Assembly: GCF_000331025.1 (NCBI RefSeq)
Contig: NC_020055.1
Span: 2,575,370-2,639,369 of the forward strand
From: Maridesulfovibrio hydrothermalis AM13 = DSM 14728
Lineage (GTDB): Bacteria; Desulfobacterota; Desulfovibrionia; Desulfovibrionales; Desulfovibrionaceae
Direction of reading: 5' to 3'
DNA: 64,000 bases
Position 1 is the first letter of the stretch; each line of letters begins with the position of its first letter. This document shows positions 1 through 64,000 of this stretch, piece by piece. The notes below the pieces were generated by a model, which saw nothing but the letters and a program-made list of their open reading frames with translations, was not told the DNA's origin and did no database searches. The position numbers and the translations under genes were made by a program.

Positions 1-564
1 ACTGCCGGATAGGCAGCTTAGAAATCAACAGACCTATAAAAAGTATGACTTACTTTGTTCACTGCCGGATAGGCAGCTTAGAAATCTGCAACGGCAAGGG
101 TATCGCTCACTTTCACGTTCACTGCCGGATAGGCAGCTTAGAAAAACACGCAGAAGCTCTTTCTTACGAAAATCAGGTTCACTGCCGGATAGGCAGCTTA
201 GAAACGCAGATCGAAAGCATCAGCAAGACCGGAAACGTTCACTGCCGGATAGGCAGCTTAGAAATACTCCCAATCTTTTTATGTAGCTGAGTATCTGTTC
301 ACTGCCGGATAGGCAGCTTAGAAAGTGATGTGATTTGAACCCCGTTCCATGTCAAAGTTCACTGCCGGATAGGCAGCTTAGAAATTAAAAGAGCGGGCAT
401 AGCAGTTAATAATTATGTTCACTGCCGGATAGGCAGCTTAGAAAATATCGGGTGGTGTTCGTCTTCCGGGAGAATTGTTCACTGCCGGATAGGCAGCCTA
501 GAAAGGCGCGCGGGAAACAGCAATAGCACTGCTCCCGTTCACAGCCGGATAGGGGGAATCCCCA
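1..564 (+). CRISPR. Type I-F CRISPR array, leader-distal part
   Basis: Ten repeat units spaced exactly 60 bases apart (28-base repeat, 32-base spacer) give nine spacers. The repeat begins GTTCACTGCCGG, carries the stem CTGCC/GGCAG around GGATA, and ends CTTAGAAA, which is the I-F (Ypest/Csy) signature. The first unit lacks its GTTC because the window cuts it. The unit at 477-504 has one T-to-C change at 498. The unit at 537-564 keeps only its first half, as leader-distal repeats often do. By family knowledge, processed I-F guides start with CUUAGAAA and end with the hairpin, so transcription runs left to right and the leader lies left of the window. No cas gene (cas1, cas2-3, csy1-4) is present here. 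Spacer targets cannot be read without a search. Confidence 0.97.
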
Positions 565-570
565 TTTTTA
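552..570 (+). terminator. Possible short terminator at the end of the CRISPR array
   Basis: A GGGG-AAT-CCCC hairpin followed by A and five T residues lies inside and just after the degenerate last repeat. The stem is only four pairs, so it may be a chance match. Its position where the crRNA precursor should end is the main support. Confidence 0.3.
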
Positions 571-590
571 ATGGCTCTCAAAAACAGAGG

Positions 591-881
591 CTAATGCCCT
601 TCACATTTATGATTTGATGGCGCCCAGTTTTCCATATACCACGCACGTGCACCATGTATTTGCAAACCGTGATATCGTACATACTCAAGTTGATCCTCGG
701 TGTAAGTATGTCCATGTATGGGTTGGATTGCAGAAACTTCCGCAGGTCCGTAGCCCTCAGTCGAGGACTCAGCAACAAATACTGGTTGACCACAAGAGCC
801 TGAAGGGTGTTTGATAGTCAGTTTTCCTAAGCCGACCCCCTCTGCTATGCAAGGAACATCTATATCTATAACTAAATCCAT
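591..881 (-). CDS. Hypothetical protein, 96 aa
   Basis: This small soluble protein was not recognised. It is acidic, contains two cysteines and several histidines (HGHTY, HGLQIHG and the C-terminal NHKCEGH), and has no signal peptide or membrane segment. The start is supported by an AAGGAG ribosome site seven bases before ATG. It converges on the CRISPR array and has no obvious partner. A role in metal binding could be imagined from the His/Cys content, but nothing in the sequence establishes it. An overlapping reverse reading at 578-793 has no such ribosome site and is ignored. Confidence 0.6.
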   Translation of the reverse strand: MDLVIDIDVPCIAEGVGLGKLTIKHPSGSCGQPVFVAESSTEGYGPAEVSAIQPIHGHTYTEDQLEYVRYHGLQIHGARAWYMENWAPSNHKCEGH

Positions 882-1097
882 TTTTAATCTCCTTAAATTT
901 GATTGAAAGAGGGTACATCAGGCTGCACCGACAATGCATTGTGAGGCAATTACATTCAAGAAGTTACCCACGAATATTTATGCAGACGTCCTTGGATCTC
1001 CATAAGAAAGTGCTGCACCAATAAGTGGCATTGCAATGTTACTTAAGCACATAAATTTTATATAAGCAACGCCATATAATTACACAACTAAATGGCC

Positions 1098-1619
1098 TCA
1101 CAATTCTGTAAGCATTTGACGCATGTTCACAGCAGCAAATACATATTTATTCAAATCCTTCCCCTGATAAGGGGTTTTGTTCAAATGCATAGTTACATAC
1201 CTTATCTCTTCTGGAGTTTTCGGCAGACGATCGAACTTATACCAAAGTATATGTTCAATTGCCTGTTTCATATCATTCATGGTTCCCAGCACGCTCCGGT
1301 TGTGCGTCTTGCCATAAGTACATCCGCCGCACTGTAGCAAAGCCTTGGCAACCAACCCTGCATCAGCATTTGTCCACTCCAGAGCCTCTTTGAATCTATC
1401 ACGGAAAATTGGATCAAAATTTGAAAAATCTTTTTTTACAAGCCGTGGAATAAAAATTGCGAATCTGGTTTGGTCATTAACCAATAATACTGCCTTACTG
1501 CGATAAAGCCGAAAGGTGTTACCATGCCAGCCACGCAATCCCCTAAAATCGGACTGTTCAGCGCAATCATTGACTTTTAACTCATTTAATAACTTCTTAG
1601 TACAACCTATGTATGGCAT
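1098..1619 (-). CDS. Hypothetical protein, DUF6933-like
   Basis: A 173-residue soluble protein. The N-terminal pattern CTKKLLNELK, then WHGNTFRLYRSKAVLLVND and FAIFIP, resembles my recollection of the DUF6933 family, whose function is unknown. The start ATG has GAGGAA close upstream. There is no transmembrane segment or enzymatic motif. It lies 216 bases upstream of the small 96-residue gene on the same strand, and the two form an accessory patch between the CRISPR array and the core genes. The function is unknown, and the family assignment is moderately sure. Confidence 0.6.
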   Translation of the reverse strand: MPYIGCTKKLLNELKVNDCAEQSDFRGLRGWHGNTFRLYRSKAVLLVNDQTRFAIFIPRLVKKDFSNFDPIFRDRFKEALEWTNADAGLVAKALLQCGGCTYGKTHNRSVLGTMNDMKQAIEHILWYKFDRLPKTPEEIRYVTMHLNKTPYQGKDLNKYVFAAVNMRQMLTEL

Positions 1620-1885
1620 GGCTTCCTCTAATAAAACACCAATTGTTGTTCTTTCCGTGTTGCTGGGTAGACTGGAATCACCTGCTTCTTAATATAGAGG
1701 GACGTAAGTCTTTCATCTTTTTAACTACGATGAGAGATCTTATCAAGTGGTTCTTTCTTCTATGGCCGCATCATTAAAAATATTTATTTATCGATGTTAT
1801 TTTAGTAGTTACATGTTGATCTAACTGCTATGTTTTTTTAAGAAAATATATTTTTCATATATCTTTATTTGGGAGCTTTAAAAAG

Positions 1886-3085
1886 ATGAAACCGGACGAA
1901 AAACTTTTCAACCTTGGCTTTATCATACTGAGCGGGTTGGTCCTTTTTTTATTTATTAATCTGGCTGTTTTCTATTCTCTTTATAATTATCTGGAAACGC
2001 TTCCTATTGCCAGACAGTGGCATGGACTGCTTATAGGTCTTTTGTCCCTTACCGCGCTGATTCTCCGTCCATTTATAATCACTGTTTTGACTCCTCATAA
2101 TGCTATACGGGGAATTACAAGCGGATTGCTGCTGATTATTGTATCACTTTTACTTTATGAGCATATTGATTCATTTACTATGATGTTTTTGCTGCGTATC
2201 TTGCACGGCGCGGCTTATGTTCTGGCCGTGTCGTCAGCAGTCACCTTGTTAATTATTTTTCTGCCACCGCAGAGAAGCGGGCAGGGATTCGGGGTGATCA
2301 GTATCGTGATACTGCTTCCTTTTGCATTGGTTCCGCTGGTTGTAGAAAAAATATTTACCGGTGTTTCGCCCGGGATGATCTATTCTTATACTGCGGTGTT
2401 CATGGTTCCGCCCCTTCTTTTGGTTATTCCACTTTCGCGGGAACTTAAAAAAAGAACGGGGACAGCCATAGAGATGCTGAAAGAAAGTCTGCCAAAAGGG
2501 AGCATTAAAAATAATATCTCTCAGCCGGATGTGCTTTGCCTGCTTATTGTAAATGCCGTTATTTCTATGGTTTACGCGCTTATTTTTTATTTTCTTAAAA
2601 CTTTTTGTACTGAGACAGGTCTCGGTAACTCCGGTCTGTTTTTTTCTATAGCCATGGGAACAATGGTTGTATTAAGACTCCTGCTGGGGCCTTTGCTTGA
2701 CAGATTCAACAAAGCGGGGTTGACAATAGGCAGCCTGCTGGTGATGACAGTGGGGCTGCTGTTACTTATTCATGTTGATACGATTGAAGGGTTTTATTTT
2801 ACCGCAGTTGTGTACGGAACAGGAGTCGGTATTGCCGTTCCCCTTATGAACAGTTTAATGTTTATTATCAGTCGTCCTGATTATCGTGGTCTCAACACTA
2901 ACTTAATGCTTGAAATGGTTGATGCCGGATACTTTGTCGGACCTGCACTATGTGGTTTTGCGATTGCATCGGGACTGTCCAGAATAACGATTTTATACTG
3001 TTGCGCTGGATTATTAGTCGCAGCTGCGTGTATGCTTTTATTTTTCCTAAGATTAACCAAAGCAAAAGAGAGAGTTTATGACTAA
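1886..3085 (+). CDS. MFS transporter
   Basis: A 399-residue, very hydrophobic protein with about twelve predicted membrane helices, arranged as two six-helix halves around a polar loop near residues 190-210 (RELKKRTGTAIEMLKESLPK). The loop-2/3 region has RPFIITVLTPHNAIRG and the second half has LLGPLLDRFNKAG, the G-x-LaDrxG-type pattern of the major facilitator superfamily. The substrate is not evident; drug or metabolite export is possible. The start has GGGAG ten bases upstream. Its stop lies inside the start region of the next gene (8-base overlap), so the two are probably translated together. That is unusual because the partner looks like a signalling protein. Confidence 0.85.
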   Translation: MKPDEKLFNLGFIILSGLVLFLFINLAVFYSLYNYLETLPIARQWHGLLIGLLSLTALILRPFIITVLTPHNAIRGITSGLLLIIVSLLLYEHIDSFTMMFLLRILHGAAYVLAVSSAVTLLIIFLPPQRSGQGFGVISIVILLPFALVPLVVEKIFTGVSPGMIYSYTAVFMVPPLLLVIPLSRELKKRTGTAIEMLKESLPKGSIKNNISQPDVLCLLIVNAVISMVYALIFYFLKTFCTETGLGNSGLFFSIAMGTMVVLRLLLGPLLDRFNKAGLTIGSLLVMTVGLLLLIHVDTIEGFYFTAVVYGTGVGIAVPLMNSLMFIISRPDYRGLNTNLMLEMVDAGYFVGPALCGFAIASGLSRITILYCCAGLLVAAACMLLFFLRLTKAKERVYD

Positions 3086-4583
3086 GCCGCTTTCCAGCCC
3101 TAAATTGTTTTTGGCGCAACTGACATTGCCGGTAAATCGTACTATGATTCGCGCAGCTGTTGAATGTGCGGCTCAAGTTGGTAATATTCTTTCTTTTGAT
3201 GAAGCAGATAATTATACATTGCAGGTTGCTGTGGAAGAAGCCGTTTGTAATGCGATTGATCATTTTTCCGGATTGCCCGGGGAGGACGAACGGGTTCATC
3301 TGGAGTTTTATGTTGAAGCAGGACTCTTAATCGTCTCTATCCGCGAGAAAGGTATTCCTTTTAATCTCAGTCATGCCGATAAATATACTCCTGAAGATCT
3401 GGAAGGTATGAGCAAACCGGGACTCGGCATGCTCCTCATGCATAAAGGGATGGAGTCGGTAGAGCTTTTTGTTCATGGGCGCGAGGGGAAAGAAACCCGT
3501 CTGACTAAAAAACTTGCATATGGTGCGTTGCCGGATTCTTTGCGAAACAGGAGAAGTGTAAAACGTAAGCGGGAAACAGTAAAAAATTATATTATCCGTC
3601 CAGCCTGTATAGAAGAGCTTCCTGATATTTGCCAGCTGGCTTGGAAATGTTACGGTTATACTCAGGAAAAATTTCTTTATGACATTGATGCGTTGACCGA
3701 AAAATTTGCATCCGGCGAGTTCAAATCAATAATCGCAATAGACACGGATAGAAATATCATTATCGGGCATGTAGGGCTGAAATATCATGATCCGGCTGTT
3801 AAGGTATCTGAACTCGGTCTGGCATTTGTTGACCCTGCATTCAGATGTTCAGGGGTATCAAGGGATTTAGGACCTTTTTCCCGCAAAATTGCAATGGAAA
3901 ATGGTGATGCCGGTATTTTCGACTGCTCCGTCACTACTCATACTTTTTCTCAAAAAGCGATTCAGGAATATTTCGGATCGTCTCCATGCAGCCTTTTTCT
4001 TGGAATTGTCGTATCAGATATGGAAGTCAAAGGTCTGACTGTCAGTAAGCAATTGAAAGGTTCAACCCTTAATCATTACTATGCCTTCGATCATTCAGGA
4101 AAGACCATTTACATACCACAGCACCATCATAAAATGGTGCAGGAAATATATGAATGGATGGATGTTCCGAGGTCTTTCGGTAAACCTGAAAAAATAGCTC
4201 CGTCCTCCGATTCGTCACTTAATGTATTTGACCTGCCGGACGGACTGAATGTATCTTTTTTAATTGTAAACAACATCGGCGAAAATTCTTTTAATGAAAT
4301 AGAAGAAGCTTTTCAGCAATGCAGGAGATCACGTAAAGACGCTGTATATGCCTTCCTGCCCAGTGGTGTCCCTTTCTCACCATATTTAGTTGAACAACTT
4401 GAAAAAAGGGGTTTTTCTTTTGCCGGAATCATGCCTCATATCCATAATGGAGACGATAGAATAATTTTGCAATGGGTGGATGTTCCACTTGATATGGATG
4501 CAATCCATGTCTATGGAGACCGGGCTAGAAGATTATTTTCTTATATCAAAGATGAGCTTAAGCGGGTTGACGCATCAATTTAA
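3078..4583 (+). CDS. RsbW-like ATPase fused to GNAT-like acetyltransferase
   Basis: 501 residues. Residues 10-145 read as a HATPase_c_2 (anti-sigma kinase, RsbW/SpoIIAB-like) domain: N-box AVEEAVCNAI at 51-60, a G1-like segment REKGIPFN at 89-96, and a glycine loop KPGLGMLLM at 113-121. In the G1 segment the usual Asp appears as Glu, so ATP binding is not assured. Residues about 170-320 resemble a GNAT N-acetyltransferase, beginning YIIRPACIEELPDICQLAW and including LAFVDPAFRCSGVSRDLG. The remaining 180 residues were not recognised. The gene overlaps the MFS gene upstream. By analogy with partner-switching systems it could bind a STAS protein, and a STAS fusion is encoded at 15589-16620, but a link is only inference. 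Confidence 0.7.
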   Translation: MTKPLSSPKLFLAQLTLPVNRTMIRAAVECAAQVGNILSFDEADNYTLQVAVEEAVCNAIDHFSGLPGEDERVHLEFYVEAGLLIVSIREKGIPFNLSHADKYTPEDLEGMSKPGLGMLLMHKGMESVELFVHGREGKETRLTKKLAYGALPDSLRNRRSVKRKRETVKNYIIRPACIEELPDICQLAWKCYGYTQEKFLYDIDALTEKFASGEFKSIIAIDTDRNIIIGHVGLKYHDPAVKVSELGLAFVDPAFRCSGVSRDLGPFSRKIAMENGDAGIFDCSVTTHTFSQKAIQEYFGSSPCSLFLGIVVSDMEVKGLTVSKQLKGSTLNHYYAFDHSGKTIYIPQHHHKMVQEIYEWMDVPRSFGKPEKIAPSSDSSLNVFDLPDGLNVSFLIVNNIGENSFNEIEEAFQQCRRSRKDAVYAFLPSGVPFSPYLVEQLEKRGFSFAGIMPHIHNGDDRIILQWVDVPLDMDAIHVYGDRARRLFSYIKDELKRVDASI

Positions 4584-4598
4584 AAATTAAATTGATGC
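4572..4598. repeat. Inverted repeat across convergent stops
   Basis: GCATCAATTT and AAATTGATGC form a perfect ten-pair stem with a seven-base loop. The element contains the stop codons of both converging genes (the ATPase/GNAT fusion and the hemerythrin). No strong T run follows on either strand. It may act as a weak bidirectional terminator or an mRNA-end stabiliser. Confidence 0.55.
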
Positions 4599-4973
4599 AA
4601 AAGCCTTTATATCAGTGTTCTGGATATGATCTACAAGCCAGTTCTCAAGAAAAATACTTATTTCTTCTGTTAAGATGCATGAATCAGTCATAATATGAAG
4701 TCTGTATTCTTCAATCTTGTCAGCCATCATTGCATGCATCTTTTTGTGTTTTTCAATCTCTGGGGCGTTGTATTCTTCGAGAAGTTTTTCTTCTGTTTCA
4801 AAATGGAAAAGAGTGTAAAGATGCAGTTCGTCAATTATATCTGACAAGCCATCTGGATTTTGCTTGAAATTGTGATCTTTTATCTTTTTGAGAAGGGTAA
4901 AAAACATCTGGTGCTGGCTGTCTATTATTCCAATGCCGGTGTGAAGCGGGTCATGGGGATTTATTTTTGTCAT
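4587..4973 (-). CDS. Bacteriohemerythrin
   Basis: A 128-residue single-domain hemerythrin, an oxygen-binding protein with a non-heme di-iron site. The ligand pattern is visible in order: HTGIGIIDSQHQ near the N-terminus, HLYTLFHFETEE, HKKMH and DHIQNTD near the C-terminus. The chosen ATG has AAGGA nine bases upstream. A TTG six codons earlier sits inside that ribosome site and is less likely. In anaerobic sulfate reducers such proteins are thought to store, sense or deliver oxygen. No methyl-accepting or kinase domain is attached, so it should be a free cytoplasmic carrier. Confidence 0.9.
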   Translation of the reverse strand: MTKINPHDPLHTGIGIIDSQHQMFFTLLKKIKDHNFKQNPDGLSDIIDELHLYTLFHFETEEKLLEEYNAPEIEKHKKMHAMMADKIEEYRLHIMTDSCILTEEISIFLENWLVDHIQNTDIKAFASI

Positions 4974-5119
4974 CACACTGTATCCTTCCAAGATTTCAGT
5001 AAGTATTAATCGAATTTTGCAATATTAAATAGAATACATAATTGTGTTCAGAGCGCAAGTAGATTATTATTTAAGTTGCACTTGATTAGGTCATGTTTAA
5101 TGGTATGATGAAGTGGAGA

Positions 5120-5213
5120 TGGCGGAAGTGTATAGGAGTCGAACCTACCGACGAGGGTTAACCCGTCCACTGGATTTGAAGTCCAGGCGCCACACCGGTG
5201 ACGATACACTTCC
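5120..5213 (-). tRNA. selC: tRNA-Sec (anticodon TCA), selC
   Basis: Read on the reverse strand, the gene starts GGAAGTGT and ends ACACTTCC-GCCA, giving the eight-pair acceptor stem typical of tRNA-Sec and an encoded CCA. The anticodon arm CTGGA-CTTCAAA-TCCAG carries TCA (complement of 5177-5179). A long variable arm and the T arm GTAGGTTCGACTCCTAT follow. The 94-base length is right for selC. It reads UGA as selenocysteine, so the genome should encode selA, selB, selD and selenoproteins such as formate dehydrogenase. None is visible in this window. Confidence 0.96.
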
Positions 5214-5409
5214 ATTGCGGAGAAAAATCAGCTACCAATTTTATGAGCTAAGGGCAAGCATTAATAATATTTTTGAAATTGCCTTGCATTTTCCAAAATT
5301 AGCCTTATTAATACCTGATTGAAACTGTAGACAAAATGTAAATTCAGTCCGGTCCTTGTGAACAGCCACTTTGTTTGCAAAAGCCGGACACATATCAAGG
5401 AGATTGACT

Positions 5410-7488
5410 TTGAATAGTTTTGCCAAGAATCTCTTGGTCTGGGTCACCATCATGCTGGTTATGATTGTTTTATTCAATCTGTTTAATCAGCCGCAGACTT
5501 CCCAGCTCAAACTCTCTTATACTGATTTTCTTATGAAAGTTGATGAAGGAGAGGTTATACAGGTTAAGATTCAAGGGGAAAAGATCAGCGGTTTAATGGT
5601 TGGTGACAAGAGCTTTGTCACTTACAATCCTGATGATCCTTCCCTTGTACAGAACCTTATTAAAAACAAGATTGAAGTTATTGCGGAACCGGCAGAGGAT
5701 GCCCCGTGGTACATGACTTTGTTCATATCATGGTTTCCGATGCTGCTGCTTGTCGGTGTCTGGGTTTTCTTCATGCGCCAAATGCAGGGCGGCGGTGGAG
5801 GGCGTGGCGGGGCCATGTCATTCGGTCGCTCTAAAGCCCGTATGATTAACGAAGAGACTGCACGAGTTACCTTTGACGATGTTGCCGGTGTTGATGAAGC
5901 AAAGGCCGAACTTGAAGAAGTCGTTCAGTTTTTGAGTGAACCTAAAAAATTCACCCGTCTAGGCGGACGTATTCCTAAGGGTGTGCTGCTTGTAGGCCCT
6001 CCCGGAACCGGTAAAACTCTGCTTGCCCGTGCTGTTGCCGGTGAAGCAGGTGTGCCTTTCTATTCTATTTCCGGTTCCGATTTTGTTGAAATGTTTGTCG
6101 GTGTCGGTGCTTCCCGTGTTCGTGATCTTTTCGCACAGGGAAAGAAGAATGCACCTTGTCTTATCTTCATTGATGAAATCGATGCAGTGGGACGTCAGCG
6201 TGGAGCAGGACTCGGCGGTGGGCACGATGAACGTGAGCAGACCTTGAACCAGCTTCTGGTTGAGATGGACGGTTTTGAGTCCAACGAAGGGGTTATCCTC
6301 ATTGCAGCAACAAACAGACCTGACGTTCTTGACCCGGCTCTTCTCAGACCCGGACGTTTTGACAGGCAGGTTGTTGTGCCTACTCCTGATGTGCAGGGCC
6401 GGGCGCATATTCTCAAAGTTCATACCCGCAAAACCCCTCTTGCCGGTGAAATTGATCTTGATATTATCGCCCGCGGTACTCCCGGATTCTCCGGTGCAGA
6501 CCTTGAGAACCTCGTTAACGAGGCAGCTCTTTACGCCGCTAAAAACAATCAGGATCATGTTCTGATGGTTGACTTTGAGGAAGCCAAAGACAAAGTTCTG
6601 ATGGGCAGAGAACGGCGCAGCCTGATTCTTACCGATAAAGAAAAGAAAACGACTGCGTATCATGAAGCAGGGCATGCTCTTATTGCAAGACTGCTTGAAA
6701 ATACTGATCCGGTTCATAAAGTTACCATTATTCCACGTGGCCGTGCTTTGGGTGTTACCCAGCAGTTACCAGTGGATGATCGCCATAACTATTCAAAAGA
6801 TTACCTTGAGGATACTCTGGTAATGCTTCTTGGTGGACGTGTGGCTGAGGAATTGATTCTTAATCAGATGACTACTGGAGCCAGCAACGATATTGAAAGG
6901 GCCACCAAAATGGCTCGCAGTATGGTTTGCCAATGGGGTATGAGTGAAAAACTCGGTCCTATGACTTTCGGCGAAACCAATGAGCAGGTCTTTCTGGGTA
7001 AAGATTTTGGACAGCAGAAGGATTTCAGTGAAGATACTTCTCGTCTGATTGATTCAGAAGTCAGAAGAATCATTGATACTGCACATGAAACTGCAAGAAG
7101 CCTTTTAGCCGATCATGAAGAAGATCTTCATAATCTTGCTGAGGCTCTCCTTGAGCGTGAAACCATCTCCGGAGCGGAGATTGATATTCTTGTTGAAGGT
7201 GGAACACTGCCTCCTCTTGAACCAGTTTCAACGGCTAAATCTGCTTCTGCCGCCAGAAGAGGATACGGTTCTACCGGCAAGGCCGGATATACCCCTGTTG
7301 ATGCTCCTCAAAAGGATAAGTCAACAGCAGAGGACGTTCAGGACGCTGAATCTGAAAATAAGGATGATTTTTCTTTTGAAGATCAATCCGAAAATGATGA
7401 ATTCAAACTCTCTGAAAATGCCACTGAAGAATCCGAGAAAAAAGCTGACGAAGCAAAAGCTTCTGACGATAAAAAGAGTTCCGAATAA
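5410..7488 (+). CDS. ftsH: ATP-dependent zinc metalloprotease FtsH
   Basis: A membrane-anchored AAA+ protease that extracts and degrades misfolded membrane proteins and short-lived regulators. The start is a TTG preceded by AAGGAG at the right distance, giving [11 protein letters not shown] and 692 residues; an upstream ATG at 5371 lacks a ribosome site. Two membrane helices flank a short periplasmic loop (about residues 6-24 and 100-120). The Walker A motif GPPGTGKT, Walker [11 protein letters not shown], the second region of homology [20 protein letters not shown] and the zinc motif HEAGH (from residue 418) are intact. The C-terminal 70 residues are acidic and low-complexity. folP starts seven bases downstream, so the gene heads the folP-cdaA-ybbR run. 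Confidence 0.97.
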
Positions 7489-7495
7489 GGTTAAT

Positions 7496-8338
7496 ATGAA
7501 CCGCAATTATTCATGGACCATAAAGGGGGGCAGGGTGTTAGGCCCTGCCCCTTTTTTTATTGCAGGTATTGTTAATGTCACCCCGGATTCGTTTTATGAC
7601 GGGGGAAAGAATTTTGATCCCCGGCATGCCATTATGCACGGACGGCAACTCATAAAACAGGGCGCGGATATTCTTGATGTCGGCGGGGAGAGTACCAGAC
7701 CTTTTGCCGATCCTGTTTCTACCGCTGATGAACTCGCCAGAGTCGTTCCGGTCATCAAAGAGCTTAGCCGTGAACATGTTGTTTCAGTTGATACGGTAAA
7801 GAGTGAAGTAGCCCGCGCGGCAATTGAAGCAGGTGCTTCAATTGTGAATGATGTTTCAGCTTTTGCTCAAGATCCGGCTCTTTTAGAAGTAGTGGCGGAT
7901 TTGAAGCCCGGATATGTTTTGATGCATAGTCAGGGATCGCCTGAAAAGATGCAATTATCTCCGCATTATGATAATGTTATTAAAGAGATTTTAAGTTTTT
8001 TTAAAAAAAGTCTTGAAAAACTCGTAAAATCAGGCTTACCCGAAGACCATATAGTTGTTGATCCCGGTATAGGTTTCGGAAAAACTCTGGAGCATAATCT
8101 GGAGATTTTACGAAATATTGATAAGATCGCAAATCTTGGTTTTCCGGTCTATATGGGGCTTTCAAATAAGTCCGTATGGGGTAAGCTTTTAGGCCTTGAG
8201 CCGGATGAACGGAAGAATGCCACGCAGGCTGCTACGGCGGTCCTTGCTGCACGGGGTGTGCCTATACACAGGGTTCATGAGGTGGAGCTGACCCGCCAGA
8301 CTTTGAAAATTGTACAGGAGATAAGCGGGGCGTATTAA
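7496..8338 (+). CDS. folP: Dihydropteroate synthase
   Basis: Joins p-aminobenzoate to dihydropterin pyrophosphate in folate synthesis, the target of sulfonamides. 280 residues from the ATG after the ftsH stop, with AAGG upstream. Recognised by GIVNVTPDSFYDGG near the N-terminus, DILDVGGESTRP, SVDTVKSEVARAAIEAGA, IVNDVSAF, DPGIGFGK and the C-terminal RVHEV region. A longer reading frame extends back into ftsH but is only overlap; the TIM-barrel family begins near the start chosen here. Its stop and the cdaA start share a base (TAATG), so the two are translationally coupled. The link between folate and c-di-AMP genes is conserved in related bacteria. Confidence 0.95.
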   Translation: MNRNYSWTIKGGRVLGPAPFFIAGIVNVTPDSFYDGGKNFDPRHAIMHGRQLIKQGADILDVGGESTRPFADPVSTADELARVVPVIKELSREHVVSVDTVKSEVARAAIEAGASIVNDVSAFAQDPALLEVVADLKPGYVLMHSQGSPEKMQLSPHYDNVIKEILSFFKKSLEKLVKSGLPEDHIVVDPGIGFGKTLEHNLEILRNIDKIANLGFPVYMGLSNKSVWGKLLGLEPDERKNATQAATAVLAARGVPIHRVHEVELTRQTLKIVQEISGAY

Positions 8339-9084
8339 TGTTTGAGTTTTTAGGTTTTCAGATTTCATGGAAAGAGCTGCTTGATATCAGTCTGGTGGCT
8401 GTTGTCTATTTTTATGTAATACTGCTTGTGCGTGGAACGCGTGCGGCAGCTGTAATCTGGGGCCTTCTTCTCTTGCTTCTCGTGTACTATATTTCTGATG
8501 TTTTCGGTCTTTATACGCTTAACTGGTTGCTTACCAATTTCCTCAGTTCTATTTTTCTGGTGATCATTGTCCTTTTTCAGCGCGACATCCGCAAAGGCTT
8601 GGCTCAGATGGGAGCAGGGCGTTTGTGGCGCAAAAAGGATTTTGAAATAGCTGTAATTGATGAAATTTGTTCTGCAATGGATTCAATGGCCCGTCAGAAA
8701 ATAGGCGCGCTTGTGGTCATTCAGAAAAATGTGCCGCTGGGCGATATTATCGAAAAGGGGGTTGAGGTTAACGGGCGGGTGAGTAAGCAGTTGCTGATTA
8801 ATATTTTCTGGCCTGATACTCCGCTTCATGACGGTGCTGTGGTTATTAATTCGAGCAGTATTGTTGCTGCATCCTGCATTTTGCCGCTGGCACAAGTGTC
8901 TACCCGGCAAAGTGCTATAGGAACCCGCCATAGGGCCGCTCTGGGCATAAGTGAGGAAACTGATGCCATCGCGCTTGTTGTTTCGGAGGAACGGGGTACA
9001 ATCTCCGCTGCTATCGGCGGCAAGCTTACTACCAGTCTGGATATCGTCCGGCTGAAACGTGTACTTAAAAACATACTGAAATAA
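8338..9084 (+). CDS. cdaA: Diadenylate cyclase CdaA
   Basis: Makes cyclic di-AMP from two ATP. 248 residues with three N-terminal membrane helices (about residues 12-80) followed by a DAC (DisA_N) domain. The catalytic motifs are intact: DGA at residues 165-167 in PLHDGAVVI, and RHR at 197-199 in GTRHRAALG. It is followed one base later by the YbbR-type regulator and then glmM, the cdaA-cdaR-glmM order known from Firmicutes, where it ties c-di-AMP to cell-wall precursor synthesis and osmotic control. No c-di-AMP phosphodiesterase or receptor is visible in the window. Confidence 0.95.
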   Translation: MFEFLGFQISWKELLDISLVAVVYFYVILLVRGTRAAAVIWGLLLLLLVYYISDVFGLYTLNWLLTNFLSSIFLVIIVLFQRDIRKGLAQMGAGRLWRKKDFEIAVIDEICSAMDSMARQKIGALVVIQKNVPLGDIIEKGVEVNGRVSKQLLINIFWPDTPLHDGAVVINSSSIVAASCILPLAQVSTRQSAIGTRHRAALGISEETDAIALVVSEERGTISAAIGGKLTTSLDIVRLKRVLKNILK

Positions 9085-9085
9085 T

Positions 9086-10006
9086 ATGACAGCACAGCGT
9101 TGGAAAATAGCGGCTCTGGCTTTCATGATGTCCGTTTTAACCTGGTATCTGGTTACCGGACGTGACCTTGTGGAAACGTGGGTTGAATTTCCTATGGAGA
9201 TAATTAATCCTCCGCAGGGAATGATTATCCGTGACGGTATGATCACTAAAGTTTCAGCGCGACTCAGAGGGCCGAAGGGGCTTATTCGTAATCTGGATAC
9301 CAAAAAGCTTGCTTATTCTCTTGATACAGGACATCTCGTGGTTGGTAACAATCCGGTAGATATTATCCCTGAACGCCTTGGATTGGGCAGTGCTTTGGAG
9401 GTTGTGGAGATTAAGCCTTCGCATATCAATCTTGTCATGGATATGTATGTGAAAAAGAATGTGTCTGTCATCCCTACATGGAAAGGGGAGCTGCACCGTG
9501 ATTATACGCTCAAGACAAAGTACAGTGAACCGGTCGAGGTGACTCTGCGCGGGCCGGCATCCATTTTGAAAAGAATTGCGCAGATCCGCACTCAGCCTAT
9601 TATGTTTGATACTGATTCTCCGGGAAACTGGAGTGGTGAGGTTCCGCTTGACCTGCCTGATGAAGTAGAAGCCAATCCGGGCACGGTTAATGTTTTCATT
9701 GAGTTTGCCGTGAGAAAAGGAAAAATGTGGATCAAAGTCCCGTTATATATTTTGGGACCGGATGATATTGACTTTGCAGTCAGTCAGAATTACGTCAGAC
9801 TTCTTGTGGAAGGGCCGAAACCCTTTTTCCGTAGAAACGGATTCAGAGATGAAATAACTGCTTCAATTGATCTCAACGCGACTATTCCAGCTGGTGAAAA
9901 TGTCGTTCCCTTTGATGTCAGCCTGCCTAAAGGCTGCACTGTAATAAAGACCAAGCCAGAAGCAATAACTGTAACAATATCGAGACAGACACCTGAAACT
10001 CTTTAA
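9086..10006 (+). CDS. YbbR-domain regulator of CdaA
   Basis: 306 residues: one N-terminal membrane helix ([18 protein letters not shown]) and then repeated extracytoplasmic YbbR domains, recognisable by repeating segments such as [23 protein letters not shown] and [12 protein letters not shown]. In Gram-positive bacteria the equivalent protein (CdaR) binds CdaA and adjusts its activity. The gene lies one base after cdaA, which supports that role here. The repeat number (about three) is estimated by eye. Confidence 0.85.
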
Positions 10007-10038
10007 GGTACGTTCTGTTTAGTTTTTGGGAGATGTGG

Positions 10039-11388
10039 ATGAGTAAACGTTTGTTTGGAACTGACGGCCTGCGTGGTCAGGTGAATATATTTCCTATGAC
10101 CCCTGAAGTAGTTATGCGTCTCGGCCTTGCTGCCGGTTATTATTTCAGAAATGGAAAACAGCGTCATAAAGTAATCATCGGTAAAGATACCCGACTTTCA
10201 GGATATGTTTTTGAGTCGGCCCTGACTTCCGGGCTTTGCGCTATGGGGATGGATGTTTTTCAGGTCGGGCCTATGCCCACTCCGGCTGTATCTTTTCTTA
10301 CCAGAAATATGCGCGCTGACCTTGGAATTGTTATTTCCGCATCACATAATCCGTTTATGGATAACGGTATTAAGTTTTTTGATTCCAATGGGTACAAGCT
10401 TCCGGACAGTGTTGAAGATGAAATATCCGCTATGGTTATGTCCGGTGACAGCAACTGGGATTATCCGCAGTCTGAGAATGTGGGACGGGCATCTAAAATT
10501 GAAGATGCCCGTGGTCGCTATATTGTCTATTTAAAGTATAGTTTTCCACATGATATGACACTTAAAGGTGTAAAAATGGTGCTTGATAGTGCCAACGGGG
10601 CAACCTATAGTCTCGGGCATATGTTCGAAGAGCTTGGCGCCGAGGTTGTCAGAATAGGTGATAAGCCTGATGGGCTGAATATCAATGACAAGTGTGGTTC
10701 CATGTATCCTGAAGTTATGGGGCGGAGAGTTGTTGAGGAGCACGCCGATATCGGACTGGCAATGGACGGTGACGGTGACCGTTTGATTGTTGTTGATGAA
10801 AAAGGACAAGTGCTCGACGGTGATCAGATAATGGCTCTTTGCGCTGCCGATCTTATGGAGCGGGGCAAGCTGGCTAAAAATATGCTGGTATCGACCGTTA
10901 TGAGTAATATGGCTCTGGAAAATTTTATGAAAGAGCGTGGCGGCGTTATGCTCAGAACCCCCGTGGGTGACAGGTATGTCGTTGAAGCCATGTGTCGTGA
11001 AGGTGCGGTACTCGGTGGTGAACAGTCCGGACATTTGATTTTCCGGGAATACAGCACCACCGGCGATGGACTGCTTGCAGCCTTACAGTTATTGCGTATA
11101 CTATGCGTGAAAAACAGGCCGCTTTCAGAACTTTCCGGACTGCTTGAGCTTTACCCTCAGAAATTACAGAATGTTCATGTGCAGCAAAAGGTTCCTTTTG
11201 ACGAAGTTCCCGCTATTCAAAAAGCTCTGAAGCAGGTGGAACAGGATCTGGCCGGAAAAGGTAGAGTTCTTTTGCGTTATTCCGGCACTGAGTCTGTTGC
11301 CAGAGTCATGGTTGAAGCTCAGGACAGTGATAAAGTGGAACTTTATACTTCTGAACTTGCAGAAGTTCTTGAAAAACATTTACGTTAA
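10039..11388 (+). CDS. glmM: Phosphoglucosamine mutase GlmM
   Basis: Converts glucosamine-6-phosphate to glucosamine-1-phosphate for peptidoglycan and LPS. 449 residues from the second of two nearby ATGs, which has GGGAG six bases upstream; the first ATG is too close to it. The catalytic phosphoserine is Ser102 in SASHNP, the metal loop is AMDGDGDR, the substrate loop is GGEQSGH and the phosphate site is RYSGTE. It closes the c-di-AMP operon, and GlmM is known to inhibit CdaA in several species. galU follows 54 bases later. Confidence 0.96.
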
Positions 11389-11442
11389 TAATTCGTTCAG
11401 TCATTTTAAGTCGAACTGAATATATTCAAGGAGTTATGATCA

Positions 11443-12312
11443 ATGGTCATCAAAAAAGTTATTATTCCGGTTGCTGGATGGGGTACAAGATCATTGCCTG
11501 CCACAAAAAATATTCCTAAAGAGATGCTCCCCATCTTTAAGAAACCCGTAGTTCAGCATGTGGTTGAAGAAGCCATGACCAGCGGTCTTACTGATGTTGT
11601 ATTCATCAACAACCAGAATAAAAAAATTATTGAAGATCATTTTGACTACAACCTTTCTCTTGAAGACGTTCTCAAACGAGGCGGCAAGTTGGAAATTCTT
11701 GCAGAAGTGAGAAAAGTTGCGGAAATGGTTAATATTATTTCCGTGCGTCAGAAAAAGCAGCTCGGCCTTGGGCATGCGGTTCTCTGCGCTAAGGAAGTTT
11801 GTAAGAATGATCCTTTCGCAGTTATGGTCGGCGATGATCTTATGTTCGGCGTCGAACCCGGGATTAAACAGCTGATTGATGCTGCCAGAACTGAAAATAT
11901 GGCTGTTGTCGGGGTTATCGAGGTTCCAGAGGCTAAGGTCAACCGGTACGGAATTATTCAGGGTGAAGAGTTTGCGCCGGGTATGTACCGCGTCCGTTCT
12001 CTGGTTGAAAAACCTCCTATCGGTCAGGCTCCTTCCAGACTGGCAATAGTTGGCCGTTACGTTCTTCTGCCTGAGATTTTTGATCATCTTGAAAATCTTG
12101 AACCGGGCGTGGGGGGGGAAATTCAGCTTACTGATGCCCTTCAGGGTCTAGCTCTGGATAACAAGTTGCTGGCAGTTAAGCTGCGTGGACAGAGATTTGA
12201 CGCCGGAGACTGGGTAGATTATCTTACCGCAAACATTTACTTTGCTCTTCAGGATGAAGAGCTTCGTGATGACATTGTCATGAGATTGCGGGAGCTACTG
12301 TCTTGTTCTTAA
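11443..12312 (+). CDS. galU: UTP-glucose-1-phosphate uridylyltransferase
   Basis: Makes UDP-glucose from UTP and glucose-1-phosphate. 289 residues with the nucleotide-binding start VIIPVAGWGTRSLPATK, PKEMLPIFKKPVVQHVVEEA, MVGDDL and the GGEIQLTDAL motif. The RBS is AAGGAG ahead of an ATG. UDP-glucose feeds LPS and exopolysaccharide, and galE is present at 39534-40526. The last ten bases overlap the next gene's TTG start. Confidence 0.96.
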   Translation: MVIKKVIIPVAGWGTRSLPATKNIPKEMLPIFKKPVVQHVVEEAMTSGLTDVVFINNQNKKIIEDHFDYNLSLEDVLKRGGKLEILAEVRKVAEMVNIISVRQKKQLGLGHAVLCAKEVCKNDPFAVMVGDDLMFGVEPGIKQLIDAARTENMAVVGVIEVPEAKVNRYGIIQGEEFAPGMYRVRSLVEKPPIGQAPSRLAIVGRYVLLPEIFDHLENLEPGVGGEIQLTDALQGLALDNKLLAVKLRGQRFDAGDWVDYLTANIYFALQDEELRDDIVMRLRELLSCS

Positions 12313-13064
12313 AGAATCTGAATACTTACCTGATATTTACAGTCCTTGCCGTGACTCTGCTTGTTTGCAGCCCGGCAAGGGCTTTTTTTCCTTCTGATAT
12401 GGAACTTGATGAAATAATGTACCAAAAGTATGGAACACTTACTTCATATGAGGCCGTTCTGACATTTCCATCAGAGCCGGAAACTTCCATTACCATTTTT
12501 AGAGGTCATGATCACTGGCAGCAGACTTTTACCAGCAGTGCGAATTCTAATTCTACTGTGATATCTAAGGTTGTCGGCCAGTATTTCAAACCGATAGCAC
12601 AGTGTCCGGCCGGCAGCGATATGCCTGTTCCTGTGCTTCAGCTTTGGTCTCCTGATGATCCTGTCAGCGACTGGATGTCTATAGGGATTAGTAACGCGAC
12701 CAGAAGCTATGGCTTTTATGATGATACTCCGGCTTTTGTTTTCGGGGCGCGGCAGGGTGATGATTCTTCCCCGCAGATCTGGTTTAATAATGAAAATTTT
12801 GCGCCGCTTAAGATAGTACTTGATGAAGAGCGGATGATAACCTTCGGTACATACTCAAAATTTGCCGGTTTTATGCTTCCGCATACCGGAACGATGACGG
12901 TGGGCGAAGAAGTTCTTGATTTTAAAATTGAGTGGAAAGGGATCAGGAAGAAAATTTCACCATCTGTTTTTTCGGCTGCTGCGATTAAAAAAGAAAGCGG
13001 GTGCGTTATTGCCTCCACTCCCGTATATGAATTTTTGAAGAAATGTCTTAAACTGAATAATTAG
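12303..13064 (+). CDS. Exported protein of unknown function
   Basis: 253 residues with an N-terminal signal peptide (hydrophobic YLIFTVLAVTLLVCSPARA, cleavage probably after ARA). The start is a TTG overlapping galU, supported by GGGAG eight bases upstream. The mature part has segments such as MYQKYGTLTSYEAVLTF, IFRGHDHWQQTF and MTVGEEVLDFKIEWKGI, loosely like periplasmic lipoprotein-carrier folds of the LolA/LolB kind. The likeness is weak. It sits between galU and priA with nine bases to priA, so it is probably co-transcribed. Its function was not recognised. Confidence 0.65.
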   Translation: MFLKNLNTYLIFTVLAVTLLVCSPARAFFPSDMELDEIMYQKYGTLTSYEAVLTFPSEPETSITIFRGHDHWQQTFTSSANSNSTVISKVVGQYFKPIAQCPAGSDMPVPVLQLWSPDDPVSDWMSIGISNATRSYGFYDDTPAFVFGARQGDDSSPQIWFNNENFAPLKIVLDEERMITFGTYSKFAGFMLPHTGTMTVGEEVLDFKIEWKGIRKKISPSVFSAAAIKKESGCVIASTPVYEFLKKCLKLNN

Positions 13065-13072
13065 AGACGAAA

Positions 13073-15415
13073 ATGACTACACTCTGGCAGGCCTGCCTAG
13101 CCAGTCCGCCGTATTCAATTTATACCTATGAAGCTCCCGCTGATCTTCCGAAGTTGATGGAAGGACAGCGGGTTCTTGTTCCTCTGGGACGTTCTGTACG
13201 TGTCGCCTTTCTCATCGAGAAGACTGATACCACGCCTGAAAATATCGAACTTAAATCCATAATCTGGCCTTTGGAAAAAGAGCCTCTGCTTAACGAAAAT
13301 CATTTCAATCTTTACCGCAATATAGGTACGCGGCAAATGCAGCCTCTCGGCAAGGTGCTTGAAAATGTTGTGCCCAAGCGTTTCCGCAGTGCCAAGGTTT
13401 CATTTAAAGTTGCTGATCGTTCATTTCCTGCACGGCTCAAAGCTATGGATATTGTCCGGTTGTCCGTAGAGAAAAGAATGGAGCTGGTTGATATTTATGA
13501 TCAGGGTCGAATGAATGTCAGCCTGCCGGCCTCTATTGAAAAAGAAGATTACGTCAGCCTGACCTGTGATCCTCCGTGGCCGGTTCGGCCAAATGCTGCC
13601 CGTCAGTTGCAAATTTTAGAATATATTTATGAGAATGGTCCTCGCGAAAAAGGCTTTTTGAAAAATATCATGGGTGACTGGACCGCCGGAGTCATTAAGA
13701 AGCTCCATTCTGATTCGCTTGTAAAAGTCGGGGCTGCTCCAGAAGAGGAGCGCAATCCGTCAGAGAAATGTTCAGTCACTTCTGCACAGTGGGATTTTGT
13801 GCCCTCCAGACAGCAGGAAAAAGCCATTGAGGAGTTGAATTCTGCTCTTGATACCGGGAAAAGTGCAGTTAAGCTGTTGCACGGGATTACCGGTAGCGGC
13901 AAGACTCTTGTCTATATGACGGCGGCCCGTAAATGTATGGAACAGGGACGTTCTGTTATATTGCTTGTCCCTGAAATTGCGCTGGCGTACGGCCTGTGGA
14001 ACAGTCTTTGTCCTCTTTTTCCTGATACCCGTAAATATTTATACCATGGCTATCAGACTCCTGTGCGCAAAGAGGCTATTTTTCGCACACTTGCTGAAGA
14101 TGGAAAACCTGCGCTAATTGTGGGTACTCGTTCAGCTCTTTTTTTGCCGGTGCGTAATCCGGGGCTGATTATTATCGATGAAGAGCATGATGAATCCTAC
14201 AAGCAGGAAGAGCGTCTTCCATATCAGGCTAAAGAAGTTGCTTATGTGCTTTCCCGGATGACTGACAGTTTGCTGGTGCTTGGCTCTGCCACGCCGGATA
14301 TCAAGACTTTTTATGCCGGATCACAGGGAGCTTTTGACGTTATCTCAATGGGAAAAAGGGTAGGTAAGTCTGTTCTGCCTAAGGTAAAGGTGATAGATAC
14401 CAGCTCTATAAAAGATCCTGAGAAGCCTTTTGCCCCTGAAACCGAAGCACGGTTGAAGGAAGTGGTTGAGAAAGGGGAGCAGGCTGTAATTATGCTCAAC
14501 CGGCGTGGTTTTTCTCCGCTAATTTATTGCACAGATTGTGAAGAGCCTTTCAAGTGTCCGCATTGTAATGTGAGTATGACCTATCATAAGGCTCGTGAAC
14601 GGGTCATCTGTCATTATTGCGGCAATGCTTATCCGTTTCCGCTTCCATGTTCAACCTGTGGTGGAAGCAATCTTCTGCCTCTCGGCGGGGGTACTGAGCG
14701 GCTTGAAGAGCAGGTTGCCAAGGCTTTGCCTCCTGATACCAGAATTTTGCGTATGGACCGTGATTCCACCCGCAGGCAGGAGAAGCTTGACGAAATATTG
14801 AAAAGCTTTGCCAAAGGTAATGCGCAGGTGCTTGTCGGAACACAGATGCTTTCCAAAGGGCATAATTTTCCAGGTGTTACTCTGGTTGTTGTAGCTGAAG
14901 GTGATCTTGGTTTGAATCTGCCGGACTATCGTTCTGCTGAACGCACATTTCAATTGCTGGTGCAGGTTTCCGGTAGGGCGGGCAGAGGAGATAAACCGGG
15001 CGAAGTTCTTATTCAGACCCGCAATCCGGATAACCCCATATGGGGAGCCGTAACCTCCGCTGATTATAAAACTTTTTTTGAAAAAGAAATAGAAAAGCGG
15101 CGTAGATTTCGCTATCCGCCATTTACCAAGCTTACTTTGATCAGAATCAGCCATCCGCTCGGCTGGGAAGGGGAGAACCTTTGTCCACCGTTCTTTAATA
15201 TTATCAAAGATGCTGCCAAAGAAGCAGGGATTATGGCTATGGGGCCTGTTCCGGCTCCTCTTTCGCAGTTGAAAGGGCGCAAGCGTTTTAATTGCTTGCT
15301 TAAATCTGATGACTGGATGAAGACTCGAAAATTATATGCTGAAATAGTCCGCCGGAGTCCCGATAAAAAGCAAATCAGAATCACTATGGATCTCGATCCT
15401 GTGAATATGCTTTAA
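13073..15415 (+). CDS. priA: Primosomal protein N' (PriA helicase)
   Basis: A 3'-to-5' DNA helicase that reloads the replisome at stalled forks. 780 residues: an N-terminal DNA-binding region (1-200), helicase core with Walker A GITGSGKT near residue 274, DEEHDESYKQEE, LGSATPD, a zinc region with paired cysteines (CTDC, CPHC, CHYC, CSTCGGS near 487-530) inserted in the helicase as in the family, then GTQMLSKGHNFPGVTLV and QVSGRAGRG. All expected motifs are present. Confidence 0.95.
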   Translation: MTTLWQACLASPPYSIYTYEAPADLPKLMEGQRVLVPLGRSVRVAFLIEKTDTTPENIELKSIIWPLEKEPLLNENHFNLYRNIGTRQMQPLGKVLENVVPKRFRSAKVSFKVADRSFPARLKAMDIVRLSVEKRMELVDIYDQGRMNVSLPASIEKEDYVSLTCDPPWPVRPNAARQLQILEYIYENGPREKGFLKNIMGDWTAGVIKKLHSDSLVKVGAAPEEERNPSEKCSVTSAQWDFVPSRQQEKAIEELNSALDTGKSAVKLLHGITGSGKTLVYMTAARKCMEQGRSVILLVPEIALAYGLWNSLCPLFPDTRKYLYHGYQTPVRKEAIFRTLAEDGKPALIVGTRSALFLPVRNPGLIIIDEEHDESYKQEERLPYQAKEVAYVLSRMTDSLLVLGSATPDIKTFYAGSQGAFDVISMGKRVGKSVLPKVKVIDTSSIKDPEKPFAPETEARLKEVVEKGEQAVIMLNRRGFSPLIYCTDCEEPFKCPHCNVSMTYHKARERVICHYCGNAYPFPLPCSTCGGSNLLPLGGGTERLEEQVAKALPPDTRILRMDRDSTRRQEKLDEILKSFAKGNAQVLVGTQMLSKGHNFPGVTLVVVAEGDLGLNLPDYRSAERTFQLLVQVSGRAGRGDKPGEVLIQTRNPDNPIWGAVTSADYKTFFEKEIEKRRRFRYPPFTKLTLIRISHPLGWEGENLCPPFFNIIKDAAKEAGIMAMGPVPAPLSQLKGRKRFNCLLKSDDWMKTRKLYAEIVRRSPDKKQIRITMDLDPVNML

Positions 15416-15515
15416 GCGTTCTCCGGTTATCTCGCAGGGGCAAGTCCAGATGCGTTGTGCTTTTTTTGAAAGTTTGTATCGCCATTTGATGGCAGAGCTG
15501 ATTAAGTCACTCTGT

Positions 15516-15549
15516 GTTAGGCGTAGTTAGGCGTAGTTAGGCGTAGTTA
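15516..15549. repeat. Short tandem repeat, 10-base unit x3
   Basis: The unit GTTAGGCGTA occurs three times in a row, plus a partial fourth (GTTA). It lies in the 173-base space between the convergent priA and GT26-like/STAS genes. No terminator with a T run was seen there. Confidence 0.9.
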
Positions 15550-15588
15550 AATGACTTTAGTTGATAAGTCGCAAAACTGACCGGTTAA

Positions 15589-16620
15589 TTATTCTGTCGG
15601 CTCTTCATAAATTATTCCGGGAAAATTATCGATGTAGGCAGCGATTCCTGCCTGATGAAATATATTTGAGATTTCATCTGAAATATCATGCATTGATATT
15701 CTTTTTCCAGCCTGACGCGCTTCCTGAATCAGGAAATACAGCGTTTCAATTCCTTTTAGTGAAACGGCATTAGTGTCTGCTAAATCCAGTGCAATATTGC
15801 AGCCTTGATCGAGTTTTTTTGTGCCGACCCGAATAAGTTCCGGAAGGATATCTGTATTTAGCGTGCCTGAAATTTTGATTACAACCGGATCTGAAGTTTC
15901 ATCGCAGCTGATAGTTGAGGGAAGGGCTATAGAGCTTGTCTGTTTGAGATGATCACGAAAAATTGATTCTTCACGGGTCAGAAGCAGCGGGCTGAAAACA
16001 TTATTTATTTTTTCTGTAATATTATTCAGATCTGTATCCTGAGGGATACAGATCAGCAGGCAGTCGTGAAGTTTTTTATAAATTTCAGGTACAAACTTGT
16101 GCAAACTTTCCGGAGGAGCGGATATAAGTACAATATCCGGCTTTGAATCATTTGCGCTTGCGACAATGGAGCGGGCTTCAATTTCATCTAGACTTCCGGA
16201 AATATTGAAATGAGTAAATAGATCCCATGATAAGGGGACGTAGCCGTCTCTGATAAGGATATCTGTTTTAAGAGCGGAATCAGATACATGGAGCAGGCTG
16301 TAACCGTAATGAGCGCAGATACGGGCAACCTGCTCCGGGAATTCGAAGTATTCCAAAGGCATTTTAATTTTGACAGATAATTTGTCTGCCATTGCAATCA
16401 ACGTTGAATCCGCAGCCAAAATGTAATCTGCATCAACGGGACAGAGCAGAGGGTTTCTGGCCATATCCAGAAGCCAGGGGGTGGACGCGGCAAAAAACAT
16501 ATTTTTGCTTTTGGCCGCTGCAAGGTCGCCTATCGCCTGCATCAACTCGTTAAAGTCCATGCTGAAGAAGGGAACTCCGAAAATAAGTCTGATTTGACTG
16601 TAATCGTTTAAACTATCCAC
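15589..16620 (-). CDS. Degenerate WecG/TagA-like plus STAS fusion
   Basis: 343 residues from a GTG start with AAAGGAAA upstream. Residues about 10-225 follow the outline of the WecG/TagA/CpsF glycosyltransferase family (GT26): LIFGVPFFSMDFNELMQAI, then DADYILAADSTLIAMADKL, then SKPDIVLISAPPESLHKF. The family's DG pair reads AAD here and the PKQE motif is missing, so catalysis is unlikely. Residues about 245-335 look like a STAS (anti-sigma antagonist) domain: VVIKISGTLNTDILPEL, IALDLADTNAVSLKGIETL, and a final helix. A noncatalytic sugar-nucleotide-type fold may act as the sensor for a STAS output. It is co-directional with smr, 15 bases apart. Confidence 0.6.
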   Translation of the reverse strand: MDSLNDYSQIRLIFGVPFFSMDFNELMQAIGDLAAAKSKNMFFAASTPWLLDMARNPLLCPVDADYILAADSTLIAMADKLSVKIKMPLEYFEFPEQVARICAHYGYSLLHVSDSALKTDILIRDGYVPLSWDLFTHFNISGSLDEIEARSIVASANDSKPDIVLISAPPESLHKFVPEIYKKLHDCLLICIPQDTDLNNITEKINNVFSPLLLTREESIFRDHLKQTSSIALPSTISCDETSDPVVIKISGTLNTDILPELIRVGTKKLDQGCNIALDLADTNAVSLKGIETLYFLIQEARQAGKRISMHDISDEISNIFHQAGIAAYIDNFPGIIYEEPTE

Positions 16621-16635
16621 TTAGTTTCCTTTGGA

Positions 16636-17382
16636 CTAGAAATCCTTGCCCCAGTTAATGCCTTTATCCCATTTGACCTTACCCTGCACCTTCTTTTGTT
16701 TACGCAGCAGAATGTAGACTGCACCTGCACCGCCGTCTTTAGGCTGAGCAGTACAGAATGCCAGAACTACACGCCGGAAAGGATCGCGGGTGAGCCAGTC
16801 CTGAATTTCACGTTTAAGAACTGAATGGCCACCGGGAGAATTTTTGCCACGTCCGGTAACGGCAAGAACGCATCTGTTGCCTTGTAAAAAGGATTCGCGG
16901 ATGAAAAATAGCAGGTTATCAAAAGCCTGTTCGGAGTTCATGCCATGAAGGTCAATATGCGCCTCATGACTGAATGCGCCGCTTTTAAGTTTCTGGAAAA
17001 TCTTGGAGTCAGTTCCGCGCACAAAACCGAACATGAACTCGTCTGAGTATTCAATTTCAAATTCAATCTTACCGGAAATAAGGCTGCTCAAATATTTTTT
17101 TCCATCGTCTTCATCGCTGCTGCTGACGACTGGAGCCGGATTAGACTTTTCCACGACAACAGTTGAACTGTCCATGCGCTGAACGCCGGACATGGCATTC
17201 ATAAAAGCCATATCATCGTTAACCGGTTCAATCTCTTTTTCATCTGTTTTGACCGGCGCTGGTTTCTTTTTTACCGCGGCGAGGGCTTTTTTTACTGCTT
17301 TGGACATTTCCGGTTCTTTTTTATTTTCTTTAAATTTCAGACTTTTCAGGTCCGAAAGTGAGTTCATTCTTTTTTTTGCCAT
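16636..17382 (-). CDS. Smr-domain protein
   Basis: 248 residues. The C-terminal 90 residues form an Smr (MutS2 C-terminal-like) domain with HIDLHGMNSEQAFDNL, LAVTGRGKNSPGG, LKREIQDWL and the terminal LRKQKK. Stand-alone Smr proteins have nuclease activity in some bacteria, recently linked to cleavage of mRNA at collided ribosomes. The first 140 residues are charged and low-complexity (Lys/Glu-rich) and probably disordered. The RBS CAGGAG precedes ATG. It is the first gene of a two-gene unit with the GT26-like/STAS fusion. Confidence 0.85.
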   Translation of the reverse strand: MAKKRMNSLSDLKSLKFKENKKEPEMSKAVKKALAAVKKKPAPVKTDEKEIEPVNDDMAFMNAMSGVQRMDSSTVVVEKSNPAPVVSSSDEDDGKKYLSSLISGKIEFEIEYSDEFMFGFVRGTDSKIFQKLKSGAFSHEAHIDLHGMNSEQAFDNLLFFIRESFLQGNRCVLAVTGRGKNSPGGHSVLKREIQDWLTRDPFRRVVLAFCTAQPKDGGAGAVYILLRKQKKVQGKVKWDKGINWGKDF

Positions 17383-17768
17383 AATATATCTCCTGAAAAA
17401 TGAGCTGTTAAATTAGTCGTAATTCTTCGCGAAGTAAATGATTGTATTTAAAAATCAGGTTTTTATAGTTTGTTGCTTGACTTTTTTATGGTCGTTACCA
17501 TTTTTACATAACGTTGAATCTTTTTTCGAGGAATACACTTTGATGAAATTTGCCGATTTTATTGCAGGATATAAGTAAAAATACTCTAGCTTGTTGAATA
17601 TTATAAAATTTGAGTCTGAAATCAAATACGTATTTTGACCGGATATTGTGAAATTAATCATTATTAATTCTGGACTTGAAAAGTGATTTTTATTAGCTCT
17701 TCAAAGCGTACTTAATTCGACTAAATAACTCCATTTTTGGCCCTACGCTTATAAAGTGAGGAATTTCA
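17383..17768. other. AT-rich intergenic region between smr and sufC
   Basis: 386 bases separating divergent units, so promoters for both should lie here. No clear sigma-70 pair, Rrf2-type operator or riboswitch was recognised. A small reverse reading frame (17455-17661) has an AT-biased composition and no convincing ribosome site, so it is not called. Confidence 0.5.
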
Positions 17769-18530
17769 ATGCTTAAGATAGAAAACTTGCACGTCAGTAT
17801 TGGCGACAAGGAGGTCATCAAAGGCCTCGACTTACATATAAAAGAAGGGGAGACCTTTATTCTTTTCGGACCCAACGGTTCCGGTAAGACCTCCCTGCTC
17901 ATGACTCTTATGGGCTTTAGCAACTATGAAGTCACCCAAGGCAAAATTATTTTCAAGGGTGAAGACATCACATACGCTCCGATTTATGAGCGTGCACGCC
18001 TTGGCGTGGGGATGTCCTTTCAGCGGCCTCCGACCATTCACGGCCTTAAGACCCGCCATCTGGTAAAGATGTGCGGTAACGGCACTAATGTTGACGTTGA
18101 AATGCTGGCTGAAAGAGTCAATATGACCGATTTTCTTGACCGCGATATCAATTCCGGATTTTCCGGCGGTGAGATTAAGCGTTCCGAGTTGCTTCAGCTC
18201 ATGGCTCAAAATCCAAGTATGCTTCTTTTTGATGAGCCTGAGTCCGGTGTTGATCTTGAGAATATGCATCTTATCGGAAAAATGGTCCGTACTCTTCTGG
18301 ACGGCGAAATCAAGCCGAATCTTGATCTGAGTATGAAAGAGCAGAAAGAGAAAGGTTCCAAGACCTGCGGGTTGATTATTACCCATACCGGACATATTTT
18401 GGATTATATCAATGCCGACCGTGGACAGGTGCTCTACAACGGACATCTCTGCTGTGAAGCAAGACCTCGCGACATTCTGGAGCATATCCGTAAGTATGGA
18501 TATCAGGAATGCGTTAAGTGCTTGAACTAG
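17769..18530 (+). CDS. sufC: SufC-type ABC ATPase for Fe-S assembly
   Basis: 253 residues. ABC ATPase core: Walker A FGPNGSGKTS near residue 34, signature FSGGEIKRSELLQLM, Walker B MLLFDEPESGVDLEN and the switch His in LIITHTGHIL. The SufC hallmarks are the GEIKR signature and the SGVD after Walker B. It energises the SufB scaffold during iron-sulfur cluster assembly. It pairs with the SufB-like gene 25 bases downstream. sufD, sufS, sufE and sufA are absent, matching the minimal two-gene (SMS-type) system of anaerobes. GTGAGG precedes the ATG. Confidence 0.9.
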   Translation: MLKIENLHVSIGDKEVIKGLDLHIKEGETFILFGPNGSGKTSLLMTLMGFSNYEVTQGKIIFKGEDITYAPIYERARLGVGMSFQRPPTIHGLKTRHLVKMCGNGTNVDVEMLAERVNMTDFLDRDINSGFSGGEIKRSELLQLMAQNPSMLLFDEPESGVDLENMHLIGKMVRTLLDGEIKPNLDLSMKEQKEKGSKTCGLIITHTGHILDYINADRGQVLYNGHLCCEARPRDILEHIRKYGYQECVKCLN

Positions 18531-18555
18531 TAGCATAAATTCACGGAGAAATATC

Positions 18556-19716
18556 ATGAAAAAAGTTGATCTTAACGATTTCAAATTTGAAGGTCTTGAG
18601 CACGCTCCTGTTGAAGATTTGTCTACTCTTAATGATGAAGACAAAGAGCAGCTTCTCATGGCCGGTGTTGATGTTGATAGCGAAGATGTCAGTGGAACTT
18701 TTATGCAGGTTGACCATTCAAACGTGCATTGCGGTTCTACTGATAAAGACGTTGAAGTAATGGATATTAAAAAGGCTTTAGAGAAATACGATGGCCTGCC
18801 TGACTACTATTTCAACCTTATCGATAAAGACAAAGATGAATTTACCAAATCTGCAGCTGATAATCTGCATGGCGGGTATTTTATTCGGACCAAAAAAGGT
18901 GCGAAGATTGAACGTCCTGTACAATCCTGTCTGTTCCTTAAAGCGGAGCAGTCCGGACAGAATGTCCACAACATTGTTGTTGTTGAGGAAGATTCTGAAT
19001 TGCATATTATCACCGGTTGCGCCGCTGCCCATGATGAATTCACGGGAGCGCATTTCGGTATTTCCGAATTTTATGTAAAAAAGGGTGCTAAGCTCACCTT
19101 TACTATGGTTCATAACTGGGGTGAAAACGTAACAGTCCGCCCTAGAACCGTAGGTGTTGTTGAGGAGGACGGAGTTCTTCTTAACAACTATGTTCTGATG
19201 AAAAGAGTAAAAGACCTTCAGTCTTATCCTACTATTTATTTAAATGGTGCTAATGCTGTTGCCCGTTTTAATTCTGTTTTGGTTGCGCCTGAAGGTTCTT
19301 ACCTTGATACCGGAACCCGCATTATTCAAAACGCTCCCAACACCAAAGCTGAAACCATTTCCCGTACAATCACTACCGGCGGGACCATTATTTCGCGCGG
19401 TCATATTCAGGGTAATGCAGTTCCTGCCCGCGGGCATATAGAGTGTAAAGGCCTTCTTCTCGGAGGCGGTCGTATTCATGCTATTCCCGAACTTGAGGCA
19501 ACTGTCGAAGGTGTTGAACTTTCTCATGAAGCAGCTGTCGGTAAAATTGCTCAAGAAGAGATTGAATATCTTATGGCACGCGGAATGGATGAAGACGAAG
19601 CCACCTCTACAATCGTTCGCGGTTTTCTCAATGTTGATATTATGGGGCTGCCCGCGAAGCTTCAGAAAGAAATCGATAAACAGATTGAAGAACTTGACGC
19701 AAGCGACGCTATGTAG
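18556..19716 (+). CDS. sufB: SufB-type Fe-S scaffold
   Basis: 386 residues, shorter than E. coli SufB (about 495). The beta-helix SufB/SufD core is recognised by VHNIVVVEEDSELHIITGC, WGENVTVRPRTVG, GRIHAIPELEA and ELSHEAAVGKIAQEEIEYL. The C-terminal SHEAAVGKI motif is the family mark. It acts with SufC in the cytoplasm to build Fe-S clusters. The N-terminal 70 residues are acidic. With no sufS gene nearby, cysteine desulfurase activity must come from elsewhere (IscS/NifS) or from free sulfide, which sulfate reducers have in plenty. CGGAG precedes the ATG. Confidence 0.9.
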   Translation: MKKVDLNDFKFEGLEHAPVEDLSTLNDEDKEQLLMAGVDVDSEDVSGTFMQVDHSNVHCGSTDKDVEVMDIKKALEKYDGLPDYYFNLIDKDKDEFTKSAADNLHGGYFIRTKKGAKIERPVQSCLFLKAEQSGQNVHNIVVVEEDSELHIITGCAAAHDEFTGAHFGISEFYVKKGAKLTFTMVHNWGENVTVRPRTVGVVEEDGVLLNNYVLMKRVKDLQSYPTIYLNGANAVARFNSVLVAPEGSYLDTGTRIIQNAPNTKAETISRTITTGGTIISRGHIQGNAVPARGHIECKGLLLGGGRIHAIPELEATVEGVELSHEAAVGKIAQEEIEYLMARGMDEDEATSTIVRGFLNVDIMGLPAKLQKEIDKQIEELDASDAM

Positions 19717-19741
19717 CCTGCATAAGTATAATTGATTTTGC

Positions 19742-19776
19742 AAAAGTGCCCTTCCGCAAGGATGGGCACTTTTTTA
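19742..19776 (+). terminator. Rho-independent terminator after sufCB
   Basis: AAAAGTGCCC pairs with GGGCACTTTT around the loop TTCCGCAAGGAT, followed by a T-rich tract. It lies 25 bases after the sufB stop and closes the two-gene operon. Confidence 0.9.
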
Positions 19777-19894
19777 TTTTAAGTATGCGTCTGGTACTTT
19801 GAATGGACAAAGACATTACAATCTCATATACGGACGGGCAGAAGTTCTAGAATCACTTTAACTTTATTTATCGATAAATCAGAGAGTTATAATA

Positions 19895-20344
19895 ATGCCC
19901 GGATATAAAGTGCATATCGGCGGTTCAATATTCGCCGGAATCCTTGTTTTGTTAATATTGGTCAACATCGGCATGTATGTCGTGGATCCTCAGCAGGTCG
20001 TAGTACTTTTGATACTTTCTGTTCTGGGAGCGCTTTTTCCTGATATCGATACTGATTCCAAAGGGAAGAGGCTTTATTATTCGGCTATGCTGCTGCTCTC
20101 GCTGGCTCTGATTTATTTTGAAGAGTTCCGGTGGGCGGCGTATCTTGGCGTGCTTGCTATGCTGCCCGGGGTAAGTGCCCATCGCGGCTGGACGCATACA
20201 TGGTGGGCAATGCTGGTTGTTCCGATGCCTATGCTTATTTTGCCCTATTATGTATATGGGCAGGGTTTTCCTACTTTACTGCCGTATTATGTGGCATTTG
20301 TGACTGGATATTTTTCACACTTGCTGCTGGATCGGGAATTTTAG
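19895..20344 (+). CDS. YdjM-like membrane-bound hydrolase family protein
   Basis: 149 residues with four predicted membrane helices. The family pattern is clear: LGALFPDIDTDSKGK, HRGWTHTWWAM and a terminal HLLLDREF, giving the Asp/His residues of the YdjM/DUF457 metal-dependent hydrolase family. In E. coli YdjM is LexA-regulated; no LexA box was seen here. The protein ends soon after the last conserved His-Asp, slightly short for the family. The RBS is AGAGAG before ATG. Confidence 0.8.
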   Translation: MPGYKVHIGGSIFAGILVLLILVNIGMYVVDPQQVVVLLILSVLGALFPDIDTDSKGKRLYYSAMLLLSLALIYFEEFRWAAYLGVLAMLPGVSAHRGWTHTWWAMLVVPMPMLILPYYVYGQGFPTLLPYYVAFVTGYFSHLLLDREF

Positions 20345-20384
20345 CATCTAGATTAAATTAATTGATGAGGAGCGGTTTCTGTAA

Positions 20385-21105
20385 CTAGTTTGCAGGAATC
20401 GCTTTTTTAGTTTTGCGACCCCACGGGCATGATGAGACACAAACACCGCATAAGTATGGTGCAATGTGGCCAAACCCTGAATGCTTGTTTAATTGATCAA
20501 CACAAGCATCAAAATGTATTGCTTCGTTGCGTGAGGCATAGTGTAAAGTCGTGTTTACATTTTTAATGGCTTTCGCCGGACATGCTTCGGTGCAGATTGT
20601 ACATTTGCCGCAGCGGTTTTTTTACGGGGCCGTCTACAGGGAGAAGCAGGTCTGTCAGTACTGTGACCAGGCGGATTCTCGGTCCATATTCTGGAGAAAT
20701 CAGAAGCAGTGATTTTCCTTGCCAGCCCAGACCGGCGTTGATAGCTACGGCTTTATGAGAAATATAGGAAACAAAACGCTCTTTGCATAAAATCTGGCTG
20801 GCCGGAATAGGAATAGCAATGCCGCCGTTATCCTGAATGAAACCGGTTACGCGGCATGCAATATCATCGAGCAGGCTGTTTACGCGCTGGTAATGTTGGG
20901 AATACAGTTCGGTCGGACCGGTAACAACATCATTCATGATTCCATTTGACAGCTGGACAGCTATGGATATTGCCCGCGGATATGGTTGCAGAAGATTTTC
21001 CGGTCTGGTTTCGATACCTGCCATGCCGGTTGTATCTGCAATTGCAGTGAGGGTTGCTCCCCATTTTTTTGCATGATCCAGAATATTTTTCTTAAGTTTG
21101 TGCAT
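20385..21105 (-). pseudogene. QueG-like 4Fe-4S protein, frameshifted at an A7 run
   Basis: The first frame (180 residues, ending at 20563) matches the epoxyqueuosine reductase (QueG)-like family: HAKKWGATLTAIAD, GIETRPENLLQPYPRAISIAV, and NAGLGWQGKSLLLISPEYG. It stops just where the ferredoxin-like part should begin. Removing one A from the seven-A run (20617-20623, T on this strand) opens a frame to 20385 containing CGKCTICTEACPAKAI and CGVCVSSCPWG, two typical 4Fe-4S motifs. With one base less, the full-length protein would have about 240 residues. This is either a real inactivating mutation, a phase-variable tract, a programmed slip, or an assembly error. The start has AAAGGAG upstream. 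Confidence 0.75.
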
Positions 21106-21209
21106 GGCGGCTCCTTTAACTGGTATGACGGGCTAAATTTATTGCTGGAGACTGACACCAGTTTGATAGATATAGGATGAAATTGTCAATAAGAGTTGTT
21201 TGAGCCGAA

Positions 21210-22304
21210 TTATTTCTCTTCAATAACTTCAATCAATTTACTCAGCACCAGCGGAGTATTGAAGTTGTTAATAACTTTTTTACGTCCTTTTTGGCCCATT
21301 TCTTTTCTTAATTTTTCGTCGACGATAAGTTTTTCCAGTGCCCGGGCGAGTTCTTTTGAGTCTTTGGGCGGTACAAGTATTCCTGTTTTTCCGTCGGAAA
21401 CGACTTCGGGGTTGGAACTTATGTTAAAACATACAACGGGTTTTTCAAGCGTCATAGCTTCAACTAATGCATATCCGAACCCTTCCCACAGGGAGGGCAG
21501 GCAGAAGATATCTTGTGATGCGTGAAAAGATTTCATGTCTTTTACAAAGCCCAGAAAATTTATTTTGTCTGAAACATTCAGTTCTGATGCATAATTTATT
21601 AATTCTGTTTCCATTTCACCGTTTCCGGCGATCAGAATTTTAAAATCAAGATTTTTATCCTGAAGTATTCTGGCTGCTTCAATAAGATATTTTTGGCCCT
21701 TTTGTGCTGTTAAGCGTGCTGCGTTTCCGATTACTATTTCGTTGTTCTCAGGAATATACAGCGGAGAGAAATCTTGCCGGTCGAATTCTGTAACATCAAA
21801 TCCGTTGTATATTTGGCGGATCTTTGTTTCATCTATGAGGCTTGTATTGTTGGCGAGAACTGTCCGTTTTGTTTCTATGGAGTTGACAATCAGGCGGTCA
21901 ACTACTTTTGAGAAGATTTGCCTGTTCAGGAAACTGTCTTTGACCGGAACGGCGATTCCCCTACGGTAGATTACCTTTGAAACCCCTGCGCACTTAGCTG
22001 CAATTCCGCCGCTTTTCAGGTCGGAAGGCAGGGCAGTAATGAGTGTCTGGATTTTATTTTTACGGAAAAAGGACCTCAACCGGCCCATAAGAATTGGGTT
22101 TAAAAACGAAAGATTGCCGATCGGTTCGTCATGAAGTGTAATTCCTGATTCGTTTTGCAGTCTTTTTTTTAGTTCAGACTTGCAATTGGTTACAACGAAA
22201 ACATTGTAACCTTTATCCCGTAGCAGCAGGGAAAAGTGATGGTTCCACTTTTCCCCGCCGCCCCAGGCTTTATTGCTGTTAAAAAAACATACGTTTTTAG
22301 TCAC
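21210..22304 (-). CDS. Glycosyltransferase, GT4-like
   Basis: 364 residues with two Rossmann-like halves. The C-terminal half has the GT4 signatures IGNAARLTAQKGQKYLIEAA, ILIAGNG, LGFVKDMKSF and LPSLWEGFGYALVEAM, with the EGFGYALVEA glutamate pair expected for the retaining donor site. The N-terminal half has NKAWGGGEKW and NVFVVTN. The substrate is unknown, probably cell-surface polysaccharide. The start is a GTG overlapping the end of the sucCD fusion by eight bases; no strong ribosome site is seen, so translational coupling is likely. This pairing with a CoA ligase has no obvious metabolic sense. Confidence 0.88.
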   Translation of the reverse strand: MTKNVCFFNSNKAWGGGEKWNHHFSLLLRDKGYNVFVVTNCKSELKKRLQNESGITLHDEPIGNLSFLNPILMGRLRSFFRKNKIQTLITALPSDLKSGGIAAKCAGVSKVIYRRGIAVPVKDSFLNRQIFSKVVDRLIVNSIETKRTVLANNTSLIDETKIRQIYNGFDVTEFDRQDFSPLYIPENNEIVIGNAARLTAQKGQKYLIEAARILQDKNLDFKILIAGNGEMETELINYASELNVSDKINFLGFVKDMKSFHASQDIFCLPSLWEGFGYALVEAMTLEKPVVCFNISSNPEVVSDGKTGILVPPKDSKELARALEKLIVDEKLRKEMGQKGRKKVINNFNTPLVLSKLIEVIEEK

Positions 22305-24393
22305 TTAACTTGATTCCAAGTGCGTCTGCTGTAAGCTGAGGAATTGACTCAAGGCTCGGACACACTGTGAAACCTGCATGGCGCATTTTTTCAAGCTTGC
22401 CCTGAACACCTGTTCCTTCCTGAAGGATAGCACCTGCGTGGCCCAGACGTTTACCCGGAGGAGCTGTCTGACCAGCAATAAAGGAAAGTACGGGTTTGTC
22501 AAATCCGGTCTTGATAACGTAATCCGCCAGATCCTGTTCAGCCGTACCGCCGATTTCTCCCAGAACCATGACAGCTTTGGTCTCATCATGGTTGCGCAGC
22601 ATCTCAAAGATATCGGCGAAGGTTGTTCCTATATAGGAGTCACCGCCGATACCGATGGACAGAGATTGTCCGATACCTACCTGATTGAGGCGGTCGGCAA
22701 CTTCATAAGTCAGTGTTCCGCTTCGCGATAGAACAGCCACCGGCCCGGGTGAAAAGGGTGTTGTCGGCAGAATGCCTATCTTGGTTTGACCGGGTACGAT
22801 AAGGCCCGGAGTGTTCGGGCCGACAATGCGGCTGGGGCCGCCTTTGACCTGCTCCAGTACGTCGAGCATGGCGCTTTGGACGATCCCTTCAGTAATGCAG
22901 ACAACCCACGGAATTTCGCAGGAAGCTGCTTCAAGGATGGCATCCGTGGCCAGTTTGGGTGGCACGAAAATGATGCTTGCGCCAATTTCGTGATTGCGCT
23001 GGGCTTCTTTTACACTGTTGTAGACAGGTACGCCGAGAACCTCCTGTCCGCCTTTAAAAGGAGTGACTCCGGCAACAATATTACTGCCGTATTCGAGCAT
23101 CAGGCGGGTATGAAGCTGCCCCTCCTGACCGGTTATGCCCTGAATGAGAATTGGGGTGTCTTTATCAATATCAAAAGTGTGAGGTGATTTGTAACCGTTG
23201 TCCTGTGGTCTTGAATCTGGAATTGCTGATATGGGATCAGCGAATTCAATCACCTGTGCATCGGCAGGTTTGAGCTTTCTTAACAGTTCGAGGGCTTCCT
23301 GCATATTTCTGGCACGGTGAACCTTATCTCCTTTGATCTCTTTGAGAATTTCAAGTCCTTCATCCGCACTGTTGCCGGACATACGTACAACAATAGGTTT
23401 TTCAGGAGCATTACCGCCCAGAGCGGCTACAAGAGCTTTTGCTACCAGTTCGCAGGACAGGATTCCGCCAAAAAGATTAATGAAGATTGCTTCGACCTGT
23501 TTGTCTTCGAAAAGCAGTCCCAGCGCGGTTTCAATGCGTTTCTGGTTGGCTGCTCCGCCTAGGTCGAGAAAGTTTGCGGCGGGAAGGTCTGAGAAATTAA
23601 GGGCATCCATTGAGGCCATAGCCAGACCTGCCCCGTTGGCAATGAGGCCGACCCAGCCTTTGAGGGATACAAAACTCATTCCGGCATCTCGGGCAATATT
23701 CTCTTCAGGCGTTGAGTGCTCTGGCTGGTAGAATTTTTCAAGTGCCGGGTTGAGGTCGACAATATTATCATCCATCTCAATTTTACCATCGAGAGCAAGG
23801 AGTTTGCCGTATCCGGTAAGAGCCAGAGGGTTGATTTCAGCGAGCAGCAGACCGTGATCAATCATGGTATTGTAAAGTTTTTTAACAATGCTGCTGAAAT
23901 CGGCAAAAAGTTCTCTGGCAATGCCGATGTGAAAAAAAGCGGCACGGATCTGGTTGGGCTGGAGTCCTCCGGGCAGACTGATTTCCTGGATGAGCAGATT
24001 GTCCGGTCCCATGTTTTCGATTTCCACTCCGCCTTCACGGCCCACAGTCATGATGACTTTGCGGCGTTGGCGGGAGAGAGTGAGGGAAAGGTAGAATTCC
24101 TGACGGATGTCAACAGCCGGTTCAGCTCTTAAGAAAGGAACTTTGTGACCTTTTATTTCCATAGATAAAATCTGGCGGGCGGTTTTTTCGTACTCTTTTC
24201 TGGTGTCCACTTTCTGGATACCGCCTGCCTTGCCTCTTCCGCCCACAGGAACCTGAGCTTTTAATATCCACGGCAGAGGGAAGTATGGTTCCAGTCCGGG
24301 CAGATCTTTTATTGTGATCTTTACTCCTGTGGGAACAGGAATTCCGGCAGCCTCTTTGAGTAGCGTTTTACTTAAGTGTTCGTTGAGCAGCAT
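22297..24393 (-). CDS. Fused succinyl-CoA synthetase-like (beta-alpha) CoA ligase
   Basis: 698 residues. Residues 1-390 are SucC-like (ATP-grasp beta subunit): QVPVGGRGKAGGIQ, EINPLALT, DDNIVDLNPAL, NGAGLAMASMDAL, NFLDLGGAANQ and INLFGGILSCELVA. Residues 410-698 are SucD-like (alpha subunit): ILIQGITGQEGQLHTRLML, GGQEVLGVPVYNSV, IVGPNTPGL, IGIGGDS and the phosphohistidine loop GKRLGHAGAI. Both halves have their key motifs, so the enzyme should make an acyl-CoA with ATP or run in reverse to make ATP. The fusion order is beta-alpha. The start has GGAGGGAGT. The substrate (succinate or another acid) is not fixed by sequence. Confidence 0.88.
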   Translation of the reverse strand: MLLNEHLSKTLLKEAAGIPVPTGVKITIKDLPGLEPYFPLPWILKAQVPVGGRGKAGGIQKVDTRKEYEKTARQILSMEIKGHKVPFLRAEPAVDIRQEFYLSLTLSRQRRKVIMTVGREGGVEIENMGPDNLLIQEISLPGGLQPNQIRAAFFHIGIARELFADFSSIVKKLYNTMIDHGLLLAEINPLALTGYGKLLALDGKIEMDDNIVDLNPALEKFYQPEHSTPEENIARDAGMSFVSLKGWVGLIANGAGLAMASMDALNFSDLPAANFLDLGGAANQKRIETALGLLFEDKQVEAIFINLFGGILSCELVAKALVAALGGNAPEKPIVVRMSGNSADEGLEILKEIKGDKVHRARNMQEALELLRKLKPADAQVIEFADPISAIPDSRPQDNGYKSPHTFDIDKDTPILIQGITGQEGQLHTRLMLEYGSNIVAGVTPFKGGQEVLGVPVYNSVKEAQRNHEIGASIIFVPPKLATDAILEAASCEIPWVVCITEGIVQSAMLDVLEQVKGGPSRIVGPNTPGLIVPGQTKIGILPTTPFSPGPVAVLSRSGTLTYEVADRLNQVGIGQSLSIGIGGDSYIGTTFADIFEMLRNHDETKAVMVLGEIGGTAEQDLADYVIKTGFDKPVLSFIAGQTAPPGKRLGHAGAILQEGTGVQGKLEKMRHAGFTVCPSLESIPQLTADALGIKLSD

Positions 24394-24713
24394 ACTCCCT
24401 CCAGTATGTCTACAGTTAAATTTTAAAGAAAATTTCTACTAACGGTCTCCATAATTGAATTCTAAAAGCCTGATTAAATTGAGCAGGTAATTTAATGTGC
24501 TATAATGTTTAAGATATCACCTTATATTATCATGTCAGATGATACTTGTGCCCATAGCGTATAATTCAATTATATGGCACTCTCAAGGTTAATTCGCGAT
24601 TTCATTTCTGTTTTGAGTCTATTAAAACAGTAAGAGGCAGATAAAATAAGGGATTGCGGGAAATATCTTTTTTATGAAATAAAATTATCTTTATCAAACT
24701 TTAAGGGAATAAT
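24394..24713. other. Intergenic region with divergent promoters expected
   Basis: 320 AT-rich bases between divergent genes. No strong promoter pair, operator or RNA element could be recognised. Confidence 0.5.
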
Positions 24714-25487
24714 ATGGCTGATTTTAAAGATTTATCAGACGCTTTAACGGATGAAGTTTTAAGCGATATGGCAGATTCTTTTTTCGGTGCTCGCATTGAT
24801 ATTGATGAAGCTCTGGAATACTTTGATATGGTCTCTAAACAGCTTGCAGGAAAACTGAACAAAGTTCACAGAACCTGCGCTTTGCTTGATAAGCTGTGTT
24901 TAAGAGAAGGCGGGCAGAAGGAATTCTGGCTTTCCTGCGGGATTGATGCAGGCGAGTTTGTTTATCCTGAAGGCACTGAGTGTATATCCTTTGAGAGCCG
25001 ACCTTCATTTTCTATATCGTCTAAGGCAGAATATATAAAATGGTTCGGCATAGTTTACGATATGCTCAGTCTGGCAATTGAAGATTATATGCATGGAATT
25101 TACAGAGATGATGGAAGGGGGCGCAAAGTCCGTTCCGCAAATCGTGATGATTTTTTCCGCATGGCTGAAGAGATAAATATCAAGATTGAAAAGGTTAACA
25201 GTAATGCTGCACCGTCGGAAGTGCTTAAATTTACCAAATCTCTTAATCCGTCGGCAATGGAAAAAGAAAATATTGCCGGATGCGTAGGGCCGCAGTGTAA
25301 AGTGATTGATAATGAACTTGCATTTAAAGTTGTTGCAATTAAAGATTTTGATTTTCCGGAATTTAATGACCTCCCGGCTAGAAAGCAAATGGCTTCATTT
25401 ATATCGGAATTCTGCTCACAGGTGTACTCGCGTGACAAGCAACGGGTGAAAGAACTGCTAAAACTCTTAAGACAAAGTGCTGAATAA
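24714..25487 (+). CDS. Hypothetical protein, 257 aa
   Basis: Soluble, helix-rich and acidic at the N-terminus (MADFKDLSDALTDEVLSDMADSFFG). No signal peptide, membrane helix or known motif was seen. A middle part with two cysteines (GCVGPQC) and a C-terminal basic helix (DKQRVKELLKLLRQSAE) are the only landmarks. The RBS is AAGGGA before ATG. It is followed nine bases later by an exported small protein, so the two probably form an operon. Function not recognised. Confidence 0.7.
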   Translation: MADFKDLSDALTDEVLSDMADSFFGARIDIDEALEYFDMVSKQLAGKLNKVHRTCALLDKLCLREGGQKEFWLSCGIDAGEFVYPEGTECISFESRPSFSISSKAEYIKWFGIVYDMLSLAIEDYMHGIYRDDGRGRKVRSANRDDFFRMAEEINIKIEKVNSNAAPSEVLKFTKSLNPSAMEKENIAGCVGPQCKVIDNELAFKVVAIKDFDFPEFNDLPARKQMASFISEFCSQVYSRDKQRVKELLKLLRQSAE

Positions 25488-25496
25488 GGAGTTGTT

Positions 25497-25988
25497 ATGA
25501 AAAAATCTGTGAATATTTTATTTTTCCTGCTGTTGATATTTTGTATGTCTACGGCCGGTTTTGCTCAGGAGAAAAAGGTTGTTCCTGATTCTAAAACAAA
25601 ACCTGCCGTTACGCGCAAAGATGATCAGGCAGTGAAAAAAGATGGAGTTCCAGTTGTTGTCGAACACGTTGGAAACGATGTGCTTGGTGGAACTTTGGCT
25701 TTAAAGTTAAAAGAAAACTTCAGGAAATCTGTTTTGTTTCAACTCGCAGATAAAAGCAGAAAATCTGTAAGGATTAAAATAAGTTCACGCAGCGAATTTA
25801 CTGATCGTCCTGAAATAGGTTCAGTGTATGCTGTGATCTGGACTTTTGCCGAAAGCGGGGATGTGGTTCCATTTTATCTTGCTGAAGAAATTGGAGTTGT
25901 TAATTTTCAGAATACTGAAAGTGCAGCTGCGGAATTAATTAATAAGACTGATAAGATTGCGGGAGAATATAAATATTTATTTGAGTAG
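25497..25988 (+). CDS. Hypothetical exported protein, 163 aa
   Basis: N-terminal signal peptide (KKSVNILFFLLLIFCMSTAG, cleavage probably after GFA). A Lys/Pro-rich linker follows, then a compact domain with GTLALKLKENFRKSV and LADKSRKSVRIKISSR. No lipobox. The RBS AAGGAG precedes ATG. It converges on, and overlaps by 12 bases with, the CCA-adding enzyme gene on the other strand. Function not recognised; probably periplasmic. Confidence 0.7.
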   Translation: MKKSVNILFFLLLIFCMSTAGFAQEKKVVPDSKTKPAVTRKDDQAVKKDGVPVVVEHVGNDVLGGTLALKLKENFRKSVLFQLADKSRKSVRIKISSRSEFTDRPEIGSVYAVIWTFAESGDVVPFYLAEEIGVVNFQNTESAAAELINKTDKIAGEYKYLFE

Positions 25989-27152
25989 GTTCTGCAAATT
26001 CTGGCTGTGCTGAAAACTTTTGAGCCTTGATGCACGCAGACTCCGCAGTTTTTCACCTGATTCTGCGCCAAGGTTTCTGTCTTTTGGCGGCAGGGATACT
26101 TTAAGTATCTCTGCCAGATCGGCAGGAGCTGTTTTCATTACGTCCTCACCTCTGTCAGATCGGCAAAGACTTATCATGTTTTCCAGCAGTCCGCTGAGAT
26201 GCAGTTTCATCAACAGATCAACTTTTGTCCCGGGGCGCAGTTCACGATATCTTCCCGCCTTCATGTGCAACTGGGCACTTATTTCTCCGGCCCGGATAAA
26301 TTTATTCGGTAGAAGCAGTCTTTTGCCAAGTTTTTGTGCAGGTAAGACGCCAGCCTTTCCGTGGCCGTGATGTGCTGGAAGCAGGTCGTCAGGTGTTAAA
26401 CTTTTACCTAAATCATGACACATTGCCATCCAGCAGGTGATTGCGTTTCCAGCACATTTATCCATAATTTCAGCAATATGATCTAAGACTGATTTATCAT
26501 GATATTTTGGCGGTCCGGCGGGGATATCCGTGCTTGAGGCAAGTTCTGTAAACCAAGGGGTAAGGCAGTTAGCCTCCTGCAGCAACCGCAGGAAATTCCC
26601 CGGCTTTCGACCAGCTAAGCCTTTACGCAGTTCAACTCCGATTCTGTCGGGAGTAATGTTATTAAGCCGGCCTTTTTGAGCGGCTCTTTTCATTTCTGTG
26701 ACAAGGTCGGGATGAGCTGTGAATTCTGGGAATCTGGCAAGAAAAGCTGCCGCACGGAATACTCGAAGCGGGTCTTCTTTGAATGTTTGCGCAAAGCAGG
26801 GGCGCAGAGTTCTGGTTGTAATATCTTCCAGACTGTCCGGGTGGGTGTAAAGGTTTCCGTCTTCATCAAGAGCCATGCTGTTTATGGTAAAGTCTCGAGA
26901 TCTTAAATCTAGATCTATTGTTTCCTCTACGGTTTTTCCTGTAGCACGGGGAAATGAAAATTCCATTCCTTTGAAAATAAATACCTCATAATTTTTTCCT
27001 ACGGATTGGGCGGCGGGGTATGCTTCAAGAAAATCCTGTGCTGTGCCGGAAGCTATTAAAAAGTCCAGATCATGCGGTTTCCGGCCGAGCATAAGGTCTC
27101 TGACCGCGCCGCCTACTATCAGGATTTTTAATCTATTATTTGAGGATATCAT
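25977..27152 (-). CDS. CCA-adding tRNA nucleotidyltransferase-like protein
   Basis: 391 residues of the class II polyA polymerase/CCA transferase family: LIVGGAVRDLMLGRKPHDLD with the metal-binding DLD pair, RSRDFTINSMA, the PLRVFRAA motif, and a C-terminal HD domain (MAMCHDLGKSLTPDD). It may add or repair the tRNA 3' CCA, or be a related poly(A) polymerase; the selC gene here encodes its own CCA. The ribosome site before ATG is weak. The gene stands alone, convergent with an exported protein and divergent from the TVP38-type gene. Confidence 0.85.
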   Translation of the reverse strand: MISSNNRLKILIVGGAVRDLMLGRKPHDLDFLIASGTAQDFLEAYPAAQSVGKNYEVFIFKGMEFSFPRATGKTVEETIDLDLRSRDFTINSMALDEDGNLYTHPDSLEDITTRTLRPCFAQTFKEDPLRVFRAAAFLARFPEFTAHPDLVTEMKRAAQKGRLNNITPDRIGVELRKGLAGRKPGNFLRLLQEANCLTPWFTELASSTDIPAGPPKYHDKSVLDHIAEIMDKCAGNAITCWMAMCHDLGKSLTPDDLLPAHHGHGKAGVLPAQKLGKRLLLPNKFIRAGEISAQLHMKAGRYRELRPGTKVDLLMKLHLSGLLENMISLCRSDRGEDVMKTAPADLAEILKVSLPPKDRNLGAESGEKLRSLRASRLKSFQHSQNLQNLLK

Positions 27153-27232
27153 ATTGTATCTTTTGGTGTTTTGCTTAGAAACTATGGGTCAGATCATTTG
27201 CTAAATCTGCTATTAATGGTAACGTATGATCA

Positions 27233-27913
27233 ATGAAAAAGAAAATATTGATATTAATACTTTTGATTTTGGTTACAGTCCTCTTTTTTGCTTTTGATCT
27301 GGACCGTTTCCTGACCTTGGAATATATGAAAAACTCCCGTCAGGAGTTTCAGAATTATTATGCGCAAAACCCTGTTTCCACCGTGCTTGGCTTTTTCCTG
27401 ATATATGTTGTGGTCGTTGGGGTAAACTTGCCGGGGGCCAGTGTGCTGGGGCTTGCTGGAGGGGCTTTATTCGGTTTTACCACAGCAGTCATAACCATTT
27501 CTTTCGCCAGTACTATAGGGGCCACTTTTGCCTGTTTTTTTTCCCGTTATTTGTTCAGGGATTATGTGCAGCGCAAATTCGGTGAACGTCTTGAAAAAGT
27601 TAATAAGGGAATTCAGGAGGAAGGATCTTTTTATCTTTTCACTTTACGTTTGATCCCTGCGGTTCCTTTTGTGGTAATCAACCTGATTATGGGACTTACA
27701 CCCATGAAACTCCGGACTTTCTATTGGGTTTCTCAGATAGGAATGCTGCCCGGGACAATGGTTTATGTGAATGCAGGCAAAGAGCTTGGGAAAATTGATT
27801 CACTTTCAGGGATTGTTCAACCCAGCCTTATACTGTCTTTTGCAGCTCTCGGGCTTTTTCCTTTATTAGTAAAAAAAGCAGTTGCAGTAGTTAAAGCTCG
27901 GCGGAGTGTTTGA
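27233..27913 (+). CDS. TVP38/TMEM64 (DedA-superfamily) membrane protein
   Basis: 226 residues with about five to six predicted membrane helices. The VTT-domain motif is visible: GVNLPGASVLGLAGGALFG, then FASTIGATFACFFSRYLFRD, then LRLIPAVPFVVINLIMGLTPM. Members are thought to move phospholipids or maintain the proton gradient; the exact role is unproven. 43 bases separate it from the first cNMP-binding gene. Co-transcription is possible. Confidence 0.88.
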   Translation: MKKKILILILLILVTVLFFAFDLDRFLTLEYMKNSRQEFQNYYAQNPVSTVLGFFLIYVVVVGVNLPGASVLGLAGGALFGFTTAVITISFASTIGATFACFFSRYLFRDYVQRKFGERLEKVNKGIQEEGSFYLFTLRLIPAVPFVVINLIMGLTPMKLRTFYWVSQIGMLPGTMVYVNAGKELGKIDSLSGIVQPSLILSFAALGLFPLLVKKAVAVVKARRSV

Positions 27914-27956
27914 AGTATTTATTGATGAATTTAATTTTTAAGAATGTGATACAGTT

Positions 27957-29132
27957 ATGTTAGCCAGAACTTCACCGAGCATACGTAATTTTCATAAAGG
28001 GAAAATTATATTTTCCGAAGGGCAGGAAAGTAAAGTTGCCTATATGATAAAGTCTGGAACCGTTAATATCTATCGTAAAATCAACCGGCAAAAGACTGTA
28101 CTGGCTACCTTGCGGCGAGGTGATATTTTCGGTGAAATGGCACTTCTTGCAAATCAGAAACGCACTGCATTCGCCGAAGCATCCAGTTTTTGCGAGCTTG
28201 TTGTTTTGACTGAAGATCTTATGCAGAAGCTCCTTGCAGCCGCTCCATGTACAGTTCAGAAGATGGTTGAACTGCTGGCTAAAAGAGTTGTTGAGACCGA
28301 TGGCAAATCTTCCGATTCCGATCAGAGTGACTCCTTTATTGCTTTGGCAACGATACTCAATGTTGCATATAAGGAATTTGCCTATCTGCCTAGAGATAAA
28401 CAGGCCGGAGTAAAGAATTATAAGATGGGGCTGTCGGTCAGTTCTTTTAAAGAGACTGTAAAAAGCCTTGCTATGTTCTCTAACCTTGAAATTGAATCGT
28501 TTCTTGATACTGTTTTTAAACTTCGTCTTATAGAAATGAAGAGTCTAAAGAAAGGGGATAAAGGGGCATTTGTTGAAAAATATATCACTATTAAAGATAT
28601 TGAACAATTTATGCATTCTCTGCGCAATTTATATAAGCAAATGCAGGAGCTTGGGGCCAGCGTTGAATCTCGAATGAGTTATATGACTTTTTCTGATCTT
28701 GCAGCAAGAACAGGTACAAAACCTGAACTTGTTTATAAGAAAATTTTAAAAGAGGAAATGCCTGATAACTTACTGTTTTTTAACAGGGAAAAGGCTCTGG
28801 AATGGCGCAAGGATAAGGATGAAAATTTCTTTAAGAAGTTCAAACGTCCCCGCAAGGTTCTTGAAGATCTCGAAAATGTTGATGATCTTATTTATATTGA
28901 TAATCCGGCCCTTTTGAAAGTCTTCGCAGAATTTGAATTCTATAAGATTTCAGTCTTGTATTCTGCCGGAGACAGCCGGATCAAAAATAAGATTAAACGT
29001 AATATCGGGCGTAAAATGGCAAATATTCTTGAGCAGGAGCCTCCGGATGCCCGTGATCATGATGATCCAGAAGTATTAGAATGCTGTGATGAGCTTTTTG
29101 ATCTAGTAAGAAAGTTGAAAAGGGCTATTTAG
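27957..29132 (+). CDS. cNMP-binding domain protein with FliG-C-like tail (paralogue 1)
   Basis: 391 residues. Residues 10-125 are a cyclic-nucleotide-binding beta-roll: FHKGKIIFSEGQESKVAYMI, SGTVNIYRKI, LRRGDIFGEMALLANQKRTA with the GEMALL phosphate-cassette position. Helical residues 140-230 follow. About residues 240-285 look like an excisionase/MerR-type helix-turn-helix (FSDLAARTGTKPELVYKKI, then FFNREKALEWRKDKD). Residues 305-391 resemble the C-terminal domain of the flagellar switch protein FliG: LENVDDLIYIDNPALLKVF, YKISVLYSAGDSRIKNKI, NIGRKMANILEQE. FliG's middle-domain EHPQ motif is absent. The combination is unusual. An almost adjacent paralogue (40 bases downstream) has the same plan. 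Confidence 0.65.
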   Translation: MLARTSPSIRNFHKGKIIFSEGQESKVAYMIKSGTVNIYRKINRQKTVLATLRRGDIFGEMALLANQKRTAFAEASSFCELVVLTEDLMQKLLAAAPCTVQKMVELLAKRVVETDGKSSDSDQSDSFIALATILNVAYKEFAYLPRDKQAGVKNYKMGLSVSSFKETVKSLAMFSNLEIESFLDTVFKLRLIEMKSLKKGDKGAFVEKYITIKDIEQFMHSLRNLYKQMQELGASVESRMSYMTFSDLAARTGTKPELVYKKILKEEMPDNLLFFNREKALEWRKDKDENFFKKFKRPRKVLEDLENVDDLIYIDNPALLKVFAEFEFYKISVLYSAGDSRIKNKIKRNIGRKMANILEQEPPDARDHDDPEVLECCDELFDLVRKLKRAI

Positions 29133-29172
29133 GATGTTTTTTTCGTAGTTATATGAATCCGGGAGCTGGTTA

Positions 29173-30309
29173 ATGAGTTCAAATAAGCCCGTATCGAAAA
29201 CTTTTTATAAAGGCGATGTTATTTTCCGTGAAGGAGATAAAGGTAACGTTGCTTATATGATTCAATCGGGTACAGTAAATATTGTTAAGAATATTAAAGG
29301 TAAACAAAATGTTCTGGCTACTCTGGGAGCTGGTGAGTTGTTTGGTGAAATGGCCATTATCACCAAAAGTGAGCGGGTTGCCGGAGCTGAAGCTGCATCT
29401 GAATGTTCACTCCTTGTTTTGACTGCTCGTTTAATACTTCTGCTGCTTAAAAAAAGTCACCCCACAGTTTTTCATTTAACTCGTATTCTTGCATCAAGGC
29501 TTGCTAATGCCAACCGTACTATCTCTGATAATCGCAGCGATAATTCATGGATGACCTTTTGCCGTTTTATGCACATGAAGCAGCGCGTGATAGATAGTAC
29601 TCCGCCGGACATCAGGCCTATCGGGCTTGACTTTGATGTTTTTTGCAAGGAGCTGATTGATATAACGAATATGCCGAAATCTGATATTACCAAATTTATG
29701 AAATCCGCTGCCGGATTCAATATGCTCTCAACTAATAGACTTGCTAATAATACTTATGTAAGCATCACTGATCCGGATAATTTTCTTGAAATTGCTGAAA
29801 GTATTTCAGGCGATATCAATAAGTTTGGTGGAAAGGTCTGCCTTGCGGATTATATGGATATTGATGATTTTGCCCGTATGGTCGAATCAAATCCTGAAAT
29901 GATTTATAAAAAAGTCGGGGTAGGTGAGTTTCCGGAAGACATCTGTGTTTTACATAAGGAAGCTACCGCAAAATGGGCTGAGAAAAAGGGCGTTCAGTAT
30001 TTTAAAGAATCCAGGCGTAAGCGTAAGTCCATTGATGAGCTGGAAGATGTGAACGATATTGTTTTTGTTGATATCGGAACTTTAAAGCAAGCCTTTAGAA
30101 AAATCGGATATTACAAGATTGGAATTTTGCTGGCCATTGCTGAGGGGGATGCCAGAAAACGAATCATTATGACTCTTTCAAAAAAAATTGCGGGCGCGAT
30201 TATGAAAGAATCCCGTGCTTCTGAAGCTATCGACCAGACTGAAGCTGATGATGTTGAGGAAGAACTCATTGATATAATCAGAGATATCAAATCTAGCGAT
30301 ATTAAGTAG
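29173..30309 (+). CDS. cNMP-binding domain protein with FliG-C-like tail (paralogue 2)
   Basis: 378 residues, built like the preceding gene. The cNMP domain begins TFYKGDVIFREGDKGNVAYM and has GAGELFGEMAIITKSERVA. The HTH-like part has DIDDFARMVESNPEMIYKKV and VLHKEATAKWAEKKG. The FliG-C-like tail reads ELEDVNDIVFVDIGTLKQAF, GYYKIGILLAIAEGDARKRI, LSKKIAGAIMKES. Conservation of all three parts between the two copies argues that the architecture is functional. GGGAGC precedes ATG. Both genes are free of obvious frameshifts. Confidence 0.65.
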   Translation: MSSNKPVSKTFYKGDVIFREGDKGNVAYMIQSGTVNIVKNIKGKQNVLATLGAGELFGEMAIITKSERVAGAEAASECSLLVLTARLILLLLKKSHPTVFHLTRILASRLANANRTISDNRSDNSWMTFCRFMHMKQRVIDSTPPDIRPIGLDFDVFCKELIDITNMPKSDITKFMKSAAGFNMLSTNRLANNTYVSITDPDNFLEIAESISGDINKFGGKVCLADYMDIDDFARMVESNPEMIYKKVGVGEFPEDICVLHKEATAKWAEKKGVQYFKESRRKRKSIDELEDVNDIVFVDIGTLKQAFRKIGYYKIGILLAIAEGDARKRIIMTLSKKIAGAIMKESRASEAIDQTEADDVEEELIDIIRDIKSSDIK

Positions 30310-30432
30310 AGCAGTCATTTTGTCTGCTTTGACGGGGAAAGAGTTTTTTGTTTGAGAGCAAATTTCTTAAAACTGATGTAAATACGTATTGTTAACCCTT
30401 GCCAACCATAACCTGACATGGGATATTGAATC

Positions 30433-31356
30433 ATGATTACACGAATTACAATTATCAATGGAAAAGCTGAAAGTCCTCTTCCTGAAGTCACTCCTGAAAA
30501 GTTGTTTCAGGCTCATCCGCTTTGGGCCAGAGATATTGAGCACTATGGCCCCTGGAATAGCGAAGATGCAGAGTACAAAACATATTCTACATGGCTGTCC
30601 GGCTCCAGAACCGGAGTGCCGGTTGCTGTTTGCGGGGCGTGTGTTTCAAGTCTTGATGTAGCATGGCGGCTTAATGCGCTTGAAGATCTTCCCGACTGGG
30701 GCAGTGTTATAGCACTTGAACAGAATACGGGACGCGGACAGGTGCGCCGTGAGTGGATATCTCCTGCCGGTAATATTTACGGGGCAATTAAATGGCCTTC
30801 GCTTCCAGCTGGTGATCCCGGTGAAAGCCGTCCTGTATGGAACAGAATTCTTCCTTTGATTGTTGGTTATCTGACCTGTAATGCCCTTAAAGACCTCGGG
30901 GTGGAAACTCAGCTTAAATGGCCCAATGATATCCTTATTGACGGCAAAAAGGCTGGCGGAATTCTCATTGAAGAACGTGGTGATGTGACGATGGTCGGAA
31001 TAGGCCTCAATATCGCCTACGCGCCTGAAAGAGATCAGCTTCGCGTAGACCATGCCGTGCCTGCCGGAAAGCTGAATACGGATAAAATGCAGCTCGGACC
31101 TCTTGAAACGTGGGTCGGGCTTATGAAATATTATAAGACACATTTTGACGCAATTGTGTCTTCACAGGATGCTGATAATTTTCTTTATGAACTTGCTGAT
31201 CAGCTGGTCTGGTTCGGTGAGGAGGTGAAAATAGTGGATGGACCTGACGGAGTCACTCAGGGAGTAATCTGTGGACTGCGGTCTGACGGAGGGCTTGTAG
31301 TGGAGAAGGACGGAGTGAAACATAACATTTATTCCGGTTCTGTCATGCCTTTGTAA
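30433..31356 (+). CDS. birA: Biotin-[acetyl-CoA carboxylase] ligase
   Basis: 307 residues of the BPL/LplA/LipB superfamily. GRGQVRREWISPAGNIYGAI is the biotinyl-5'-AMP loop (normally GRGRxxRxW), followed by KWPNDILIDGKKAGGILIE and VGIGLNI. A C-terminal SH3-like domain ends the protein. The N-terminal ~80 residues are not a DNA-binding HTH, so this is the monofunctional form and not an E. coli-type BirA repressor. It attaches biotin to carboxylase carrier proteins. GGGA lies before ATG. Confidence 0.9.
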   Translation: MITRITIINGKAESPLPEVTPEKLFQAHPLWARDIEHYGPWNSEDAEYKTYSTWLSGSRTGVPVAVCGACVSSLDVAWRLNALEDLPDWGSVIALEQNTGRGQVRREWISPAGNIYGAIKWPSLPAGDPGESRPVWNRILPLIVGYLTCNALKDLGVETQLKWPNDILIDGKKAGGILIEERGDVTMVGIGLNIAYAPERDQLRVDHAVPAGKLNTDKMQLGPLETWVGLMKYYKTHFDAIVSSQDADNFLYELADQLVWFGEEVKIVDGPDGVTQGVICGLRSDGGLVVEKDGVKHNIYSGSVMPL

Positions 31357-31680
31357 TCTGTATTTTGTCAGCTAAATAGCGATTTTTCTTGACAAGTGTG
31401 CGATGCTGAGGAAATTGTCATCTTTTACAGGATAAAGTTGGCTTACACAGCTATTTCTACCGATGGATGCTGGAAACAGGTCCGTAATTTCCAAGACTGT
31501 TGATTATGTGAACATCTTTTTTGCTGATTACTCTGTTTTTTGGTTAAACAGAGTGTGATTTCTGTGTATCATTAATTCTTATGAATCTCTGTTTGAATAC
31601 GGAATTTTTATATTCATGCGTGATTTCAATTTTGAAGTCCGCAGGCACAACTTTTATAATATTTGTGTAAGGAGGAAGTG
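31357..31680. promoter_or_regulatory. Long leader of ppsA with a perfect inverted repeat
   Basis: The 324 bases before ppsA hold a perfect eight-pair inverted repeat CTCTGTTT/AAACAGAG (31531-31553) with a seven-base loop and no T tract after it. A consensus-like TTGACA near 31390 has no matching -10 at 17 bases. An RNA leader or operator for a gluconeogenic enzyme is plausible. No known riboswitch was recognised. Confidence 0.4.
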
Positions 31681-34600
31681 ATGGCTGGTAAGACGGAAGA
31701 AGCAGGTTCCGCTAAAAAAGCTGAAGCCGCAGCTCCCAAAAAGGCTCAGACAAAGAAACAGCTTGAAAAAAAGCTGGTTTTGACTGGTGCTGATATTGTT
31801 CAGATCGGTGAGGATGCTGAGCTGCTGGTCGGCGGCAAGAACTATAATACCGCATTGATCAGTCAGGTTGATGGCATTAGATCGCCTCAGTTCAGAGCTA
31901 TCTCTTCTATTGCTTTCCACAAACTTCTTGATGAGACAAAGGTGCACGCCAGCGTTGTCAGAGCTGTAGTTGACAGTGAATACAATGCGGTCGATTGGAC
32001 CAGTGAAGAAGTTAACAGCGACAGTGAATTTTTACAGAAATTTGTCCGTTCCATTGCTCTGGTAATCAGAGAAGAGGCCGGAAAACATTCTGATACCCAG
32101 ATTCAACTTAGAACCTTTATCAATAACGTTGTTGAAGGTTTTGCAACTTCGCCTGAAGGAATTGACCAGCTTCGCAAAAGATCTGTGCTGGTTCAAAGTG
32201 CGATCCTTTCAGTTGATTTGCCGGCGGAAGTTGATGCAGCGGTTAAAGAGGCTTATCTGGCTATCTGCAAAGATGCCGGACTTGAGAATGAGCCGGTTGC
32301 AGTCAGATCCTCAGCTGCTGGAGAAGACAGTCGCAAAAAAGCTTTTGCCGGTTTGCAGGATACCTATCTCAATATTGTCGGTGAAGAAAAGTGTTCCGAA
32401 GCTTATCACTGGGACTGCGCATCCGCTTATAACCTGCGCAGCATGACTTACCGCCGTGAAGCTATCCTTGATGCTGTTACTTTGGCAGAAAATACAGGTG
32501 ATGCCTCTATTGCTGAGACAGCCAAGCAGGAATGGGCCATTGAAAACACCTCCCTTTCTGTTTGTATCATGCGCATGATCAATCCGGTTATATCCGGTAC
32601 TGCTTTCAGTGCTGATACGGCTACAGGCTGCCGCGGTACTGACCGTAAAGACCTTGTTTCCATTGATGCCAGTTACGGTCTCGGCGAGGCTGTTGTCGGC
32701 GGTATGGTTACTCCTGATAAATTTTATGTGTTCCAGCGTGATGACGGCTCTGAGGTTGTTGTCCGTAATATGGGGAATAAAGATAAGAAAATTGTCTACA
32801 GCGAAAAGGGCGGAACCAAGGTTGAAAAAGTTCAACCCAACTCTGTTTACCGCTGGGCTCTTTCTCTTGCACAGGCTGAAGAGGTTGCCAAGGGTGTTCG
32901 CTCCATCAGTGCTGCGTATGGCGGCATGATTATGGATACCGAGTTCTGTCTTGATGCAGCTGATCGCCTCTGGTTTGTTCAGGCCCGTCCGGAAACCCGC
33001 TGGAATGAAGAGTTTGAACAGCATCCTGATGCTATTTTCATGCGCAGACTGGAAGTTGACCCTAAAGCTCTTCTTTCCGCTGAAGTTGTTCTTGAAGGTA
33101 ACGGGGCATCCCGAGGAGCAGGGCAGGGAACTGTCAAGTTTCTGCGTTCTGCTCTTGAGCTGAATAAAATTCACAAGGGTGACATTCTTGCAGCCGAGCG
33201 CACTGACCCTGATATGGTTCCGGGTATGCGTATTGCCGCAGGTATTCTTGCTGACGTTGGTGGTGATACCAGTCACGCAGCGATTACCTCCCGTGAGCTT
33301 GGGATTCCGGCTATCATCGGTATTCAGCGTCTTGAAATTATCCGTTCTCTGGATGGACAGGAGATTACCGTCGATGGTTCCAGAGGTAAGGTTTACCGCG
33401 GAATGCTGCCTCTTAACGAGGTCGGCGGCACTATCAATACTTCTGAACTTCCCGCTACCAAGACCAAGGTCGGCCTGATTCTGGCTGATGTCGGACAGTC
33501 TCTTTTTCTTTCAAGGCTCAGGGAAGTTCCGGATTTTGAAGTAGGTTTGCTTAGAGCTGAATTTATGCTCGGCAACGTGGGCGTTCATCCGCTCGCTCTG
33601 GAAGCATACGATTCCGGCGCGCTTGATAAGCTTGTTCAGGATAAGCTGGACGAACTGGATGGAAGGCTTACAACTGTAATGAAAGGTCAGCTTGATTCCG
33701 GCCTTATCGCCTTGAATGTGAAACTCAGGGAATATGTCGGCGCACTTACCGGACTTACGGCCGAGATGGATTCTATGGCCAATGCCGATACTGCCAGAGG
33801 AACTGAGGAAGTTCTGGCTATGCATCGTAAGCTGAGAGAACTGGATAAGAAACTCGATCATTATCTTGAGCATGCAACTGACAATCTGTACACCCTTAAG
33901 ACTTCGGTCAAGATTGAGGAGCATGTCAAGGCCGTTGTAGGTGTTCACGCCGATGAGCATGCCGATTCAAAATTCATTTACAAGCGTTCAGAATCTATGG
34001 ACGAAGTCCCTGAGATGCTGGAAAAGGCAAGAGCCAATCCGATGGTTCTTGATTATATTCAAAAGATTAAAGATCTGCGCGAGGAAGTTGCTCTTAAAAT
34101 GGGACTCAAGTCCGAAATGGACGAAGTCACAACCCTCAGGCAGCGCATTGCTGATATCCTTAAATCCCGCGGATTAAGAACGGGTAAGGAAAACTATATT
34201 CAGACCCTTTCTCAGGGGCTGGCATTGTTCGCTATGGCCTTTTATGGAAAGGATATCATCTACAGGACAACAGACTTTAAAACTAACGAGTACCACAATC
34301 TGCTCGGCGGTTTGCTGTTCGAACATCACGAAGATAACCCTATGCTCGGTTACCGCGGTGTTTCCAGAAATATTCATGACTGGGAGCTTGAGGCGTTTAA
34401 ACTTGCAAGAGGTGTTTTCGGTGGTAAGAACCTGCATATTATGCTGCCCTTCGTAAGAACTATTGAAGAAGCGCGCAGTATGAAGCGGTATCTTTCACAG
34501 GTTCACCATCTTGAGTCCGGTAAAGACGGCCTTAAGGTGATCCTCATGTCCGAAATTCCGAGTAATGCAATTCTCAGTAAGGAATTCATTAAGGAAGTAG

Positions 34601-35259
34601 ACGGCTTCTCCATCGGTTCCAATGATATGACCCAGCTGGTTCTGGGGACTGACCGTGATAATTCCAGCTTGCAGCATATTTATGACGAAGAAGATCCGGC
34701 GGTTGTCTGGGCTATACTTTCGACGATTTTTACCGGACAGAAGTTTGGTAAGAAAATCGGTTTTTGCGGACAGGGTGTTTCAAACAGTGTTATTCTACGC
34801 GGCGTAGTTTGCATTGCCGGAATTGTATCCGCTTCTGTTGTCCCCGATACCTATCTCCAGACAAAACTTGATATGGCTGCTGTTGAGGCAGAAAATATTA
34901 AGGTCAGTGAACTTGGACAGTGGATCAATGCAAGACATTTTGAAAAACTTGCTGAGCTGATGGAAGCGAATGGTTACGGACATATTATCAAGAAATACAA
35001 GACTCCAGAAGATCTTGAAGATTGGTATGAAGGTGAAATCAGAAGGCTGAATGAACAGCTTCGTGACAATATTGATACCCCTAAGGAAGATTTCTACAGG
35101 CAGGAAATGGACGCATTTCGCGGTACTTTTCATAAGCCTGTTATTTACTCCGCATGGAACTGGAGCCAGACTGTTGAAGATGCTATGCATCATGCTGGAT
35201 TCGCCACTTTTGAAGAGCAGGAGGCTGCGCTTGAGGTGCAGCGTTCTAAAACGTGGTAG
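31681..35259 (+). CDS. ppsA: Phosphoenolpyruvate synthase, long variant
   Basis: 1192 residues from the ATG after AAGGAGGAAGTG. A Lys/Ala-rich N-terminal tail (about 30 residues) precedes the nucleotide-binding domain (LLVGGKNYNTALI; EPVAVRSSAAGEDSRKKAFA; SYGLGEAVVGG). The phosphohistidine domain has GGDTSHAAITSREL (His532). The C-terminal TIM barrel has NPMLGYRGVSR, FSIGSNDMTQLVLGTDRD and the catalytic Cys in GFCGQG (Cys1029). It is some 400 residues longer than E. coli PpsA because of an additional mainly helical section between the phosphohistidine domain and the barrel (about residues 590-840). The enzyme makes PEP from pyruvate, which fits growth on lactate. Confidence 0.9.
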   Translation: MAGKTEEAGSAKKAEAAAPKKAQTKKQLEKKLVLTGADIVQIGEDAELLVGGKNYNTALISQVDGIRSPQFRAISSIAFHKLLDETKVHASVVRAVVDSEYNAVDWTSEEVNSDSEFLQKFVRSIALVIREEAGKHSDTQIQLRTFINNVVEGFATSPEGIDQLRKRSVLVQSAILSVDLPAEVDAAVKEAYLAICKDAGLENEPVAVRSSAAGEDSRKKAFAGLQDTYLNIVGEEKCSEAYHWDCASAYNLRSMTYRREAILDAVTLAENTGDASIAETAKQEWAIENTSLSVCIMRMINPVISGTAFSADTATGCRGTDRKDLVSIDASYGLGEAVVGGMVTPDKFYVFQRDDGSEVVVRNMGNKDKKIVYSEKGGTKVEKVQPNSVYRWALSLAQAEEVAKGVRSISAAYGGMIMDTEFCLDAADRLWFVQARPETRWNEEFEQHPDAIFMRRLEVDPKALLSAEVVLEGNGASRGAGQGTVKFLRSALELNKIHKGDILAAERTDPDMVPGMRIAAGILADVGGDTSHAAITSRELGIPAIIGIQRLEIIRSLDGQEITVDGSRGKVYRGMLPLNEVGGTINTSELPATKTKVGLILADVGQSLFLSRLREVPDFEVGLLRAEFMLGNVGVHPLALEAYDSGALDKLVQDKLDELDGRLTTVMKGQLDSGLIALNVKLREYVGALTGLTAEMDSMANADTARGTEEVLAMHRKLRELDKKLDHYLEHATDNLYTLKTSVKIEEHVKAVVGVHADEHADSKFIYKRSESMDEVPEMLEKARANPMVLDYIQKIKDLREEVALKMGLKSEMDEVTTLRQRIADILKSRGLRTGKENYIQTLSQGLALFAMAFYGKDIIYRTTDFKTNEYHNLLGGLLFEHHEDNPMLGYRGVSRNIHDWELEAFKLARGVFGGKNLHIMLPFVRTIEEARSMKRYLSQVHHLESGKDGLKVILMSEIPSNAILSKEFIKEVDGFSIGSNDMTQLVLGTDRDNSSLQHIYDEEDPAVVWAILSTIFTGQKFGKKIGFCGQGVSNSVILRGVVCIAGIVSASVVPDTYLQTKLDMAAVEAENIKVSELGQWINARHFEKLAELMEANGYGHIIKKYKTPEDLEDWYEGEIRRLNEQLRDNIDTPKEDFYRQEMDAFRGTFHKPVIYSAWNWSQTVEDAMHHAGFATFEEQEAALEVQRSKTW

Positions 35260-35284
35260 TAATTAATGTTTAAAGTGCTTGTCG

Positions 35285-35319
35285 AAAAAGGCCGCTTCTC
35301 AGGGAGCGGCCTTTTTTTT
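35285..35319 (+). terminator. Rho-independent terminator after ppsA
   Basis: AAAAAGGCCGCT pairs with AGCGGCCTTTTT around TCTCAGGG, followed by eight T in all. It lies 26 bases after the stop. Confidence 0.93.
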
Positions 35320-35427
35320 GGTAGATAATAATATTTTTTAAAAAGTTTGCATAAGCCTTGTAAAACAACGCTTAGCCTTGACAGCTGGGAGCGGCGGGGG
35401 CATATATTAAAAAGAACAGGAGTTAAA

Positions 35428-35868
35428 ATGACTAAATCTAGAAGATTTTTAAAAATATTGTTTATCTTTGCTGCTTTGTCATCAATGTTTTTAAGCGGCT
35501 GTTCCATGAATTCCAATAATTATGTTGGCAATGGCGAAAATTATTCAGACCGTGCGCCACGTAAACTTGGGCGCGGGGTTACAAATATTTTTTCAGCTCC
35601 ACTTGAAATTCCCAATCAGGCTGTAAATCTGGCTGCCGAGTCTGACGAGCCAGCACAACAGGCTGCCGGATATGTCGGCGGTTTTTTTGTCGGAGTTGCA
35701 TATACCGGCGGACGTCTTGTTTCCGGAGTGTATGATATTGTGACTTCACCTTTTGGCGGCCCATCAACTCCGACTATGGACCCTGATTTGATCGCCTCTG
35801 ATTTTTGTGAAAAAGTTGACCAGCGTGATGAGTCTTATGATGATATTCTCACTGTCGGGACAAAATAA
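35428..35868 (+). CDS. TIGR04073-type lipoprotein (exosortase-associated family)
   Basis: 146 residues from the ATG preceded by CAGGAG; a longer reading frame upstream lacks a ribosome site. A signal peptide ends in the lipobox LSGC (Cys25). The mature part reads KLGRGVTNIFSAPLEIPNQA, then AAGYVGGFFVGVAYTGGRL and a VYDIVTSPFG end, which fits the TIGR04073 family as I remember it. Members are named for co-occurrence with exosortase, but function is unknown; no exosortase gene is seen here. Predicted outer-membrane or periplasm-facing lipoprotein. Confidence 0.75.
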   Translation: MTKSRRFLKILFIFAALSSMFLSGCSMNSNNYVGNGENYSDRAPRKLGRGVTNIFSAPLEIPNQAVNLAAESDEPAQQAAGYVGGFFVGVAYTGGRLVSGVYDIVTSPFGGPSTPTMDPDLIASDFCEKVDQRDESYDDILTVGTK

Positions 35869-35898
35869 TTTTCTTGAGTTGATATAAGATAGTTTTTT

Positions 35899-35938
35899 AA
35901 ACCTCCTTCAAGGATTTCCTGAATGGAGGTTTTTCTTT
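35899..35938 (+). terminator. Rho-independent terminator
   Basis: AAACCTCC and GGAGGTTT form the outer stem, with an inner TTCAAGG/CCTGAA pairing, and are followed by T-rich sequence. It separates the TIGR04073 gene from the DsbA-like gene. Confidence 0.8.
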
Positions 35939-35962
35939 TATGCCTGAGATTTAGGAGAGAAA

Positions 35963-36778
35963 ATGGTTAGAAATACGATACTTTTTTTGGCAGTAGTGTT
36001 TTTTTCAACAGGATGTATGAGCAAGCAAATGCTTAAAGAGCAGATAACCGAGACTCTTAGAGATAATCCGCAGATTGTTCTTGAGGCTATGCGTGAAAAT
36101 AGTATGGATGTGCTTGCCATTGTTGAAAGCGGCATTGACGTTCGTGACGAGATGAAACGTCAGGCAAAGTTTGAAGCTGAAATAAATAATCCGTTCAATC
36201 CCAAAATATGGTCAGAAAGAATAAGTCTTGGAAGCAAAGACGCTCCGGTAACTATTGTTGAGTATACAGATTTTCTTTGCCCGTATTGCAGCAAGGGCGC
36301 AAAAGTCGTTAAAAATTTAGTCACTTCAAATCCTGAGAAGTACAGGCTTGTGTTTAAACATCTGCCGTTGCACGAAGAGTCCAGAGAGCTGGCAGTAGTC
36401 TTTGAAGCCCTGTCTTTGCTGGATAAAGATCTTGCTTTTAAGTTTCACGATCTTGCGTTTGCAAGGCAAAAAGAGTTGTTTCAAGATAAGAACGGGATAG
36501 TTCTTGGTCAGATTTTGCAGGAGATTGATGTTGATCTTGAAATGTTACAGGAAAAGTTGCAGTCGGCTCAGGTTCAGACGTATTTGCTCAGCGATGAAAA
36601 AGAAGCCAGAGAGTTTGGACTGGACGCAACTCCTACATTTCTTATAAACGGTGTTTCCATTCGCGGATATCTGCCTGCTGACAAATTTGAAAATATGGTT
36701 GGCCTTATTCTTGAGAAATCGCCAAAGGTGCTGGAAGAGGAAGGCGAGATTTGTGAGGACTGCCTTAATCAACAGTAA
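35963..36778 (+). CDS. DsbA-family thiol oxidoreductase, probable lipoprotein
   Basis: 271 residues. The signal peptide ends in the lipobox STGC (Cys18). The thioredoxin-like domain has VTIVEYTDFLCPYCSKG with CPYC at 106-109 and the cis-Pro loop DATPTFLING. A helical DsbA insert lies between. An extra CEDC pair lies near the C-terminus (ICEDCLNQQ). It is probably an oxidase or isomerase for disulfide bonds in envelope proteins. In an anaerobe its electron acceptor is unclear; no DsbB/VKOR gene is nearby. TAGGAG precedes ATG. A methyltransferase gene starts 11 bases after the stop. Confidence 0.88.
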   Translation: MVRNTILFLAVVFFSTGCMSKQMLKEQITETLRDNPQIVLEAMRENSMDVLAIVESGIDVRDEMKRQAKFEAEINNPFNPKIWSERISLGSKDAPVTIVEYTDFLCPYCSKGAKVVKNLVTSNPEKYRLVFKHLPLHEESRELAVVFEALSLLDKDLAFKFHDLAFARQKELFQDKNGIVLGQILQEIDVDLEMLQEKLQSAQVQTYLLSDEKEAREFGLDATPTFLINGVSIRGYLPADKFENMVGLILEKSPKVLEEEGEICEDCLNQQ

Positions 36779-36789
36779 AAGGGTATATT

Positions 36790-37524
36790 ATGCGAAATAG
36801 AAAAAAGATACCTGATCCGCCGGAAGATCTGCATATTTGTTTCGGCGGTGGCGATTTTCATGCAATCGGCAGCAAGATGATCAATATTTGTAAGGACAAG
36901 CTTGGTCTGGCCGTTGATGAAAAAGTGCTGGATATTGGTTGCGGTATCGGCAGACTTTCTTTTCCATTGCTTGATTATCTTGACGAAAGCGGCGGGTATG
37001 AAGGGTTTGATACTTTCCCCGTGGGAGTCAAATGGTGCACTGAAAATATTACTCCGGAATTTCCTAATTTTAAATTTCAGCTGGTTGATATTTTCAACTC
37101 TACCTATAATCCATATGCCACAACAACTGGGGCTGATTTTGTTTTTCCTTATGAAGATAATTCGTTTGGGTTAGCAATGCTTAATTCTGTTTTTACGCAT
37201 ATGATGCCCGATGATATTATCAATTATGTAAATGAAATAGACCGGGTACTAAACGAGAAGGGTAGAATATTCGTGACTTTCTTTCTGGTAAATGATGAAT
37301 CTTCGAGTCTTATGGATCAGGGCAAGAGTGTGCATGACTTTCATAAGTATGGGGTTTTTTATACCGCTGACCCTAAAGATCCGATGGACGCAGTGGGATA
37401 TGAGGAAAAATTTGTGAAAAATATTTTCGGCCGGCACGGATTTAAAATTCAGGAAATATTATACGGAACATGGTGCGGCCGTACGGCTTCAAATCATCAG
37501 GATATATTGCTAATTACCAGATAA
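36790..37524 (+). CDS. Class I SAM-dependent methyltransferase
   Basis: 244 residues. The SAM-binding motif I VLDIGCGIGRLSFPLL is near residue 45. Motif II-type FDTFPVGVKWC and a motif IV-like LAMLNSVFTHMM follow. The substrate is not predictable. The RBS is AAAGGG. It lies 11 bases after the DsbA-like gene, so the two are likely co-expressed, though a link between thiol oxidation and methylation is not obvious. Confidence 0.85.
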   Translation: MRNRKKIPDPPEDLHICFGGGDFHAIGSKMINICKDKLGLAVDEKVLDIGCGIGRLSFPLLDYLDESGGYEGFDTFPVGVKWCTENITPEFPNFKFQLVDIFNSTYNPYATTTGADFVFPYEDNSFGLAMLNSVFTHMMPDDIINYVNEIDRVLNEKGRIFVTFFLVNDESSSLMDQGKSVHDFHKYGVFYTADPKDPMDAVGYEEKFVKNIFGRHGFKIQEILYGTWCGRTASNHQDILLITR

Positions 37525-37526
37525 AG

Positions 37527-38282
37527 TTATTTCCCGTGCACCTTGCGGTTTATCAAATGTGCAGAAACTCCGCCGCCGAAACCGTTATCAATATTAACTA
37601 CGCTCACTCCGGGTACGCAGCAGTTAAGCATTGAAAGCATGGTGGTCATACCGCCGAGGTTAGCACCGTATCCCACGCTTGTGGGGACCGCTATAACAGG
37701 GGCCGAGACAAGTCCGCCCACAACAGTCACAAGCGCTCCTTCCATTCCGGCTACTACGACAATGGCATTTGCTTTGCGCAGTGTTTCCATATGCGGGAAA
37801 AGTCGGTGAATTCCTGCGGCTCCTACATCGTAAATGCGTTCGACCTTGTTTCCTAGAAGTTCTGCAGTAACTGCTGCTTCTTCAGCTACGCGGATGTCTG
37901 AAGTACCACCTGTTACAACGGCGATTCCTTCTGATTTATCTCCGCTGCGCTTACCGAATGCGGCTATTCCGGCTTCTGGGTAAAATTTAGTTTCGGGCAG
38001 TTCTTCTGCAATCAGCAGTTCCTGTTCTGGGGATACTCTTGTAAAAATGCAGACACCTTTCAAACCGGGCGCGGCTTTACATATGGAGCGTAAATGTTCA
38101 GGGCTTTTGCCCGGACAGAAGATTACTTCTTCCACACCGCAGCGAATAGCGCGGTGAGTGTCCAGTTTGGCACAGCCCAGATCATGAAAAGGCAGTCGAG
38201 ATATTGTTTCAAGTATTTCAGAATCATTAATTCCGCCGTCTTTGTAACGGCGCAGCAGCTCAATCAATTCATTTTCGCTCAT
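37527..38282 (-). CDS. larB: Nickel-pincer cofactor biosynthesis protein LarB
   Basis: 251 residues. LarB carboxylates and hydrolyses nicotinic acid adenine dinucleotide as the first step of the nickel-pincer nucleotide that lactate racemase and related enzymes need. The C-terminal half is PurE-like: VVVAGMEGALVTVVGGLV, PVIAVPTSVGYGANLGG and NIDNGFGGGVSAH. The RBS AAGGAT precedes ATG, inside the end of larC (14-base overlap). The pair suits a lactate-using sulfate reducer. larA and larE are not in the window. Confidence 0.9.
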   Translation of the reverse strand: MSENELIELLRRYKDGGINDSEILETISRLPFHDLGCAKLDTHRAIRCGVEEVIFCPGKSPEHLRSICKAAPGLKGVCIFTRVSPEQELLIAEELPETKFYPEAGIAAFGKRSGDKSEGIAVVTGGTSDIRVAEEAAVTAELLGNKVERIYDVGAAGIHRLFPHMETLRKANAIVVVAGMEGALVTVVGGLVSAPVIAVPTSVGYGANLGGMTTMLSMLNCCVPGVSVVNIDNGFGGGVSAHLINRKVHGK

Positions 38283-39495
38283 GGGTATCCTTAACAGGTA
38301 AAAAGCATTGCCGCTTAATTTCTTCAGCTATTATCCGCGGCGACAGTCCCGTCTTTTCAGCTATTTCGCTGAGATCGTCAAATTCAGGTTTGCGGCTGAT
38401 CAGGTGTCCGTCAAATGTTGAAATTTTGATTCGAACAGGGAATTTATTCCCGTCTATTTCGACTTTGTATTTTTCAATCTTGCGTTTAGATATGAATCTG
38501 TCTACTACACGTGATCGAACTCCGATGCTGCCGGTATATTGCATTATCTTAAGGCTCATCGCCCTTTCTTCACCCGGAGCGCAGAGTACTGAAAAGAGAT
38601 GTGCAGGCCTGTTTTTTTTGCCGGTAGCCGGTGTGATGTAGGCGTCAAAGGCTCCTTCGTCAAGCATTCGGGGTAATGCATAGCCTAGATCTTCTCCGGT
38701 TGTGTCATCAATAAGCGTTTCGAGCAACATGGCATGAACGCCGTTTTCATGTGAGGGAATGGTTTCGATTACCCTTGTAATATTGGGGGAGAATTCAAGG
38801 GCGGCATTACCTGCGCCGTGTCCTGATCTTAAGGGAGTGGACGTTGGGAATATATGCAAAAATTCATCAGCAAGGCAGGCTATAAGCGCAACTCCGGTAG
38901 GAGTTGCGAGTTCGAAGTTTTCAGAAGATGCAGCTATGGGAATGGAGTTTTTACATATAATTTCAAGGGCTGCCGGAGCGGGAGATGGAATTCTTCCATG
39001 ATCCATTGAAATGATTCCATTGCCTACCGCAACGGGAAGGCAGGTAATTTTTCCATCTAAAAATTCATACTGATCCAGCAGCCAGAGTACTCCTGAAATA
39101 TCAATAACTGTATCTATCGATCCGACTTCGTGCAGATGAAAGTGTTTCTGGTGCACAGCGGCTTCAGCTTCAGCCAGAGTTGAAATGATTTCCAGTCCTT
39201 TATCAATCGCGGCTGGGCGCATTTCCATAAAGTTTGCTACGTTCTTGAAGGCTCGACCAAGATCCTCCGGTGTAGCAAATCTTTCGCCGTTGAGCTGAAG
39301 AGCCATTTTAACGGCTCCGATACCCATTGATTCGGTATGAGTCGCGTTTATTGATGCTGTGCAGTGGGTTACCTCGCAAACAGCCTTGCTCAGCAAAGGT
39401 AGGCATTCCTGATCTTCGGTGAGGTCGAGCAGGGCGGATAAAAGCATATCGCCTGCTATTCCAGCCATTCTTGGATCGATAATCAAAGATTTCAT
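38269..39495 (-). CDS. larC: Nickel-insertion protein LarC
   Basis: 408 residues. LarC (DUF111) is the cyclometallase that inserts nickel in the pincer cofactor. Recognised by IIDPRMAGIAGDMLLSALLDL, HFHLHEVGSIDTVIDISG, ELATPTGVALIACLADEF, GHGAGNAALEF and a C-terminal cyclometallase section. In Lactobacillus larC is made as two pieces by a frameshift; here the gene is one uninterrupted frame. The start is the ATG after GAGGTGG; a GTG three codons earlier lies within the ribosome site. It is followed directly by larB, and galE precedes it upstream with a 38-base gap. Confidence 0.92.
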   Translation of the reverse strand: MKSLIIDPRMAGIAGDMLLSALLDLTEDQECLPLLSKAVCEVTHCTASINATHTESMGIGAVKMALQLNGERFATPEDLGRAFKNVANFMEMRPAAIDKGLEIISTLAEAEAAVHQKHFHLHEVGSIDTVIDISGVLWLLDQYEFLDGKITCLPVAVGNGIISMDHGRIPSPAPAALEIICKNSIPIAASSENFELATPTGVALIACLADEFLHIFPTSTPLRSGHGAGNAALEFSPNITRVIETIPSHENGVHAMLLETLIDDTTGEDLGYALPRMLDEGAFDAYITPATGKKNRPAHLFSVLCAPGEERAMSLKIMQYTGSIGVRSRVVDRFISKRKIEKYKVEIDGNKFPVRIKISTFDGHLISRKPEFDDLSEIAEKTGLSPRIIAEEIKRQCFLPVKDTHERK

Positions 39496-39533
39496 GATAA
39501 CCACCTCATCTCTAAATAGGTTTGGCCTGTTTG

Positions 39534-40526
39534 TTAGAACGCAGGCTTTTTATGCCAGCGATATGCAGTTTCAATGATACTTGTCAGGTTATCGAATTCT
39601 GGCTCCCACCCTAGCAGGTCAGCAGCTTTTGAACTGTCTGCAACCAGTCTGGGGGAATCGCCGGACCTTGCGGGTTCGAAGTCAAAACCGATTTCCCTGC
39701 CGATTACCTGACTTGCAGCTTTGATTACTTCGATGATGCTGAATCCCTGTCCATTGCCAAGGTTGAATACGTGTGCACCCTTATTTTCATTTATAAAATT
39801 GAGGGCTTTGAGGTGTGCACTGCATAAATCTTGAACATGTACGTAGTCGCGTACACATGTTCCGTCAGGGGTGGAGTAGCTGTCACCAAAAATTTTAAGC
39901 CTGCGTCCTTCATCAATACAGCTTAGCAGAACATTAGGAATCAAATGAGTTTCCGGACTGTGGGCTTCACCTATACGGCTGTCCGGGTGTGCACCGGCTG
40001 CATTGAAATATCTGAAACAGGCTGAATCAAATCCATATGCCTCAGCGTAATCCTGCAAAATCTCTTCAACGTATAATTTGCTTCTGCCATAAGGGCTGAG
40101 AGGTTTCAGCGGATGATCTTCTGTAATCATATCCATAACCGGATCACCGTAAACTGCGGCTGTGGATGAGAAAATAAATTTATCAACTCCATATTTGCGC
40201 ATGGCTTGTAGCAGGTTGATTGTGCCGGTTACATTATTATCGTAATATTCAAAGGGTTTTTCAACGGACTCGCTGACTACAATCAGGCCTGAAAAATGAA
40301 ATACAGCATCAAATTCGGTGTCTTGAAAAGCATCATCAAGGTCGTCCTGATTTCGCAGGTCTCCCTTAATGAATTTACCCCATTTCAGTGCCTCAAGATG
40401 GCCGGTAGAAAGATTGTCAAAGACAGTTACATCGTGTCCTGCTTCGGCAATCATTCTAGCCATATGTGAGCCTATATATCCTGCTCCGCCACAGACCAGC
40501 AGAGATAATTTTTTATCTCTTTTCAT
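39534..40526 (-). CDS. galE: UDP-glucose 4-epimerase
   Basis: 330 residues, extended short-chain dehydrogenase. NAD site VCGGAGYIGSHMARMI, FDNLSTGH, SSTAAVYG with catalytic serine/threonine, and the YGRSK Tyr-Lys pair. Interconverts UDP-glucose and UDP-galactose for LPS or exopolysaccharide, using the product of GalU. The ribosome site is weak (CGGAAT). Co-directional with larC-larB, 38 bases apart. Confidence 0.95.
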   Translation of the reverse strand: MKRDKKLSLLVCGGAGYIGSHMARMIAEAGHDVTVFDNLSTGHLEALKWGKFIKGDLRNQDDLDDAFQDTEFDAVFHFSGLIVVSESVEKPFEYYDNNVTGTINLLQAMRKYGVDKFIFSSTAAVYGDPVMDMITEDHPLKPLSPYGRSKLYVEEILQDYAEAYGFDSACFRYFNAAGAHPDSRIGEAHSPETHLIPNVLLSCIDEGRRLKIFGDSYSTPDGTCVRDYVHVQDLCSAHLKALNFINENKGAHVFNLGNGQGFSIIEVIKAASQVIGREIGFDFEPARSGDSPRLVADSSKAADLLGWEPEFDNLTSIIETAYRWHKKPAF

Positions 40527-40750
40527 TACATATTCCGTATGGTTTTAATTTATGAAGATGCTAACCAGCTTAACTATTTCTTAAATTTAGTCATTTGTCG
40601 AGTAAGCTTGCGCTATTTAACAAAGTAATCCAATATTATTATATCCATCAAGCAGAAAACTGTTATATCTGACATATATTTGTTATGATGCTGTACAGAT
40701 TAAGCAATAATCATAAATTTTTAAGTGATCACCTAAATGAGGAGGCAAAT

Positions 40751-42280
40751 TTGCAAAAAAAAATATTCCTGCTGGCCATGTTTATTGTTATAGCCTGCTG
40801 CGGACTGGCTTCGGCTGCTGTGGACAGAGTTGTTTTTTATCCTTCGGGCGCTGACTATACTCAGCAGCTAAGGGCGGATATCCGTACAGATGTGAATGGA
40901 TATTATGTTCTTTTTACTCTTTCAGGTCAGGCAGAGCCGGATACATTTTCCATTGCTTCTCTGACTAAAGGGGTGGCAGTTAATGATGTCTCATGGTCCA
41001 GAAGCGATTTGTCACAATCACCGGCCGCCATTGAAACGGGAAAGAAGATTGATCAACTTAAATTTAAGCTTGATACTGTTGTCTCGCAGAGACAGGCTGT
41101 TCAGGGCGGAATCATGTTCTGGCAGGAAAGAAGTAAAATCCAGCAGACCAAATCGACAGAGCTTGGTAAAATTGCCGATCTTGTTGTTTCAAATCTCTCT
41201 AAACTTTATGCACAATCCGCTAAGCTTGATATGAAAATTAAAGAGCTTAAAGATTTGATTGATGAATTACGCCGCAAGCTCGCTGAGATCACTGGTCAGG
41301 GTAAAAGAGTCTGGAATGTAAAAGTCTCGGTGGCTGCTAAGGGGACAAAAAGTGCCGTCTTTAAAGTAAGTTATATGCTTCGTAATTGCGGATGGACACC
41401 AAAGTATAAACTTGATGCTTATCCGGCAACAAATAAGCTGAAATTTACTTTTGAAGCAGAAATCCGTCAAGGTAGCGGTGTTGATTTTAATAAATGCCAG
41501 ATTGCTCTGGCTACAGTTAAAAAACGTTCCAGAATTTCTCCTCCGAACTTGCAAAAGTGGATAATTGAGCCTGTGGTTGAAGAGGACGTGGTTGTTATGG
41601 AAAGGGCCAATTACGCCGCAAAGTCTATGATGGTTGCGGATATGGCGCCATCGCCTGCACCTCGCCGCGTAAGTAAAGCAACTTATTCGTTGTGGGAAAT
41701 GGGTATCAAATCTATTCCGGCGGGGACTATCCGTAAATACGCCGTGGAAGATGAAAGCTGGAATGTTGAATATTCATTTTTGACCCGGCCATCTATCTCC
41801 CATGACGTATTTGTTTCGGCTAAAGCGGTGCTGAAAGAAGCCCGCGATTATTCTGCCGGACCGGCACTTATTTTCATGGAAGGAGCAATGATCGGGAAGA
41901 GGGGCTTTGCTTTTTCCGGTACTGAAAAGACTGTTTATTTCGGATCAGATCCCATGCTTAAGGCTGAGCGTAAGACTCTTGAAAAGCGGTTCGGCGAGAA
42001 AGGAATGTTCGGCTCAAAGCAGACATATAACTGGAAGTACCTGATTGAACTTAAAAGTTCCCGCAAGACTCCGGTCAGGGTCAAAGTTCAGGAAGCAGCT
42101 CCTGTTTCCGGTGACAAAAGAATCAAACTGACTGTCGGCTCTAAGCCAAAAGCAAAGGTAAAAGATAATAAATTTGAATGGCTTCTGGATGTACCGGCTA
42201 AAGGGAAAGCTTCTCTTGAGTATAATGTTGATATGGAAGCACCGGACGATATGAAGATTGATTTTGGTCTCGGCAGGTAA
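40751..42280 (+). CDS. MuiA-like DUF4139 protein, exported
   Basis: 509 residues from a TTG start preceded by GAGGAGG; the longer ATG reading begins in unrelated sequence. A signal peptide (KKIFLLAMFIVIACCGLASA) is followed by the DUF4140 N-terminal part (VDRVVFYPSGADYTQQL), a coiled-coil-like stretch (residues 100-180) and the DUF4139 C-terminal part (SYMLRNCGWTPKYKLDAYPA; LEYNVDMEAP at the end). In Azotobacter a relative is called mucoidy inhibitor A. The role here is unknown but envelope-associated. Convergent with the FadL-type gene. Confidence 0.85.
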   Translation: MQKKIFLLAMFIVIACCGLASAAVDRVVFYPSGADYTQQLRADIRTDVNGYYVLFTLSGQAEPDTFSIASLTKGVAVNDVSWSRSDLSQSPAAIETGKKIDQLKFKLDTVVSQRQAVQGGIMFWQERSKIQQTKSTELGKIADLVVSNLSKLYAQSAKLDMKIKELKDLIDELRRKLAEITGQGKRVWNVKVSVAAKGTKSAVFKVSYMLRNCGWTPKYKLDAYPATNKLKFTFEAEIRQGSGVDFNKCQIALATVKKRSRISPPNLQKWIIEPVVEEDVVVMERANYAAKSMMVADMAPSPAPRRVSKATYSLWEMGIKSIPAGTIRKYAVEDESWNVEYSFLTRPSISHDVFVSAKAVLKEARDYSAGPALIFMEGAMIGKRGFAFSGTEKTVYFGSDPMLKAERKTLEKRFGEKGMFGSKQTYNWKYLIELKSSRKTPVRVKVQEAAPVSGDKRIKLTVGSKPKAKVKDNKFEWLLDVPAKGKASLEYNVDMEAPDDMKIDFGLGR

Positions 42281-42299
42281 CATTCTGTACATTTGAAAC

Positions 42300-42337
42300 A
42301 AAAAAATCCCGCTTCCTTCGAAGCTGGATTTTTTTGT
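42300..42337. terminator. Bidirectional terminator
   Basis: AAAAAATCC and GGATTTTTTT, with CGCTT/AAGC inside, form a hairpin between convergent genes, with A and T tracts on either side. It fits termination in both directions. Confidence 0.85.
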
Positions 42338-42355
42338 TTCAAACTTTATTGCTGA

Positions 42356-43636
42356 CTAGAATTTAAATCCCATGCTTACACCTACAATGTGGGTGCGGGA
42401 ATTGTCAATTTTAGTATCAAGGACACCGTCAGTTCTAGCTTTAATTGTACGATCTTTCATCCAGAGGTACATATAAGATACGTCAACAGTGAAAGAATCG
42501 TAAGTCCAGCCAAGACCGGTGGAAATAATCTGGCGGTCATTGGTAGGCAGCATGTAATCTTCGTATCCTTTGCGGATAGGACTCTGGTCGTAAACGTAAC
42601 CGACTCTGAGAGCTAAGTCTTCAATCGGCAAATATTCCAGACCAACTTGAAATCTCCAGACATCCTGCCATTTTTTCATGACAGTGACATCTTTTGTTCC
42701 GATTGCAGTTGCTTTGTCGAAATAGTATGTCAGTTCGCTGTAGTCGCTCCACTGGGACCAGATAGCATCAACTTCGAGGCTAAGGTTGTCCAGAGGTTCA
42801 TATGCTACACCGAAGAAGACCATGTTAGGAGTCTTCATGGCCATTGAAATCTCGGAATCATTGAACAGTGCAGAGGTAACGGATGCAGGCACGTTGTAGC
42901 TGGCAGAACCGCTGGCTTTGTGATTCATTTTACTACGGTAGGAGAGACCTACAGACCACTTTTCAGTAGGAGTAATTCTGACACCTACGTTAAAACCGGG
43001 AGTCATTCCGTTAACGATGATTCTCTGGTCAACGTCAGTGCTTGTTGTAGTCGGATCTTTAACTCCGGTAGAATCGAGTTTCTTTCTCAGGTCGGCGCGA
43101 ACTTTCATAAGTTCAAGTCCACCTGCGATAGAAATATATTTATTAAATTTGTACGCAAGGTTGGGGTTCAGAGAATAACTTTCAATAGATGTATTATATG
43201 AAGAGTATCTACCAGCCCAGTCCTCATTATATTCGGTACCAAGACCAAAGCGTGTAAAACCGGCAAGACCAAACCAGAGGTTTTCGTTTATCTGGTGGGT
43301 CATATATACATTGGCGGGAAAATAAGCATTGTTAACCATGCTTGTTTTGGTCGATGTGCCGCCGAAAGATGTAGTTATATCAGTCTTGGGAGTGATGACA
43401 GCTACGCCCATCTGCATCTGAGTGCCTTCGAGCTGCGTGATACCTGCAGGGTTCCATGCAAGTGCGGAGGGATCATCGGCGCGGGCGATCAGTGATCCGC
43501 CAAGTGCGTTGCCGCGTGCTCCCCACTCGTACAGGGCAAACCCGGCAGCTTCAGCTTTACTGCCCATTCCGGGGATTACTGCAAGTCCCGCCAAGATCAG
43601 TAGTATGCTAAGGCATACTGTAAATTTAGTCCTCAT
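42356..43636 (-). CDS. FadL/OmpP1-type outer-membrane protein
   Basis: 426 residues from the ATG after GAAGGAG; an in-frame start 11 codons earlier has no ribosome site. A signal peptide ends at KAEAAGFALYEWGARGNALGG, the usual FadL beginning. NPAGITQLEGTQMQMG, PGFNVGVRITPTEKWSVGLSYRSKM and the C-terminal Phe (GVSMGFKF) mark a 14-strand barrel. The family imports long-chain fatty acids or aromatic hydrocarbons. The substrate cannot be told from sequence. Confidence 0.9.
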   Translation of the reverse strand: MRTKFTVCLSILLILAGLAVIPGMGSKAEAAGFALYEWGARGNALGGSLIARADDPSALAWNPAGITQLEGTQMQMGVAVITPKTDITTSFGGTSTKTSMVNNAYFPANVYMTHQINENLWFGLAGFTRFGLGTEYNEDWAGRYSSYNTSIESYSLNPNLAYKFNKYISIAGGLELMKVRADLRKKLDSTGVKDPTTTSTDVDQRIIVNGMTPGFNVGVRITPTEKWSVGLSYRSKMNHKASGSASYNVPASVTSALFNDSEISMAMKTPNMVFFGVAYEPLDNLSLEVDAIWSQWSDYSELTYYFDKATAIGTKDVTVMKKWQDVWRFQVGLEYLPIEDLALRVGYVYDQSPIRKGYEDYMLPTNDRQIISTGLGWTYDSFTVDVSYMYLWMKDRTIKARTDGVLDTKIDNSRTHIVGVSMGFKF

Positions 43637-44037
43637 AAACGCTCCTTCAAAAAAAATGCTGAGACGCAATAGTCACAAAAAAGTGTTAATTCTTCACCGT
43701 GGTAATAAGTGAATACTGACTATATTGAATGTTAAATTATGTAAAGCAAATTTAGCGAAGCTGCAAATCGTTGTAGAAATAATAAATATAAAGTTAGTAT
43801 GCTATTTTGCATTCGCCGGTGTATGTATAATTTTGATGCAGTGGATTATTGATTTAAGGGGTAATTGAAGAGTGCTATTGAATTAGATATGTTTGTCTTT
43901 GGAATAAAATTCATTGTTTATTTGTTACCTGTCTTATTAACAACATGCGATGACTGTTTAACTTGGTGTGCTGTGTATTGATTCAATGTAATTTGTATTA
44001 ATAGAAACTTTATTAAATGGGTTTAACAGATGATATA
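43637..44037. other. Long AT-rich intergenic region upstream of the FadL-type gene
   Basis: About 400 bases, AT-rich, with no gene. On the reverse strand TTTACA and TATAGT occur 15 bases apart near 43715-43745, a possible but too closely spaced promoter. No repeat, operator or RNA gene was recognised. Confidence 0.4.
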
Positions 44038-44072
44038 AAATAAAAAAGCAACTGTGTTTCCACAGCTGCTTT
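44038..44072 (-). terminator. Terminator of the rpsF-to-tlyA unit
   Basis: AAAGCAGCTGTG pairs with CACAGTTGCTTT around GAAA, followed on this strand by TTTTATTTTA. It lies about 25 bases after the tlyA stop and is the first strong terminator downstream of rpsF, suggesting one long transcript. Confidence 0.9.
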
Positions 44073-44095
44073 GATAAAAAATATTTTTATATAAA

Positions 44096-44839
44096 TTAGC
44101 GGACAAAGTAGGCCAGATACTCTTGGTTACCTTTTGGCCCTTTGATACTTGAAGGAACCAATCCTTTCAGGTGCAGCTTTAGTTCGGTGGATGCAAATGC
44201 GACAATCATGTCCACAGCCTGCTGTCGAAGCGTTTCATCACGTACAACCCCTTTATCGGTCTGTCCTGGGCCGACTTCAAATTGCGGCTTGATGAGGCAG
44301 ACTACTTCACCTGTATCTTTAAGAAAGCGTACAAGTGCCGGAAGGATTTTGGTAAGTGAAATAAAAGATACGTCACAGACGACCAGATCTACCTTTTCCG
44401 GTATCAAGTCCTTTTCAGCGTGGCGCAGGTTGATTCTTTCAAGGTTTATGACCCGTTCATCTTTTTGCAATTTCCAGTGCAGTTGTCCGTATCCTACATC
44501 TGCTGCATAAACTCTGGTGGCACCGAATTGCAGCATGCAGTCAGTAAAACCACCGGTTGAAGCTCCTGCATCGAGAGCCACTTTACCTTTCGGGTCAAGT
44601 CCAAGCTCTTCAATAGCGGTCAGGATTTTATAACCTCCGCGACTGACAAAGCGGTCACGTCCTTTGACTACGATTTCAAGAGCGGGATCAAGCTGCATAC
44701 CGGGTTTGCTGACCGGAATTTTCTGACCGTCTTTAAGGTAGTGGGCCTGTCCGGCCATGATCATGCGTTTGGCTTGCTCTCGACTTTCAGAAAGCCCCTG
44801 AGCAAAAAGCATTTGATCTGCACGTTCCTTTTTTGCCAC
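44096..44839 (-). CDS. tlyA: TlyA-family rRNA 2'-O-methyltransferase/hemolysin
   Basis: 247 residues. An N-terminal S4 RNA-binding domain (RADQMLFAQGLSESREQAKR) and an FtsJ-like methyltransferase with LDAGASTGGFTDCML, VYAADVGYGQLHWKL and VVCDVSFISLTKI. In Mycobacterium TlyA methylates 16S and 23S rRNA; the hemolysin label is historical. The start is a GTG immediately after the thrC stop, with GGAG inside the end of thrC. Confidence 0.92.
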   Translation of the reverse strand: MAKKERADQMLFAQGLSESREQAKRMIMAGQAHYLKDGQKIPVSKPGMQLDPALEIVVKGRDRFVSRGGYKILTAIEELGLDPKGKVALDAGASTGGFTDCMLQFGATRVYAADVGYGQLHWKLQKDERVINLERINLRHAEKDLIPEKVDLVVCDVSFISLTKILPALVRFLKDTGEVVCLIKPQFEVGPGQTDKGVVRDETLRQQAVDMIVAFASTELKLHLKGLVPSSIKGPKGNQEYLAYFVR

Positions 44840-46291
44840 CTATTTTTTCTCCAGACCAAGCATGGAAACGACGTTGTCAGCTGCTTTGGATATATATTGT
44901 TCTTCAGAAAGAGAATCTTTTTCAGTTGATTTTATTACCAATTCAGGCTTGTTCGCCTTTGATGCGTCGGGAGTAACTTCGTATTCGTCCGGGAAATCAT
45001 TTTGATAGTACATATCCTGAAAACCGACGAATTTAAGCTGGTGCGCAGTTGAATCAAGCACTGCCATTTCATTTTCGTTAATCAGACCAAGCTCCTTAGC
45101 TCTGATCAAACCTGCAAGGCATTCACCGCCTTGAGTACAGGCAATGTGTCCGTTCGAGTTGGCAAGAAGCATGGAATCCATGATCTGCTGTTCAGAAACC
45201 TGCACGACCTGAAAAGCGTTTTTACCGCCGATAGCCTCAAATTTTTCCGCGAAGTGCTTGACCCTCGGGAAGGAGACCGGATTGCCGATCATTGCCGCCT
45301 GCGCCACTGACGGCTGGACTGTGACAGGCTTGTATTCGCGCTCTTTAGGGTCGTTAACTGAATAGTAACGGTAGACCGGATCAGCATGTGCGGACTGCAC
45401 ACCGAATAAACGAGGCAGTTCGTTGATAATTTCCAGTTCATAAAGTTTCAGGAAACCGGCCATGACGGCAGTTATATTGCCTGCGTTTCCGATAGGGACA
45501 AAGATACATTTATCTTTGAGATCCCAGTCATACCATTGAGCAACTTCAAAGGCGTATGATTCCTGCCCGAGGATTCTCCACGAGTTTTTAGAATTGAGCA
45601 GAGCCACACGGTAATTATCCGCAAGGTGTTCAACAACTTTCATGCAGTCATCAAAAACGCCGGGAACTTCAAGTACCTTTGCGCCACTGCCTAAAGGCTG
45701 TGCAAGTTGTTGCGGGGTTACTTTACCTTGCGGCAGAATCACAACAGATTTTACCGGACCGCCCATATAGGAGGCGTAAAGGGCTGCGGCTGCTGATGTA
45801 TCACCTGTAGAAGCGCAGACTGTTAAAATTTCGTCCCAGTTATTTTTATTAAGCAGGGCGTTGATGTAGCTGAAAGCGCAAGCCATGCCTCTGTCTTTAA
45901 ATGAAGCACTGGGGTTTTGACCATCATTTTTATAGGCGGTTTTGATGCCTGTGATTTTATTGAGTGCGGGACTTGATGCAACTATAGGGGTATTGCCTTC
46001 GCCAAGGTAGAGGATTTCATCTTCTTCCATGACGGCTGCGAAAAGTTCGTAAAAGCGAAATATGCCGCGCAGGCTGTCTTTTTTGGTAGCTGTGCGGGCA
46101 TCGAAGAGTTCACGCCATTCTTTACCGCTTGTTTTTTTCAGTTCATCAAAAGTAAGATCTTCAAGGATGAAAACTGATCCGCACTCTGGGCATGTGTAGT
46201 GCAGTTCTTTTATGTCATATCTGGAGTTACAGCCCAGACAGTGGTATTCCATTTTGGCCCTGTATTCAGGGAAGGTATTGGCAAGACTCAT
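44840..46291 (-). CDS. thrC: Threonine synthase
   Basis: 483 residues. A pyridoxal-phosphate enzyme that makes threonine from O-phosphohomoserine. An N-terminal zinc-ribbon-like part has CLGC and CPEC pairs. The PLP lysine is in NPSASFKDRGMA; the phosphate site is IPIGNAGNI; CASTGDTSAAAALYAS follows the lysine. Lies between the DUF456 gene (94 bases) and tlyA in the long reverse unit. Confidence 0.94.
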   Translation of the reverse strand: MSLANTFPEYRAKMEYHCLGCNSRYDIKELHYTCPECGSVFILEDLTFDELKKTSGKEWRELFDARTATKKDSLRGIFRFYELFAAVMEEDEILYLGEGNTPIVASSPALNKITGIKTAYKNDGQNPSASFKDRGMACAFSYINALLNKNNWDEILTVCASTGDTSAAAALYASYMGGPVKSVVILPQGKVTPQQLAQPLGSGAKVLEVPGVFDDCMKVVEHLADNYRVALLNSKNSWRILGQESYAFEVAQWYDWDLKDKCIFVPIGNAGNITAVMAGFLKLYELEIINELPRLFGVQSAHADPVYRYYSVNDPKEREYKPVTVQPSVAQAAMIGNPVSFPRVKHFAEKFEAIGGKNAFQVVQVSEQQIMDSMLLANSNGHIACTQGGECLAGLIRAKELGLINENEMAVLDSTAHQLKFVGFQDMYYQNDFPDEYEVTPDASKANKPELVIKSTEKDSLSEEQYISKAADNVVSMLGLEKK

Positions 46292-46336
46292 TATTTCCTC
46301 CGTAGGAAAAGATTTTTGTTAAGATGCCTACTGGCC

Positions 46337-46415
46337 TTTTGGGACGCTCAAAGAGTGTACCGCGCATTTGAAAGGAATCCAGACACTAAGCAGGCCAGAT
46401 TTTTGGGATGCTCAA
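46337..46415. repeat. Short direct repeat at the 3' end of the DUF456 gene
   Basis: TTTTGGGACGCTCAA (46337-46351) recurs as TTTTGGGATGCTCAA (46401-46415). On the reverse strand the outer copy could read LSVPKGQ-stop, like the LSIPKIWPA-stop end of the gene, as if the tail had been duplicated and one copy left beyond the stop. Confidence 0.6.
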
Positions 46416-46889
46416 GGCAAACATCCAGACACCCAGACTGATTTTGATGGCCATGCCGAATGCTTTTCCCCAGAACGCTCCCCATGCGGAGTGTTTTGCT
46501 TCTTCAAAGTTTCTGCCATGTGAAAGTTCAAGTATAAGGCATCCACCGAATGATCCTAGCAAGGCTCCGGGTAAAGCTCCGAGTCCGAAGAAAAAAGGTG
46601 CGCCGAGAATTGCTCCGCCAATTGCACCTATGAAGGCTCCGATGTTGCCTCGCCCTGTTGCTCCGTATTTTTTGCCGCCAAAATACTGGGCCGCAAATTC
46701 AAGAACTTCACCGACAAATGCAATTGCTCCAAGGATTATAATGAAATCCCAGCTCATGGCTTCAGGCTGGTACAATTTCCAACCGGCGGCGAGGGCAAGT
46801 ATCAGCCAGTTGGCCGGCAGTCCAAATACATGCAATGCCAGTGAGCAGAGCATGAGCAGGATAACCAGCACAGCAAGAGCAGTAATCAT
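46386..46889 (-). CDS. DUF456 family membrane protein
   Basis: 167 residues with about five predicted membrane helices, rich in glycine and alanine. The DUF456 pattern LPANWLILALAAGWKLY, IAFVGEVLEFAAQYFGGKKYGATGRGNIGAFIGAIGG (its core GEVLEF and GGKKYGATG) and GALPGALLGSFGGCLILEL is clear. Function unknown. The ATG follows GAGGAT, inside the end of paaK; the two genes are three bases apart. Confidence 0.88.
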   Translation of the reverse strand: MITALAVLVILLMLCSLALHVFGLPANWLILALAAGWKLYQPEAMSWDFIIILGAIAFVGEVLEFAAQYFGGKKYGATGRGNIGAFIGAIGGAILGAPFFFGLGALPGALLGSFGGCLILELSHGRNFEEAKHSAWGAFWGKAFGMAIKISLGVWMFALSIPKIWPA

Positions 46890-46892
46890 TTA

Positions 46893-48191
46893 TTAATCCT
46901 CAGTTTCTCTTAAATCAATAACGCGTTTGGCTTTGCCTTCGCTCTTGGGAATGGAATTGTGCTGTACAAGTTCAACTCTGGGAGTCACGAGAATTTCATC
47001 TCTGAGTTTGCCGGCAATCATTTTCTGCAATCCCTGCAAGGCTCTCATGTCTTCGACAAAAAATTCTTCTTTAATTTCAACTTTGACTCTGATCTGGTCA
47101 ACTAAGCCTTCTTTAATCAGCTCAATGACATAGTTCTGGCCGACTTCCGGGATTCCCATAATGATTTTTTCAATCTGCATGGGATAAATATTAACACCCT
47201 TAAGGATAAGCATATCATCAGCGCGGCCCATAATTCTGTCAATGCGGCGTGAGGTTCTGCCACACTTGCACTGACCGGGAATGAATCGGGTAAGATCCCG
47301 GGTACGATAGCGGATTATAGGCATTCCTTCGCGTGTGATCGTGGTCATGACCAGCTCACCTATTTCACCGTCTTCTACGGGATCTCCTGTCTCGGGATCA
47401 ATGATTTCAGCGATGAAAGAGTCTTCCCAGATATGCATTCCACTTTGCTGAGTACATTCAAAAGCAACGCCTGGACCGTTCATCTCAGAAAGGCCGTAGG
47501 AATTGTATGCTTTGATATGCAGCATTTCTTCAATCTTTTTGCGTGCATGTTCAGTATGAGGTTCAGCACCGATCAGTGCAATTTTCCACGGCATGTCGGC
47601 TGGATCAAAGCCTTCTGCCCGAACCTTGGCTGCAAAGTATAGAGCAAAAGAGGGGATAATATGCAGAGCGGTTACATTGAAGTCACGGATCAGTTTTATT
47701 TGGCGTTTGGTGTTACCTGCGCCTGCGGGGACAGTTAAACAGCCGAGTCTTTCAGATCCGTAATGGATGCCAAGGCCGCCAGTGAATAGTCCGTAGCCGG
47801 ACATATTCTGAAGCACGTCTGATTTTCTGAGTCCGACTGCGTACATGGAGCGGGCCATGAGATCCGCCCAGGTATCTAGGTCTTTTTGAGTATAGAAAAC
47901 GGCTGTGGGCGTTCCGGTTGTGCCGGAAGATGCGTGCAGACGTACGAAATTATCAAGTGACTGGGTCAGCAGGCCGTAGGGATATTGTGAACGAAGATCT
48001 TCTTTGGTTGTAAAGGGAAGTTTTTTTACATCGTCAACTGTTTCGATGATGGAAGGATCGATCTTATTATTCTTGAAAACTTCACTATAATACGGAGAAT
48101 TCGCGGCCAGCTCGATTGTTTTTTTCAGTCTTTCGGCTTGAAGTTTTTCAAGGGCACTTCTTTCGAGGGTTTCGGCGTCATGAAAATACAT
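46893..48191 (-). CDS. paaK: Phenylacetate-CoA ligase-like (PaaK)
   Basis: 432 residues. ANL adenylate-forming enzyme: LHASSGTTGTPTAVFYT (AMP loop), YGLSEMNGPGVAFEC, EIGELVMTTITREGMPIIRYRTRDLT and ILKGVNIYPMQIE. It activates phenylacetate or indoleacetate-type acids with ATP and CoA, as in amino-acid use by Desulfovibrio. The start is the ATG at YFHDAETLERS, with GGAG upstream. No paaA-type ring oxygenases or IorAB genes are in the window. Confidence 0.92.
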   Translation of the reverse strand: MYFHDAETLERSALEKLQAERLKKTIELAANSPYYSEVFKNNKIDPSIIETVDDVKKLPFTTKEDLRSQYPYGLLTQSLDNFVRLHASSGTTGTPTAVFYTQKDLDTWADLMARSMYAVGLRKSDVLQNMSGYGLFTGGLGIHYGSERLGCLTVPAGAGNTKRQIKLIRDFNVTALHIIPSFALYFAAKVRAEGFDPADMPWKIALIGAEPHTEHARKKIEEMLHIKAYNSYGLSEMNGPGVAFECTQQSGMHIWEDSFIAEIIDPETGDPVEDGEIGELVMTTITREGMPIIRYRTRDLTRFIPGQCKCGRTSRRIDRIMGRADDMLILKGVNIYPMQIEKIIMGIPEVGQNYVIELIKEGLVDQIRVKVEIKEEFFVEDMRALQGLQKMIAGKLRDEILVTPRVELVQHNSIPKSEGKAKRVIDLRETED

Positions 48192-48245
48192 AGTTTCTCC
48201 GGCTTGATGTTTTCGGTGGGTCACGTCATGTATGAAAAATTCCGA

Positions 48246-49670
48246 TTATTCATCGTCATATTCAGACGGATAGGCTTCAGCTGCGAGGTTTTCGAACGCT
48301 GTATATTGGCCAAAAAAGGCCAGTTTAATTATACCTGTAGGTCCGTTACGCTGTTTACCGATGATGACTTCAGCCGTATTGGTAATAGGCTTGTCTTCTT
48401 TTTTGTTGTAAAAGTCCTCGCGATAGAGAAACAGGATAATATCAGCATCCTGCTCAATAGCACCGGACTCACGCAAATCGGACATCATCGGGCGTTTGTC
48501 TGTTCGTTCTTCAACTTTACGGTTGAGCTGTGACAGAGCGATTACAGGTACATTAAGCTCTTTTGCCAGAGCTTTCAGAGTACGAGAGATATCAGAAATT
48601 TCCTGCTCACGTGAATCAGTGCGGGCACTTGAGCGCATAAGCTGAAGGTAATCAACCATGATCAGCCCTAGATTGTGCTGTGATTTTAGTCTTCTGCAAC
48701 GCGCTCTGAGTTCCATTGTAGAAATGGAAGGTGTATCATCAATAAATAAAGGGGCTTCTGTCAAGTCCTGAGCTGCTTCATAAAGTTTTGCCCAGTCTTC
48801 ATCATCAAGCTGTCCTGTTCTGAGACGGGAAAGATCTACTTTACCATGAGTGGCAAGCATACGGGTCATGAGCTGTCCCATAGCCATTTCGAGGGAGAAT
48901 ACTGCGGTGGTAACTCCGCTGTGCAGTGCTGCACGCATTGCAACGTTCAAAGCAAATGCTGTTTTACCCATACTTGGGCGACCGGCGATGATGATGAGGT
49001 CAGAGTTTTGAAGCCCTGCGGTCATTTCATCAAATTTATGGTAGGTGGTGGGGATGCCGGTAACAAGAGATTTTTGAGCAACTCTGCTTTCAAGTTCTTT
49101 GAAAACATCAGTAATCAGGTCTTTACTGCTCTTGATGGTGGTTGTTTTTTTTGCATCAGTAATGTCAAAGATTGACTGCTCTGAATGGTCGAGCAATTCT
49201 TTAACATCCTGTGCATCAAAACTTTCACTGATGATTTTAGCCGCAGCATCGATAAGGCTGCGCTGGATGGCTTTTTCCGCAACAATTTCAGCGTGATAAA
49301 GGGCATTTGCCGAACTGACAACAGAGTTCGCAAGTTCGGCCAGATAAACCGGACCGCCTACAGTATCAATCAGGCCGCTTATGGTCAGGTATTCGCTGAC
49401 CGTGACTAAATCAATGGGAGCGTTCTTGGAATAGAGTGCTTCAAAAGACCGAAAGATTTCCTGATGGGCAGGGGAGTAGAAATTATCGGAATTAACGATA
49501 TCAACAAGGTCGTTGAAGATCGTATTGCTTAAAAAGACTCCGCCCAGCACGGCCTGTTCAGCTTCAAGGTTATGCGGAGGAACCTTACGCAAAAGATCGG
49601 ACGAAGCATCGCTGGATGCTCCGTCCGAATTATAATCTGAACCGGGCTTACGCCTCTTCTGTTTCTGCAT
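48246..49670 (-). CDS. dnaB: Replicative DNA helicase DnaB
   Basis: 474 residues. N-terminal primase-interacting domain (PPHNLEAEQAVLGGVFL) and the RecA-like helicase domain with Walker A AGRPSMGKTAFALN, VFSLEMAMGQLMTRML, IMVDYLQLM, ALSQLNRKVEER and SDLRESGAIEQDAD. The start is an ATG inside the end of rplI; a TTG three codons earlier is an alternative. No clear ribosome site, so coupling to L9 translation is likely. There is no intein. Confidence 0.95.
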   Translation of the reverse strand: MQKQKRRKPGSDYNSDGASSDASSDLLRKVPPHNLEAEQAVLGGVFLSNTIFNDLVDIVNSDNFYSPAHQEIFRSFEALYSKNAPIDLVTVSEYLTISGLIDTVGGPVYLAELANSVVSSANALYHAEIVAEKAIQRSLIDAAAKIISESFDAQDVKELLDHSEQSIFDITDAKKTTTIKSSKDLITDVFKELESRVAQKSLVTGIPTTYHKFDEMTAGLQNSDLIIIAGRPSMGKTAFALNVAMRAALHSGVTTAVFSLEMAMGQLMTRMLATHGKVDLSRLRTGQLDDEDWAKLYEAAQDLTEAPLFIDDTPSISTMELRARCRRLKSQHNLGLIMVDYLQLMRSSARTDSREQEISDISRTLKALAKELNVPVIALSQLNRKVEERTDKRPMMSDLRESGAIEQDADIILFLYREDFYNKKEDKPITNTAEVIIGKQRNGPTGIIKLAFFGQYTAFENLAAEAYPSEYDDE

Positions 49671-50172
49671 CAACTGCAACGTCTGCTGCTGGTTCTGCTT
49701 CTACAGCTGGCTCTTCATCAACTACCTTGCCGGGGCTGGTAACGATGACTTTTACTTCACCGCGAACTTCGGGGTGGAGTTTGATTTCAACTGCGAATTC
49801 ACCGAGAGAACGGATAGGATCGGAAAGCAGAATTTTTCTGCGATCAATATCGAGATCCATCTCTGCAAGAGCGTCAGCGATGTTAGCTGCGGTTACGGAA
49901 CCATACAGTTTATCGCCTTCACCTACGCGAACAGTGATCTTAACTTCAACTTCAGCCAGTCTGTCTTTGAGACCTTCTGCCTGGGTGCGGAGATTGTCAG
50001 CCTTTTCCTGAAGCTTTCTTTTCTCAAGCTCAAACTGCTTGAGGTTCGCTTCGGATGCAGGCATAGCAAATCCCTGAGGAATCAGGTAGTTGCGACCGTA
50101 ACCGGATTTAACGGTTACGATTTCTCCAAGGCTTCCAAGAGAGTCTACATCAGCACGTAAAATAAGTTTCAT
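49648..50172 (-). CDS. rplI: 50S ribosomal protein L9
   Basis: 174 residues. The N-terminal domain MKLILRADVDSLGSLGEIV and GYGRNYLIPQGFAMPAS is typical, followed by the long central helix and the C-terminal domain. A short acidic, Ala/Glu/Val-rich extension (about the last 25 residues) is longer than in E. coli. It follows rpsR by ten bases. Confidence 0.97.
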   Translation of the reverse strand: MKLILRADVDSLGSLGEIVTVKSGYGRNYLIPQGFAMPASEANLKQFELEKRKLQEKADNLRTQAEGLKDRLAEVEVKITVRVGEGDKLYGSVTAANIADALAEMDLDIDRRKILLSDPIRSLGEFAVEIKLHPEVRGEVKVIVTSPGKVVDEEPAVEAEPAADVAVDAETEEA

Positions 50173-50181
50173 GTAGTCCCC

Positions 50182-50442
50182 CTAGATGCTCTTTTTCTTT
50201 ACATCGGTGCTGTGCACAGTTGTGTAATGCATAAGAGCCATCTGTCTGGAACGCTTGATTTCAGTGGTCAGACGACGCTGGTGCTTTGCACAGGTACCGG
50301 TGATTCTGCGGGCAATGATCTTGCCGCGCTCGGTTACGAAGTCCCTGAGAACGTCAGGGCGTTTATAGTCGAGAGGAAGGCTCTTGTCAGCGCAAAAGCG
50401 ACAGAACTTTCTTTTTGGTGTGAATTTTCTTTTGAACGCCAT
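50182..50442 (-). CDS. rpsR: 30S ribosomal protein S18
   Basis: 86 residues with [20 protein letters not shown] and [20 protein letters not shown]. CxxC plus a later Cys-x2-His gives a zinc-binding (C+) form. Two bases after the rpsF stop, in the usual S6-S18-L9 order. Confidence 0.97.
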
Positions 50443-50444
50443 GA

Positions 50445-50756
50445 TTAAGCCTCCTCAGCCTGTTCTTTTTCGTCAAGTTTGACAGTAACAAACTTGAAGA
50501 TTCCCTCAGTGATACGAATGTTGCGCTCGAGTTCTGCAACCAGAGGACCGGGTGCATTGAATACGAGGCGGACATAGTATCCGCGGGTCTGGTTCTGGAC
50601 AGGGTAAGCCAACTGGCGGGAACCCCAATCGTCGATCTCATTCATATTGCCGCCTTCACGGTCAATAATGGCTACGAGTCCTTCAACGATTTCCTTGCGG
50701 CTGTCGCTCGCAAGTTCAGGGCTCAAAAGCAAAAGTGCTTCATACTTTCTGAGCAT
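50445..50756 (-). CDS. rpsF: 30S ribosomal protein S6
   Basis: 103 residues: [38 protein letters not shown] and an acidic tail KEQAEEA. First gene of the ribosomal-protein/DnaB unit, with AAGGAGG before ATG. Confidence 0.97.
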
Positions 50757-50816
50757 TAAATAAAACCTCCTTATGGTCTGTGGCCCTTTCCTTTTTTAGG
50801 GCAAGGCAAAAAAGGG

Positions 50817-50845
50817 TGTCTATTCCCTTTAACGGTATCTGTCAA
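50817..50845 (-). promoter_or_regulatory. Probable sigma-70-type promoter of rpsF unit
   Basis: On the reverse strand a perfect TTGACA is followed after 17 bases by TAGACA, about 60 bases before the rpsF start. The -10 match is modest. The spacing and position are right. Confidence 0.5.
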
Positions 50846-50865
50846 GTGTGTGATCTTTATATAGC

Positions 50866-50905
50866 AAAAAAACAAAGACCGAAAGCATTGATTGCTTCCG
50901 GTCTT
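50866..50905 (-). terminator. Terminator of fabI
   Basis: AAGACCGGAAGC pairs with GCTTTCGGTCTT with a seven-base loop, followed on this strand by TTGTTTTTTT. It lies 26 bases after the fabI stop and isolates fabI from the rpsF promoter region. Confidence 0.92.
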
Positions 50906-50930
50906 ATTTTCTTAAAATCAATAAGAATTC

Positions 50931-51695
50931 TTAAATTCCCATGATGTTATAGCCACAGTCCACGAAATGGACTTCGCCGGTAACACCGCTGGATAAATCA
51001 GAAGCAAGGTAAACAGCTGTCTTACCAACGTCTTGAGTGGTCACGTTTTTACACAGAGGTGCTTTTTCCTCAATGTGGGCAAAAATGGATTTAAAACCGG
51101 ATATTCCGGAGGAAGCCAGAGTCTTAATAGGCCCTGCGCTCACAGCATTAACCCTTACACCGCTTGAACCCATGTCAGAGGACAGGTAGCGAACGCTTGC
51201 TTCAAGAGCGGCCTTGGCTACGCCCATGACGTTGTAATTGGTGATCACCTTGGAAGCTCCGAGGTAGGTCATGGCCATTACAGATGAACCGGGTTTAAGC
51301 AGAGGCTCGTATGCATTGCAAAGGCTGACCAGAGAGTACGCAGAAACATCAAGTGCAAGGTGAAAGCCGTCGCGGGATGTTTCGATGTAGCGTTTTTTCA
51401 GGTCTTCGCGGTTAGCAAATGCTACGGAATGAACGAGAATATCAACATCGCCCCACTGTTCTTTTACAGTTTCAGCAGATTTGGCAACGTCTTCATCGCT
51501 GCTGACATCGCACTGGAATGTGAATTCACCACCCAGTTCTTCGCTGATAGGTTCAACTCGTTTCTGGATAGCTTCGTTGACGTAGCTGAAAGCCAGTCTT
51601 GCGCCTTGTTCCTTAAACTGTTGAGCGATACCGTAGGCAATGCTTTTTTCGTTAGCAACACCGAAAATCAGTGCTTTTTTTCCTTCCAGCAGCAT
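50931..51695 (-). CDS. fabI: Enoyl-ACP reductase FabI
   Basis: 254 residues. Short-chain dehydrogenase completing fatty-acid elongation. GVANEKSIAYGIAQQ replaces the classic GxxxGxG NAD motif, as in FabI. HSVAFANREDL, the catalytic Tyr-x6-Lys in MTYLGASKVITNYNVMGVAK and NAVSAGPIKTLAS are present. AAGGAG precedes ATG. Possibly co-transcribed with purC (135 bases upstream). Confidence 0.96.
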   Translation of the reverse strand: MLLEGKKALIFGVANEKSIAYGIAQQFKEQGARLAFSYVNEAIQKRVEPISEELGGEFTFQCDVSSDEDVAKSAETVKEQWGDVDILVHSVAFANREDLKKRYIETSRDGFHLALDVSAYSLVSLCNAYEPLLKPGSSVMAMTYLGASKVITNYNVMGVAKAALEASVRYLSSDMGSSGVRVNAVSAGPIKTLASSGISGFKSIFAHIEEKAPLCKNVTTQDVGKTAVYLASDLSSGVTGEVHFVDCGYNIMGI

Positions 51696-51830
51696 TGATC
51701 TCTCCTTATTTTACATTCTTCATTTATATGCGACAGGGCTGTAAGCTAAGTCAAACTTATAAGCGCATTTAATATAAGCTTGCAGTTTTTGCTTTAAATG
51801 GAACGCCTGTCAGGTCAATTGTTATTTCTA

Positions 51831-52733
51831 TTAAGCGTTAAGTTCTGTTTCGGTCAAGAGTTTGTATGCTTCCATGTATTTTTCGCGGGTTTTGGAAGCA
51901 ATTTCAACCGGAATTTCAGGGGCAGGCGGCTGTTTATTGAAATTGATGTCAGTCAGCCAGTCACGTAGAAACTGTTTATCAAAGCTGGGCTGAGACTGTC
52001 CGGCAGCGTAGCCTTCAACCGGCCAGAATCTTGAGGAATCGGGAGTAAGAACTTCATCAATGATGATAAGTTCACCGTCTACAAGGCCGAATTCAAATTT
52101 CGTATCCGCAATGATAATGCCGCGTTCACGGGCGTAATCACGGGCGCGGCGGTAGATGGAAAGGGTTACGTCCTGAACTTTTTCAAGCAGTTCGCTACCG
52201 AGCATTTCCATTGCTTTTTCAACAGTGATGTTTTCATCATGCTCGCCCAGCTCCGCTTTGGTGGAAGGGGTGAACAGAGGCTGCTCAAGCATTTCAGACT
52301 CTTTAAGGCCGGCAGGCAGGTCATGACCGCTTACTTTGCCGGTGGCAAGGTAGTCTTTCCAGCCTGAACCGGTAATGTAGCCGCGTACGATACATTCAAT
52401 GGGAAGCGGCTTGGCTTTTTTAACCAGTACAGATCTGCCTTGGAGCTGCTCTTTATATTTATGGAGTACTTCAGGGTAGTCATCAACATCTGATGCTATC
52501 AGGTGGTTGGGAACTATGTCTTTCATCTGCTCCATCCAGAACAGGGTGATCTGGTTCAGAATTTTACCTTTGTCCTCAATGGGATTGGGCATGATGACAT
52601 CATAGGCAGATATTCTGTCAGTGGTTACAAGCAGGAGCTTGTCATCTTCAACTTCATAAATATCGCGAACTTTTCCGCGGGAAAGAAGCTTCAATTCTTT
52701 AATATCTGTTTCAATCACGTGTGCTTTGGACAT
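51831..52733 (-). CDS. purC: SAICAR synthase PurC
   Basis: 300 residues. Joins aspartate to CAIR in purine synthesis. [57 protein letters not shown] and [12 protein letters not shown] are present. The second of two nearby ATGs is chosen since GAGG lies eight bases upstream of it and only two from the first. Confidence 0.96.
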
Positions 52734-52886
52734 CCGCATATCCTCTTATCTTTATAATTATTATTTTTAATTTACACAGACTGCTTAAAAATGTGTGAGC
52801 ACCCGGCTCATAAAGCAGTCATAATCAGAGCATATTGTATGTTGAATTTTGACTGTTTCACGGCAGCAAAGTGATTGTACACTCTT

Positions 52887-54197
52887 TTAGCTGTCTGAGA
52901 GTCTGGATTCAACTGAACGTGCATGTGCCTCAAGGCCTTCTAATCTTGCCAATCTGGCAATCTTTCCGCCGTGGCGGGAAATATAGTTCTGATCAGTGTA
53001 GATCAGGCTTGTTTTTTTAGTAAACGTTTCCACAGAAAGAGCAGATGAAAATCTTGCAGTACCGACAGTGGGAAGCACATGGTTCGGTCCGGCAAAGTAA
53101 TCACCGATTGGTTCCGGGCTGTGGTGACCCATGAAAATAGCACCGGCGTGTTTGATCTGTCCTAAAGAACTCCATGGTTCTTCAAAGGCCAGTTCAAGAT
53201 GTTCCGGAGCCATATTGTTTACGAAATTTATGCCGGTATTACGATCAGATACGGTTACAATTGCCCCCCAGTCATTAAGAGACTTGAGTGCAATTTCGCC
53301 TCTGGGCAGCAGGGCGGCCTGAATTCTCAGTTCTTCTTTAACTTTTGGTCCCAGTTCGGGGTCCCAAGTTATCAGAATTGATGCTGCAAGGGGGTCATGT
53401 TCAGCCTGTGAAAGCATGTCTGCTGCAACCCATACCGGATTTGCTGTATTGTCAGCAAGTATTGCTATTTCACTCGGGCCGGCGATCATGTCGATGCCAA
53501 CTTCCCCTACAAGCTGCCCTTTAGCTGTAGCAACGAAAATATTTCCGGGGCCGGCAATCACATCACAGGGAGCAATAGTCTGAGTTCCATACGCAAGAGC
53601 GCCGATGGCCCATGCCGATCCGCTTGCGTAAATTTCTGTGATTCCGAGTTCCTGCGCTGTAGCGAGGATATATGGGTTGAGTGTACCATCTTTTCTCGGC
53701 GGAGATATGACAGCAATCTGCTTTACTCCGGCAACCTGAGCAGGAACAGCGTTCATTATCATGCTTGAAATTAACGGAGTTTCACCGCCCTGTCCGCCGG
53801 GAACGTAGAGTCCGACTCGATCAACAGGTCTTACCAGCTGGCCGAGGATTGTGCCGTCCTCTTCTGTTGTCCACCATGATTCTTCAACCTGTTTACGATG
53901 AAAATTTCTGATATTGCGAATGGCTTCTTCAATGATCTCGAGATCTTCAGTTTCAACTTCCGCATATGCAAGGCTGAGCTGGTCTGCTTTAATTTTGAGC
54001 CTTTCCGCTTTGAAATCGGGGCAGTCAAACTTTTGAGTGTAATCTATGAGAGCTTGATCACCTTCAGTTTTAACCTTCTCCAGAATATCTCTGACGATGC
54101 CGTCCACTTTGCGGTCGGGATTAATTCTGAGTTCAAGCCATTTTTTAATTTCAGGCCAATCTGACTGGCCGGAATAGTTTATATCTTTGCAAGGCAT
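52887..54197 (-). CDS. hisD: Histidinol dehydrogenase
   Basis: 436 residues. Last two steps of histidine synthesis. VDRVGLYVPGGQGGETPLI, IAGPGNIFVATAKGQLVG, DMIAGPSEIAILAD, QAEHDPLA and NHVLPTVGTARFSS with catalytic Glu/His in MAPEHLELAFEEP. Upstream of purC by 153 bases in the same direction. No other his gene is here. Confidence 0.96.
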   Translation of the reverse strand: MPCKDINYSGQSDWPEIKKWLELRINPDRKVDGIVRDILEKVKTEGDQALIDYTQKFDCPDFKAERLKIKADQLSLAYAEVETEDLEIIEEAIRNIRNFHRKQVEESWWTTEEDGTILGQLVRPVDRVGLYVPGGQGGETPLISSMIMNAVPAQVAGVKQIAVISPPRKDGTLNPYILATAQELGITEIYASGSAWAIGALAYGTQTIAPCDVIAGPGNIFVATAKGQLVGEVGIDMIAGPSEIAILADNTANPVWVAADMLSQAEHDPLAASILITWDPELGPKVKEELRIQAALLPRGEIALKSLNDWGAIVTVSDRNTGINFVNNMAPEHLELAFEEPWSSLGQIKHAGAIFMGHHSPEPIGDYFAGPNHVLPTVGTARFSSALSVETFTKKTSLIYTDQNYISRHGGKIARLARLEGLEAHARSVESRLSDS

Positions 54198-54327
54198 AGG
54201 AGCGTCCTTAACTTGATGAGTGTGAAAGATGTGTATGGTTTACTTAAAGAGTATTATCGAAGATGTGTTTGACCATTATCGTAATGCTTGAAAAAAGTCG
54301 AGAAGAATAGAAAGGCAGGTAAGGCAA

Positions 54328-54360
54328 AGAAAAAGGGCCGGAAGTATAACTTCCGGCCCC
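54328..54360 (-). terminator. Terminator of the porin gene
   Basis: GGGCCGGAAGT pairs with ACTTCCGGCCC around a three-base loop, followed on this strand by TTTTTC. It lies about 33 bases after the porin stop. Confidence 0.93.
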
Positions 54361-54391
54361 CGGCATTAGGACTTAAGCAGTTTCGTTTTTC

Positions 54392-55783
54392 TTAGAAAGA
54401 GTAAACGAGACCAACAGCGAATTTCAGAGCAGGATCGTCTTTACCAGCGCGGACAGCATCATATGCTTCCCAAGTGGATTTTTTGAGATCCATGTTGATG
54501 TAACCGAACTCAACGATAGCAGCCAGTTCGTCGTAGATCTGGTAGTTGGTGTTGAAGTCGATTTCGAAAGCCTGATCATCAGTGGTCAGGAAGTTACCAT
54601 CAGCAGAGATGTTTGTCAGACCAGCATTGTTTTTGATCAGATCTTTGTCGTTGGTACCTTTGATGTACAAGAAGTGCAGATCGTGGGTAAGTTTGTCGAA
54701 GAAAGAGATGTCTTCGAAAGACAGACCCATTGTCCAGAAACCAGACTGCTGGTTGCTGTTGAGGTCAGTAGAAGTCAGAGCGGAACCACCGAAGTAGTAA
54801 GAACCGAAAGCCCAGTCATTGTTGATAACGGGGAGACGTTCGGAACCGTTGTCAGTTTTGTCATCTTCACCGGATGTGTATGCGAACAGCAGTTTAGGCT
54901 GTACGAAATCAAGACCAGTGTAAGCGAGAGTAGCATCAAAGCCCCAACCGGAACGGTCGTTGCGTTTCTGGTTAGCATCTACATCACCATAAACGATGTC
55001 AGCATTGATAACAATGGGATCAAACATGTTCATGGAGAAAGAAGTACCAGCCCACCATGCGGAAACGTTCTTGTTGAACGCTGCAGCGGAAGGAGCGGTA
55101 AGACCTTCGTAACCAGCAACTTCGGAGAAGGAGTGTTTACCAAGGAGACCGTACATGAAGTAAGGAGTAGCTTCCAGACCATCAATGGTGATAGGAGCAG
55201 CAACGTAGAAGAGATCAATCTCATCTTTCTGGTTGATGGAGCTAACACCGTATGCAGCCTGATCAGTAGCGTTTGCATCGTAAGCACGGATGTAACCTAC
55301 GGAAACTGCGAACTGGTCAGTGATAGGTGTTTCAACAACCATAGCACCGGCATCAAGGTCAGCCAGAACCATGTTGCCAGTAGCAGCGCCAGGCAGGTTG
55401 ATGGAGAATACACCAGCTGTGGTCAGAACGTCAGTTCCGGGGAAGCGGTACTGCAAGAACATTCTTTTGACGCCGAGAGGACGATCAGAAGAACCGGAGG
55501 AAGCGTCAGAGTCAGAAGCACCTACGCGAGTTTTGTACTCAACGTACAATTCGGACATCAGGTTTTCGTTTGCAATGAAACGAAACTGTGTACGAGCACG
55601 AAAGTAGAAGTTCAGGTCATCTTCGCGGTTACCGTTGTTTTTAGCAGACAGAAAGTCGCTGTTGTCCATGAAGTTAGCCTGGAACTGGAATTTACCTTTA
55701 GCTTCCAGATCTACTGCAGAAGCAGTACCAGCGAATCCGAGCACCATAGTGGCGAGGATTGCGAGAAGTACGAGTTTTTTCAT
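54392..55783 (-). CDS. Outer-membrane porin (Desulfovibrio homotrimeric type)
   Basis: 463 residues. A clear signal peptide (KKLVLLAILATMVLGFAGTASA). The mature part is rich in aromatic/polar alternation typical of a beta-barrel and ends in a phenylalanine (KFAVGLVYSF), the BAM recognition end. FNTNYQIYDELAAIVEFGYI and FRARTQFRFIANENLMSELY fit barrel strands. It resembles the abundant porins of Desulfovibrio. Codon use is uniform and strongly biased, so a long open frame appears on the opposite strand, which suggests high expression. AAAGGAT precedes ATG. Confidence 0.9.
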   Translation of the reverse strand: MKKLVLLAILATMVLGFAGTASAVDLEAKGKFQFQANFMDNSDFLSAKNNGNREDDLNFYFRARTQFRFIANENLMSELYVEYKTRVGASDSDASSGSSDRPLGVKRMFLQYRFPGTDVLTTAGVFSINLPGAATGNMVLADLDAGAMVVETPITDQFAVSVGYIRAYDANATDQAAYGVSSINQKDEIDLFYVAAPITIDGLEATPYFMYGLLGKHSFSEVAGYEGLTAPSAAAFNKNVSAWWAGTSFSMNMFDPIVINADIVYGDVDANQKRNDRSGWGFDATLAYTGLDFVQPKLLFAYTSGEDDKTDNGSERLPVINNDWAFGSYYFGGSALTSTDLNSNQQSGFWTMGLSFEDISFFDKLTHDLHFLYIKGTNDKDLIKNNAGLTNISADGNFLTTDDQAFEIDFNTNYQIYDELAAIVEFGYINMDLKKSTWEAYDAVRAGKDDPALKFAVGLVYSF

Positions 55784-55904
55784 TTTAAATCCTTTTGTTG
55801 ATTAAATCTTAATTCATCAAATAAGCCTAACGCCTGCCTTCACGAACAGTTCTAGCCCTTCATTAAGCTCATGGCAAGTCAAAAGTTACATTTTTTTGAC
55901 TGGA

Positions 55905-55940
55905 GTAAAAAATTTTTTACCGTATAAAAATTTTTACCGT
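55905..55940. promoter_or_regulatory. Tandem AT-rich palindromes between porin and uvrC
   Basis: GTAAAAAATTTTTTAC is a perfect 16-base palindrome. Six bases on, TAAAAATTTTTA is a 12-base palindrome. Both are followed by CCGT, making a direct repeat of about 19 bases. They lie about 120 bases upstream of the porin start. They could be an operator, UP-element-like curved DNA, or chance in AT-rich DNA. Confidence 0.5.
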
Positions 55941-56082
55941 CACAGGGATTGGAAAAATATAGATAAAGTCTAGACTTATAAAGTAACAGCGTTCTCTCTT
56001 TGTTGACAACGATTCTGCTCAAAGATAGTTCTGAATTTGTGTTTAAATGGTAGGTATAAAATTTTATACAGGTGCGATTGAT

Positions 56083-57885
56083 ATGAATTTTGAATTTAAA
56101 GGTGTCGATTATCCGACATCACCCGGTGTGTACTCAATGAAAGATAGTGCCGGGCGTATTATATATGTAGGTAAAGCTGCGAGCTTGCGTACGCGCCTTT
56201 CCTCGTATTTCAGGCAGATTCATAAGCACAGCCCCAAGACCAGAATTCTGGTTTCTAAAATTAATTCTATAGACACTCTTGTTACTGCTACGGAAAAAGA
56301 AGCTCTGTTGCTTGAGGCCAGTCTGATTAAAAAACACAGGCCGCGTTACAACATCGTCTTGAAGGATGATAAGCAATATGTGCTGTTTCAGCTCGATAAG
56401 CGTTCCGAGTATCCGCGGCTCAGGTTGACCCGCAAGGTTGTGCGTGACGGGTCAGTTTATTTCGGACCGTATACATCAAGCTTTTTTGCGCGCGAGACAT
56501 GGAAGATACTGGGCAAAGTTTTTCCGCTCAGAAAGTGTTCAGATACTGCTTTTAAAAACAGGGTGCGACCTTGTCTGTACCATGATATGGGACAATGTCT
56601 TGGGCCATGTGTCAATTTTGTCCCTCGTCAGGATTATATGAATTTGGTGCGTCAGGTTGAAATGCTTCTGTCCGGTAAGGCCGGTGATCTTATTTCATCC
56701 TTGCGATTGCAAATGGAATCTGCCTCTGAATCTCTTGAATTTGAAAAAGCAGCAAAGTTTCGTGATCAAATTAAAGCCATCAATAAGACTGTTGAAAAGC
56801 AGTCTGTTGTTTTGAATGAATATTCAGATATTGATGTAATTGCTTTGGCTGAGTCTTCACAAGGGGTCGGACTTGGGCTTCTTTTTGTTAGAAAAGGTCG
56901 GTTGCTTGATAAAAAAAACTTTTTCTGGCCCGGGCTTAGCCTTGAAGAAGGGGAAGAGATTCTGCACAGCTTTGTTTCCCAGTTCTACAGCTCCACAAAA
57001 TTCATACCGCCTAAGCTGCTTGTTCCTTTTGAATTTGATATGCAGAGTTCGGCTGAAATCCTTTCAGAACGAAGCAGGAATGCAGTGCGGATTACCACGC
57101 CCCATACTGGTGAAGAGAAGAGGCTTTTAGAAATAGCCCGAAAAAATGCTTCAATCGGGGCCAGAGAAAAGAAAAATGATAATATTCTCGAAGTTCTGGC
57201 ATCAAGACTTAAGCTGTCATCCCCGCCGCAACGTATCGAGTGTATTGATGCCTCTCATCTAGGGGGTGAGGGAATGCGGGTAGGTATGGTTGTCTACGAA
57301 GATGCAAAGCCTGAAAAATCTCAATACCGTACTTATGTTTTTCCGGAGCTGGAGTATTCATCTGATGACTACGCCGCTCTTTATCACTGGGTGATTAAAA
57401 GGATTGATTCCGGTCCGCCGTGGGGTGATCTTATTTTAATAGATGGCGGCAAAGGACAGCTTGCAGCGGTTGAAAAAGCTTTTTCCGATAACTGGACAGA
57501 TGAAGCACCTATTCCGCATCTGGCCTCTATAGCAAAAGGGCCAACCAGAAAAGCAGGAGAACTCGAAGACAGAATTTTCAGGCCCGGACGGAAAAATCAT
57601 CTTCCACTTAAAGGAGGAAGTCCAGAGCTTCTCTATCTGCAACGGATCAGAGATGAAGCGCACAGATTTGTAATTGGCAGGCAGCGTAAATCACGCAAGA
57701 AAAAAGTATTACAAAGTGAAGTCTTATCATTACCCGGAATCGGGCCTAAGACAGCGCGGTTACTTTGGGATGCGTTCGAGTCAGTTGCTAAGATGAAAGA
57801 AGCCACCGTCGCTGAATTATCACAAGTGCCCGGAATAGGAAAAAAACGCGCTAAACAGATCTATGATGCTTTTATAGAATTATGA
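56083..57885 (+). CDS. uvrC: UvrABC nuclease subunit C
   Basis: 600 residues. GIY-YIG nuclease (SPGVYSMKDSAGRIIYVGKA), UVR domain (LEFEKAAKFRDQIKAI), RNase H-like nuclease domain (RIECIDASHLGGEGMRVGM with catalytic Asp; LILIDGGKGQLAAVEKA) and two C-terminal helix-hairpin-helix units (LPGIGPKTARLLW; VPGIGKKRAKQIY). The chosen ATG has AGGTG upstream; the earlier one at 56047 has none. It makes the dual incision in nucleotide excision repair. Confidence 0.94.
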   Translation: MNFEFKGVDYPTSPGVYSMKDSAGRIIYVGKAASLRTRLSSYFRQIHKHSPKTRILVSKINSIDTLVTATEKEALLLEASLIKKHRPRYNIVLKDDKQYVLFQLDKRSEYPRLRLTRKVVRDGSVYFGPYTSSFFARETWKILGKVFPLRKCSDTAFKNRVRPCLYHDMGQCLGPCVNFVPRQDYMNLVRQVEMLLSGKAGDLISSLRLQMESASESLEFEKAAKFRDQIKAINKTVEKQSVVLNEYSDIDVIALAESSQGVGLGLLFVRKGRLLDKKNFFWPGLSLEEGEEILHSFVSQFYSSTKFIPPKLLVPFEFDMQSSAEILSERSRNAVRITTPHTGEEKRLLEIARKNASIGAREKKNDNILEVLASRLKLSSPPQRIECIDASHLGGEGMRVGMVVYEDAKPEKSQYRTYVFPELEYSSDDYAALYHWVIKRIDSGPPWGDLILIDGGKGQLAAVEKAFSDNWTDEAPIPHLASIAKGPTRKAGELEDRIFRPGRKNHLPLKGGSPELLYLQRIRDEAHRFVIGRQRKSRKKKVLQSEVLSLPGIGPKTARLLWDAFESVAKMKEATVAELSQVPGIGKKRAKQIYDAFIEL

Positions 57886-57903
57886 TGTTGCCAATGGTCA
57901 AAA

Positions 57904-57934
57904 GGGACGACCTTTATAAAAATCAGGTCGTCCC
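57904..57934. terminator. Hairpin between convergent uvrC and UPF0173 genes
   Basis: GGGACGACCT and AGGTCGTCCC form a perfect ten-pair stem with an 11-base loop. A short TTTT follows on the reverse strand. It is 18 bases after the uvrC stop and may end transcription from either side. Confidence 0.6.
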
Positions 57935-58018
57935 AATCCGGCCAGAAGTTTTAGGAGAGTTTTTATTTAAAACGTTCTCTGAAATCCGCAGGACGTCGGA
58001 GACAAAAGTCCTTTATTC

Positions 58019-58717
58019 TCAGGACGCGGTGTATTCAATTTCATACGGCTTACCAATTTCAAGTTTTGCAACTTTGCACTCAGGTGCGAGGTCCGCGCAA
58101 TGTTTTTCGAAGCTTACAGCGTCCTGTTCAAGGATAGGAAATGTTCCGTAATGCATGGGGATTGCTGTTTTGCAGTTAAGCAGTTTGCAGGCATAGGCTG
58201 CTTCTTTGGAATCCATTGTAAACCAGCCGCCGGTGGGCAGCAGGGCAACATCTATGTCATGCAGCTTTCCAAATAGTTCCATGCTGGAAAAAAGTCCGGT
58301 ATCACCTGCGAAATATACGCAAAACTCATCAGGGTAGGTTATGATGAATCCTGCCGGTGCTCCTGAAGCAGAGGAGTGCATGGCTTGTACCATTTTAACT
58401 TTTATTCCGGCAACTTCGATTGTACCGCCGATATTCATGCCGATAATTTTGTCGCCGCTGACTTCTTGATCAATCATGTCTTGAACAAAATCAAAGATAC
58501 AGACCAGTTCTGCTCCGGTGGCAGTGCAGATTTCTGCGGCCTGACCAACATGATCACCGTGGTCGTGGGAGACCAGTACAGCATCAGCTTTTTTGATAGA
58601 ACGCCAATGGGCAGAAGCCTTGGGGTTGCCCTCGAAAAAAGGATCGATGATAATTGTTTTGTCATCGGACTGAATCATAAAGTTGGAATGGCCGTTCCAA
58701 GTAAATACGTGTTTCAT
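58019..58717 (-). CDS. Metallo-beta-lactamase-fold hydrolase, UPF0173
   Basis: 232 residues. SHDHGDH at residues 50-56 is the first metal motif. FAGDTGLFSSM, LPTGGWFTMD and AIPMHYGTFPI give the other ligands and fit the UPF0173 group. The substrate is unknown. AGAGGT precedes ATG, overlapping the end of ubiX (two-base gap), so translation is coupled. Confidence 0.88.
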   Translation of the reverse strand: MKHVFTWNGHSNFMIQSDDKTIIIDPFFEGNPKASAHWRSIKKADAVLVSHDHGDHVGQAAEICTATGAELVCIFDFVQDMIDQEVSGDKIIGMNIGGTIEVAGIKVKMVQAMHSSASGAPAGFIITYPDEFCVYFAGDTGLFSSMELFGKLHDIDVALLPTGGWFTMDSKEAAYACKLLNCKTAIPMHYGTFPILEQDAVSFEKHCADLAPECKVAKLEIGKPYEIEYTAS

Positions 58718-58719
58718 AA

Positions 58720-59298
58720 TTACCTCTGTGAGTCTGCGCCCCAGCGCTGATATAGGTTATGCGGGATATTCAGTTGTTCAAGAATCCTTCCTGCCATGTG
58801 GGAGGAAAGATCATCAATACTTTGCGGTGTATGATAAAACCCCGGAGATGCAGGCATTACCGTTGCCCCTGCGAGGGTTGCTGTTTCCATGTTTCTTATA
58901 TGGATCAGGTTGAGCGGCGTTTCTCTGGTCACTAAGATTAATTTCCGTCTTTCTTTGAGGCATACATCAGCTGCGCGGTGAATAAGGTTGGTGCCGAAAC
59001 CATGCGCAATAGCCGCAAGTGATGACATGGAGCAAGGACAGATAATCATTCCTGCATGATCCCATGATCCGCTCGCTGGTGGTGCGGCAATGTTCTCATG
59101 GGGGTAAACTGAGTCTGCGTTTCCGGTAAGATCTTCAGGGGTGAATTCCGTTTCAAGTTCCATGACTTTAAGGGCTGCTTCGGAAAGAATCAGATGCAGT
59201 TCGATGCCATCCATTTTCCCAAAATGCTGAGCAAGTTTTACGGCGTAAGTTGTGCCGCTTGCTCCTGTTACTGCAAGTATAATTCTTTTTTTATCCAT
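58720..59298 (-). CDS. ubiX: Flavin prenyltransferase UbiX
   Basis: 192 residues. Makes prenylated FMN for UbiD-type decarboxylases. AVTGASGTTYAVKLAQHF (FMN site), CPCSMSSLAAIAHG, ADVCLKERRKLILVTRETPL and ATVMPASPGFYHTPQSI match. No ubiD lies in the window, so its partner is elsewhere. The ribosome site is weak. Confidence 0.95.
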   Translation of the reverse strand: MDKKRIILAVTGASGTTYAVKLAQHFGKMDGIELHLILSEAALKVMELETEFTPEDLTGNADSVYPHENIAAPPASGSWDHAGMIICPCSMSSLAAIAHGFGTNLIHRAADVCLKERRKLILVTRETPLNLIHIRNMETATLAGATVMPASPGFYHTPQSIDDLSSHMAGRILEQLNIPHNLYQRWGADSQR

Positions 59299-59581
59299 AG
59301 TTTTCTATTTGATGCGTTACGCGTTTTTGAATTTGTAAATAGTTTATATGAGATTAAAGGGTGCAATGTTTTGTGTCAGTTGTTTTAAGAAATTAAGTAC
59401 ATCAGTGATGATAAGTTCACAACCCGCGTCAAAGCCGCGATTTGCTATTACTAACATTATATAAAGGCTGCAGGTTCTAATTTCTTGAGTTTTTGTGATT
59501 CTTATGAGAGTAGAAGCACAACTTAATTTTCTTTCCCGATAAAAATATGCTTCACTAAAATTTACCTTACGGAGAAAAACT

Positions 59582-60763
59582 ATGGTCACTCTCGGTACAG
59601 CCGGAACTTCCTCTGCACGCAAGATGATGCTTCTTGGCGGCGGCGAGCTTGGTAAAGAGGTCGTAATTGAGGCCCAGCGTCTCGGCGTAGAAGTAATTGT
59701 TGTAGACAGGTATGAAAATACCCCCGCTATGCAGGTTGCTCATCGTAGCTATGTTATTTCCATGCTTGATGCAACCGCGCTGCGAAAAGTGGTTGAAACC
59801 GAAAAACCTGATTTCATCGTACCTGAGATTGAAGCTATTGCCACTCAGACTCTGGTTGAGCTGGAAGAGGAAGGATTTACTGTAATCCCCACTGCAAGAA
59901 CCACCAGATTGACCATGGACCGTGAAGGAATCCGCAGGCTTGCAGCTGAGGAAGTAGGTCTTCAGACCTCTCCCTTCAAATTTGCTGATACTAAAGAAGA
60001 ATACCTTGCTGCTGTAAAAGAAATCGGCATCCCTTGCGTGATCAAGCCGGTGATGAGTTCCTCCGGCAAAGGACAGAGCACCGTTAAAAGCGAGGCTGAC
60101 ATTGATTATTCATGGGAGTATTCCCAGTCCGGCGGCAGAACCGGCGAAGGGCGTATCATTATAGAAAAATTTGTTGACTTCGATTATGAAATTACTCTGC
60201 TTACCGTGCGTCATGCCGGGGGTACATCCTACTGCGCCCCTATCGGGCACAGGCAGGAAGACGGTGATTACCGTGAATCATGGCAGCCGCAGCCTATGAC
60301 TGACATCGCTCTTGAAAAGGCTCAGGATTACGCCCTAAGAATTACCGATGCTCTTGGCGGGCGCGGTCTTTTCGGTGTGGAGCTTTTCATAAAAGGTGAT
60401 GAAATTTATTTCAGCGAAGTTTCGCCCCGCCCGCATGATACCGGACTGGTTACGGTTATTTCGCAGGACTTAAGTGAATTTGCGCTGCATGTTCGTGCTA
60501 TACTCGGTTTGCCTGTTCCGGCTATTCGTCAGTATGGCCCTGCTGCTTCAAGCGTTATTCTTTCAGACGGTAAATCCATAGCTCCTTCTTTTGCTAATGT
60601 TGATAAAGCATTAGAAGAGGCAGATACTAAAGTTTTGATTTTTGGTAAGGGAGAATGCGACGGAGTTCGCCGTCTTGGTGTTGCGCTTGCACTTGGTAAA
60701 GATATTGATGATGCCAAGAAGCGTGCGATCCGCTCTTCATCTGCTGTAGAAATCGAATACTGA
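59582..60763 (+). CDS. purT: Formate-dependent GAR transformylase PurT
   Basis: 393 residues, ATP-grasp enzyme. [59 protein letters not shown], and [13 protein letters not shown] are typical. Uses formate and ATP to formylate GAR in purine synthesis, which suits a formate-handling anaerobe. CGGAG precedes ATG. A 283-base space separates it from ubiX; nothing was recognised there. Confidence 0.95.
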
Positions 60764-60801
60764 TTTTTTCAGACCTTTTTTCAGGTTTTATATTCAGCAA
60801 T

Positions 60802-60840
60802 AAATTCCCCTGTGCATTCAGTGTGCAGGGGAATTTTATT
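60802..60840 (+). terminator. Terminator of purT
   Basis: AAATTCCCCTG pairs with CAGGGGAATTT around TGCATTCAGTGTG, followed by TTATTGTTTA. It lies about 40 bases after the stop. Confidence 0.85.
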
Positions 60841-61086
60841 GTTTATACGGCGGGTTAATAAAATGGGTCGGTTTTCATTGACAGTATTAACGAAAAATGC
60901 GCATTAAAACTCCTCTGACAACGGAATACGAAAAATATATGAATATTTTTGCTTGTAATCAATAGTAAGTGGTTACCTCCTTCGTCTTTCCATAAGAAAA
61001 TTCCTGAAATCAGCGCAATTACTTTTCAAGGTAAATTTGAGTTCAGGCAAGTGACTTAATTAATTAAATATAAAGGACATATACTT
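60841..61086. other. Leader of the NhaC-type gene
   Basis: The space from purT to the antiporter is 323 bases, including the terminator. The remaining 246 bases have no gene, no repeat and no recognised riboswitch. Promoters for the antiporter should lie here. Confidence 0.4.
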
Positions 61087-62391
61087 ATGAAACAGGAAGC
61101 TAACGGCCTAGCTCTGGCTCCACTTGGTTTATTTCTGGTGATCTTCATCGGAACAGGTACTTTCCTGACCATGAATGGAACCAGCATGGCTTTTTATCAG
61201 CTGTCTGCCACCGTTGCCATTTTGCCTGCAATTGCCTGGGCAATCTGGATGGGTAAACATAAAATTACTGACAAAATTAATATTTTTCTCAGAGGAGCCG
61301 GAGAGCCGGGGATCATCACTATGTGTATGATTTATCTGCTTGCCGGAGGATTTGCAGCTGTTGCAAAATCCATCGGCGGGGTTGAGTCTACCGTCAATCT
61401 TGGTCTTTCCATCGTACCTGCTTCAATGGTTTTGCCCGGTTTGTTTGTCATTGCAGCGTTTATAGCTACTGCTATGGGAACTTCCATGGGAACTATTGCC
61501 GCTATTGCTCCGATTGCTGTAGGTGTTGCCACGAAAACTGATATTCCTTCGGCTTTGCTCATGGGAGCGGTTGTCGGCGGTGCAATGTTTGGTGATAACC
61601 TTTCCATGATATCTGATACGACCATTGCTGCAACCCGAACTCAGGGCTGTAAGATGAGCGACAAGTTCAAAATGAACTTTCTTATAGCTCTGCCTGCTGC
61701 TATACTCACGGTTATCATTTTATATATAGCAGGCGAGGGTGGGCAGGTGCTTCAGGACGGTTCATACAGTCTGATCAAGGTGCTGCCTTATATTACAATT
61801 CTGGTGATGGCGGTTATGGGCATTAATGTCTTTATCGTACTCGGAGCCGGAATTGTTTTTACCGGATTTGTCGGGCTGGTAACAATGACCGATTTCAGCA
61901 TGCTCAAATTCTCGCAGGATATCTACACCGGCTTTACCGGAATGCAGGAAATCCTTGTACTCTCCCTGCTTGTGGGCGGTCTTGGGGAGCTTATCAAGTT
62001 TCATGGTGGAATCGCTTACATTATCCGGTTCATAGGTAAACTTACCCGCGGAACCAAATCCACCAGAGCCGGCGAATTCAGCATCGGTGCACTTTCGGTC
62101 TTTTCAGATCTGTGTACCGCAAACAATACTGTTGCCATCATCCTCACCGGAGGCATGGCAAAGGAAATTGCTGAAAGCCATAACGTTGATCCACGCCGCA
62201 GTGCGAGTTTGCTGGATATCTTTTCCTGCATTGTTCAGGGACTTATTCCTTATGGCGCACAGGTGCTTCTTGCCGGATCAATATCCGGCCTTTCTCCGTT
62301 GGAAATTATTGGAAATATGCACTATTGTTTCATTCTCGCAATTGTGGCAGTGCTGAGTATAATCACCGGATTTCCAAGGATTAAGAAATAG
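61087..62391 (+). CDS. NhaC-type Na+/H+ antiporter family protein
   Basis: 434 residues with about ten to twelve predicted membrane helices. ATAMGTSMGTIAAIAPIAVG, GAVVGGAMFGDNLSMISDTT and LSVFSDLCTANNTVAIILTG are marks of the NhaC/IT superfamily, including the Asp in FGDNLSMISD. The substrate could be sodium/proton or an organic acid. AAAGGAC precedes ATG by several bases. Marine Desulfovibrio depend on Na+ gradients. Confidence 0.85.
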   Translation: MKQEANGLALAPLGLFLVIFIGTGTFLTMNGTSMAFYQLSATVAILPAIAWAIWMGKHKITDKINIFLRGAGEPGIITMCMIYLLAGGFAAVAKSIGGVESTVNLGLSIVPASMVLPGLFVIAAFIATAMGTSMGTIAAIAPIAVGVATKTDIPSALLMGAVVGGAMFGDNLSMISDTTIAATRTQGCKMSDKFKMNFLIALPAAILTVIILYIAGEGGQVLQDGSYSLIKVLPYITILVMAVMGINVFIVLGAGIVFTGFVGLVTMTDFSMLKFSQDIYTGFTGMQEILVLSLLVGGLGELIKFHGGIAYIIRFIGKLTRGTKSTRAGEFSIGALSVFSDLCTANNTVAIILTGGMAKEIAESHNVDPRRSASLLDIFSCIVQGLIPYGAQVLLAGSISGLSPLEIIGNMHYCFILAIVAVLSIITGFPRIKK

Positions 62392-62440
62392 TTGAATTGA
62401 ATGCTGTATTCTTTTTGGTTGCTGCATTTTATCTAAAACA

Positions 62441-62482
62441 AAAACGGCCGCTGTTTGTAATTACAAGCAGCGGCCGTTTTTT
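62441..62482 (+). terminator. Strong terminator, near-perfect palindrome
   Basis: AAAACGGCCGCTGTTTGTAA is mirrored by its complement with one T-G wobble, a 20-pair hairpin with no real loop of its own, flanked by A and T tracts. It may serve the antiporter and, in reverse, the DUF190 gene. Confidence 0.92.
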
Positions 62483-62550
62483 GTTCAATTTCAAGACAGG
62501 TCGGTATTATTTGAATGTCCTGTTCTGTTTTGCTATCATTAGTGAGTAGG

Positions 62551-62898
62551 TTATTTCTTTTTACCTTCACGGTGTTTGTGAAGGATAATGTTTACTTCAT
62601 CAGTTGTTACCAACCCTTCGGTCATGTGTTCATTTAAGAAGTTCACGAAAGTTTCAATTTTATCGGAAGTGTCTACTATCTCAATGATTAGGGGCAGATC
62701 TTCCGATAATCGGAGAATGGAAGTGGTGCGAACCTGACTGTTCACGCCGTATCCCATAACGCCTCTGTAAACCGATGCTCCGGCGAGACCTTGCTTACGT
62801 GCTTCTTCCACGATGACTTCAAACAGAGGGCGATGCTTGATACGGTTTTCTTCACCTGTATAGATTTTGAGCCTTACAGCTTTTTCGGGTAGAGTCAT
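62551..62898 (-). CDS. DUF190 family protein
   Basis: 115 residues. KIYTGEENRIKHRPLFEVI, ASVYRGVMGYGVNSQVRT and LPLIIEIVDTSDKIETFV match DUF190, a PII-like fold protein that commonly neighbours crcB. Role unknown; it may adjust fluoride export. The second ATG is taken since GGAGA overlaps the first. It lies 30 bases downstream of crcB. Confidence 0.9.
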   Translation of the reverse strand: MTLPEKAVRLKIYTGEENRIKHRPLFEVIVEEARKQGLAGASVYRGVMGYGVNSQVRTTSILRLSEDLPLIIEIVDTSDKIETFVNFLNEHMTEGLVTTDEVNIILHKHREGKKK

Positions 62899-62928
62899 AA
62901 GCATTCTCCATTGTTATATTTATTAAAA

Positions 62929-63309
62929 TCAGGAAACTATCAATCGTCCGAGAGCAAGTCCTGCAATTACGCAAACAAAGCCTAATGCGCTTTGTCCACC
63001 AATATTGAGGGCTGCCATCGGCCATTGTCCTGATTTAATTAAGGTTGTTGTTTCGAACATATAAGTTGAAAATGTTGTGAATGCGCCCATAAACCCGGTC
63101 AGAATCATGAGTCTCATTTCAGGGGACAGGCCTAGGCGGTCTTCAAATGTACCGGTTACCAGACCAAATAGCAGACAGCCGAGCATATTGACCGTAAACG
63201 TACCTGCCGGAAATGAAGTATCAAACATTCGTTGCGCTGCGCCGGATACAACGTATCGGCACAATGTGCCGGCAGCTCCGCCTGCTGCTATATAGAAATA
63301 TTTTTGCAT
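62929..63309 (-). CDS. crcB: Fluoride exporter CrcB/Fluc
   Basis: 126 residues, four membrane helices. GGAAGTLCRYVVSG, GTFTVNMLGCLLFGLVTG with the conserved Asn, and TGFMGAFTTFSTYMFET with the phenylalanine box are the Fluc marks. It acts as a dual-topology dimer for fluoride. The gene is paired with DUF190. No fluoride riboswitch was recognised in the 180 bases upstream. Confidence 0.95.
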   Translation of the reverse strand: MQKYFYIAAGGAAGTLCRYVVSGAAQRMFDTSFPAGTFTVNMLGCLLFGLVTGTFEDRLGLSPEMRLMILTGFMGAFTTFSTYMFETTTLIKSGQWPMAALNIGGQSALGFVCVIAGLALGRLIVS

Positions 63310-63491
63310 GTATTGTTCTGCCTTTGCCGGTCCTGTCGGGGGCTTGTTACTTTTTGATAAAAGATTTTAAGAATTTTCAGGCTCTTTATCGGGGATGTAC
63401 TGGCACTACCGGTCAGCTTTGTTTTTTGAAAATTCCGATTTTGAAAACATATAAAGCTCAATAACACTTCAAGCTTAGAGAGAAAAGAGAA

Positions 63492-64000
63492 ATGGCATTT
63501 GAAATTGAGTTGAAATTTTTAGACGCTGATCATGAGTCGGCTCGTAGTATAATGAAAGAGCGGGGCGGTGAATTTCTTTCCCGTCATTATGAGCGTAATG
63601 TGGTGCTGGATGATCCGGGGCGGACTTTATATAAGCGTTCTGCCTTGCTGCGGGTCAGGCAGGCGGATAAGATTACTATGACTGTTAAGCGTATTCCGGC
63701 TGATATCATTGAGGGCAAAGCCAAGGTTTATGTTGAACACGAGACTGAGGTTTCTGATTTTGATGAGACTGTTTCAGCTTTGCAGGTGCTGGGGTATGCT
63801 CCAGTTTTTCAGTATGAAAAGATTCGGGAAGAATGGAAGTTTGCCGATTGTCATATTTGTCTTGATCATTTACCATTTGGCCTGTTTATTGAGATAGAAG
63901 GGGCGGAAGATGAAATTTTAGCCTGTGCTGATTTGCTCAGGCTTAAGGAGGCAGATTCCTGCAAAAAAACTTATCATGAACTTAATAGAGATTACCGTGC
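63492..64000 (+). CDS. CYTH-domain protein, CyaB-like adenylate cyclase family (partial)
   Basis: The gene is cut by the window end after 169 codons. The ExExK motif EIELKF near the N-terminus, then RSALLRVRQADKITMTVKRI, YEKIREEWKF and HLPFGLFIEIEG show a CYTH tunnel fold. Members include class IV adenylate cyclase (CyaB), thiamine triphosphatase and tripolyphosphatase; the VRQ, EKIREEW and ICLDHLPFGLFIEIEG parts favour CyaB. It could supply cAMP for the cNMP-binding pair at 27957-30309, but this is inference. Confidence 0.85.
   Translation, partial: MAFEIELKFLDADHESARSIMKERGGEFLSRHYERNVVLDDPGRTLYKRSALLRVRQADKITMTVKRIPADIIEGKAKVYVEHETEVSDFDETVSALQVLGYAPVFQYEKIREEWKFADCHICLDHLPFGLFIEIEGAEDEILACADLLRLKEADSCKKTYHELNRDYR

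Follow-up and report, generated by a model that had tools for sequence, protein, structure and literature searches.

The window analysed here is a stretch of 64,000 nucleotides from Maridesulfovibrio hydrothermalis AM13 = DSM 14728. It holds two tandem genes, each coding for a cyclic-nucleotide (cNMP) sensor-type domain, two predicted helix-turn-helix (HTH) regions and a C-terminal tail resembling the C-terminal domain of FliG. The features of the locus are listed below in window coordinates.

27233..27913, + strand: VTT-domain membrane protein, immediately upstream of the tandem
27957..29132, + strand: ORF 1 (P0001, 391 aa), tandem copy 1; cNMP sensor, CRP-like winged-helix region, excisionase-like HTH and FliG_C-like tail, in this order (ORF calling, Pfam)
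27984..28238, + strand: ORF 1 cNMP_binding domain, residues 10-94 (Pfam E 5.2e-20), with the phosphate-binding cassette FGEMALL....R.A inside it
28323..28640, + strand: ORF 1 CRP-like winged-helix region, HTH1 (family profile-CRP alignment, low-confidence model)
28665..28841, + strand: ORF 1 excisionase/MerR-like HTH, HTH2 (hhalign)
28863..29120, + strand: ORF 1 FliG_C-like tail, residues 303-388 (Pfam E 0.0026, below cut-off; family matches)
29013..29039, + strand: ORF 1 torque-helix counterpart, K353 (= FliG R281) to E361 (= FliG D289) (alignment)
29173..30309, + strand: ORF 2 (P0002, 378 aa), tandem copy 2, repeating the architecture of ORF 1 (ORF calling, Pfam)
29197..29451, + strand: ORF 2 cNMP_binding domain, residues 9-93 (Pfam E 2.5e-20)
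29536..29814, + strand: ORF 2 CRP-like winged-helix region, HTH1 (low-confidence model, family profile-CRP alignment)
29836..30012, + strand: ORF 2 excisionase/MerR-like HTH, HTH2, net charge -4 (hhalign, RacA Z 4.0)
30037..30294, + strand: ORF 2 FliG_C-like tail, residues 289-374 (Pfam E 7.4e-5, AF2 model, fold search)
30181..30219, + strand: ORF 2 torque-helix counterpart, residues 337-349, with K338 (= R281), K345 (= D288) and E346 (= D289) (AF2 model, alignment)
30433..31356, + strand: biotin-protein ligase (birA), immediately downstream of the tandem

P0001 and P0002 are paralogues, sharing 28% identity over 389 columns (E 3e-58). Their immediate neighbours, the VTT protein and the biotin ligase, are not motility genes; both flank the pair in every one of 14 relatives. 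The pair is found in the source genus only and lies away from the mot operon described below.

The tail is homologous to the FliG C-terminal torque domain. Pfam FliG_C covers about 86 C-terminal residues of both proteins, just over the cut-off of 23.3 bits in P0002 (23.4 bits, E 7.4e-5) and below it in P0001 (18.4 bits, E 0.0026). We collected a family of 93 members and scanned 48 diverse ones, both window proteins among them: FliG_C (PF01706) was matched at E <= 0.01 in all 48, with a best value of 4.8e-12, and the tail match is therefore not due to chance. Searched with a profile of the 48 tails, the PDB returned 11 sequences under E 0.01, each of them a FliG (best 1.4e-11).

The predicted fold agrees with this assignment. 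An AF2 model of ORF 2 residues 212-378 (mean pLDDT 79) shows the tail as six helices, which superpose on FliG (8wiw chain 3) with Z 14.0 and 1.2 A over 87 residues, and reach a TM (target) of 0.86 with 1qc7_B. The top 16 Foldseek matches in the PDB are FliG chains, including 8ucs, where FliG is bound to MotAB; the best non-FliG chain stays at Z 4.2, against 14.0 for FliG. As Foldseek gives only weak E-values (0.011 at best, and nothing under 0.001) and helical models can attain Z values of about 13 through a common arrangement, we rest the assignment on the sequence profile and on how far FliG stands above the Z 4.2 of the next match. An MgtE-like tail was also considered and rejected, MgtE reaching just Z 4.2. 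The comparison had been set beforehand as one between FliG-C and a generic helical bundle, and FliG is clearly the best match; the link to FliG, first drawn by eye over about 85 residues, thus held in both the sequence profile and the predicted fold. FliG_M was not matched in Pfam scans of the window proteins and the 48 family members. FliG_N was matched in four of the 48, and the two matches that were located sit on the tail itself; members of the family are therefore not FliG proteins.

Charges of the torque helix were compared across all 93 tails (62 mot-linked, 30 tandem and one extra copy). The position of FliG R281 is K in 91 and N in two, while that of D289 is acidic in 91 of 93 (E 81, D 10, Q 2). 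Both charges are thus conserved in the family. The D288 position is acidic (D/E) in 63 of 93: 58 of 62 mot-linked tails and the extra copy (1/1), with only 4 of 30 in the tandem branch. K264 and R297 of FliG belong to the same surface as the torque-helix charges. Neither position ever carries K or R in the 93 tails: the former is S or A in 86, and the latter is D in 71.

The sensor domain is conserved. The cNMP-binding domain (PF00027) was matched in 48 of 48 scanned members, and the glycine, glutamate and arginine of the phosphate cassette are kept in 93, 93 and 90 of the 93, respectively. Binding of cAMP or cGMP is inferred, as there are no ligand data; the genome holds one class III cyclase carrying CHASE2, a possible source of ligand.

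The middle region is less certain. CRP chains align to the family profile over positions 9-194, through the winged helix, and HTH_Crp_2 had no match at E <= 0.01 in the 48 scanned members. HTH2 aligns with four HTH_17 proteins that the genome itself encodes (hhalign probability 88.7, 47 columns). Because profile searches of the PDB with both HTH segments gave no convincing family, and nothing significant for HTH2, its assignment rests on hhalign and a weak match to RacA (Z 4.0). Over 48 aligned members, the net charge of HTH2 has a median of -4 (range -10 to +2) and that of HTH1 a median of +2 (range -3 to +7); HTH2 of ORF 1 stands at +2. As a yardstick, the four HTH_17 proteins of the genome range from 0 to +10, computed over their whole length. 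Compared with them, HTH2 has a wing shorter by four residues and no counterpart of their G-x-x-[WS]-[RK] stretch. The linker preceding the tail is conserved as basic, with a median of +4 in 16 residues. A full-length AF2 model (seven sequences) was poor, with a mean pLDDT of 57.6, and therefore does no more than hint at a winged helix; its fold matches, cNMP proteins and FliG, carry little information on the middle region.

An earlier note, made from sequence alone, had described these genes as two adjacent paralogues of the same domain order, which held: both are + strand ORFs, filling exactly the span from 27957 to 30309 that it had assigned to them. Its cNMP-binding beta-roll held as well (Pfam, both ORFs), and its excisionase/MerR-like HTH is supported by the hhalign result. 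Its 'helical linker' held only in part, the region also containing a CRP-type winged helix.

The genome encodes a third paralogue (C2:1014869-1016029), which runs into a motA-motB operon: its last 4 nt, with the stop codon, overlap the start of motA, and motB follows. By Pfam, the operon partners are MotA_ExbB and MotB_plug with OmpA. In the source organism's class, a full-length family member occurs in 57 of 199 sampled genomes (the raw search matched 147, all beyond the 57 matching mainly the cNMP part). The partner MotA subtype (E <= 1e-50) is found in the same 57 of 199, and in 57 of 57 it lies directly downstream on the same contig and strand, with -1 to 56 nt between the matched segments. 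The weakest match to this subtype scores 349 bits, while the other four of the genome's five MotAs do not exceed 160.2 bits. Within the sampled genomes, the pairing of the full-length family with one MotA subtype is thus constant. The motility link proposed in the earlier note gains independent support from this linkage, across all 57 genomes with the mot-linked branch; the cNMP binding and motor interaction that it also proposed remain inferred, without data on binding of cAMP or cGMP or on contact between tail and MotA.

The partner MotA is altered at residues facing the rotor. Known charge pairs between MotA and FliG are R90-D289 and E98-R281 (PMC4030992). E98 is kept in 62 of 62 partner MotAs, and R90 in none: its position holds S in 36, A in 19, T and G in one each, and a gap in five. 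The four other MotAs of the genome keep R90. Position 92 is K or R in 56 of 62 partners and E or D in those four. The channel aspartate of MotB (D32) is D in 61 of 61 MotBs, and the peptidoglycan-binding motif E-G-H-[ST]-D is nearly constant; of the 62 loci, only L156 yielded no MotB.

A scan of genome contigs gave at least 80 loci, of which five (L007-L011) cover the query and were used; the remainder match mainly the cNMP part, and the three inspected (L063, L068 and L084) have no tail. At the level of the phylum, 19 of 297 genomes were matched at E <= 1e-25: three hold already-known family members, three of one genus have the full architecture, and 13 are N-terminal only as judged by ranges (three of these were re-examined). 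In the three relatives of that one genus, which belongs to another class, the gene adjoins a GGDEF response regulator and a histidine kinase, and motA was not found within the loci of about 3.8 kb.

We now propose that the family consists of cyclic-nucleotide-responsive FliG mimics dedicated to one MotAB subtype, on which they dock and which they gate; the balance of evidence tips towards this reading, though not by much. It builds on domain homology, the predicted fold, the torque-helix charges, the pairing with a MotA subtype and the altered rotor-contact residues of that MotA, all of which are shown. The gene of the operon protein lies just ahead of motA, which it overlaps, and motB comes next. 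Its C-terminal domain copies the torque domain of FliG but comes without the parts of FliG that build the C ring. In this view, its torque-helix-like face would most likely dock on the MotA of its own operon, at the cytoplasmic rim. The CRP-like cNMP module would switch this docking. Depending on the level of cAMP or cGMP, the stator would either be kept away from the flagellar rotor or passed on to it, making the protein a cNMP-operated brake or clutch. The two window copies, as diverged duplicates, may act to tune that stator or may form mixed dimers with the operon copy. Binding of cNMP, the contact between tail and MotA, the direction of the effect and the role of the tandem are inferred.

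Several observations stand against such a gate. There are no ligand, binding or phenotype data behind it, and the window pair sits between the VTT protein and birA rather than beside motility genes. K264 is lost, the R297 position is mostly D, and the D288 position of the tandem is rarely acidic. Relatives in another class have the same architecture without motA nearby, and the two HTH-like domains are left unexplained by a pure brake. Finally, the partner MotA lacks R90, which pairs with FliG D289 in Salmonella/E. coli; therefore, the docking geometry need not copy that of FliG and MotA.

A bolder reading remains possible, though we consider it unlikely, in which the soluble FliG mimic would be more than a brake: it would be the stator's own readout or rotor, and engagement or turning would be reported, through a cyclic-nucleotide receptor with a FliG torque domain, to genes or other targets. 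If true, the family would act as mechanosensing regulators based on the stator, and the replacement of R90 by S/A in MotA, together with the new basic residue at position 92, would be an adaptation to the mimic.

Among the rival explanations, a stator-tethered transcription factor survives best, although we consider it unlikely. Here, a CRP-like regulator with two HTHs would be held at the membrane on MotA by its FliG-like tail; rotor FliG would displace it at stator engagement and release it to DNA, so that load and cNMP jointly set expression. In its favour, the body comes nearest, among solved structures, to Bd2879 (9sfa), which the family profile matches over positions 8-198 (E 6.5e-16); this protein is described as a putative transcription factor in which a cNMP domain is combined with two winged HTHs (PMC12750041). 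CRP also aligns through the winged helix, the linker before the tail is basic, and HTH2 of ORF 1 is at +2. Against it, HTH2 is mostly acidic and HTH1 near neutral in the 48 members, the HTH2 wing is short and without G-x-x-[WS]-[RK], and HTH_Crp_2 is not matched in these 48. As the HTHs are mostly acidic or neutral (the +2 of ORF 1 HTH2 notwithstanding), we rank a CRP-type transcription factor below the gate.

An alternative rotor appears very unlikely. In that case MotAB would no longer drive the flagellum: the cNMP protein would be its rotor, and ion flow would turn or strain the sensor, which would report this or do other work. The MotA subtype does always come with the cNMP protein in the sampled genomes (57/57) and lacks the R90 used in positioning stators at the flagellar rotor, while four other MotA genes in the genome keep it. 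However, no domain able to transmit torque is seen, and with neither FliG_N nor FliG_M attached to the tail, ring formation would not be expected. A CRP-like body suggests a dimer, which also speaks against a rotor.

We give just as little credit to a C-ring add-on, whose tail would bind FliG, FliM or FliF neighbours and alter the switch, the motAB linkage reflecting a shared flagellar role only. FliG_C domains do also pack against C-ring neighbours, but the linkage to one MotA subtype is 57/57 (linkage to fliG or fliM lacks a systematic search) and both of the best-known charges that face MotA are retained in the tail. A tail that is just a generic helical domain for dimerisation or protein binding, without a motor role and on otherwise ordinary regulators, would suit the tandem copies outside motility operons and the related genus with the architecture beside c-di-GMP signalling genes and no motA nearby, but it is very improbable given a fold and sequence that are specifically those of FliG and the constant partnership with one MotA subtype.

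The gate reading, which we prefer, bears on how motors are controlled. The pairing suggests a novel route by which a small signalling molecule could control a bacterial rotary motor. According to a 2026 review, cAMP acts on motility via CRP and transcription (PMC13432727), and to our knowledge no second messenger directly controls the flagellar stator other than through c-di-GMP receptors. A receptor copying the rotor surface gripped by the stator would, if true, be a different solution; no description of a cNMP-FliG protein of this kind was found in the open-access literature searched. We know of no settled answer on what decides which stator set is used. With a stator subtype that has its own cNMP-linked FliG mimic, stator choice becomes testable on one operon, and the altered MotA contact residues offer precise targets for mutation.

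Known systems share parts of this design. With CRP/FNR transcription factors, the family has in common the cNMP beta-roll, the C-helix and the winged-helix region; it differs in the second HTH, the FliG_C tail and the lack of a match to HTH_Crp_2, and the DNA-reading residues of CRP are, by eye, not conserved. Bd2879 of Bdellovibrio (9sfa) likewise has a cNMP domain followed by two HTH domains, and the low-confidence full-length model aligns to it in Foldseek over 377 columns, but with an rmsd of 18.8 A. Several residues of its cNMP cradle are replaced, and, unlike the family, its C-terminus is a disordered region bearing a zinc-finger motif instead of FliG_C (PMC12750041). With the FliG C-terminal domain (PF01706), the tail shares sequence homology, the predicted fold, the basic R281 position and the acidic D289 position; in contrast to FliG, it lacks FliG_N and FliG_M, is joined to a cNMP sensor, and has lost K264, with a mostly acidic R297 position.

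In its proposed action only, the family resembles YcgR and FlgZ, c-di-GMP receptors that are likewise cytosolic second-messenger receptors aimed at the stator-rotor interface (PMC12713396, PMC13432727). The parts are unrelated: the family has a cNMP-type sensor, a FliG-like tail and a gene co-encoded with the stator, and PilZ, the domain of YcgR, was not matched in Pfam scans of the window proteins and 48 family members. Finally, the EpsE clutch of Bacillus subtilis, which is not known to sense cyclic nucleotides, uncouples the rotor from the stator (PMC13432727), as proposed here for the family. Whereas EpsE binds FliG, the family resembles FliG and would be expected to bind MotA.

The two tandem genes are separated by 40 bases and encode paralogous proteins that align end to end with 28% identity:

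27957-29132, + strand: ORF 1 (P0001), cNMP sensor and FliG_C-like tail
29173-30309, + strand: ORF 2 (P0002), cNMP sensor and FliG_C-like tail

The cNMP-binding domain is clear in both proteins (Pfam). About 86 C-terminal residues match FliG_C, just above the curated cut-off in ORF 2 (E 7.4e-5) and below it in ORF 1 (E 0.0026); no NCBIfam model reached its cut-off for either protein. We collected 93 members of the family and picked 48 diverse ones for a Pfam scan: all 48 match both cNMP_binding and FliG_C (E <= 0.01; best FliG_C 4.8e-12). Compared with PDB chain sequences, a profile of the 48 tails retrieved 11 sequences at E < 0.01, all of them FliG (best 1.4e-11). An AF2 model of ORF 2 residues 212-378, built with six relatives, has a mean pLDDT of 79, with ten-residue block averages of 70 to 93 in the tail (model residue 81 onward). 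The Foldseek E-values of this model are weak (best 0.011); its top 16 matches are FliG structure chains, including the FliG domain on MotAB (8ucs). VIA-align gives Z 14.0 for the model against FliG (1.2 Å, 87 residues) and 4.2 for the top non-FliG chain. The tail is a homologue of the FliG C-terminal domain, as established by sequence and predicted fold, and the FliG-C link made in the earlier note holds.

The same note had claimed an excisionase/MerR-like HTH, here HTH2. This is supported by hhalign, where HTH2 aligns with four HTH_17 proteins of the own genome at probability 88.7 over 47 columns, with a wing four residues shorter than theirs. Its net charge is mostly acidic (median -4, range -10 to +2 in 48 members; +2 in ORF 1, -4 in ORF 2). 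Between the sensor and HTH2, CRP chains align through the winged helix (profile positions 9-194). The phosphate cassette of the sensor is intact across the family (G in 93/93, E in 93/93, R in 90/93). Across the family, HTH2 is joined to the acidic FliG-like tail by a conserved basic linker of 16 residues (273-288 in P0002 numbering), whose median charge is +4.

Searching the own genome for FliG_C returned the true FliG, both window proteins and one third paralogue, which forms an operon-like run with stator genes:

L006 8359-11030 (own-genome contig, G000:C2 ~1013358-1016029): third paralogue, motA and motB

The third paralogue overlaps the downstream motA by 4 bases, motB comes after motA, and the genes behind the paralogue carry Pfam MotA_ExbB, MotB_plug and OmpA. 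Including this one, the own genome carries five MotA genes.

Across the class we sampled 199 genomes; full-length family members turn up in 57 of them, all within one family. A search of the same sample for the partner MotA, the one encoded behind this mot-linked paralogue, yielded the identical 57 genomes (E <= 1e-50; 14 of 45 genera). The weakest match of the subtype scores 349 bits and the other four own-genome MotAs 101-160 bits, so the subtype is sharply separated. Surroundings were retrieved for all 57 positive genomes: in each, MotA lies directly downstream of the family gene on the same contig and strand, with -1 to 56 bases between the matched segments. Among 57 scored junctions, the overlap is 4 bases in 41 and 1 base in 14, and one shows a 3-base gap instead; one row was misplaced through an overlong start, and five more rows, from four genomes and one duplicate record, are omitted, also for an overlong start. 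MotB is next in order at 61 of 62 loci. Five named loci from Desulfovibrio and Pseudodesulfovibrio records have the same gene order (L010 after start correction); three are not independent, because their family proteins are identical to those of sampled genomes. Genome G164 has, directly behind the operon motB, a further family copy that is very divergent and lies in a 676-codon frame (L131 4936-6966).

MotA and FliG interact through the pairs E98-R281 and R90-D289, the latter mattering for stator placement and the former more for torque (PMC4030992). FliG K264, D288 and R297 are also among the contact residues considered. Residue spacing served to locate these positions in the own FliG, where K264, R281, D288, D289 and R297 correspond to K, R, E, D and K. 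In the 93 tails, the R281 position carries K 91 times and N twice, and the D289 position carries E 81 times, D 10 times and Q twice; the best-known stator-facing charge pair is therefore retained. The D288 position is D/E in 63/93 and mostly lost from the tandem copies. No tail is basic at the K264 position (0/93) or the R297 position (0/93), the latter being D in 71/93. On the stator side, 62 partner MotAs (57 genomes and five named loci) all keep E98. Position 90 is never R (S 36, A 19, T 1, G 1, gap 5), and position 92 is K/R in 56/62. In the other four own-genome MotAs, the only ordinary ones aligned, position 90 is R and position 92 is E/D. With its positive charge two residues beyond 90, this stator looks adapted to an unusual partner. 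The MotB channel aspartate is kept in all 61 MotB found.

The simplest account, which we hold with moderate confidence, is that the family protein acts as a cNMP-controlled FliG mimic gating its partner stator; the bound nucleotide is unidentified. The mimic would occupy or present the MotA docking face, and its docking would gate the dedicated stator, whether by inhibiting or recruiting it being undecided. The main rival, in which a transcription factor is anchored at the stator, is suggested by the CRP/Bd2879-like body, but the mostly acidic HTHs weigh against it and we consider it unlikely.

The window pair itself is not part of a motility operon; that it acts, as a FliG mimic, on the same stator as the mot-linked copy is our inference. 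The pair and the mot-linked copy occur together in 15 of 16 sampled genomes of the genus. In the 16th, G104, short N- and C-terminal remnants of the tandem (L187 5814-6229) remain between the same two neighbours, VTT and biotin-ligase genes, which flank the pair in 14/14 relatives. Each tandem position forms one clade (15 rows each, 100/100), separate from the mot-linked rows. Copy 2 groups with the divergent G164 copy (98/92), a join flagged as possibly false by the program; as branches are long, the exact attachment of the tandem clades is uncertain. Placement and clades mark the window pair as a duplication that is stable and diverged and that we see in no other genus. Nearby, a 163-aa protein (25497-25988), which resembles ExbD/TolR only weakly (E 1.8e-4, under the cut-off), and the preceding 257-aa protein are kept in 14/14 relatives.

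As for a possible ligand source, the class III cyclase family has one match in the own genome, with a CHASE2 domain (other cyclase classes were outside the search). A CYTH-domain protein that runs off the window end (63492-63998; PF01928, E 6.2e-18) could be class IV cyclase-like or a triphosphatase. Elsewhere the window holds eight units of CRISPR direct repeats with 60-base spacing (57-504; Rfam CRISPR-DR4) and a selenocysteine tRNA gene (5124-5213, - strand).

Among 297 genomes sampled from the phylum, the same domain order appears in three of one genus (loci L198, L199 and L200), the sample's only representatives of another class (3/3 positive). The one protein scanned matches cNMP_binding and FliG_C (E 4.8e-12). 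Next to their family genes are a histidine kinase and a GGDEF response regulator, identified by Pfam at L198 and by eye at the other two loci, and MotA is absent from the ~3.8 kb examined at each locus; the architecture is thus not strictly bound to motAB.

We found no description of such a protein in the open-access literature searched; subscription papers and database architecture lists were outside its scope. On the proposed reading, the functional comparison is with YcgR, a receptor acting at the stator: when YcgR binds MotA, the contact of MotA with FliG is expected to be disrupted (PMC12713396). The present family is built from different parts. Among solved structures, Bd2879 of Bdellovibrio comes closest to the family's body; it combines a cNMP domain with two winged HTHs but lacks the FliG tail.
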